Assembly (NCBI GenBank): GCA_030549855.1
Contig: JAUQQP010000030.1
Coordinates: 1 to 33,265, forward strand
Length of the DNA: 33,265 nt
Direction: 5' to 3'
From: Cyanobacteriota bacterium SRBZ.bins.94.201705
GTDB taxonomy: Bacteria > Cyanobacteriota > Cyanobacteriia > Cyanobacteriales > Cyanobacteriaceae
Below are positions 1 to 33,265 of this stretch, piece after piece (position 1 is the stretch's first letter; every line of letters starts with the position of its first letter). The notes beneath the pieces are model-generated. The model made no database searches. It saw nothing but the letters and a program-made list of their open reading frames with translations, and had not been told where the DNA came from. The position numbers and the translations under genes are program-made.

Positions 1-351
1 CAACTGGTAGTAAGTCAAAATAGTTACGTCCAGTGTCTACAATATTGTGACATAGCAATAGCAATGGCTGGTACTGCAACTGAACAGTTTGTAGGCTTGG
101 GTAAACCTGTAATTGCCTTTCCTGGTAAAGGCCCGCAATACAATCTGCAATTCGCTCGTAATCAGCGTCGACTGTTAGGTATTTCCCTACAATTAGTGGA
201 TAATCCCCCACAAGTTAGGGAAAAACTATTACAATTACTCTCCACACCAGACTTGTGGGAAATGATTGCTGCTAACGGCAAAAAAAGACTCGGCCAACAG
301 GGAGCTTCAGAGAAAATTGCCAGGATTTTGTATCAAGAAAGTTATTCTTAA
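1..351 (+). CDS. lipid-A-disaccharide synthase-related glycosyltransferase, C-terminal part
   Basis: The reading frame is open from base 1, so this is the 3' end of a gene that starts outside the window; the ATG at 64 is internal. The 116 visible residues contain the segment AMAGTATEQFVGLGKPVIAF, which resembles the C-terminal sugar-nucleotide-binding half of GT-B glycosyltransferases of the LpxB/MurG type, including the Gly-Thr-Ala-Thr-Glu loop and the following GxGKPV strand. The closest fit I know is the cyanobacterial lipid-A-disaccharide synthase-related family, whose true substrate is not established. It is followed after 28 bp by the pentapeptide gene on the same strand, so the two may be co-transcribed. 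The assignment rests on the C-terminal third only. Confidence 0.7.
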   Translation, partial: QLVVSQNSYVQCLQYCDIAIAMAGTATEQFVGLGKPVIAFPGKGPQYNLQFARNQRRLLGISLQLVDNPPQVREKLLQLLSTPDLWEMIAANGKKRLGQQGASEKIARILYQESYS

Positions 352-379
352 AACTACTTATAACTAGCTTCTAAAGACA

Positions 380-1198
380 ATGCATGTACAAGAATTGATA
401 GAAAGATATAACAGGGGCGAGACAGATTTTCAGAAAATTGAGCTAAGAGGTCAGTTTATAGGTAGTGTTGATCTCCAGAGAATTAACCTAAAAGAAGCCG
501 ATTTGAGTGGTGTGACTTTCCTCGACTGTAAATTGATTGAGGCTAACCTGAAAGAAGCCAATTTGACAAAGGCAGTTATCCACGGAGACTTGCAGGGAAT
601 AAATTTAATTCAGTCTCAACTGGTGGAAAGTGATTTTGCGGGAAGCAATCTTAGTGATGCCAGTTTGAGAAATGCCAATCTCAGTGAGGCGAATTTTAGT
701 AATACCAGGCTAGTATGTGCCCTGTTACACGATGCTATCCTCAAAAAGACTAATTTCAGCAATGCCACCATGATTAATTGTCTTCTCAGTAGGGCTAATT
801 TGACGGATGCCAATCTACAGGGGGCCAATTTACAGGGGAGTAACCTGACCAATGCCATCCTAATCAATACTAACCTAGAAGGGGCAAATTTGTCCCTATG
901 TCAATTAAATGGAGTAAATGCGGTGGGAGTGAAGGCAGAAGGCGCCAATTTTACTCATGCTAGTCTCGCAGGTGCCAATTTTGCTGGTGGGATATTTCGT
1001 CGTGCTAATTTTTATGGGGCGCACATGGCTTGGTGTAGTCTTAGAATGGCGGATTTTTCTGACGCCAATCTTGAAGAGGCCAACCTTTTGTGGTCTAATT
1101 TAACTCGTGCTAATTTAACTAGGGCTAGTCTCATTCGTGCTAATATTAGTCAGACCAATTTTGAGGGCGCCAACCTCACCGATTTAATCTTAAAATAG
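380..1198 (+). CDS. pentapeptide-repeat protein
   Basis: This 272-residue protein consists almost entirely of A(N/D)LxX-type pentapeptides from about residue 30 to the end (for example ANLKEANLTKA, ANLQGANLQGSNL, ANLTRASLIRANI). Such repeats fold as a right-handed quadrilateral beta-helix. A short N-terminal helix (VQELIERYNRGETDF) precedes the repeats, an arrangement common in cyanobacterial members. There is no signal peptide, membrane segment or fused enzymatic domain, so a cytosolic location is likely. The biochemical role of most cyanobacterial pentapeptide proteins is unknown and nothing here reveals it. The repeats also create a spurious open frame on the opposite strand around 616-867. 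Confidence 0.93.
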   Translation: MHVQELIERYNRGETDFQKIELRGQFIGSVDLQRINLKEADLSGVTFLDCKLIEANLKEANLTKAVIHGDLQGINLIQSQLVESDFAGSNLSDASLRNANLSEANFSNTRLVCALLHDAILKKTNFSNATMINCLLSRANLTDANLQGANLQGSNLTNAILINTNLEGANLSLCQLNGVNAVGVKAEGANFTHASLAGANFAGGIFRRANFYGAHMAWCSLRMADFSDANLEEANLLWSNLTRANLTRASLIRANISQTNFEGANLTDLILK

Positions 1199-1547
1199 AA
1201 CTTGAAATCAAAACAGTATCTCCTTTTTACCCCCCTCCTTTCCCTCCTTCTGTTGCTGGGTTTTCTATTTCTAATGCCCTGGTAATTTTATCCTACGAAA
1301 TCTTTTACAATTCCCTCAATTGAATTTGTTTATCTAATAAAGCGTGTCCCAATTCTAGACTTAGGTTTTCTGACATTTTTGCCGAAAACCCCTTCCATGA
1401 CTCAACGACCGTCCCTAAGTACATATTATTACAATTATAAACGTCATAACCTCAATATTTCCCCTGCAGAAATTTCCTAAACAATGCATAAATTGACTTT
1501 TTTCCCCGGATAGATGCAATAGAGTCAAGTAGATTAGTTTTCCTATT
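1199..1547. other. intergenic region, 349 bp
   Basis: No convincing gene. The first half is pyrimidine-rich on the plus strand (runs of C and T at 1220-1260), the second half is AT-rich. There is no clear T-tailed hairpin after the pentapeptide gene. The only element I would mark is a possible promoter near the right end, listed separately. Confidence 0.6.
1493..1520 (+). promoter_or_regulatory. candidate sigma-70 promoter for the 1548 gene
   Basis: TTGACT at 1493-1498 and TGCAAT at 1515-1520 are separated by 16 bp. This is a good -35 and a fair -10 placed about 28 bp before the ATG at 1548, giving a short leader. The call rests on pattern only. Confidence 0.35.
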
Positions 1548-2273
1548 ATGGTACACTCATTCGGTTTACACAATTGCCCCCCCTTCATTCTGCCTAACAG
1601 TCAAGATTCTCCCTTACTTTTGCTTAAATTCCTATTGTTTCTAAACCGGGAAAACCTGATTCCTCTCTTCCTGTTAGAGGGGGTGGATTTTCCTGTCAAT
1701 GCCCTGGTTTATAATCGTCAAGGCAGAAGCATCCCCGTAGTTGATATTGTTAGACAATTCCAGAATTTTTCTCCTATTGGTGTACTATTTTTCTCTTCCC
1801 ATTTTCTGGTAAATATGTACGATGATTCCCCTTGCTACGAGGGAGATGAGTTGGACACATTTTTACTTTTCACCTCCGAGGGATTAGTATTAGAAAACCA
1901 ACGGGAAGAGTACGATTTTATCCCCTGGAAGTATTGGCAAGGGGTGGAGTTATATTTTGACAGGATGCCATGGATTTTCACAATAGTTTTAAAGCCAGAG
2001 CCCTTTTGTGGTAAGTTTATGACTATAAGTAGCCACCAATACCACCCAAATTCAGCAGGGATAGAAAGCAGCCTGCCTTTGTTGTTGGGTTATTTTGTGC
2101 TGAAAAAAATCTGGGATAACCTGAAAGAAGGTAGGCTTGGGATGGCCAGGTGGAAAGAGAATATCCTCCCGTTGAATAGCAAGAGACTGTTGTATATAGT
2201 CAATAATATCCTCCCAGATATTAAGCTAACAAGGGAAGAATTGGGAGTATTCATAGAGTCAGTTTTAAGCTGA
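1548..2273 (+). CDS. hypothetical protein with possible PH-like segment
   Basis: I do not recognise this 241-residue protein. It has no signal peptide and no obvious transmembrane helix, though it is rich in Phe, Leu and Tyr. The middle part, about residues 105-160 (FTSEGLVLEN, then FIPWKYWQGVELYF, then WIFTIVLK), has the rhythm of a bacterial PH-like domain: a 'gLvl' strand, an 'ipW..i' turn, then alternating hydrophobic strands. That is an inference from strand pattern, not a family match. The C-terminal 60 residues look helical and charged. The gene stands alone: 349 bp from the pentapeptide gene upstream and tail-to-tail with the glycosyltransferase at 2375. The ATG start follows a promoter-like sequence, and the frame is long and uninterrupted. 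Confidence 0.7.
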   Translation: MVHSFGLHNCPPFILPNSQDSPLLLLKFLLFLNRENLIPLFLLEGVDFPVNALVYNRQGRSIPVVDIVRQFQNFSPIGVLFFSSHFLVNMYDDSPCYEGDELDTFLLFTSEGLVLENQREEYDFIPWKYWQGVELYFDRMPWIFTIVLKPEPFCGKFMTISSHQYHPNSAGIESSLPLLLGYFVLKKIWDNLKEGRLGMARWKENILPLNSKRLLYIVNNILPDIKLTREELGVFIESVLS

Positions 2274-2374
2274 TGGAAAAAACAAATTTCTTGACAGGTA
2301 AATGTAAATAGAATACTATGAAAACTGCCCATCCTCCCCCCGGGTAAAAACAAGCCCCACCAGCAAACCAGTAG

Positions 2375-4900
2375 TCAAGAGGGAAAGAGAGTCTGAAATT
2401 GGCGAAGGGTTAACCATAGCCCAGGAAAATCCCCCTGCATAAAATTGCTAATGGCCTTAAGACACCAAAATTCTTTTATCCCCGATTGAATTGCTATCGC
2501 CTTGTCAATAGCCTCTTCTCCTGGTTTTCCTCGCCAATCATAAAGGTAGAGGAAACTAAGATAGGCATGATTGTAGGGGTTGTGGGGATTTTCTTTTACC
2601 AGTAACTTAGCGGTTTCTATGGCTGGATTTACTTTTTGTTGTAAGACTCGGGAGAGAAGAAGGGTGTAGAGGTAATCCAGATTCTTTTCCTGGGAAAGAC
2701 GGTATGTCATTGCCTTTTCCGCCACAACGAGATAGTCTTGAGTAGGATCATATTGATTGATTCTGCCTATCTCGCCAAAAATATGGCCAAACTCCTCCAC
2801 CCCCTTAGGCAGAAGCCAAGCCAATAGTCGCAATTGACTGACTAAGTCTAATTCTCTGTCGTTGGGGGTGATGGGGGAATTCTGTTTTATGCTAACTTTA
2901 ATTTCTGGGATGGCAAGGGGGTATGTTTTCCCAGTTTTCTGGTGTAAATAGGTAACTTTTAGGATATAATCCCCTTCTGGCATGTTTTCGGGGATATACA
3001 TTGCCATGTTTTCTGTCAAAGAGAAGTCTTGATCAGGGGGTAGATTGTGGCTATTTTTAGTATATAATTCCCCACAGCCTAAACGATGGTCGTGTGTCCA
3101 TTTTTTCTGAGGATTGTCTACAGATACCCAGTCTATAATCAAGATTCCATTTACGAGTAAATCCCAACTACCAACCCACTGGTAACTGACAGGAATAGTT
3201 TTTCCTTTTCCGAATTCTCTGGGCAACAATACTTTTTCCAGTCTTAGCTGGCTTCCCCGGCTGTCTAATATTTCTATCTCATTTTTTGGGAGGATACTGC
3301 GGTACAATTTTAACTCACTATTATCCGGCAGTAGCCACTTTTTTACTAATAGGAATCTGTTACTATTTTCTACTTGTCTAATCATTTCCTTTTGACTGTC
3401 GGAAATCAAGCCTTGATAGCCAGTCTTAGTCACAAACCAATCTAGGGATTTAATATCTTTAGGGATGTGTTTTTCTTTTACTCCTATTTCTCTGCCAAAA
3501 ACCCGAAAATCGGAGACGGCACCGTAGAAGGATATGTTATACTGATTGATTTCGGGGGTAGAGGGTAAAACGCCTATAGTTGTCTTTAAATAGGGATTGT
3601 ATTTTACAACAGTCTCAACCACTTCTGGAGTTGCCCACGGTTTACCAGTATAGGGGAAACGCTGCAGTATTTTTGGGCCTAGGGCTACAAGAAAATCCCC
3701 CCCCAGGGGAAAACTATTTAGAATCATCGACAGGGTTAATACAACAGTTGTCAAAACCCTAAGTATTAGTCTTCCCTGGTTTTTATAACTAAAAATTAAT
3801 GCTGAAATTACCAGACACACCACGGGTAACAAAGGCAGGATATAACGCATGTCTTTGTTAACATTCAGGGAAGACAGAAGGTAACCTCCCAGAAAGAATA
3901 TTAGTAGCCATAGGAAAACTTGTTTTTTGTCACAATATCCCCGGAAAAAGCCAATAATATTCTTAGGGTTAATGAGATGCTTTAGAAGCCAGTATAAGAC
4001 AAGGCTTAGGGAGATTATAATTAAAAAGGGGGAGAGAAGGTATGGCAGGGTTTCGGCGTAGAATGTCCAAGCTTTTAAGGTATTTAGAGGGGGGTCGTTT
4101 TCAATAATTGCTGAGTCAATAGTAGCCCTTTTGCCGGCGGTAAAAATAATCAGCCAATTGGTGCGATACCAGGGGTAAAAAATAGCGGTTGCCAGGAATA
4201 TACTAACAGTAAATTGGCACAATTTAAGCCAATGTTTGGAGATTATACTAGAGATAAAAACATAAACAAGCGGGAGAAAAAGAAAGAAAAGAGAAGTCTG
4301 TTTCAGCAACAGACATAAGCCCAGAGAGAGGCCGAAAACAATACTCCAAATCCAGGCAGAATTTCCAGTAGAGAAATACCAATAACTGAGGGAGGTAAAA
4401 GCAAAAGTGACAAGAGATGCTAGGGGAAAGTCCAGCAAAAATTCGCGGCGATAGTAGTATAAACCAGGGATGAATTGAGAGAGGATACAGGCAAATAAAG
4501 CCACCCTTTGGTTAAAAAAGAGTCTACCCAAAAAAAAGAGACTAAATAGTAGGATAAAATTAAAAAGAGATAATGCCAGACTACCAGTATCTACACTAGC
4601 CCCAAAGACAAAAAAGAAAAATGCCGTGATAATATACATAGCGGGGGGTACTTTTTTGGAAAGAAGCCAAAAGTCACGCCACCAATTTCCGTCAAGCCAG
4701 CGGGGATTTTTTAATGCCTCTTGATACAACATGACGCCATTAAGATATTCAGATTGATCCCATGCTGGTATGCTATTATCGAGGGCAAACCAGAGTTGAT
4801 CGAAGAGAAAACTAAACCCCCATATGGCCAAAAGACAAATGAAAATCCCAAGGGAGAAAGGGGGGGAAAAAGGAAACCTAATTTTGACAAAAACAGGCAT
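2375..4900 (-). CDS. GT39/ArnT-like membrane glycosyltransferase with soluble C-terminal half
   Basis: An 841-residue integral membrane protein. About the first 420 residues hold ten or more hydrophobic helices. The first periplasmic loop carries AWDQSEYLNG (Asp48, Glu51), matching the acidic loop of GT-C enzymes of the GT39/PMT/ArnT type. A second conserved-looking stretch is RREFLLDFPLASL. These enzymes transfer a sugar from a polyprenyl-phosphate donor to protein or lipid on the outer face of the membrane; the acceptor here is unknown. Residues from about 430 on are soluble, and the last 130 look like helical, TPR-like repeats (for example LLVKENPHNPYNHAYLSFLY). The full length exceeds a bare GT39 domain because of this tail. 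No partner genes adjoin it, and I see no strong ribosome binding site before the ATG. Confidence 0.82.
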   Translation of the reverse strand: MPVFVKIRFPFSPPFSLGIFICLLAIWGFSFLFDQLWFALDNSIPAWDQSEYLNGVMLYQEALKNPRWLDGNWWRDFWLLSKKVPPAMYIITAFFFFVFGASVDTGSLALSLFNFILLFSLFFLGRLFFNQRVALFACILSQFIPGLYYYRREFLLDFPLASLVTFAFTSLSYWYFSTGNSAWIWSIVFGLSLGLCLLLKQTSLFFLFLPLVYVFISSIISKHWLKLCQFTVSIFLATAIFYPWYRTNWLIIFTAGKRATIDSAIIENDPPLNTLKAWTFYAETLPYLLSPFLIIISLSLVLYWLLKHLINPKNIIGFFRGYCDKKQVFLWLLIFFLGGYLLSSLNVNKDMRYILPLLPVVCLVISALIFSYKNQGRLILRVLTTVVLTLSMILNSFPLGGDFLVALGPKILQRFPYTGKPWATPEVVETVVKYNPYLKTTIGVLPSTPEINQYNISFYGAVSDFRVFGREIGVKEKHIPKDIKSLDWFVTKTGYQGLISDSQKEMIRQVENSNRFLLVKKWLLPDNSELKLYRSILPKNEIEILDSRGSQLRLEKVLLPREFGKGKTIPVSYQWVGSWDLLVNGILIIDWVSVDNPQKKWTHDHRLGCGELYTKNSHNLPPDQDFSLTENMAMYIPENMPEGDYILKVTYLHQKTGKTYPLAIPEIKVSIKQNSPITPNDRELDLVSQLRLLAWLLPKGVEEFGHIFGEIGRINQYDPTQDYLVVAEKAMTYRLSQEKNLDYLYTLLLSRVLQQKVNPAIETAKLLVKENPHNPYNHAYLSFLYLYDWRGKPGEEAIDKAIAIQSGIKEFWCLKAISNFMQGDFPGLWLTLRQFQTLFPS

Positions 4901-5441
4901 ATTCAGTTAGCTATATAAAATCCCTATTGACTATCAAAAATGTCTGGGGGAGGGGTAGGTTTTTGCTTTTTGATTACCTACAATAGAGACGAGATATTCT
5001 GTCAAACGGCATGGGGATGTATCTAGCTAGTCTAGTAGAGGGGAGAGGAGAATGATAATACGCCCAGCAAACAATAGTAACTAGTTACTTTTTGCTACAA
5101 TTTAATTACAGGTTTAAGACCCATCAGGGGAAGCAGCAAACAGGTATATCCCGTCAGACACCTAGCAAGTATCCATAACCCCTGGGAGTTGTGATGCAAA
5201 CTCTATTATGCAAAAATACAAATACCAAATAGGCTGGGGTTGATGACGGGGATTGTGACCTTTGGGGGGAGTCTACCTTGGGTTGGCCTTAGAAAGTGTC
5301 ACCAGCACGTTTGGACTGCCGGGGGGGAGAGACTGCCCTGTTTTAAGAAAATAAAGCAGGGCTTTCCCCTTCCTTGCCCACAAGCGGCGGCCAGCAAGCA
5401 GCGGCTATCCTTCTTGTGCACAAGTCTTGGTGGAATGGTTT
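4901..5441. other. 541-bp gene-free stretch with RNA-like secondary structure
   Basis: No credible protein gene. On the plus strand a perfect 6-bp stem, GCCCTG 5335-5340 with CAGGGC 5357-5362, lies inside a longer irregular pairing of the G-run at 5321-5328 with TCCCC at 5365-5369. GCTGG 5233-5237 can pair with CCAGC 5391-5395. A perfect 12-bp palindrome CTTGTGCACAAG lies at 5413-5424. CAGGGG 5125-5130 also pairs with CCCCTG 5179-5184. A TATTAT box at 5204-5209 could start a plus-strand transcript near 5216. The stretch may hold a small RNA or be the 3' untranslated region of vipp1. It does not match tmRNA, RNase P RNA or SRP RNA as I know them. Confidence 0.35.
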
Positions 5442-6239
5442 TTAGCTTTTTCCTAACTCTCGTTTTAGTTGTTCCAACTCGTAGTCAATGTCAGAGGTAG
5501 TGGTGGAAGAGGTAGTGGTGGAAGAGGTAGTGGTGGAAGAAGTAGTGGAGGAAGAGGAGGGGAGTGAAGGGGCAGGGGATGAGCCAGAAATCTGGGCTTT
5601 AAGTCTGGCTAGTTCGTCTTCAATCTCACTACCGGATTCCAAGGCCAACCACTTGTTTTCTTCGCCCATGCCAGCCAATTCGCCAACAGCCTGAGACTGA
5701 GCCTCCATTTGTAGTACTTTTTCTTCCATGCGCTCGAAGGCCTCCATGGCGGTGCTTTTGCCAATATTGCTCATGACGCCCTGTAACTGTTGATTGGCTT
5801 TAGCGGCACTGAGACGGGCTTTGAGCATGTCTTTTTTCGTCTTAGCCTCAGCAATTTTGCTTTCCAGGGCAGCCAGATTGCGACGGAGGGCTTCCACTTG
5901 TTCCCTTTGGGAGTCTAACTGAGGTTTGAGGGCGGCAGCGGCGTCAGCGTAGGTTTTCTTGCGCACCAGGGCTTCTCTGGCAAGTCCTTCTTCCCCTTTG
6001 GAAAGGGCTAGTTGTGCCCGCTGTTGCCACCTTTCAGCCTCCTCTAGGTTTTTTTTATACTGTTGTTCGGTTCTCTTTAGGGCAGCAATGGCCTGTGCCA
6101 CAGCCTGACGCATTTTCACCAACTCATCGCCCATGTCCCGGATAGCTTGTTCCAGGACTTTTTCTGGGTCTTCTGCCTTGTCAATAAGGTCGTTGACATT
6201 GGCACGGATTAAACGGCCGAGGCGATCGAGAATTCCCAT
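5442..6239 (-). CDS. vipp1: Vipp1/IM30 membrane-remodelling protein (PspA family)
   Basis: A 265-residue ESCRT-III-like protein needed for thylakoid maintenance and membrane repair in cyanobacteria and chloroplasts. The N-terminal amphipathic helix (MGILDRLGRLIRANVNDLID) is followed by long coiled-coil helices to about residue 215, including AEDPEKVLEQAIRDM and KTKKDMLKARLSAAKA, both close to Vipp1 sequence. What separates it from plain PspA is the C-terminal tail: a Ser/Thr linker and then a short charged helix, IDYELEQLKRELGKS, equivalent to the extra Vipp1 helix. The linker is built of TTTSS units encoded by 15-bp tandem repeats. A strong ribosome binding site, AAGGAGG, lies four bases before the ATG. 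It lies downstream of the CheA-like gene on the same strand, with a gap of about 75 bp. Confidence 0.93.
   Translation of the reverse strand: MGILDRLGRLIRANVNDLIDKAEDPEKVLEQAIRDMGDELVKMRQAVAQAIAALKRTEQQYKKNLEEAERWQQRAQLALSKGEEGLAREALVRKKTYADAAAALKPQLDSQREQVEALRRNLAALESKIAEAKTKKDMLKARLSAAKANQQLQGVMSNIGKSTAMEAFERMEEKVLQMEAQSQAVGELAGMGEENKWLALESGSEIEDELARLKAQISGSSPAPSLPSSSSTTSSTTTSSTTTSSTTTSDIDYELEQLKRELGKS
5494..5553. repeat. 15-bp tandem repeat within vipp1
   Basis: Three identical copies of GAGGTAGTGGTGGAA start at 5494, 5509 and 5524. A fourth copy at 5539 has two changes. On the coding (minus) strand they specify the Ser/Thr linker between the Vipp1 core and its C-terminal helix. Because 15 is a multiple of three, copy-number change would alter linker length without breaking the frame. 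Confidence 0.9.
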
Positions 6240-6315
6240 AATTCCTCCTTTAATATACTAGCTCCCACTGTGGACTTAATCTAATTCTAACTGATAGAAA
6301 ATAAGTAAAGGATTA

Positions 6316-9300
6316 TTAGAGGAGAACTTCTCCCATTATGAGTTTTTCGGCCGCCTTCAAGATTTCATCCTCCAAATAGGGTTTAGTGAAATAGGCTTTG
6401 GCGCCCAAATCGGCGGCTATTTTGCGGTGTTTTTCCGCCCCTCGGGAGGTTACCATAGCCACAGGGATTCGGGATAGGTTTTCATCCTGTTGCATTTTGG
6501 CCAGAAGTTCCAAACCGTTCATCCTCGGCATTTCAATATCACAGAGGATGAGATCGCAGGGGAGGCCATTAGAGATTTTATCCCAGGCATCTTGTCCATC
6601 CCTAGCTTGTTCAACTCTCCAACCAGCCTTCTTAAAGGTCATAGACAGCATTTCCCTGACCACTACCGAGTCGTCTACAATCAGTACTAGACGGGAGGAC
6701 TTAGGCTTGCTTTGGGCTTCCGTGTTGCCGACGGGCTGTGGACTTTGGGATTGAGGTGAGGGGGTTGCCTTATTTCTAGTGAGGGCTGCCCTACTACCTG
6801 CTAGCAATACTTCACCCTGTAGCATTCTTTTAGCGGCATCCAGTAGGTCCTTTTCCACATAGGGCTTGACCAGATAGGCAGAGGCTCCCAGTTCAGCTGC
6901 AATACGTTGGTGTTTTTCCGCACCACGGGAGGAAAGAATGGCCACGGGGATGTGTGACAGATTGGGGTCTTCTTGTATATGTTGTAGTAGTTCGAGGCCA
7001 TTCATGTTAGGCATTTCAATGTCGGAGAAGACCAAGTCCACAGGGAGGCCGGAGCGAAGTTTCTTCCAGGCGTCCTGTCCGTCTCTGGCCTGTTCTACCC
7101 GATAGCCAGCCTTGGCGAAGGTCATAGACAACATTTCGCGGACGGTAATAGAGTCGTCTACAACCAGAACTACCGGCTGAGAATGAGCGGGCATTTCAAA
7201 GATAGTGGCATTGGCGGCCAAAAGAGAAGCCCTGTCAAAACCACCGTGAGGTTTAACACGCCCTTGGGCAATTTCAATCAACTCGATAACATCAGCAATG
7301 GGCATAACAATCCCGTCACTGCGCACTGTAGCTGCCGCAATCCCCCTAGGTTTGGGGATAGGGCCAGTTATCTGTTTGACGACGATTTCCTCCTGGCCTA
7401 TAATCTGGTCTACCTGGACTGCTAGAAGGTTTTTACCCCCTCTCAGGATGACAATGGAAATGTTCTCCTCATCCTTGTGGCCCTCATACATCATAGTACG
7501 GTTGAGGGGGCGATTGTAGGTGAGGAGGGTACTAAGGGGACGGAAGGGCAAGAGGGTGTTTTTCCAGAGGATGCATTTTTGTCCCTGGGCATTAATCCTT
7601 ACCTCTTTCTTGTTGATTTCCCTAGTATCCTCAATGGCATCCATGGGGAAGGCGATGCGATGGTTTTCATTGAGGCAGCAGAGGGCCTTGCTTACAGTTA
7701 CGGTGAGAGGCAGACGGATGGTAAAGGTAGTGCCCACCCCTGGGGTAGATTCCACACTGACTGCCCCTCGGATTTCGTTAATTTTCTTGCGGACAATATC
7801 CAAACCCACACCCCGGCCTGCGTGGCTATCAGCTTGTTCCTTTGTGGTAAAACCGGGATGGAATAGAAAATCGTATATCTCCTCAAGGGTGAGATTTTGG
7901 GCTTGCTCAGGGGTGATGAGTTTATTTTGAATGGCCTTTTTCTTGATTTTTTGAGGGTCTATTCCCGCCCCATCATCAGACACAGAGATAACCGTTTGTT
8001 GTCCTTGTAGGAAAGCCCTTACAGTGATAGTGCCCATGGGAGGCTTGCCCATCTCAATTCTTTCTTCCGGCAGCTCGATGCCATGGGTTACAGCGTTTTT
8101 GACAATTTGGAGAAGAGGGTCCCAAATTTGCTCTAGAATCATCTTATCGATGAGAACATCCCTCCCCTCTATTTTCAACTGCACCTGCTTGTTGTACTCC
8201 TCAGCTATCTTACGGATAGGCAGAGGCAACCTGTCAGCGTTTTGGGCGAAGGGCACCATTCTTGCCTTGTTTATCCCTTCTTGTAGCTGTGTTGTAATCT
8301 CTCGTAAATTGCGCCCTAGCTGTTCCGTCTCGTCTACGAGGAATTGGATGTCAGAGGCAGCCTCCCGGACTCTCACAATCAACTCTATAATTTCCTGAGA
8401 AAGCAGGTGGAAGCCGGTGAAACGGTCTAGTTCCAACTCGTCCAATTCGGGGGGTTGTATTTTGGCCGTACCATTGGCCTGTTCAGAGGTAGTGGTCTTA
8501 CTCTTGCCATTGCCTACATATGTAGTACTAGAGAAATGTGTCTTAAAGGCCGCCCGATTGCGTTGTCGACTTTTAATGAGGGCCCCTTCTAACAGACTAC
8601 GCTCGTATAGTTCCTGCATGCGGGTGCCAACATCACTGAGGGCTTGGACATATTGGAGGAGATTATCCAAAAACTGTCTCAGCTTCTCTTGGTCTTCTTC
8701 TAGGTGGTTTCTCCGTACTACAATTTCCCCAATTAGGTTGTTGAGCAAGTCCAGTTGTTTTACCGGTACCCTCATGCTTTGCTCAAAGCCCTTGGCTTGT
8801 TGGGCAGTAGCCTTATTCTCGGCTTTGGGGGCTCGTGTTCCTCTTTGTACTACCCTATCTACCTGGGCTAATAGTCGATCCAAGTCGGTGAGAGTAGTAG
8901 TCTTTTGCGCCGTCAAATCGCCACCCGTCTGGGAGAGACTGCCCGATACCAGTTGAGTCAAATACTGCCAGTTTACCGGCGCCACGGGAGGAGAGTTGAT
9001 TAATGCCTCCAATTCCTCCTCACAGTCATAGTACAGGATATAGTTACCACTTACAAGGGCCTCCAGTTCATCCCAGGATTCCAACTCTAGCCATGATAAA
9101 CTAGAGGAGAGGAGGTTGGGTAACTCACTGAAGTCTTCGTAAAAGACAATTTTTATCTGGGGTTTTTGGGGAGAGAGAATCTGGAAAGTTTCCGTACTAC
9201 CAGTGTTGGGGAAGTCGTCTTCTATGGGCACATCTTCTATACTAGACACTACCCCTTGCAAGGTTTCACGGGGATCGTCTATAATCACCGTCCGACGGGC

Positions 9301-10389
9301 ACTATCGGAAATGCGTTTGCCTTGTTGTTTCTCCTCTTCCTCCCAGTCATTATCGATTATTTCCTCTATTTCCTCCAAATCCTCCGCCAAGGCGTCAAAG
9401 TCGATGGCTGTAATCCCTTCCTCTTGCGGGGAATCTGTTGCCGTTGGTTTTTCTTCTTCTTCCTCCTCGTCGCCAAAAAGACTATCCCAGTCTACCTCTT
9501 CTACCTCATCCGCCTCTGCCTCCAATACAAGTGCCTCTTCTTCCACCGCAGGTGGTGTATTCTGATGGTCTTCTTGTTTTTCTACCTCCTCCTCCAACCC
9601 CTCTAAATCCCACTGATCTTCCTCTACAGATTCTACAGCTTCTGTGCCCACCTGGCCAAACAGAGTACTAAATCCCTCTACTACCTCCGCGGCAGTATTT
9701 TCTTCACTTATCTGTGAAGTTTCCATGAAAACAGACGTAAATTCGCTTTCTATTTCCTCATTATCCCCAAACCAGGCTTCCAAGTCCTCATCTTTCTCCT
9801 CCCCAATGGTACTGTATATTTTTTCCACTTCCTCCTCTGCTGGAGGGGGTGATGGCGGAGGCGTTGGTATTTGCATTTCTATGGTGTCTCGCCACAGGTC
9901 ACCTTCTATAGTATTCTTGTAGTAAGGCACCTTTTGGGCTTGTGGCGGCTGTGGTGTGGGGGGTGTGGGTGGGGGTGCAGCTGACTCTTCCATGGGGGGG
10001 TTTTCCACATATACTGTCTCGCCACTCATCCCCTTCCCCCTGGCTTGTGGGGCCAAAGCCTGTAACTGTTCGCTTACACAAATCTGATCTATTTCGTGTT
10101 TTAGTAATAAATCAGAAGCCTTTTTTATTTCCTTGATGATCAGTTTTATGGTAGAATCATACTCGTTCTCAGGGTTGATAACAGCCTCCTTGGCCGTCTC
10201 CATTAGTTCCACCCAGCCGAAGAGGTTTTCTTTTTTCCCTAGGATGGACAGATGGTCACAGTGACTCCTGATAATTTCCCGGTTGCGACTGCTATCACCT
10301 TGTTTTAGGACTTTTAACATTTCCCCGAGACGGATGAGGGCGTTTTTGTATATTTGTTGTACCTTTTGGGCTTTTTCACTGGTAATCAT
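6316..10389 (-). CDS. CheA/PilL-type hybrid histidine kinase with tandem receivers
   Basis: A 1357-residue chemotaxis-type kinase, most like the PilL-C (Hik43) kinases that control type IV pilus motility in cyanobacteria. In order: a helical N-terminal domain (1-115), a Pro- and Glu/Asp-rich low-complexity linker (about 120-400), the CheA dimerisation helix (MRVPVKQLDLLNNLIGEIVV, about 539), HATPase (about 735-895, N box NAVTHGIE with Asn765, SDDGAGI, GRGVGLDIV), a CheW domain (about 900-1045), then REC1 (about 1073-1190, Asp1123, Lys1175) and REC2 (about 1234-1351, Asp1284, Lys1336). The N-terminal domain has His43 and His46 but no HxxKG phosphotransfer motif, so the phosphorylatable histidine probably sits on another protein. 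The two receivers are near-duplicates. GGGAG lies just before the ATG. The PilL-C ortholog call is an inference. Confidence 0.9.
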   Translation of the reverse strand: MITSEKAQKVQQIYKNALIRLGEMLKVLKQGDSSRNREIIRSHCDHLSILGKKENLFGWVELMETAKEAVINPENEYDSTIKLIIKEIKKASDLLLKHEIDQICVSEQLQALAPQARGKGMSGETVYVENPPMEESAAPPPTPPTPQPPQAQKVPYYKNTIEGDLWRDTIEMQIPTPPPSPPPAEEEVEKIYSTIGEEKDEDLEAWFGDNEEIESEFTSVFMETSQISEENTAAEVVEGFSTLFGQVGTEAVESVEEDQWDLEGLEEEVEKQEDHQNTPPAVEEEALVLEAEADEVEEVDWDSLFGDEEEEEEKPTATDSPQEEGITAIDFDALAEDLEEIEEIIDNDWEEEEKQQGKRISDSARRTVIIDDPRETLQGVVSSIEDVPIEDDFPNTGSTETFQILSPQKPQIKIVFYEDFSELPNLLSSSLSWLELESWDELEALVSGNYILYYDCEEELEALINSPPVAPVNWQYLTQLVSGSLSQTGGDLTAQKTTTLTDLDRLLAQVDRVVQRGTRAPKAENKATAQQAKGFEQSMRVPVKQLDLLNNLIGEIVVRRNHLEEDQEKLRQFLDNLLQYVQALSDVGTRMQELYERSLLEGALIKSRQRNRAAFKTHFSSTTYVGNGKSKTTTSEQANGTAKIQPPELDELELDRFTGFHLLSQEIIELIVRVREAASDIQFLVDETEQLGRNLREITTQLQEGINKARMVPFAQNADRLPLPIRKIAEEYNKQVQLKIEGRDVLIDKMILEQIWDPLLQIVKNAVTHGIELPEERIEMGKPPMGTITVRAFLQGQQTVISVSDDGAGIDPQKIKKKAIQNKLITPEQAQNLTLEEIYDFLFHPGFTTKEQADSHAGRGVGLDIVRKKINEIRGAVSVESTPGVGTTFTIRLPLTVTVSKALCCLNENHRIAFPMDAIEDTREINKKEVRINAQGQKCILWKNTLLPFRPLSTLLTYNRPLNRTMMYEGHKDEENISIVILRGGKNLLAVQVDQIIGQEEIVVKQITGPIPKPRGIAAATVRSDGIVMPIADVIELIEIAQGRVKPHGGFDRASLLAANATIFEMPAHSQPVVLVVDDSITVREMLSMTFAKAGYRVEQARDGQDAWKKLRSGLPVDLVFSDIEMPNMNGLELLQHIQEDPNLSHIPVAILSSRGAEKHQRIAAELGASAYLVKPYVEKDLLDAAKRMLQGEVLLAGSRAALTRNKATPSPQSQSPQPVGNTEAQSKPKSSRLVLIVDDSVVVREMLSMTFKKAGWRVEQARDGQDAWDKISNGLPCDLILCDIEMPRMNGLELLAKMQQDENLSRIPVAMVTSRGAEKHRKIAADLGAKAYFTKPYLEDEILKAAEKLIMGEVLL

Positions 10390-11097
10390 AGACTCTCTCC
10401 CTGTCTTGACACCCAGAGGGGGGCTTTTTGACGCTTCCTTGGACTTTTGAAAAATCTGGGGCTATTATATTACCCCTCTTCTAGTCTAACTGTTTTTTAT
10501 TGTTTATATTACCCAATCCTCTATCAGGTCTGCTCAGTGGAAGATGTCGGAAGGGGCAAAAAAAAGGTGTTAATTGATTACTATCTCTATTATAAATGCC
10601 TTATCCTCCAATTCCCCCCCCAAATTTGTTTTTTTTTTTAGCTCCTTTTGCCCACCTTCTGCCTATTTTTTCTCCCAGACTTTCCCCCTTGATAATCCCC
10701 CCTCTAGGTATTTTCCCTTTTACCTCCAAACCTCCACACCTTCTATTAGAATCTATCGAATCCCTCCCTGCAATTCTCCCTTTATGTGTATTTTATTCCA
10801 GATATTCGGAAATATCTTATACTAGAAAACATTGTTAATTAAAAAGGATTTATAGTGGCTTATTCAGGTATCTTTATTAGTTAGAATAAATGGATAAAAC
10901 CCCTTCACAAACAGGCTATAGTGAAAAACAATGAATCAATCAGGAGTAGCCCCAAAAAATTTTACTTATGATTTCTAGGACTGTTGTAGGAGTTTAACAA
11001 CAAAGAATAAATAATTTCCCCCTGGCGTTAGGTCCCCCCCGACAGATATAATTGCTATAGGGGCTACTATTCCCCCTTTTTTTATTACTGTTGACAG
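10390..11097. other. 708-bp intergenic region between divergent genes
   Basis: No supportable gene. The middle part (10600-10800) is strikingly pyrimidine-rich on the plus strand, with C and T runs including 11 T at 10628-10638. The short open frames here are low-complexity and unconvincing. On the minus strand TATAAT at 10469-10464 is a reasonable -10 for the CheA-like gene. Toward the right there are a small hairpin (TGTTGT 10982-10987 with ACAACA 10997-11002) and a 9-bp inverted repeat, AGTAGCCCC 10945-10953 with GGGGCTACT 11060-11068, enclosing the sequence before the methyltransferase-HIT gene. Confidence 0.5.
10464..10469 (-). promoter_or_regulatory. candidate -10 box of the CheA-like gene
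   Basis: TATAAT on the minus strand, about 75 bp before the ATG. I find no good -35 at the usual distance, so an activator or a different sigma factor would be needed if it is real. Confidence 0.3.
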
Positions 11098-11970
11098 ATG
11101 AGTGATTTCTACCAGGAAAGTAAATACAGTCATCTCACCGCGATAAACCGTCGGTTTTTATCGTTTCCGGCCAAGTATTTATATTCTCAAAATAGGCTCA
11201 AAGGGAAAATATTAGACTTCGGCTGTGGTTATGGCAAGGATGTAGAAATTCTGCGAAAAAAAGGTCTAGATATAACCGGCTATGACCCATATTATTTCCC
11301 CCAATACCCCCAGGAGAAATTCGACACTATTTGTTGTTTTTATGTACTAAACGTCGTCTCCCAACCTGAACAAGAAACTGTTATAATGCAGGTATCAGAG
11401 TTGCTAAAACCAGGAGGTAAGGCGTATTTTGCTGTCAGAAGAGACATTAAAAGGGAGGGGTTTAGAAACCATTATGTCCATAATAAACCCACCTATCAAA
11501 GATTCGTTAAACTACCTTTCCCATCAGTTTACCTTGATGAGAGGTGTGAAATTTACGAGTATATCCACTACAATCAAATAGTCAGACAAAAAGTAAATGA
11601 GAATCCCCGTTGTATTTTCTGCCAACCCCCTTCTAGGTTGACTCTAATCACAGAATCAAGTTTGGCTTACGCGGTTTTTGACGGTTATCCCCTCAGCAGA
11701 GGACATAGTTTAATCATCCCTAAAATCCACCAAGAGAATTACTTTGAATTGCCCTCCTCCCTTCAAACCCACTGTTGGCAAATGGTAAATAGAGTCCAAC
11801 AAATTATACAGGAAAAATACCGGCCAGATGGTTTCAATGTCGGCTTTAATGTCCATAAGGCGGCCGGCCAAAAAATTCCCCATGCCCTAATCCATATTAT
11901 CCCTCGTTATCTGGGAGACTGTCACGGCAAAAACCACGGCATCCGCTGTGTTATTCCTCCCCAAAAATAA
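11098..11970 (+). CDS. SAM-dependent methyltransferase fused to a HIT domain lacking the catalytic His
   Basis: A 290-residue two-domain protein. Residues 35-115 form a class I methyltransferase core: motif I LDFGCGYG (39-46), an acidic residue after the second strand (GYDP, Asp63) and a post-motif region LLKPGGKAYFAV. Residues 170-275 form a HIT-family domain, starting with CIFC (172-175) and a DGYPLSRGHSLIIPKIH stretch typical of HIT hydrolases. The signature is normally P-H-x-H-x-H-x-x-P-R; here it reads PHALIHIIPR, so the middle position, which in HIT enzymes is the nucleophile, is Leu264 while His262 and His266 remain. Nucleotide binding may persist without hydrolysis or transfer. Similar methyltransferase-HIT fusions exist in bacteria, but I do not know a substrate. 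It is followed on the same strand by the cobalamin gene after 94 bp. Confidence 0.85.
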   Translation: MSDFYQESKYSHLTAINRRFLSFPAKYLYSQNRLKGKILDFGCGYGKDVEILRKKGLDITGYDPYYFPQYPQEKFDTICCFYVLNVVSQPEQETVIMQVSELLKPGGKAYFAVRRDIKREGFRNHYVHNKPTYQRFVKLPFPSVYLDERCEIYEYIHYNQIVRQKVNENPRCIFCQPPSRLTLITESSLAYAVFDGYPLSRGHSLIIPKIHQENYFELPSSLQTHCWQMVNRVQQIIQEKYRPDGFNVGFNVHKAAGQKIPHALIHIIPRYLGDCHGKNHGIRCVIPPQK

Positions 11971-12004
11971 ATGTTATTATCCTTGGCCTCCATGTTAAAA
12001 TAGT

Positions 12005-12029
12005 ACACAATTGCTTTATATTGTTGTGT
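12005..12029. promoter_or_regulatory. hyphenated dyad upstream of cobO
   Basis: ACACAA 12005-12010 and TTGTGT 12024-12029 form a 6-bp inverted repeat with a 13-bp spacer that itself starts with TT and ends with ATTG, so CAAT/ATTG inner pairs also match. It lies 35 bp before the cobO ATG, over an AT-rich stretch that could be a -10. It could be an operator or a weak hairpin. Confidence 0.3.
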
Positions 12030-12064
12030 AAAAATCTTCGAAAAGGGAGCAGAAAAAGGTTTCT

Positions 12065-12676
12065 ATGGCTACCAAAATTTCAGCAGAGGAATATAAAAAA
12101 AGGATGCAAAAGCGGAAAGAAATTCAGGAAAAACGCCTGGCAAAAATGAAAGGGGAAAAGGGATTAATTATTGTCCACACTGGCGATGGCAAGGGAAAAA
12201 CAACCGCCGCTATAGGAATGGTAATTAGGAGTTTGGGACATGGTTATAAGGTAGCAATTATACAGTTTATCAAAGGGGCATGGGAACCGGCCGAAAAAAA
12301 GGTTTTACAACAGTGGCAGGGACAGTTGGAATTTTATGCCATGGGGGAGGGATTTACCTGGGAAACTCAAGATAGGGAAAGGGATATAATTTGTGCTAAT
12401 AGGGCTTGGGAGAAGGCTAAATCATTTATCTTTAACCCTGACTATAGGTTAATATTATTGGATGAGATTAATGTGGCATTAAAATTGGGATATTTAAACC
12501 TAGAAGATGTAATCATTACTCTTAAAAATAAGCCGGCAAATACCCATATCATTCTGACGGGGAGAGGAGCCAAATCGGAATTGATTGAAGTAGCCGATTT
12601 GGTCACGGAAATGAAGCTGATTAAACATCCTTTTAGAGAACAGGGAATTAAGGCACAACCGGGGATTGAGTATTAG
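12065..12676 (+). CDS. cobO: cob(I)yrinic acid a,c-diamide adenosyltransferase
   Basis: A 203-residue CobA/CobO/BtuR-type enzyme that transfers the adenosyl group of ATP to the cobalt of corrinoids, a late step of coenzyme B12 synthesis and salvage in the cytosol. The P-loop is HTGDGKGKTTAA (Gly40-Thr47), followed by KVAIIQFIKG, the ERD region and a Walker-B-like LILLDEINVALKLGYL, all as in the family. The N-terminal 30 residues are Lys/Arg-rich and helical, as in longer CobO forms. AAAGG lies five bases before the ATG. I see no cobalamin riboswitch in the 94-bp gap upstream. The next gene, a GNAT, starts 41 bp downstream and has its own TATAAT, so joint transcription is uncertain. Confidence 0.95.
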   Translation: MATKISAEEYKKRMQKRKEIQEKRLAKMKGEKGLIIVHTGDGKGKTTAAIGMVIRSLGHGYKVAIIQFIKGAWEPAEKKVLQQWQGQLEFYAMGEGFTWETQDRERDIICANRAWEKAKSFIFNPDYRLILLDEINVALKLGYLNLEDVIITLKNKPANTHIILTGRGAKSELIEVADLVTEMKLIKHPFREQGIKAQPGIEY

Positions 12677-12677
12677 T

Positions 12678-12683
12678 TATAAT
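12678..12683 (+). promoter_or_regulatory. candidate -10 box for the GNAT gene
   Basis: A perfect TATAAT directly after the cobO stop codon and 34 bp before the GNAT ATG. No matching -35 hexamer is evident inside the end of cobO. Confidence 0.3.
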
Positions 12684-12717
12684 AGAAAATGCTAGGAATT
12701 TTAGTAGTAAAAATATT

Positions 12718-13185
12718 ATGGAAGAAAACGGTTTTAAAATACGTCCAGCCAAGCCGGAAGATGTAGAAACAATATTTAAACTCATTAAAGCCTTGGCTGA
12801 TTATGAAAAGCTAACGGACAGCGTCAAGGGAAATCCTGAGAGTTTAAGCAAACACCTGTTTTCCCAACCAGCCTATGCGGAGGCCATTGTAGCAGAAATA
12901 GAAGGGAAATTAGTGGGCTTTGCCCTGTTTTATCCCAACTATTCCACTTTTCTAACTAGGCCTGGTATTCATTTGGAAGACTTATTTGTGTTGCCGGAAT
13001 ACCGGCGTCGGGGGATTGGCAGCGCCCTGTTGGAATATGTAGTTTCCCTGGCAAAAAAGCGGAATTTTGGCCGGGTGGAATGGCATGTTTTAGAGTGGAA
13101 TAAACCGGCTATTGCTTTTTATGAAAAAATGGGCGCCCAAATCTTAGACGACTGGCGAATTTGTAGAATAAACCTTGACAGTTAA
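12718..13185 (+). CDS. GNAT acetyltransferase, diamine/thialysine N-acetyltransferase-like
   Basis: A 155-residue single-domain GNAT enzyme using acetyl-CoA. The start FKIRPAKPEDVETIFKLIKALADYEKL, the HLEDLFVLPEYRRRGIGSALL segment holding the acetyl-CoA-binding RRRGIG loop, and EWHVLEWNKPAIAFYEKMGA are characteristic of the SAT1/SSAT2 (spermidine or thialysine N-acetyltransferase) branch. In bacteria the substrate of this branch is usually unproven, so polyamine acetylation is a suggestion only. It ends 21 bp before the 3' end of the opposite-strand gene at 13207, with little room for a terminator. Confidence 0.88.
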   Translation: MEENGFKIRPAKPEDVETIFKLIKALADYEKLTDSVKGNPESLSKHLFSQPAYAEAIVAEIEGKLVGFALFYPNYSTFLTRPGIHLEDLFVLPEYRRRGIGSALLEYVVSLAKKRNFGRVEWHVLEWNKPAIAFYEKMGAQILDDWRICRINLDS

Positions 13186-13206
13186 GGGTGGGGTTTATCC
13201 TTGTTT

Positions 13207-13575
13207 TTAACCTAGTTCACTAAAGATTTTTGCTACCAGATTTTTTGCCTTTTCATCTAGTAAATGCCAATCTAATTCTCCCTCACTATTAAAGAGACTT
13301 CTATCGGTGACAAGGGGGGCATTATCCTCAGAGTTGTAATTTTCAAAACAGATGTGAAAACAAAGTTCCCATAGGTTTCTCTTTTCCACTATTTCTCCTT
13401 TCTTAATGCAAACATTATAACCAGGAAAGGGTACAGTGATGTCCTCATAGCTAACTTCACAGTCTTGTATTTCCGATTCCTTGCGAATGTTGTCCAATAA
13501 TCTGATCAAAATTGGTTGCATTAGGACTTCCGCCAATTCGTAGTCTTGTCTACTCTTAAAAGTTGGTGTTTGCAT
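13207..13575 (-). CDS. hypothetical protein
   Basis: I do not recognise the function of this 122-residue acidic, soluble protein. The frame is open upstream to a GTG at 13605, but the ATG at 13575 (MQTPTFKSRQDYELAEVL) looks the more natural start. It lacks a signal peptide, a membrane segment and any catalytic motif I can name. It probably folds as alpha-beta: helix LAEVLMQPILIRLLDNIRKE, strands around YNVCIKKGEIVEKRNLWELCFHI, and a C-terminal helix. The upstream gene (stop at 13556) overlaps its start by 20 bp with the ATG chosen, so translational coupling is likely. Confidence 0.65.
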   Translation of the reverse strand: MQTPTFKSRQDYELAEVLMQPILIRLLDNIRKESEIQDCEVSYEDITVPFPGYNVCIKKGEIVEKRNLWELCFHICFENYNSEDNAPLVTDRSLFNSEGELDWHLLDEKAKNLVAKIFSELG

Positions 13576-13954
13576 GGTGTTGAAAGGGAGTATGAAACAA
13601 TCCACGTCTGTAGACTATTTTATAGAGGATGCTAACAAAAATTACTGTATTATTAATTTTCTTAATATTTCTTTTCAATTGGCGACATCTTTGGCGAAAA
13701 GTTATAACCTCTTTGGCGGTGATAAAAATAGCTAAGGTGAGTTCTTTTGACAATAAATCGAGATTGTTGTTGAGATGGGCGAAAAGACAGTTAATTTTGC
13801 GCAAGTAACGCCAAATTTGAACCATTTTATAACACAAATAAAGATTAGCAATTGTCAGACAACCATTGAAACTGAGGACAAAAATAAACGTCATTACAGA
13901 AGCAATACAAATTACTAGGACAAAAGTGGACTTGGAAATCCGGCCAAGACTCAA
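13556..13954 (-). CDS. small membrane-anchored hypothetical protein
   Basis: It has up to 132 residues: one hydrophobic N-terminal helix (about 10-32, VLVICIASVMTFIFVLSF) followed by a basic, helical cytosolic part. The stretch NLYLCYKMVQIWRYLRKI and the later FRQRCRQLKRNIKKIN resemble a cyanobacterial family of small membrane proteins with the pattern NLYLAWRLW...LRQRYQQLE, whose role is unknown. An in-frame TAA directly precedes the TTG at 13954, so translation starts at this TTG or at the ATG at 13891, which would still keep part of the membrane helix. Neither has a clear ribosome binding site. The 3' end overlaps the next gene, 13207-13575. The start, not the existence of the gene, is the main doubt. 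Confidence 0.55.
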   Translation of the reverse strand: MSLGRISKSTFVLVICIASVMTFIFVLSFNGCLTIANLYLCYKMVQIWRYLRKINCLFAHLNNNLDLLSKELTLAIFITAKEVITFRQRCRQLKRNIKKINNTVIFVSILYKIVYRRGLFHTPFQHHANTNF

Positions 13955-14138
13955 TTATCATGAGCAGCTGTTATTGTCTAGGATTAAGGGGAAAGTCTAA
14001 AACCATGGTTTTTTTTGGTGGCCCTATTCGCTAATTGGTTTTAACTATTTTTACATGGAAGTAAAAAAGAATGATTAGTTTTTCCATTCTACTGCCTTTA
14101 TAGCCAAAGTGTGAATTACTTCTGATGATTCCAATGTG

Positions 14139-14166
14139 TTGCCTTTAGCTGGGCAGTCTTTATAAT
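14139..14166 (+). promoter_or_regulatory. candidate promoter reading antisense into the response regulator
   Basis: TTGCCT 14139-14144, a 16-bp spacer and a perfect TATAAT 14161-14166 on the plus strand. There is no plus-strand gene downstream; a transcript from about 14173 would run antisense into the 3' end of the response-regulator gene. Confidence 0.25.
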
Positions 14167-14225
14167 AGCAAAACCCGCCCCTCAGAACACAAGCCCCACC
14201 TGGCAAAGACAAGCCCTATTTCTAC

Positions 14226-14891
14226 TTATTCCTTTAAAACATAACCTACCCCCCTGACAGTCTGAATAATCCTCTTCTCCTTGTTGGATTCTAGTTTCAG
14301 TCTCAGGTATCTGATATACACCTCAATGATGTTAGAGTCGCCACTGAAGTCATACCCCCAAACTTTCTCAAGGATTTGTTCTCTAGTCAATACCTGACGG
14401 GGGTGAGAGAGGAGGAATTCCAAAAGTTCGTATTCCGTGGCAGTTAATTCGATAACACGATTGCCTCTCCGGACTTCCCTAGTGCGACGATTAAGGGTAA
14501 GATCCAAAAAACGTAGCTCGTCTGGATCCTTTTGTGTTTCTGGAGGGGAATAAACCTTAAGACGGGAGAGTAATTCGGGTATATTAACCGGTTTAAGGAT
14601 GTAATCGTCGGCACCAGCATCCAAAACCTCTATTCTATCCTCCAATTCATCAGCCTTCTTCAGGAGAAGAATGGGGGTGCGAAGGCCCAAATTTCGTAGT
14701 TTCCTACAAATTTCTAAACCAGAGGCAGAGGGCATGTCGGCATCAATTAGGATTGTCTGGAAAGATTCGTCCTGTGCCAGTTTTTGCGCGGTTTTGCCCT
14801 CAGTGGCTATGGTCACCTCATAACCGTGGTACTGTAGGTCTAATTCTAGACACTTGGCCAGTTTTTGGTCTGCTATTACTAGAATCTTCAT
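14226..14891 (-). CDS. OmpR-family response regulator with atypical receiver
   Basis: A 221-residue DNA-binding regulator with a receiver domain (1-112) and a winged-helix domain (about 122-220: LTATEYELLEFLL, RQVLTREQILEKVWGYDF, EVYIRYLRLKLE, IIQTVRGVGYVL). The receiver keeps the phospho-acceptor position Asp50 and Lys100. However, the acidic pair after the first strand is reduced: the canonical V-E-D-E reads I-A-D-Q (Ala7, Asp8). The conserved Thr/Ser after strand four is Lys78 (ILLLKKAD in place of a canonical ILMLTARD). Magnesium binding and the usual phosphorylation switch are therefore doubtful. The DNA-binding domain is intact. No kinase gene adjoins it. It is divergent from the ECF sigma gene across 125 bp that contain a dyad. 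Confidence 0.93.
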   Translation of the reverse strand: MKILVIADQKLAKCLELDLQYHGYEVTIATEGKTAQKLAQDESFQTILIDADMPSASGLEICRKLRNLGLRTPILLLKKADELEDRIEVLDAGADDYILKPVNIPELLSRLKVYSPPETQKDPDELRFLDLTLNRRTREVRRGNRVIELTATEYELLEFLLSHPRQVLTREQILEKVWGYDFSGDSNIIEVYIRYLRLKLESNKEKRIIQTVRGVGYVLKE

Positions 14892-14948
14892 GGCTAGTTT
14901 CCCCCCTATTGTTATACTATCATCCTTTTGGACCTGGGAGACTGATTT

Positions 14949-14976
14949 GGAACCATTTGTCCCAAAAAATGGTCAG
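14949..14976 (+). promoter_or_regulatory. ECF-type promoter and dyad ahead of the sigma gene
   Basis: GGAACC 14949-14954, a 16-bp spacer containing an A-tract, then GGTC 14971-14974. This fits the general ECF promoter pattern (GGAAC, 16-17 bp, GTC). The ECF sigma gene starts at 15017, about 40 bp downstream, which suggests autoregulation. The same bases form a 7-bp inverted repeat, ACCATTT 14952-14958 with AAATGGT 14967-14973, spacer 8 bp. Confidence 0.5.
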
Positions 14977-15016
14977 AACAGTTACAGGTGTGGTTAAATC
15001 TACATAGAATGAATTT

Positions 15017-15673
15017 ATGCTTTTGTCTATATCCCTATCTTGGTCTAGTCTAGCCATCCCTATTACCCCAAGAGTGAGAGTAGAACAACTGTCTAACACG
15101 GATTTAATCTTGCGTTGTCAGGAGGGGAAACAGCCTGATAGGGTGGCTTTTACGGAATTGTTAAGACGATACCAGGGCTATGTAGACAAAATCCTCTATA
15201 ATCTTGCCCCAGACTGGCCAGATAGGGGGGATTTGGCACAGGAGGTTTGGCTTAGGGTATATAAAAAAATCCACTCTCTTAAAGATCCTACCAGGTTTAA
15301 AAGTTGGCTCGGCCGTCTGGTAACTAACTTGTTTTATGACCAACTACGCAAACGAAAAAAGTACAGTGAGTCGGTTTCCCTAGATTCCCCTATAATAGAT
15401 GAGGATGATGAGTACCAGTGGGATTTACCCTCTCTGACGCCTAATCCGGAAGAAAATCTCTCTACTGTTGAGTTTTATGAGCATTTACAGAGGGCTATTG
15501 CTGATTTGCCTGAAACGTTTAGAGTTACAATTGTCCTGAGAGAAATTCAGGGGTTAAGCTATGAAGAGATAGCAGAAATTACCCAAGTGTCCCTAGGTAC
15601 TGTAAAATCGAGAATAGCCAGGGCTAGACACCGACTCCAATCCCTTTTAAAACCCTATTTAGACAGTCGTTAA
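15017..15673 (+). CDS. sigG: ECF sigma factor, SigG-like
   Basis: A 218-residue sigma-70-family factor with only regions 2 and 4. Region 2 covers about residues 40-115 (VAFTELLRRYQGYVDKILYN, DLAQEVWLRVYKKI, FKSWLGRLVTNLFYDQLRKRKK); region 4 about 150-215 (LQRAIADLPETFRVTIVLRE, LSYEEIAEITQVSLGTVKSR, ARHRLQSLLKPYL). The anti-sigma gene follows directly, as with SigG in other cyanobacteria, where the pair serves envelope or stress responses. SigG is assigned by resemblance and gene order. The ATG at 15017 has no clear ribosome binding site; the first 25 residues lie before region 2 and could be shorter in the real protein. An ECF-like promoter lies upstream. Confidence 0.88.
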   Translation: MLLSISLSWSSLAIPITPRVRVEQLSNTDLILRCQEGKQPDRVAFTELLRRYQGYVDKILYNLAPDWPDRGDLAQEVWLRVYKKIHSLKDPTRFKSWLGRLVTNLFYDQLRKRKKYSESVSLDSPIIDEDDEYQWDLPSLTPNPEENLSTVEFYEHLQRAIADLPETFRVTIVLREIQGLSYEEIAEITQVSLGTVKSRIARARHRLQSLLKPYLDSR

Positions 15674-15715
15674 CAGGTTTTTTATCCTTCAGCTAAAGTG
15701 GAGAAAGAAGACGAT

Positions 15716-16189
15716 ATGATTACCAATCACTCTTATCCTCCAGACAAATGCACCTTCGAGTTGTTAAGTGCCTATCTAGATGGGGAGGTGACTGCCCAAC
15801 AAAGGCAAGAGGTGGAAAAACTACTGGCTGAAGACGAACAGATTAGGGCTTTGTATAGGAGACTATTGTACCTGAGAGACGAGTTCCAAAATCTACCTGC
15901 CCCTCCGCCATCATGTCCACCACAACAGTTGGCGGCTAAGGTGTTTGCTAGGGTAGACGAGGAAAACAGAAAACGTCGTCTCTTTTTAGGGGGAGGCGCA
16001 ATTGCCGCAGTAGTTTTGGCCGCTTTTGCCGGTATTTTGGGCGAAAATAGGAGTTTTATCCCTCAAATGGCTCAAAAACAGGAAGAAGAGCTTAAAATAG
16101 CCCTAAATGAACCCATTGTTGAACTTCCGGCCCAACGGGAGTCTCTTAGGATTCCTCTAGATAGGCCTCTGTTGGAAAACCTTAGGTAG
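15716..16189 (+). CDS. membrane-anchored anti-sigma factor
   Basis: Encoded 42 bp after the sigma gene and probably its regulator. The frame opens at a GTG at 15698, but the ATG at 15716 is preferred; it gives 157 residues. The N-terminal cytosolic domain (CTFELLSAYLDGEVTAQQRQ, then a helical LLAEDEQIRALYRRLLYLRDEF) has the anti-sigma fold seen in zinc-finger-like ASD domains, but lacks the HxxxCxxC zinc motif. A Pro-rich linker follows, then one membrane helix (about residues 88-108, LGGGAIAAVVLAAFAGILG), leaving about 50 residues outside the membrane. Release of the sigma factor would need a signal or proteolysis from outside; no protease gene adjoins it. Confidence 0.82.
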   Translation: MITNHSYPPDKCTFELLSAYLDGEVTAQQRQEVEKLLAEDEQIRALYRRLLYLRDEFQNLPAPPPSCPPQQLAAKVFARVDEENRKRRLFLGGGAIAAVVLAAFAGILGENRSFIPQMAQKQEEELKIALNEPIVELPAQRESLRIPLDRPLLENLR

Positions 16190-16208
16190 TTATCCGGGAA
16201 GAGACAAG

Positions 16209-16934
16209 GTGAGTCAGTATTTGTACCGGTATCCTCCCCTGAAATCTGGAGTGTTAATGGGGCGCTATAAGCGTTTTCTGGCAGAGGTGCGTTTGGAATC
16301 GGGAGAGGTAATTACTGCCCACTGTGCCAATACCGGGCCAATGTTGGGGGTTTGTGAGGTGGGAAGTAGGGTGATGGTGTCTTGCAGCAGTAGCAGCAAA
16401 CGGAAACTCCCCTACACCTGGGAGATGATTGAAGTAGACGGCACCTGGGTAGGAGTTAACACCAGTTTGCCTAACAAAATAGTCAAAATAGCCCTGCAAC
16501 AGAAACTAATACCAGAATTGGCCCACCAGTATACCCAGGTAAAAGGGGAAGTGAGGTTAAAAGACAACAGCCCCACCCGTATTGATTTTTGTCTTATGGG
16601 CAGTGAGGGGAAACCCCTTATATATCTGGAGGTGAAGAATACTACCCTGGCGGAAAAGGGGGTGGCCATGTTTCCAGACGCCATTACTACCAGAGGGCAA
16701 AAGCATCTTCAGGAGTTGATTGCCCTTTCCCAGTCAGGACAAGCCAAGGCGGTTATGCTTTACTTTATCAATCGTGGGGATTGTCAGTATTTTGACGTAG
16801 GGAGAAACTATGACCCCCTTTACGGGCAACTATTCCAACAGGCAAGGGAGTGTGGGGTGGAAATTCTACCCTGTCGTTTTCAGGTGACACCGGAGGGGGT
16901 AAAATATCTGGGGTTAGCGGAAATTGTCTCTTAG
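16209..16934 (+). CDS. sfsA: SfsA, DNA/RNA nuclease family (sugar fermentation stimulation)
   Basis: A 241-residue SfsA homolog. The N-terminal OB-like part reads LKSGVLMGRYKRFLAEVRLE and ITAHCANTGPMLGV. The C-terminal PD-(D/E)XK nuclease-like core includes RIDFCLM, YLEVKNTTL and FPDAITTRGQKHLQEL, with the acidic and Lys residues expected for metal-dependent cleavage. E. coli SfsA was first named for maltose metabolism; later work treats the family as nucleases. Start: GTG at 16209, needed because the conserved YRYPPLKSGVL lies before any ATG; GGGAAGAGA lies just upstream. It may be the last gene of the sigma/anti-sigma transcription unit (19-bp gap). Its stop overlaps the sipA stop on the other strand by 4 bp. 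Confidence 0.93.
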   Translation: MSQYLYRYPPLKSGVLMGRYKRFLAEVRLESGEVITAHCANTGPMLGVCEVGSRVMVSCSSSSKRKLPYTWEMIEVDGTWVGVNTSLPNKIVKIALQQKLIPELAHQYTQVKGEVRLKDNSPTRIDFCLMGSEGKPLIYLEVKNTTLAEKGVAMFPDAITTRGQKHLQELIALSQSGQAKAVMLYFINRGDCQYFDVGRNYDPLYGQLFQQARECGVEILPCRFQVTPEGVKYLGLAEIVS

Positions 16935-17170
16935 GGGGAAGCCGCCGCTACTGTCTCAAAGTACTGTTTTTCCAACAAGAAGGTGCCCCTGGCAAAACGA
17001 ACACTGTAATAGCCAGCCGGCCGGAGTTCTACCACTACCCCCTCCTCCCCCACTTGGATTAAACTATTGGGGCGCAACATGGGCATAGGCTCAGCGGTTT
17101 TCAGGTAGGGGGGTAGGGCCACTACTCTAATTCTATCTCCTACCTTGATTTCTACCTCGTCGTTGTTCAT
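16931..17170 (-). CDS. sipA: SipA, NblS-interacting regulator (DUF3148)
   Basis: A 79-residue protein of the DUF3148 family. The stretch VGDRIRVVALPPYLKTAEPM, followed by PMLRPNSLIQVGEEGVVVEL and RFARGTFLLEKQYFE, matches the whole-length SipA pattern, a small SH3-like beta barrel. In cyanobacteria SipA binds the light and stress histidine kinase NblS/Hik33 and also the response regulator RpaB, modulating high-light and nutrient responses. Neither partner is encoded next to it; the response regulator at 14226 is of the same broad family but is not identified as RpaB. The gene lies downstream of fabH on the same strand, 116 bp away, with a hairpin between them. Its 3' end overlaps sfsA tail-to-tail. 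Confidence 0.9.
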   Translation of the reverse strand: MNNDEVEIKVGDRIRVVALPPYLKTAEPMPMLRPNSLIQVGEEGVVVELRPAGYYSVRFARGTFLLEKQYFETVAAASP

Positions 17171-17243
17171 GTCTTAACCCTTGTTCTCCAACACCCAGTA
17201 TATAGGCTACCACAAGGATGGCGGCAACAAGCTGTCAACACAG

Positions 17244-17294
17244 GGGTATCATTACCACAAGGGTAGCATTACCACAGGGGTAATGGCTACGATG
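17244..17294. repeat. 17-bp repeats and hairpin between fabH and sipA
   Basis: GGGTATCATTACCACAA (17244-17260) is followed at once by GGGTAGCATTACCACAG (17261-17277), 15 of 17 identical, then a third, degenerate unit starting GGGTAATGG. The second unit and the third pair as a hairpin: 17263-17273 with 17279-17290, eleven pairs with one bulged G and a 5-nt loop. The hairpin overlaps the fabH stop codon. No T-run follows on the fabH strand. Confidence 0.7.
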
Positions 17295-18294
17295 ACAAAT
17301 GGCCCCACCGGAAAATGGTGGCCCCCCAGGTTAAACCGGCACCAAACCCCGCTATGGCAATCAGATGCCCCTGTCGAATTTGTCCTTTTGCCACCGCCTC
17401 GTCCAAAGCCAAGGGAATAGAAGCCGCAGAGGTATTGCCATATTCGTTAAGGTTGGCAATTAGCTTCCATTTGGGAATGTTTAGTCTTTCTGCTACTGCC
17501 TCTAATATCCTCTGGTTTGCCTGGTGGAGAATTAACCAGTCAATCTTTTCTGGGGTTAAGTCTGCTTTGTACAATACCTTCTCCAACACCTCTGGCACCT
17601 TGCTTACGGCAAAACGATATACCTCTCTCCCATTCATGGTAATCTTGGTATATCCCCCCTGAATTACCCGGTGCCTACTGCCGATTTTCTTCTCTTGCCC
17701 CACGAAGGGAAGATTTAGACAATGGTTTAGCCGGCCGTCACTACACATCTCAAATCCTAATATATTGTCCCCTTCGTCACTGGCTTGACACACCACTGCC
17801 CCGGCTCCATCACCAAACAATACACATGTACTTCTATCAGACCAGTCCACCCAACGGGAAAGGCAATCAGCACCAATGACCAAGATTCTGCGATAAACTC
17901 CAGTGCGAATGTATTGACAAGCTGTATTCAAAGCGAAAACAAAACCGGAACAAGCGGCAGTTAAATCAAAGGCAACAGCCCTTTCCGCCCCAAGGGAGGC
18001 TTGTACTTTGGGGGCAGTGCCAAAAAGGTCGTCAGGAGTAGAGGTAGCCAGAATGATCATGTCAATGTCTGGGGGGGTAAGGCCAGCATTGGCAATGGCT
18101 TTCTCCCCCGCGGCAGTAGCTAAGTCACAGAGGGATTGAGAGGCAGAAATGTGACGTCTTGTTATGCCCGTGCGAGTGCGAATCCACTCGTCAGAAGTGT
18201 CTACAATCCTACTTAAGTCATTATTGTCCAATATCTGTGGGCAAGTGGCAGAGCCGCTACTGATAACCGTTACTCCTGTTTGCAATTGTGCCAA
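17287..18294 (-). CDS. fabH: beta-ketoacyl-ACP synthase III
   Basis: FabH condenses acetyl-CoA with malonyl-ACP to start fatty acid synthesis (type II, cytosol). The catalytic triad is present: Cys115 in DLTAACSGF, His257 in LILHQANQR and Asn287 in NEYGNTSAAS, plus the C-terminal GFGAGLTWGA. Start choice: the frame runs up to a GTG at 18360, but the TTG at 18294 has an AAGGAG eight bases upstream (18308-18303), gives 335 residues as usual for the family, and lies downstream of a TATTAT box at 18343-18338, whereas the GTG does not. It is divergent from the GAF-kinase gene. sipA follows on the same strand. Confidence 0.95.
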   Translation of the reverse strand: MAQLQTGVTVISSGSATCPQILDNNDLSRIVDTSDEWIRTRTGITRRHISASQSLCDLATAAGEKAIANAGLTPPDIDMIILATSTPDDLFGTAPKVQASLGAERAVAFDLTAACSGFVFALNTACQYIRTGVYRRILVIGADCLSRWVDWSDRSTCVLFGDGAGAVVCQASDEGDNILGFEMCSDGRLNHCLNLPFVGQEKKIGSRHRVIQGGYTKITMNGREVYRFAVSKVPEVLEKVLYKADLTPEKIDWLILHQANQRILEAVAERLNIPKWKLIANLNEYGNTSAASIPLALDEAVAKGQIRQGHLIAIAGFGAGLTWGATIFRWGHLSS

Positions 18295-18337
18295 TGACTT
18301 AACTCCTTTTCCCTGGACGCCGTCAGCTATAAACAAG

Positions 18338-18343
18338 ATAATA
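18338..18343 (-). promoter_or_regulatory. candidate -10 box of fabH
   Basis: TATTAT on the minus strand, about 44 bp before the TTG start at 18294. A transcript from here would exclude the upstream GTG (18360) as start codon. The -35 is not clear. Confidence 0.35.
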
Positions 18344-18381
18344 CTACCACGATTGGGCACTCCCTACAATCAGGCTTCTGC

Positions 18382-18387
18382 TACAAT
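18382..18387 (+). promoter_or_regulatory. candidate -10 box of the GAF-kinase gene
   Basis: TACAAT about 50 bp before the ATG at 18437, in the divergent fabH/kinase region. A GAGGG ribosome binding site precedes the ATG by about 9 bases. Confidence 0.3.
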
Positions 18388-18436
18388 GTATAGGTACTGG
18401 TAACAACCATGTGCCAATGATACTGAGGGAATCACA

Positions 18437-19705
18437 ATGAAGGTTGCGCCTCCACACCCCAAAGAGGAAGAGAGACTGGCGGCTTTACACCGTTATGAAA
18501 TCCTAGACACCGAGTTTGAAAAGGCTTATGATGAAATTGTAGAGTTGGCTTCTGCTATTTGTGGCACCCCCATCGCCCTTATCAGTCTGGTAGATCGTCA
18601 CCGCCAGTGGTTTAAAGCCAGAGTGGGTGTGGATGTGAGCGAAACCCCCCGGGAATTGGCCTTTTGTGCCCATGCTATACTCCAAGACGACATTTTGGTG
18701 GTGGAAGACGCTAGTAAAGATGAACGCTTCGCCGATAATCCTTTTGTAGTACAGGACCCGCCCCATATCCGTTTTTACGCCGGCGCCCCCCTCATCACCC
18801 CCGACGGTTATCCCCTGGGCACCCTCTGTGCCGTGGATTCCCAGCCTCGCCGTCTTACAGAGGAGCAGCTAAAAGCCCTTAAAATCCTCGCCAAACAGGT
18901 TGTTACCCAGTTGGAACTGCGTCTGGCCTTCAAAAGACTGAAAGAGTATGCTAAGGAATTAGAAAGAATTAACGCCACCAAAGACAAGTTCTTTTCCATC
19001 ATCGCCCATGACCTAAAGTCCCCCTTCCAGGCCATCCTCGGCTATGCAGACTTGTTGAGAACTAGTGTCTCTATGTTCAATTGTGAGGAAATTACAGAAA
19101 TAGCATCAGATATATATATAGCGGGGGACAAGGCATACAAGTTGCTGCAAAATTTACTACAATGGGCTATGGTGGAACAGGGAAAAATAAGATGTAACCC
19201 GGAATGTATCGACCTGGTGTCCCTTATACGAGAAGTTATCGCCGTAGTCTCCACCAGTGCCAAAAACAAAAATATTACTCTCACCACTTCCTACCACCCC
19301 ATCACCTCCAGTTTTATCGTCTATGCTGACCGTAATATGCTCTTTTCTACCCTTCAAAACTTGATTACTAATGCTATCAAATTCACGCCAAAGGGAGGCA
19401 AGGTGGAAATACGAGTAGGGAAAGAAGAAAACTGCGTGACTGTAGCGGTTGTGGATACGGGAGTGGGCATGACGGAAGAACAACTAAAGAATCTATTTCG
19501 TCTTGAAAGCTGCAAGAGTACAAGAGGCACTGAGGGGGAAGGAGGCACCGGGTTGGGGCTTTTATTGTGCAAGGAGTTTGTGGAAAAAAACGGGGGCACC
19601 ATTACAGTAGAATCCACCCCAGGAAAGGGCACCACCTTCACCTTCACCATCCCCAGCGTCTCTGCCCAGGAAGCAATAGACAACTCCTGCTGTAGGCCCT
19701 GTTGA
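18437..19705 (+). CDS. GAF-domain sensor histidine kinase
   Basis: A 422-residue soluble kinase. The GAF domain spans about residues 27-160 ([47 protein letters not shown]). A short coiled coil leads to HisKA with the phospho-acceptor His191 in [20 protein letters not shown], then HATPase with Asn312 ([11 protein letters not shown]), VDTGVGM and [10 protein letters not shown]. The GAF lacks the Cys context of phytochrome or cyanobacteriochrome chromophore binding (no DxCF or Cys-His pair), so a small ligand or redox signal is more likely than light. The protein ends in CCRPC. No response regulator adjoins it, so it is an orphan kinase. It is transcribed divergently from fabH. Confidence 0.92.
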
Positions 19706-19769
19706 AACTGTATCATACATCATAATAGAGCATAGTACTAGTTGGTTGGCAATTTCATTGGTGGGCAGT

Positions 19770-21689
19770 ATGACTATCAGACTACCAGTAGAGTTTCAGG
19801 ACTATTTCGATGTCATAGTAGTAGGAGGAGGCCATGCCGGCTGTGAGGCAGCCTTGGCTACCGCCAGATTGGGCTGTCGCACCCTCATGTTAACCCTTAA
19901 TCTGGATAAAATCGCCTGGCAGCCTTGTAACCCCGCTGTAGGAGGCCCCGCTAAATCCCAGCTTACCCATGAGGTGGATGCTTTGGGGGGAGAAATAGGC
20001 AAAATGGCCGACAGGACTTATCTTCAAAAAAGGTTGCTCAATAGTTCCAAAGGGCCAGCAGTATGGGCGTTGAGGGCGCAAACAGATAAGCGGGAGTATA
20101 GCGCCGTAATGAAAAATATCCTAGAAAACCAGCCCAATCTCTTCCTCCGGGAAGCAATGGTAACTGATTTGATTTTGGGCAACAACGACGAGATAGCAGG
20201 GGTACAAACCTATTTTGGCACCTGTTTCGCTGCTAAGGCAGTAATCCTCACCACGGGCACCTTCTTGGGAGGCAGAATCTGGATTGGGAATAAGTCCATG
20301 CCAGCAGGAAGGGCAGGGGAATTTGCCGCGGTGGGCTTGACAGATACCCTCCGGGATTTGGGATTTGAAACCGGAAGACTCAAAACTGGTACCCCCGCCC
20401 GGGTGGATAAGCGCACTGTGGACTTCAGTAAAATGGAAGTACAACCCCCCGACGAACAGGTGCGTTGGTTTAGCTTCGATCCAGAAGTGTGGGTGGAAAG
20501 GGAACAAATGAACTGTTATCTCACCCGCACTACCCCCAAAACCCATCAGATTATCAAAGACAATCTCCACCTCTCCCCCATCTACGGCGGCTTTATAGAC
20601 TCCGTGGGCCCTCGTTATTGTCCTAGCATCGAAGATAAAATTGTCCGTTTCGCCGACAAGGAAAGCCACCAAATCTTCATCGAACCAGAAGGCAGAGACA
20701 TCCCAGAATTATATATCCAAGGCTTTTCCACCGGCTTGCCAGAAAACATCCAACTGGCCATGCTTCAAAGTCTCCCTGGTCTAGAGAATTGCGTCATGTT
20801 ACGACCAGCCTACGCAGTAGAATATGACTACCTGCCCGCTACCCAGTGTTATCCCACCTTGATGACCAAGAAGATTGAGGGTCTATTCGCCGCCGGCCAA
20901 ATCAATGGCACTACCGGTTATGAAGAGGCAGCCGCCCAGGGGATTGTTGCCGGTATCAATGCCGCCCGTTTTGTCCAGGGCAAGGAAATGATCGTCTTCC
21001 CCCGGGAACAAAGCTATATAGGTACTCTTATTGATGACTTGTGTACTAAAGACCTGAGAGAGCCCTATCGCATGTTAACATCTCGGTCTGAGTATCGTCT
21101 AACCCTCCGCTCAGACAATGCCGATGCCCGTCTTACCCCCCTTGGCCGAGAAATCGGTTTGATAGACGATCGTCGTTGGCAGATATTCTTGAGCAAACGG
21201 GAAAGAATTAAAGCTGAATTAGAAAGACTCCAAAGGGTCAGAATTCGGGAAAAAGACGAGATAGCCCAGAGAATACAAGAGGAAACCCAACAGAAAATCA
21301 AGGGCTCCATCACCCTGGCAGATTTGTTGCGTCGCCCCGGCTTTCACTATGAGCACCTAGAAAAGTATAACCTCCATAACCCCCAATTGAACCAATGGGA
21401 AAGAGAATGTGCAGAAATTGAAATCAAATACGCCGGCTATCTCAAACGACAACAGTTGCAAATTGAGCAAATTAGCCGTCATAGCAATCGCCCCTTACCT
21501 CCCAACCTGGACTACATGAAAATCCCTACCCTCTCCATGGAAGCCCGGGAAAAACTCAATAAGGTTAAACCCCTCACTATTGGCCAGGCTTCCCGTATTG
21601 GTGGTGTTAACCCCGCCGACATCAACGCCCTTCTTGTCTATCTCGAGTTACAACGATTCTCATCCCAATCCCTCCCCCAAGTTAGCTAA
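19770..21689 (+). CDS. mnmG: tRNA uridine-5-carboxymethylaminomethyl modification enzyme MnmG (GidA)
   Basis: With MnmE, MnmG installs the carboxymethylaminomethyl group at U34 of certain tRNAs, using FAD and methylene-tetrahydrofolate. The FAD-binding motif [16 protein letters not shown] is at residues 15-30, followed by [45 protein letters not shown] and the C-terminal [20 protein letters not shown], all family signatures. The frame opens at a TTG at 19746, but the ATG at 19770 gives 639 residues, normal for MnmG, with the FAD motif at the usual distance. The gene follows the kinase gene by about 65 bp and ends at a GC-rich terminator-like hairpin. Confidence 0.97.
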
Positions 21690-21697
21690 CCCCTCCT

Positions 21698-21718
21698 CCC
21701 CCCACCCCGGGGGTTTTT
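21698..21718 (+). terminator. intrinsic terminator after mnmG
   Basis: A run of C (21698-21703) pairs with GGGGG (21709-21713) around a short A-CCCC loop and is followed directly by TTTTT. It lies 9 bp after the mnmG stop codon. Confidence 0.75.
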
Positions 21719-21762
21719 GTGTAAGATGAGAAACAAATACACAATTCTTAACAATATAGCCT

Positions 21763-22470
21763 ATGCAACGAGAAGAAGTTGGCTTGAATCTTCTGGCTAT
21801 CATAGTTTTTGTTATTACCATTTTGACGCTAGTAGGACCTGTTTTTCATATACCCGCCACCCTCCCCGCCGCCATTACTTTTCTGCTTTTGGGTTTAGTT
21901 ACTGTTGATACTTTGGCCTGGAAAAACAGGGGCACTAATTTATTGCTAAACTCCTTGGCTTTCCCCCAACAAAAGGAGAGAATTATTTACCACGAGGCAG
22001 GTCATTTTCTTGCCGCCTATCTTTACCAAATACCTATTTCTGCCTATACCCTCTCTCCCTGGGAAGCCCTCAAAAATGGACAGCAAGGGGCTGCTGGGGT
22101 TGTGTTCGACTTTCGACCTTTTTTGGATAAAACTAAATATGACCTCAGGGAATTAATTGTACAAACAGAAAGAATATCTGTAGTTTTAATGGCTGGTATC
22201 GCTGCCGAAGATGTGGTATATAACAACAATTTTGGGGGCGAAGATGACCTACAACAAATGGTATCCATATACCAAAATTTAGGCCTAGAAATTAACCAGT
22301 TTAAGCTAAAACAAAGAATGGCACTTTTGAAGGCAAAAAACCTGATAAAGGAACATTTTTCTGCCTATTTAGCCCTAGTAGATGCTATGAAAAAACGCCT
22401 GTCTGTCGCTGAATGCCAGGAAATTATTCGTCAAAATCTTGAAAGCCAAAATTCTGAATCAGTAGTCTAA
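21763..22470 (+). CDS. membrane M41-like zinc protease without AAA domain
   Basis: A 235-residue protein with two hydrophobic N-terminal stretches (about 6-28 and 32-48), then a domain resembling the protease half of FtsH. IYHEAGHFLAAYL supplies the HExxH zinc site, and MAGIAAEDVVYNNNFGGEDDLQ resembles the M41 region that provides the third metal ligand. The AAA ATPase domain of FtsH is absent, so any activity would be ATP-independent or need a partner. Cyanobacterial proteins of this type are often annotated ATP-dependent Zn protease, and plants have chloroplast relatives. Substrates are unknown to me. It lies between the mnmG terminator and purD, transcribed in the same direction. Confidence 0.85.
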   Translation: MQREEVGLNLLAIIVFVITILTLVGPVFHIPATLPAAITFLLLGLVTVDTLAWKNRGTNLLLNSLAFPQQKERIIYHEAGHFLAAYLYQIPISAYTLSPWEALKNGQQGAAGVVFDFRPFLDKTKYDLRELIVQTERISVVLMAGIAAEDVVYNNNFGGEDDLQQMVSIYQNLGLEINQFKLKQRMALLKAKNLIKEHFSAYLALVDAMKKRLSVAECQEIIRQNLESQNSESVV

Positions 22471-22503
22471 ACTAAGAGAGTATAAAGGTGATTGTTGGAT
22501 GAT

Positions 22504-22558
22504 AACACCCCCGGGGAAGTAGTACAGGTTTATAATTGCAAACACCCCTGGGGGAGTA
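22504..22558 (+). promoter_or_regulatory. candidate purD promoter flanked by an 18-bp direct repeat
   Basis: TATAAT at 22531-22536 lies between AACACCCCCGGGGAAGTA (22504-22521) and AACACCCCTGGGGGAGTA (22541-22558), identical at 16 of 18 positions. The first copy occupies the -35 region, where no TTGACA-like box is seen; the second begins at about the expected transcription start. This layout fits binding sites for a regulator of purD and the permease. Confidence 0.45.
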
Positions 22559-22618
22559 CAATTGGTGATATGATTCAAAAACTGGAATTGACACCAGACA
22601 AGGCAAAAGAAGACAAAG

Positions 22619-23884
22619 GTGAAGGTATTAGTAGTAGGGAATGGCGGCAGAGAACACGCCCTAGCCTGGAAACTGTTACAATCTCCCACAGTGGAAAAAG
22701 TTTTTTGTACCCCAGGTAATGGTGGTACCGCTTTGCTGGAAAACTGTGAAAATGTCCCTATCCCTGTAGACGATTTTGCTTCTATGAAGCAACTGGTGCA
22801 GGAAAAAGGGATAGAATTAGTAGTGGTAGGGCCGGAATTGCCTCTGTCTCTCGGGATTGCTGACTACCTCCAATCCCATGGGGTGAAAGTGTTTGGGCCT
22901 TCCCGCAAGGGGGCTTACCTTGAGGCTAGCAAATCCTGGGCAAAGGAGTTGATGAGGAAAGCGGGTATCCCCACCGCCTCTAGTGCTGTTTTTACTGATA
23001 GGGAATCGGCTAAAGCCTACATTCGTCAACAAGGCGCCCCTATTGTCGTTAAGGCTGATGGCTTAGCTGCTGGTAAGGGGGTGGTTGTTGCAAAAACAGA
23101 AACAGAGGCACTGGCGGCAGTAGACCATCTGTTTGACCAGCAATTTTCTAAATTGGTAATAGAAGAATTCCTCACTGGACAAGAGGTTTCGGTATTGGCA
23201 GTAACTGATGGAAACACCATTGTGCCCCTTATACCCTCTCAAGACCATAAACAAATTGGCGAGGGGGATACCGGTGCCAATACGGGCGGCATGGGAGCAT
23301 ATGCTCCTACCCCTATTTTGGATGAAAAGTTGTCTAGACGAGTGTATGAGGAAATCCTACAACCAGCTTTAACCCAGTTGCAGAAGGACAATATAGACTA
23401 CGTGGGTGTTATATATGCCGGCTTGATGATTACGCCCGAGGGTAACCCTAAAGTATTAGAGTTTAACTGCCGTTTTGGTGATCCAGAAACCCAGGCAGTA
23501 CTGTCTCTCCTCAAAACCCCCCTAGCAGATATCTTCTTGGCTTGTACGGAAAAACGATTGGCCTTGTTGCCACCGTTACAATGGGAGGAGGGCTTTGCTG
23601 TATGTGTGATTCTAGCAGCCGGCGGCTATCCTGGTAGTTATCGCAAGGGAGATGTAATCACCGGCATAGACTTGGCGGAAAAAGAGGGGGTAATGGTATT
23701 CCATGCCGGCACCAAACTAGTAGACGGCCAGTTGCTTACCGACGGCGGTAGGGTTTTGGGTGTCACCGGTAAGGGCAATACCCTCCAACAGGCTATAGAC
23801 TTGACCTATAGGGCAGTGGCTAAAATACATTTCCCAGATATGTACTATCGCCGCGATATTGGCCATCGTGTACTGTCCCGCTGA
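22619..23884 (+). CDS. purD: phosphoribosylamine-glycine ligase (GAR synthetase)
   Basis: PurD joins glycine to phosphoribosylamine with ATP, the second step of purine synthesis in the cytosol. The 421 residues carry the N-terminal MKVLVVGNGGREHALAWKL, the ATP-grasp motif VVKADGLAAGKGVVVA, the DHKQIGEGDTGANTGGMGAY stretch and NCRFGDPETQAVL with metal-binding acidic and Asn residues, all typical and complete. Translation starts at a GTG at 22619, since the conserved N-terminus begins exactly there. An unusual repeat-flanked TATAAT lies 83 bp upstream. The ABC permease gene starts 11 bp after the stop, suggesting co-transcription, although no functional link is obvious. Confidence 0.97.
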   Translation: MKVLVVGNGGREHALAWKLLQSPTVEKVFCTPGNGGTALLENCENVPIPVDDFASMKQLVQEKGIELVVVGPELPLSLGIADYLQSHGVKVFGPSRKGAYLEASKSWAKELMRKAGIPTASSAVFTDRESAKAYIRQQGAPIVVKADGLAAGKGVVVAKTETEALAAVDHLFDQQFSKLVIEEFLTGQEVSVLAVTDGNTIVPLIPSQDHKQIGEGDTGANTGGMGAYAPTPILDEKLSRRVYEEILQPALTQLQKDNIDYVGVIYAGLMITPEGNPKVLEFNCRFGDPETQAVLSLLKTPLADIFLACTEKRLALLPPLQWEEGFAVCVILAAGGYPGSYRKGDVITGIDLAEKEGVMVFHAGTKLVDGQLLTDGGRVLGVTGKGNTLQQAIDLTYRAVAKIHFPDMYYRRDIGHRVLSR

Positions 23885-23895
23885 CAAATTGTACT

Positions 23896-25002
23896 ATGGA
23901 CTGGTGGCAAAGACTAAAGAATAACTCCCTTGCCAGACTGGGTTTTGGGATTTTGGTAATACTTTATATTTCAGCTATAGGGGCAGACTTTATAGCCCCC
24001 TATGATCCCTATGAACAGGTAGAAAATGCGTCTTTACTGCCTCCTACCAAAATTTACTGGTATGATCAACAAGGAAGGTGGATTGGGCCCCATGTATACC
24101 CCACTACCGCCGGCAAAACTGACCTGGAAACGGGAGAAAGACTATTAGAGGTTGACTATAGCAGGCCTTCTCCTATTAGGCTGTTTGTCAAAACCAAACC
24201 CTATCGTCTCTGGCAAGTTAAACTGCCCCTGCCACCCCGTTTCGAGGAAGTGGAGGTTTTCCCGGGCTTTCTGGTAAACCGGCGTTTGTTTGGTACCATA
24301 GGAGAGGGGAGACTAAACCTCCTGGGCACAGACGAACAAGGAAGGGATGAATTCAGTCGTCTTCTCCATGGGGGTAAGATTAGCCTGTTTATCGGGATTT
24401 TTGGTATTCTTATCTCCTTCCCCCTGGGAATGATTATTGGCGGCATAGCCGGTTATTTTGGGGGCATTGTGGACACCATTATCATGCGTTTAATTGAGGT
24501 GTTGATGACTATCCCCGGTATCTACCTTTTGGTAACCCTGGCTGCCGTTTTACCCCCCAGTCTCAGTAGTGGCACTAGGTTTTTGCTAATAGTCATTATC
24601 ACCTCTTTCCTCAGCTGGTCCGGTTTGGCTAGAATTATCCGAGGACAGGTTTTGGCTATTAGAGAACAAGAATTCGTCCTGGCGGCTAAGGCTTTGGGGG
24701 CTAATCCTTTTTACATTATCCTCCGCCATATTCTCCCTCATACCTCTACTTATGTAATTATCTCTGCTACACTCTCTATCCCCAGTTTCATCATCGCGGA
24801 ATCGGTATTGAGTCTGATTGGTTTGGGCATTCAACAACCTGATCCCAGTTGGGGCAATCTCCTCTCTGTTGCTACCAATGCCTCTATCCTTGTACTACAA
24901 CCGTGGTTGGTATACCCCCCGGCTTTCCTTATAGTCCTTACGGTTTTATGCTTCAACCTGGTGGGAGATGGCCTACGGGATGCCTTAGAGCCAAAATCCT
25001 AA
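23896..25002 (+). CDS. oligopeptide/dipeptide-type ABC transporter permease (DppC/OppC family)
   Basis: A 368-residue inner-membrane permease. The first helix (about 15-33) is followed by about 110 mostly hydrophilic residues, then the BPD permease core with five further helices. The entry motif LLGTDEQGRDEFSRLLHGG, and the ATPase-contact loop ALGANPFYIILRHILPH, are characteristic of the DppC/OppC side. Typical OppC proteins are shorter; the extra periplasmic segment (PPTKIYWYDQQGRWIGPHVY onward) is seen in a subgroup I associate with thermophiles and cyanobacteria. The matching DppB-like permease, binding protein and ATPases are not in this window, so the transporter must be assembled from genes elsewhere. 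Confidence 0.92.
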   Translation: MDWWQRLKNNSLARLGFGILVILYISAIGADFIAPYDPYEQVENASLLPPTKIYWYDQQGRWIGPHVYPTTAGKTDLETGERLLEVDYSRPSPIRLFVKTKPYRLWQVKLPLPPRFEEVEVFPGFLVNRRLFGTIGEGRLNLLGTDEQGRDEFSRLLHGGKISLFIGIFGILISFPLGMIIGGIAGYFGGIVDTIIMRLIEVLMTIPGIYLLVTLAAVLPPSLSSGTRFLLIVIITSFLSWSGLARIIRGQVLAIREQEFVLAAKALGANPFYIILRHILPHTSTYVIISATLSIPSFIIAESVLSLIGLGIQQPDPSWGNLLSVATNASILVLQPWLVYPPAFLIVLTVLCFNLVGDGLRDALEPKS

Positions 25003-25089
25003 TCCCCTCGAAATGTTCACCATAAGCACACCTGTGGGGGCTAGTTTTGCTATTTATAACAAAAGGCCAATCTTAGTAGAAAAGACAAC

Positions 25090-26763
25090 ATGTCCAAAAA
25101 ACATTCCCGATTATACCCCACTATTCGCCCCCTAGTAGCTAAATCTATTGATGGCCTCGTCTTTAAAAATGATACCCTTATTGCCCTCGACTCCCGTAAT
25201 GGCTACCTGTTACAGGTAAATCCCTTCAATAATGATACTAGAATCGTTAACCACTGCCTCTGGGAAGATTTCCTGGGCACCAGGGGTTTGTCTGTTACCC
25301 CCCGTCAACTCTGGTTCACCTGTCAGGAATACATATACCACTGTGAGATAGAATGGCAAAAAGATAACTTGACACTGACTAGTAAACCCCGCATTGCTTT
25401 TTCCATCCCTTACCCCGCTAATGGTATCGCCATCTTCGACAAAACAGTTTACATTACCAGCGAAAGGGCCGGATATATCTACGTCTACTCCCTAGAGGGG
25501 GAAATGATTACTAAATTCAATGCCCCAGGGGTGGGAGTGGAAAACATCACTGTCAAGGGGGATGAATTGTGGGTGTGTGATAACATAGAACAAACCGTTT
25601 ACTGTCTGGATAGGGCCACCGGCGAGACTAAATATAGCATTATTACCCCCTTTGAACATCCCAGCGCCTTAGGTTTTTTAAGAGATAGTAAAACTGCCCA
25701 CCAGGTTTTATATGTGGCCTACAGTGACCAGGAGCCCTATATCCGCGATAATCCTAATAGTGATCCTAGTCATGAATTGGCCTATCGTCCTCGTACTTTC
25801 ATCCATCCTCTCTATTTTAAGTACTTCCCTGACAAAAAATACACTCTCTCCAATGGTTTTCTTATAGAAATGACCTATGTGGAAGAAATATCACCCTTAG
25901 ACCATGCTACCCTAAAAGATGTAGAGTGGCGCATAGCCCTCCCTGCCGAAAGCCCCAGACAAAGAGTTAAAAAGGTTGAGCCTGTTGGTATCCCCTTTGT
26001 AATAGAAGAATATGATGGTCAAAAGGTAGCCCTGTTTAGATTTCCAGAATTGTCTCCCCACAGTCGTCATATTTTCGGTTGGCGAGCTATCCTTGAAGTC
26101 TGGAGTATTAAATACCAATATAAACCCCGGGATTGTGAGAATTTGCCACCCCTTCCCCCCGAATATGAGGACAAATACCTCATCGATGACGATAACCTGG
26201 CTATGAATACGGATATTGTCCTACGGGCGGCAGAAGAGGCTAGGGGTAATGAGACTAATATTCTCCGTAAACTGTATAACATTCGTAACTATGTATACGA
26301 CCACCTGCGCTACGGCATGAAGTCCTATATAGATCCTCCTGATATTGTATTGAAAAGGGGGGTGGGCTCCTGTGGGGAGTATCTGGGGGTATTATTGGCT
26401 TTATGCCGCCTTAATGGCATTGCCTGTCGCACTGTAGGACGCTATAAATGTCCCCGACAACAAGTACTACATTTCGGCGTGCCCCTAATACCCCAATTCA
26501 ACCATGTTTGGATGGAGTTTTACCTCCCCGGCATCGGCTGGCTACCTATGGAATCCAACCCCGACGACATAGAAGACTGTATGGCTTACCCCACTCGCTT
26601 TTTTATGGGTTTGGCATGGTACCACATGGAAATGGCAAAAGACATCCCCTTTGAAACCCTCAAGAGTGAAGGGGAGTATGTCAGCAGAGAAGTGACTACC
26701 ATCGGTAGACTGGCCATCAATCACATCTACTTTACTATCCTGGAAGAATTACCCCCCTACTAG
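25090..26763 (+). CDS. transglutaminase-like protein with beta-propeller-like N-terminal half
   Basis: A 557-residue protein without signal peptide. The N-terminal 200 residues have repeating four-strand patterns of propeller type (LIALDSRNGYLLQVNPFN, GIAIFDKTVYITSERAGYIY, ENITVKGDELWVCDNIEQTV). The C-terminal part is a transglutaminase/papain-like core: Cys428 in RGVGSCGEYLGVL, His472 in FNHVWMEF and GWLPMESNPDD. At the position normally held by the third catalytic Asp this protein has Glu488, with Asp492-Asp493 just after. Most bacterial members of this fold are peptidases or unknown, not cross-linking enzymes. The substrate is unknown. The 3' end overlaps the flavoprotein gene tail-to-tail by 4 bp. 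Confidence 0.85.
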   Translation: MSKKHSRLYPTIRPLVAKSIDGLVFKNDTLIALDSRNGYLLQVNPFNNDTRIVNHCLWEDFLGTRGLSVTPRQLWFTCQEYIYHCEIEWQKDNLTLTSKPRIAFSIPYPANGIAIFDKTVYITSERAGYIYVYSLEGEMITKFNAPGVGVENITVKGDELWVCDNIEQTVYCLDRATGETKYSIITPFEHPSALGFLRDSKTAHQVLYVAYSDQEPYIRDNPNSDPSHELAYRPRTFIHPLYFKYFPDKKYTLSNGFLIEMTYVEEISPLDHATLKDVEWRIALPAESPRQRVKKVEPVGIPFVIEEYDGQKVALFRFPELSPHSRHIFGWRAILEVWSIKYQYKPRDCENLPPLPPEYEDKYLIDDDNLAMNTDIVLRAAEEARGNETNILRKLYNIRNYVYDHLRYGMKSYIDPPDIVLKRGVGSCGEYLGVLLALCRLNGIACRTVGRYKCPRQQVLHFGVPLIPQFNHVWMEFYLPGIGWLPMESNPDDIEDCMAYPTRFFMGLAWYHMEMAKDIPFETLKSEGEYVSREVTTIGRLAINHIYFTILEELPPY

Positions 26764-27368
26764 GGATTAACCTCCTGCCACTCCCACACCCCTTCTTTAA
26801 GGCTATAAATGTAACGATTTTGCGGATTGCCCCTTAACTGTAAATGGTCTACCCATAAGGGTTGTAATAGCAATAAACAAAAATTGGCCGGCGGATTTAT
26901 AATTTCTGATTTCCAATCGCCCCAATCCCATTTTTTCTCTCTCTGTTTTCCCGGTGTAGGCCAAAAGAATTGCTCCTTGCCATTATCACTCAAATTCTCC
27001 CATGCCTTTTGTCTGGCTTCCGAGTAAAGCCCTATCTCTTCTTGCCCTACATTACTGTCATTCACCCATTCTTCTACTATTATTACTGTCCCCCTGATTC
27101 TAAATTGTTCCCTGGTTTTTGTAAAGTACCAACAAACCTCCGCCACGGGATTTATTTTTAAATCCTCATATTTTTGACTCCTTTTGTCCGTAACCATTTG
27201 CAGATAATTAGTGTTTTCTAAAAACCCCCTAAACACCACTGTCCTATTAGCGGGATAACCCTGGGCAGTTACTGTGGCTAATTGGATATATTTACTGTGA
27301 GTTACTTCCTTATTTCGTTTTATCGCTTTCTCCAAGACAAGACGCCAAGGTGCTATTGCTTCACCCAT
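26760..27368 (-). CDS. PPOX-type FMN-dependent flavoprotein (cyanobacterial family)
   Basis: A 202-residue member of the pyridoxamine-5'-phosphate-oxidase-like split-barrel family, of the cyanobacterial type often annotated Npun_F5749-like. Typical stretches are YIQLATVTAQGYPANRTVVF, TDKRSQKYEDLKINPVAEVC, WYFTKTREQFRIRG and the C-terminal WVDHLQLRGNPQNRYIY. It probably binds FMN as a dimer in the cytosol; whether it oxidises pyridoxamine phosphate or another substrate is not known. A TTG two codons upstream (27374) extends the frame, but the ATG at 27368 is preferred. It is convergent with the transglutaminase-like gene, sharing the bases CTAG as overlapping stop codons. Confidence 0.9.
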   Translation of the reverse strand: MGEAIAPWRLVLEKAIKRNKEVTHSKYIQLATVTAQGYPANRTVVFRGFLENTNYLQMVTDKRSQKYEDLKINPVAEVCWYFTKTREQFRIRGTVIIVEEWVNDSNVGQEEIGLYSEARQKAWENLSDNGKEQFFWPTPGKQREKKWDWGDWKSEIINPPANFCLLLLQPLWVDHLQLRGNPQNRYIYSLKEGVWEWQEVNP

Positions 27369-27426
27369 GGACAATACTTAACATAACAACAGCTCCCCAT
27401 TCTACCATGTCCTGTTTCTCTTCCAC

Positions 27427-27535
27427 AAAAGGGAATAAATGTAAAGGGAAAGTAAAAAATTTTTAATTAACTTAGAAAAACTTAGGAAAATTTTGGGGAA
27501 AAATCAGGTTAAAATTAGGTAAAAAAGAGGGAAAA
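27427..27535. promoter_or_regulatory. phased A-tracts upstream of the GH57 gene
   Basis: A-tracts of four to six bases recur at 27476-27480, 27487-27490, 27499-27503, 27511-27514, 27521-27526 and 27532-27535, that is every 10-12 bp; earlier ones lie at 27427-27430 and 27454-27459. Such helical phasing predicts intrinsically curved DNA, often found near promoters. It ends about 37 bp before the GH57 ATG. Confidence 0.6.
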
Positions 27536-27571
27536 TAATAAGGGTTTGTAGTAAGAAAATTGGGAGAGAAA

Positions 27572-29023
27572 ATGACCACCTATACTGTAGTAGACATTCC
27601 CCCCATTGCCGGTGAAGAAGAGAGGATATTGTCCATAGTTAACCATTCTGAGCCAGTATATTTACCTATAACCAACATAGACCCCAACAAAATCCGGTCA
27701 GGATTCGCCTGTGCCCTCCACATGCACCAACCAATAATCCCAGCAGGACCAAATGGGGCCTTAATATCCAATCTTCAGTATATGTTTGAACACCCCCACG
27801 AAAATGATAACCACAATGCTGGGCCCTTTACCTGGTGCTATCGTCGCATGGGAGACTTCATCCCCGAGTTGGTCAACAACGGTTGTAATCCCCGAATTAT
27901 GTTAGACTACTCCGGTAACTTGCTCTGGGGGTTCCAACAGATGAACCGTCATGACATATTGGATAACCTGAAAAAGATCACCTGTGATCCCCGCTACTAC
28001 GTATATGTAGAATGGCTGGGCACCATGTGGTCTCATGCAGTGGCCCCATCCACCCCCATCCCGGATTTGAAACTCCATATGCTGGCCTGGCAACACCATT
28101 TCGCCTCTATCTTCGGGGAAGACGCCCTCAGAAGGGTTAAAGGCTTCTCGCCACCGGAAATGCACCTGCCTAACCACCCTGATACCGCCTATGAGTATAT
28201 CAAAGCCCTCAAGGAATGTGGCTATCGTTGGCTGCTTGTACAGGAACATTCCGTGGAACGTCCCGATGGTTCCGGCTTACGTCACGACGACAAGTATATT
28301 CCCAACCGCTTAGTGACACGCAATTCCAAGGGAGAGGAAATCAGTATCACCGCCTTGATCAAAACTCAGGGGTCTGATACTAAACTCGTAGCACAAATGC
28401 AACCCTACTATGAAGCCAAGGGAAGGGGTAGACAAAACATAGGGGATGTATCTGTACCCTCCTGTGTCACCCAGATTGCCGACGGGGAAAATGGTGGTGT
28501 GATGATGAATGAATACCCCGGTGCCTTCCACCCCGTATGGTATCAAATCCGCGACAATTTTGAGGGAGTAGTAGGTTTGAATGGTACTGAATATATCGAG
28601 CTGGTGGAATCCCTGGGTGTTAAACCAGAAGACTATCCTGTCTGTCAGCCAGTAGGGCAACACAAGATTTGGGCCAAGGTGGGAGATAACATCACCCCTG
28701 AAACCGTGGAAAAGGCCATCGAGGAGTTGAAAAAAGAAGACCCTCGTTTCCACATGGAGGGGGCATCTTGGACCAATAATATCAGTTGGGTGCGGGGATA
28801 TGAGAATGTTTTAGGCCCCATGAATGAACTTAGTGCCAAATTCCACGAAAAATTCGACCCTCTGGTAGCCCAAAACCCCAGCTACACCAAAACCAGAGAA
28901 TATCAACAAGCCCTGTTGTACAACCTTTTAGTACAAACCAGTTGCTTCCGTTACTGGGGCCAGGGTAAATGGACGGACTACGCCCAACAATTGTACCGTC
29001 GCGGCATTGAATTGTGTCAATAA
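27572..29023 (+). CDS. glycoside hydrolase family 57 protein
   Basis: A 483-residue enzyme of the GH57 fold (alpha-amylase, branching enzyme and 4-alpha-glucanotransferase family). The first GH57 motif appears as FACALHMHQPI. The nucleophile motif appears as KGFSPPEMHLPN with Glu196. A later QIADGENGGVMMNEYPG stretch with Asp304 fits the acid/base region. Its specificity cannot be read from the sequence; glycogen-type alpha-glucans are the usual substrates of the family. A TTG at 27560 would add four residues, but the ATG at 27572 has GGGAG at ideal distance. The gene is preceded by phased A-tracts, followed by a long hairpin, and has no obvious operon partner. Confidence 0.88.
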   Translation: MTTYTVVDIPPIAGEEERILSIVNHSEPVYLPITNIDPNKIRSGFACALHMHQPIIPAGPNGALISNLQYMFEHPHENDNHNAGPFTWCYRRMGDFIPELVNNGCNPRIMLDYSGNLLWGFQQMNRHDILDNLKKITCDPRYYVYVEWLGTMWSHAVAPSTPIPDLKLHMLAWQHHFASIFGEDALRRVKGFSPPEMHLPNHPDTAYEYIKALKECGYRWLLVQEHSVERPDGSGLRHDDKYIPNRLVTRNSKGEEISITALIKTQGSDTKLVAQMQPYYEAKGRGRQNIGDVSVPSCVTQIADGENGGVMMNEYPGAFHPVWYQIRDNFEGVVGLNGTEYIELVESLGVKPEDYPVCQPVGQHKIWAKVGDNITPETVEKAIEELKKEDPRFHMEGASWTNNISWVRGYENVLGPMNELSAKFHEKFDPLVAQNPSYTKTREYQQALLYNLLVQTSCFRYWGQGKWTDYAQQLYRRGIELCQ

Positions 29024-29029
29024 CAACTT

Positions 29030-29074
29030 CTAGGGGTAGGGATAACTAAGGGTACTCCTCACCCCCTCCCCTAG
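29030..29074. terminator. hairpin between convergent genes
   Basis: CTAGGGG 29030-29036 pairs perfectly with CCCCTAG 29068-29074, and inner G and C runs extend the stem. It begins 7 bp after the GH57 stop and ends 8 bp before the end of the opposite gene, so it could terminate both. There is no T-run on either side, so it is not a classic intrinsic terminator. Confidence 0.5.
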
Positions 29075-29082
29075 CCAGACTG

Positions 29083-29283
29083 TTAGGAAAAAGTTTCATT
29101 AAGCTGGTGTAAAAGGTCGTCTAACTCCTCTAAGGCTTGACTCACATCTAGTCGCAACTCTCCAAGGGGTAATTCTAACAGTTGCACCAATATCTCCCTC
29201 TTGTCGGCAATGGACTTTATTTTCTCCTTAATGGTAGTTTTTGAGTTGTCAGTATTGCTATTCATACTCTCCCCTATGCTCAT
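29083..29283 (-). CDS. small helical protein downstream of mlaD
   Basis: A 66-residue soluble protein, mostly one or two charged helices (IKEKIKSIADKREILVQLLE, then LRLDVSQALEELDDLLHQLN). I do not recognise it by name, though short cyanobacterial proteins with a similar ADKR...LVQLL...LEELDDL pattern occur. The ATG at 29283 is used here; a second ATG at 29265 has GGGGAG directly before it and may be the real start, giving 60 residues. It begins 16 bp after the mlaD stop, so it is probably translated from the same mRNA as the MlaF/MlaD genes and could be an accessory factor. Confidence 0.6.
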   Translation of the reverse strand: MSIGESMNSNTDNSKTTIKEKIKSIADKREILVQLLELPLGELRLDVSQALEELDDLLHQLNETFS

Positions 29284-29299
29284 CACAGTCTCTATTGTA

Positions 29300-30592
29300 T
29301 CAGTCGGGACGATTATAGGGAGTTAGGGTAAGTTGGGCAAAACTTCTTTTCTCCAATTGTTGTAACATTATGGCCAATTCTACCTGTTTTTCCAGCAAGT
29401 CTGTATAGGAAACTAGATTACTTAGGCCATCTATCAACCTCCTCAAATTACGTTTGAATTGAGGATCTCCTGTAAACTCTTCTATATCAGAAGTAATCTT
29501 AGCAGTATTAGCAAAAGTCACCCTGGCCGAGTCCAAAGTTTGCTGGAGAGTTACAAGGGTAGCTGGATTATTCAATTGGGCGGAAACCGTTGTCAAGTCG
29601 TTGCTGATTTTTACTAGGTTGTCGCTTATCTGACTCAGATTTTTAGCTATTTTCCCCACATCTTTCCCCTCTACTTGCGACAGGAGAGTATTAGTGGTTT
29701 CCGTCAACTGGGCTATATTTTCCACCATATTTTGCAAATTATTCTTGTTATCTGCAATCAAATTATTGAGATTAAAACTCAACAGTCTCAGTTGGAGGGC
29801 AAGGGCAGTATATTCACTCCCTAACCGTTGTATTTGAGTATTGGTGGTGTCTCCCACCTTTCTGACTTGGGCGTCGACAGTTTGAGCAGTCTGGGAAAGG
29901 GATTGGGCAGTGGTAGTAATTACCTCGGTAGTGTCTCCTAGTTTTTCCAGGTTTTCATTGACGCTTTTGGCTAGGGAGTCCATCTCCGCCGTTAGGATTT
30001 TAGTAGTCTTGGTAACCTCTTGAGACAGAAGAGTAAACTCGTCTAAGGCTTTATTGGCTTTGAGGATGGTTTGATTTAGGTTTTCCAAAAAATTCTGGTT
30101 GTCCAAACCCTCTGCCAAACGGGCTAAACTTTCTGTAAAGTCGGGGGAAGCCTTTGCTGTGACCTGTTGGCCATTACACAAAATCAGTCCCTTTTGTTTA
30201 CAATCCTTATCCAGGGGGCTTATTTTTTGTGTCTCATCCAGGGCTTGAAGGGGGGTAATATTTACATTAACCTCTCCCAGTAAACCTGAGCGAATGGTAG
30301 AAACTGTCACATTTTTGGGAATAGCCAAGCCTTTGTCTATTTCTGCCACTACCTCTACGCCACTAGCCGTTGGCTGAATGGTATTTATCCTTCCTACCAC
30401 CACCCCCCGGTATAAAACCCTGGCGCCTTCTCTTAAACCCCCCGCATTGTCAAACAGCAACTTCAACTGGTAGTTGCCACCTCGCAGTTGATTCTGCCTG
30501 AGGAAGAAAATGAGCATTCCAAAGGCAAGTAAACCAGACAATAAAAATAATCCAATCAATCCTTCCCTAAACAGTCTACTATGACGCTGCAT
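29300..30592 (-). CDS. mlaD: MlaD-family (MCE) lipid-transport protein, Ycf22/TGD2-like
   Basis: A 430-residue MCE protein, the substrate-binding part of Mla-type lipid ABC transporters; TGD2 in chloroplasts and Ycf22 in algae are relatives. One N-terminal membrane helix (about 11-31) anchors it. The MCE domain spans about residues 40-115 (LKLLFDNAGGLREGARVLYRGVVVGRI, then VSTIRSGLLGEVNVNI). The long remainder, about 150-430, is helical with many Asn, Thr and Gln, probably a coiled coil crossing the periplasm. It is much longer than E. coli MlaD but normal for the cyanobacterial type. mlaF lies 51 bp upstream on the same strand. The symbol denotes the family, not proven function. Confidence 0.92.
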   Translation of the reverse strand: MQRHSRLFREGLIGLFLLSGLLAFGMLIFFLRQNQLRGGNYQLKLLFDNAGGLREGARVLYRGVVVGRINTIQPTASGVEVVAEIDKGLAIPKNVTVSTIRSGLLGEVNVNITPLQALDETQKISPLDKDCKQKGLILCNGQQVTAKASPDFTESLARLAEGLDNQNFLENLNQTILKANKALDEFTLLSQEVTKTTKILTAEMDSLAKSVNENLEKLGDTTEVITTTAQSLSQTAQTVDAQVRKVGDTTNTQIQRLGSEYTALALQLRLLSFNLNNLIADNKNNLQNMVENIAQLTETTNTLLSQVEGKDVGKIAKNLSQISDNLVKISNDLTTVSAQLNNPATLVTLQQTLDSARVTFANTAKITSDIEEFTGDPQFKRNLRRLIDGLSNLVSYTDLLEKQVELAIMLQQLEKRSFAQLTLTPYNRPD

Positions 30593-30643
30593 AACTAAAA
30601 ACCCCCTTTAATACCATAGCCCGGTTGGCCAAAAGATAGCCTC

Positions 30644-31444
30644 CTAATAGTTGATAACCTTAATAGGCCCTTGAGTACTGGCACTAAAAAACTGTCTTAC
30701 CAGGGGATTATCTGTGGTGTCAATTTCCTCAATGTATCCCTCCCACTGGATGACACCATCATAGAGGAAGGCTACCCGTTTACCAGTACGACGGATGGTG
30801 CTCTCCTGGTGTGTTACCATTACATAGGCACAGTCTTTGCACAACTGGCCTTGGATAGAGGTGACCAAATCCTCAATCACCGTAGAGGCAATAGGGTCTA
30901 AGCCAGCGGTAGGCTCATCATATAAGATAACATTAGGTCTTTCCTCTGGTCTTTCCGGATTGTAGATGATGGCGCGGGCAAAACTTACTCGTTTTCGCAT
31001 CCCCCCTGACAGTTGTGAGGGCAAAAGTTCAGCTATTTCCGGCGATAGGCCCACCTTTTCCAACACCTCATCCACCAACTTAGCTATGGTAGCCTCATCC
31101 AGTTTAGAGTGTTCATAGAGATAGAATCCCACATTTTCCCTTACTGTGAGGGAGTCAAACAGTGCTGCTTGTTGGAATACCATGCTAATACGAATTGGTT
31201 CCTCGCTATCCTCTATTAAACCCTCTCGTCTTTGCCCTTTAATATAAATCTCTCCCTCATCAGGGGCAAGTAAACCAGCAATCAGTCTAAGAATTGTAGA
31301 CTTTCCTGCCCCACTAGGGCCTATAATAACAAGAGCATCCCCCTCGTAGATTTTTAAATTAGCCCCCTTTAGAATAACCCTATCCCCAAACGCCTTAGAG
31401 ACTCCCCGCAACTCCACCAGTGGTATTCTCTCTTCCTGACTCAT
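30644..31444 (-). CDS. mlaF: MlaF-type ABC transporter ATP-binding protein
   Basis: A 266-residue ATPase that powers MCE-type lipid transport. Walker A GPSGAGKST (residues 42-50), a Q-loop in VFQQAALFDSLTV, signature LSGGMRKRVSFARAI, Walker B VILYDEPTAGLDP and the H-loop in MVTHQ are all present. QQAALFDSLTVRENVGF and the C-terminal TTDNPLVRQFF are hallmarks of MlaF/TGD3 rather than other ABC ATPases. The frame is open to an ATG at 31495, but the ATG at 31444 matches the family start and lies 8 bp after the stop of the lipoprotein gene. It is in the same orientation as the lipoprotein and mlaD genes. The permease MlaE is not in the window. Confidence 0.93.
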   Translation of the reverse strand: MSQEERIPLVELRGVSKAFGDRVILKGANLKIYEGDALVIIGPSGAGKSTILRLIAGLLAPDEGEIYIKGQRREGLIEDSEEPIRISMVFQQAALFDSLTVRENVGFYLYEHSKLDEATIAKLVDEVLEKVGLSPEIAELLPSQLSGGMRKRVSFARAIIYNPERPEERPNVILYDEPTAGLDPIASTVIEDLVTSIQGQLCKDCAYVMVTHQESTIRRTGKRVAFLYDGVIQWEGYIEEIDTTDNPLVRQFFSASTQGPIKVINY

Positions 31445-31452
31445 ACTATAGT

Positions 31453-32007
31453 TTACTGGCATTTTTTGGCTTCTTGGGCGTAAATCTCCTTCCATTGTTT
31501 CATCTGTTCGGGGTTTTTTGGCTCAATAGATTTAATCTGGGGGTTTCTGGCATAGAAGATTTCATTGGTTTTAGCGGTGATGCCTGCCGGTGAACATTCT
31601 GGGATTTCCTTAAAAGGCATGGGGGCATCTGGATCACTTTCTTTTACCTTCACCTGTACTTCTGTTGACTCCGTAGTCGCTTCTTGTGACGGCGAGGGGG
31701 AAGAGGGTGGAGTATTTTCAGTCTTGTCTGAGGCTTTATTGTTGCCCTTCAGCTGACTGGTGACGGTGTTATCCGGTTGCTGTTGAGGAGTTTGGCCAGT
31801 CACTTCCCTGTTAGTATTATGGTTGCCAGGGGAGACAGTTTGAGAATCCTGTTGGGTTTGAGGAGAAGCCGTCTCTTTCCCCTTCTCATATCCTGACTTT
31901 ATCTCCGCGTTGATTTTCAGATTCAACCCCTCTAATGCCTGACGATCGCAACCAGCGAGGAAAACACTGGCCACCAAAAGGCTTACAATTGTCTTGTTTC
32001 TAAACAT
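31453..32007 (-). CDS. lipoprotein of unknown function in the mla operon
   Basis: 184 residues from the ATG at 32007 (a TTG at 32016 is a less likely start). A signal peptide ends in a lipobox, VASVFLAGC, with Cys20 as the lipidated residue. Residues 40-125 are low-complexity, rich in Ser, Thr, Gln, Asn and Pro, a likely extended linker. The C-terminal 50 residues look folded: IPECSPAGITAKTNEIFYAR and EQMKQWKEIYAQEAKKCQ, with two Cys that could form a disulfide. The stop lies 8 bp before the mlaF start, so translation is probably coupled. This suggests a role in lipid transport, but I know of no characterised homolog. Confidence 0.8.
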   Translation of the reverse strand: MFRNKTIVSLLVASVFLAGCDRQALEGLNLKINAEIKSGYEKGKETASPQTQQDSQTVSPGNHNTNREVTGQTPQQQPDNTVTSQLKGNNKASDKTENTPPSSPSPSQEATTESTEVQVKVKESDPDAPMPFKEIPECSPAGITAKTNEIFYARNPQIKSIEPKNPEQMKQWKEIYAQEAKKCQ

Positions 32008-32107
32008 GAAGGCCAATATGAACTATCCCATCGACGATTCCAACTAATAATTATAGGGTAACAATTTTTGGGGGCTTTTCGTTTTACCCCTAAGACGAAA
32101 ATAACAT

Positions 32108-32137
32108 AAAAAAAAAGCCAGTTAGGCCGGTTTAACC
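32108..32137 (-). terminator. possible terminator after the DUF4870 gene
   Basis: On the minus strand a weak stem (GGTTA 32137-32133 with TAACT 32124-32120) precedes nine T (32116-32108), about 90 bp after the DUF4870 stop. The stem is short and has one G-T pair. Confidence 0.35.
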
Positions 32138-32224
32138 ATTACACTCACATCCAAGCCGCTACTGCCCCCCCATTACTCTTCTTACTGCTACTATTGTATT
32201 GTAAAGACACGGATTTCCGCTTTT

Positions 32225-32569
32225 CTACAGGCGGAATATATAGGGATAGCGGTATGGCTGGTCAGGATTTTCCAAAACCTTTATGATAGCAACAATCGGC
32301 AGGATGATACTGGCAAATCCCACCACCACTAACATTAAAAATCCAATTAGGACAAGGGACAGTATGCCAGAGATAATGTACCATATAAACACACTTATAA
32401 AAAAATTGATTGACTCTTTTGCATTAGCCTTAACCACTGGATCAGTTGTGGTGGCCATAATTACAATAGGCACAGCCACCGGTATGACTATAAAATTCAG
32501 TAAGGGGGAAGCGTGGCAAAGTACTGAAAGCAGTTTACGCTGTTGTGGGTCATTTGTCGGGTTAGCCAT
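32225..32569 (-). CDS. DUF4870 membrane protein
   Basis: A 114-residue integral membrane protein of the DUF4870 family. It starts with a short polar N-terminus and the motif QRKLLSVLCHASPLLNFIVIPVA, then has two or three hydrophobic helices. An amphipathic segment, DPVVKANAKESINFFISVFIWYIISG, separates them. The FxxxP... ending YRYPYIFRL is also typical. The family is widespread in bacteria; its relation to Tic20-like proteins is proposed from topology, and its function is unknown. The ATG at 32569 is the natural start. It is upstream of the lipoprotein gene on the same strand but 218 bp away and separated from it by a possible terminator. Confidence 0.88.
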   Translation of the reverse strand: MANPTNDPQQRKLLSVLCHASPLLNFIVIPVAVPIVIMATTTDPVVKANAKESINFFISVFIWYIISGILSLVLIGFLMLVVVGFASIILPIVAIIKVLENPDQPYRYPYIFRL

Positions 32570-33024
32570 ATTTCTCTACTGTTAATATTATGGGCTTGCC
32601 GGAGGCTCCTGCTACAAAACGCGGACACCCCTCCCTGCCGGCATTATAGTCCACTTCCCCGGTATTGTAACCGTTTTTTTAGAAACTTTAAGGTCAGTAT
32701 CTTGGCAGTCTGAAAATAAGACTATTATGGTCCTCCTATTATAGTCAGAGTCTCCGGAAAAATTGCATGGTTTTCCCTTGCGACTTCTCCCCTTTTGATA
32801 GGACAGTTGTTATCTACAGCCTAAATAAATCGTGAACTTTTGTAAAAGGTCTTTGCAAAGGCGAAAATAAGGTGAGAATGTATTGTCAACGCCCATCCCC
32901 CGAACAGGAGGCTCCTTCGGTATAATGGTCCTCATAGAGAACACCACCAATAGACCAGTTCAAAATTACTCCAAAAGGGACTACCAGTTTTCCAATAAAT
33001 GCGCTAGAATAAGATAATGGGTAA
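32570..33024. other. 455-bp intergenic region before the tRNA gene
   Basis: No supportable protein gene. Visible items: a direct repeat CTATTAT(G/A)GTC at 32722-32732 and 32736-32746; a perfect palindrome CTTTGCAAAG at 32851-32860; a TATAAT at 32921-32926 that could start a transcript leading into the tRNA with a leader of about 90 nt; and GATAAT at 33013-33018 directly before the tRNA. I cannot choose between the two promoters. Confidence 0.45.
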
Positions 33025-33108
33025 GCGGAACTGGCGGAATTGGTAGACGCGCTAGATTCAGGTTCTAGTGTTCGCAAGAACTTTCGGGTTCGAGTCCCGA
33101 GTTCCGCA
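33025..33108 (+). tRNA. tRNA-Leu (anticodon CAG)
   Basis: The acceptor stem GCGGAAC (33025-33031) pairs fully with GTTCCGC (33101-33107), with A33108 as discriminator. The anticodon stem CTAGA/TCTAG encloses the loop TTCAGGT, giving anticodon CAG at 33059-33061, which reads CUG leucine codons. A long variable arm and a T arm (TCGGG TTCGAGT CCCGA) complete a type II tRNA. CCA is not encoded (TGG follows), as in other cyanobacteria. It has no intron; in cyanobacteria the group I intron occurs in tRNA-Leu(UAA), a different gene. Confidence 0.97.
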
Positions 33109-33188
33109 TGGAGTCTTTTGTCCAATTTTCAATATTCCAGACTATCCGAACAGTAAATCAACTAGAGGTTTTCGACCGAGTTTCGACC

Positions 33189-33221
33189 ATTACCCCCTGT
33201 TATAACCATACGGGGGGTAAT
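33189..33221. terminator. hairpin downstream of tRNA-Leu
   Basis: ATTACCCCC 33189-33197 pairs perfectly with GGGGGTAAT 33213-33221 around a 15-nt loop, 80 bp after the tRNA. The plus strand continues TTTGTC, too short a T-run for a sure intrinsic terminator. It may belong to a gene beyond the window. Confidence 0.4.
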
Positions 33222-33265
33222 TTGTCAAGATGGAATAAAAAAATTTTTTATAGGGGTTTTGGAAA

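What the first reader, a model, noticed from the sequence alone, without database searches (positions are those of the whole stretch)
11098..11970. Methyltransferase-HIT fusion whose HIT domain lost the catalytic histidine
The methyltransferase half looks intact (LDFGCGYG), but the HIT signature reads PHALIHIIPR: the middle histidine, the nucleophile in HIT enzymes, is Leu264, while His262 and His266 and the CIFC site remain. The HIT part may be a nucleotide sensor regulating methylation, for example by binding an adenylated molecule. This is the clearest candidate here for a protein with an undescribed job.
Basis: partly seen in the sequence, partly recalled or inferred. Interest (0 to 1): 0.55.

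Follow-up and report, generated by a model that had tools for sequence, protein, structure and literature searches.

The report
Methyltransferase fused to hydrolysis-dead HIT domain
Many cyanobacteria carry a methyltransferase joined to a nucleotide-binding HIT domain whose cutting histidine was lost several separate times while key neighbours stayed unchanged, so the domain probably now holds a nucleotide rather than cutting it.

Summary
Window 11098-11970 encodes a 290-aa class I methyltransferase-HIT fusion with PHALIHIIPR; Leu264 replaces the nucleophilic histidine. It is neither an error nor a lone exception. The same-genus genome also has Leu. With the trait columns left out, the tree needs five changes of the His label, and a single origin is rejected (p-AU 0.0001). 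Standalone HIT controls keep the His: 76 of 76 and 30 of 30. The HIT half is under purifying selection (dN/dS 0.044-0.172 in 16 pairs). Best reading: a non-hydrolysing nucleotide-binding module of a methyltransferase, like the laboratory mutants FHIT H96N and HinT H101A. Ligand and methyl acceptor are unknown; no gene neighbour is shared widely.

The parts
11098..11970 (+). Whole gene: class I SAM methyltransferase-HIT fusion, 290 aa plus stop
   Evidence: orthologs
11113..11577 (+). Methyltransferase half (residues 6-160)
   Evidence: Pfam; structural matches to methyltransferases over 5-160
11212..11235 (+). SAM-binding motif I LDFGCGYG (39-46); L39, D40, G42, C43, G44, G46 invariant in the 34 rows of A1
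11434..11445 (+). VRRD (113-116) after the methyltransferase core; V113, R114, R115 invariant and D116 at least 90% in the 34 rows of A1
11599..11946 (+). HIT half (residues 168-283)
   Evidence: Pfam; VIA Z 14.6 to 3imi and 14.1 to FHIT 6fit
11611..11622 (+). CIFC, both Cys the same in 70 of 70; probable structural zinc ligands (ligand identity recalled)
11728..11730 (+). His211 (PKxH), the same in 70 of 70
11848..11850 (+). Asn251, the same in 70 of 70
11869..11874 (+). Gln258 (the same in 70 of 70) and Lys259; 259 is Ser or Thr in 73 of 76 virus-contig HITs and 30 of 30 HinT-like proteins but in only 9 of 70 fusions
11881..11895 (+). Altered histidine triad H262-A-L264-I-H266; nucleophile position 264 at 11887-11889

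Best explanation
The protein is a methyltransferase whose HIT half has become a non-hydrolysing nucleotide-binding module. Shown: the two halves occur as one conserved protein; the nucleophile position changed several times while the zinc-type and ligand-site residues stayed fixed. Inferred: the HIT pocket binds a nucleotidyl group (for example an NpnN alarmone, an adenylated molecule or a nucleotide-capped end) and holds it without cutting, so that the methyltransferase half can act on that molecule or be gated by it. I favour substrate docking slightly over allosteric sensing.
For: 58 of 70 distinct orthologs lack the His; C172, C175, H211, N251, Q258, H262 and H266 are the same in 70 of 70 and D195 in 68 of 70. 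Five changes of the His label; a single origin is rejected, delta lnL 107, p-AU 0.0001, trait columns left out. HIT-half dN/dS 0.044-0.172 over 16 chosen pairs, lower than in the methyltransferase half in 12 of 16; 0.062 against 0.056 in the window-sister pair. Standalone controls keep His: 76 of 76 (near copies included), 30 of 30. Of 60 relatives, 58 have a PF01230 match other than the fusion, among them the window genome and 26 of the 27 fusion carriers (the exception, G013, is 63% complete), so the canonical activity is probably covered elsewhere. The AlphaFold2 model has mean pLDDT 83.2 and pTM 0.83, with the HIT fold. Position 259, Ser/Thr in controls, is Lys in 11 of 12 His-bearing fusions, so the site probably changed before the His went. 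Precedent: FHIT H96N binds but does not cleave (passages of PMC4074825, PMC5745650); MccH H101N is inactive (PMC7157772 passage); the titles of 2fhi and 3n1t show H96N and H101A proteins with ligand.
Against: Twelve of 70 still have His, so hydrolysis may matter in some lineages. No ligand, substrate or methyl acceptor is known, and no gene neighbour is widely shared. No biochemical data. The altered Ser/Thr259 could also mean weakened phosphate binding.
Confidence: 0.62

Rival explanations
1. The HIT half is only a folding or dimer scaffold for the methyltransferase; zinc-type residues are kept for structure and no nucleotide is bound.
For: The CxxC, His211 and His262 that I take to be the zinc site (recalled) are the same in 70 of 70; Ser/Thr259 is absent in 61 of 70.
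Against: Asn251, Gln258 and His266, which I take to be ligand-site rather than zinc residues (mapping recalled), are also the same in 70 of 70.
Confidence: 0.18
2. The HIT half is still a hydrolase or transferase through another route (direct water attack, or a different nucleophile), or is active only in the 12 His-bearing lineages and dispensable elsewhere.
For: Twelve of 70 keep His; the other two triad histidines are the same in 70 of 70. Some residues do go with the loss: at a cut of 80% of His-less and at most 50% of His rows, eight do, two of them in or next to the HIT half (Ser168, Glu222).
Against: Replacements include Ala, Leu and Gly, which cannot attack. The window protein has neither Ser168 nor Glu222, so they are not a general replacement and may only mark the large clade. 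The equivalent MccH mutant is inactive.
Confidence: 0.13
3. Neutral decay: the HIT half is on the way out.
For: Nucleophile lost repeatedly; one ortholog has an in-frame TAA (G034, L015/L067) and one frame ends near the triad (G055, L027).
Against: HIT-half dN/dS 0.044-0.172 in the 16 pairs, lower than the methyltransferase half in 12 of 16; seven site residues the same in 70 of 70.
Confidence: 0.04
4. Sequencing error or lone exception in this genome.
For: None found.
Against: Same Leu and codon in G001, and other non-His residues in 56 further orthologs.
Confidence: 0.01

Closest known systems
HIT superfamily (PF01230): FHIT, HinT, CxxC-type bacterial HIT proteins and mycobacterial Ap4A phosphorylase
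   Same: Fold (VIA Z 14.6 to 3imi, 14.1 to FHIT 6fit, 13.2 to 3ano), sequence over 183-271, two of the three triad histidines, Asn and Gln of the pocket, CxxC
   Different: Nucleophilic middle His lost in 58 of 70; Ser/Thr before the triad mostly Lys or Asn; fused to a methyltransferase
FHIT H96N and E. coli HinT H101A (laboratory mutants, PDB 2fhi and 3n1t)
   Same: Same position changed, to Asn or Ala, which are also natural states in this family; ligand is named in the titles of the solved structures
   Different: Made in the laboratory; not fused to a methyltransferase
TIGR04096 dnd_rel_methyl, DNA phosphorothioation-associated putative methyltransferase
   Same: Residues 12-92 of the fusion match its positions 5-87 (7.3e-19), motif I region included
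   Different: 67.9 bits against a cut-off of 150; only the start of its 478 positions is matched. The window genome has a separate true member, 738 bits
MccH-type HIT hydrolases (PMC7157772)
   Same: Natural HIT proteins with a changed triad
   Different: MccH has Lys for the third His and stays active (passages); here the middle His is lost

Membership tests
HIT domain (PF01230), by fold and sequence | Score over Pfam's gathering cut-off | tested here: met
   57.7 bits against 21.5
HIT domain (PF01230), by fold and sequence | HIT fold | tested here: met
   model pTM 0.83; Z 14.6 to 3imi, rmsd 2.2 over 111 residues
Catalytic HIT hydrolase/transferase | Middle His of HxHxHxx as nucleophile | tested here: not met
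   Leu264 in the window; absent in 58 of 70 orthologs
Catalytic HIT hydrolase/transferase | Nucleotide hydrolysis | not testable with these tools
   needs an assay
Class I SAM methyltransferase | Motif I and profile match | tested here: met
   Methyltransf_23, 58.7 bits against 27; D40, G42, C43, G44, G46, D63 invariant in 34 rows
TIGR04096 dnd_rel_methyl | Score over NCBIfam's cut-off | tested here: not met
   67.9 bits against 150
HIT pseudoenzyme (binds, does not cut) | Loss of nucleophile with ligand-site residues kept under selection | tested here: met
   which residues line the ligand site is recalled
HIT pseudoenzyme (binds, does not cut) | Nucleotide binding without hydrolysis | not testable with these tools
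   needs purified protein

The most novel reading that the evidence does not exclude
The fusion is a reader-writer of nucleotide caps: the dead HIT pocket grips a dinucleoside polyphosphate, free or as the 5' cap of RNA, and the methyltransferase half methylates it. This would be a bacterial NpnN or NpnN-cap methyltransferase, an activity seen in E. coli RNA whose enzyme was unknown in 2020 (PMC7044304, PMC7705103; passages). The E. coli enzyme would presumably be another protein.
Probability: 0.12. Interest if true: 0.85.

Novelty: new variant of a known kind. Interest (0 to 1): 0.55.

Why it matters
It is a natural set of parallel losses of one catalytic residue in an otherwise fixed active site, the same position as FHIT H96N, from which it was argued that the protein-nucleotide complex, not hydrolysis, carries the signal. 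The 12 His-bearing and 58 His-less orthologs make a ready comparison. If the pocket binds NpnN, it would tie that alarmone directly to a methylation reaction, for which a 2020 review names an unknown methyltransferase (PMC7705103, passage).

Tried and rejected
Sequencing error and lone exception: rejected. Neutral decay: rejected on dN/dS and fixed residues. One single origin of the His-less state: rejected. Widely shared genomic neighbour: none in 54 loci, many of them with only about 1.5 kb of flank. The commonest adjacent gene is one same-strand upstream gene in 8 of 54 (cluster 2), all of the window's family but not next to the window's own copy; the next are in 6 and 6 of 54. Its function was not looked up. 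Membership of TIGR04096: score under its cut-off. Link to known defence systems: PADLOC gives a ThsC HIT match (5.6e-8) and a weak mad2 match (1.4e-4), which I read as general domain similarity. Phage or plasmid copies of the whole fusion: none covers 80% of the query in 72,556 plasmid and 50,697 phage records; of the 80 virus-contig loci kept of 87 found, none spans both halves in full. A replacement residue elsewhere: none found that fits all losses. A HinT pattern had a wrong spacing and matched none of 30; corrected. The first pattern was too strict and matched only the window's own locus; replaced. Literature: the searches showed no paper that by its listing describes this fusion; I saw listings only (10 of the 12 papers), in the held open-access library, and older or subscription papers may be missing.

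Full report
What is there. The ORF at 11098-11970 (+) encodes 290 aa. Residues 30-114 match Methyltransf_23 and 183-271 match the HIT domain, both above Pfam's cut-offs. The triad region reads PHALIHIIPR; position 264, the nucleophile of HIT enzymes, is Leu (codon CTA, 11887-11889). In E. coli HinT the central triad His, H101, attacks the phosphorus (PMC7157772, passages seen).

Distribution. Of 60 related genomes, 27, the window's own included, have a near-full-length match; another 27 have only partial matches; 6 have none. A sample of the class gave 21 of 388 and a sample of the phylum 40 of 386 at E <= 1e-40, all in the same order as the window's genome (the two samples share genomes). A scan of genome contigs gave 18 loci: 17 cyanobacterial by record title and one from a Bernardetiaceae MAG (L048, 52% identical; misbinning cannot be excluded). 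No plasmid or phage record holds most of the protein. The Bacteroidota phylum was not sampled.

Position 264. C172, C175, H211, N251, Q258, H262 and H266 are the same in all 70; D195 in 68. Among positions 172-274, position 264 ranks 8th of 103 in variability, between the fixed 262 and 266.

Controls. Of the virus-contig HIT relatives whose match spans the triad, 76 of 76 have His in the middle (75 HHH, one YHH; several are near copies of each other). The best 30 PF01230 loci, one each from 30 related genomes (15 of which also carry the fusion, the window's genome included), all read HxHxH. I call these HinT-like from the motif and size; the name is recalled. Lower-ranked HIT proteins of those genomes were not checked.

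How often it was lost. With columns 259-260 and 264 left out, the tree of 70 rows needs five changes of the His label, starred branches force at least four, and holding the 58 His-less rows together costs 107 log-likelihood units (p-AU 0.0001). I had already seen the tree when I ran that test, though the grouping comes from the residue itself. On the tree the simplest account is five losses: the base of a clade of 53 rows (support 89/78), the window and its sister (Leu), L011 (Asn), L023 (Gln) and L061 (Asn). Around L011 and L023, one loss and one regain would cost the same. That His is ancestral is inferred from the controls and from L048.

Selection. NG86 dN/dS for 16 pairs is 0.044-0.172 in the HIT half and 0.056-0.248 in the methyltransferase half, lower in the HIT half in 12 of 16; for the window and its sister 0.062 and 0.056. 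Several pairs have dS near or above 1, the window pair included, so these are rough. The HIT half is being kept.

A second change in the site. Position 259, just before the triad, is Ser or Thr in 73 of 76 virus-contig HITs and Thr in 30 of 30 HinT-like proteins, but Asn in 30, Lys in 28, Ser in 6 and Thr in 3 of 70 fusions. Eleven of the 12 His-bearing fusions have Lys there. By my recollection this position contacts the phosphate or leaving group in human Hint1 (Ser107). So the site seems to have been altered before the His was lost.

No stand-in nucleophile. At a cut of 80% of His-less rows and at most 50% of His rows, eight reactive residues go with the loss; two lie in or next to the HIT half (Ser168, Glu222), and the window protein has neither.

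Structure. AlphaFold2 on 34 sequences gave mean pLDDT 83.2 and pTM 0.83, with low confidence at the linker (161-170) and the C-terminus. The pTM suggests a fixed arrangement of the two halves; no coordinates were available to check which way the pockets face. The HIT half matches 3imi (Z 14.6), FHIT 6fit (Z 14.1) and zinc-bound 3o0m (Z 13.0); the other half matches many class I methyltransferases about equally (Z 11-13 in the 50 rows shown), which says nothing of the substrate. That C172, C175, H211 and H262 bind zinc is recalled from CxxC-type HIT proteins, not shown here.

How it most likely works. Losing the nucleophile while keeping the pocket is what was done by hand in FHIT H96N, which binds its substrate tightly, does not cleave it and is nearly as good a tumour suppressor (PMC4074825 and PMC5745650, passages). 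PDB holds H96N FHIT with a substrate analogue (2fhi) and H101A HinT with GMP (3n1t) (titles). Asn and Ala are natural states here. I infer a nucleotide-holding module serving the methyltransferase half, by docking the substrate or by gating. A separate HinT-like protein in the genome would do the usual hydrolysis.

The methyltransferase half. Its nearest named family is TIGR04096, but below that family's cut-off. A true, separate TIGR04096 protein of 617 aa lies elsewhere in the window's genome. No widely shared neighbour points to a substrate; one upstream gene recurs in 8 of 54 loci, all of the window's family, not at the window's own.

Bold reading. E. coli RNA carries methylated NpnN caps, and in 2020 the methyltransferases were still to be found (PMC7044304, passages; PMC7705103 speaks of an unknown methyltransferase). 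Whether they have been found since was not searched for. A methyltransferase joined to a nucleotide pocket that no longer cuts is a reasonable candidate for such an activity in cyanobacteria. Nothing here tests it.

Noticed in passing
L048:332-1498 (+): In the Bernardetiaceae MAG an HNH-endonuclease-like gene (388 aa, HNH_4 1.4e-8) overlaps the start of the fusion by 13 bases, suggesting coupling; it had no relative among the genes near the fusion in the other loci.
   Followed up: partly
G000:C30:84000-90000 (L166:1794-3647, -): A true TIGR04096 dnd_rel_methyl protein (617 aa, 738 bits) in the window's genome. Many of the 60 relatives have a match to the methyltransferase half in a long frame that looks like the same protein, but only the window genome's copy was scanned, so a role beyond DNA phosphorothioation loci is a guess.
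   Followed up: partly
L078:2187-2756 (+): A virus-contig methyltransferase of 189 aa shares VRRD and the end of the methyltransferase half (about 31% over 4-155) without a HIT domain.
   Followed up: no
window 6316-10389 (-): CheA-type hybrid kinase, 1357 aa, with HATPase, CheW and two response-regulator stretches.
   Followed up: no
window 12065-12676 and 12718-13185 (+): Downstream genes: CobO/BtuR corrinoid adenosyltransferase and a GNAT acetyltransferase; found next to the fusion only in the window and the same-genus genome among the loci compared.
   Followed up: partly
L067:6085-6966, L027: Two orthologs look damaged: an in-frame TAA in G034 (L015/L067), and a frame that ends near the triad in G055 (L027).
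   Followed up: no
window 33025-33108 (+): tRNA gene (Rfam RF00005, 52.3 bits).
   Followed up: no
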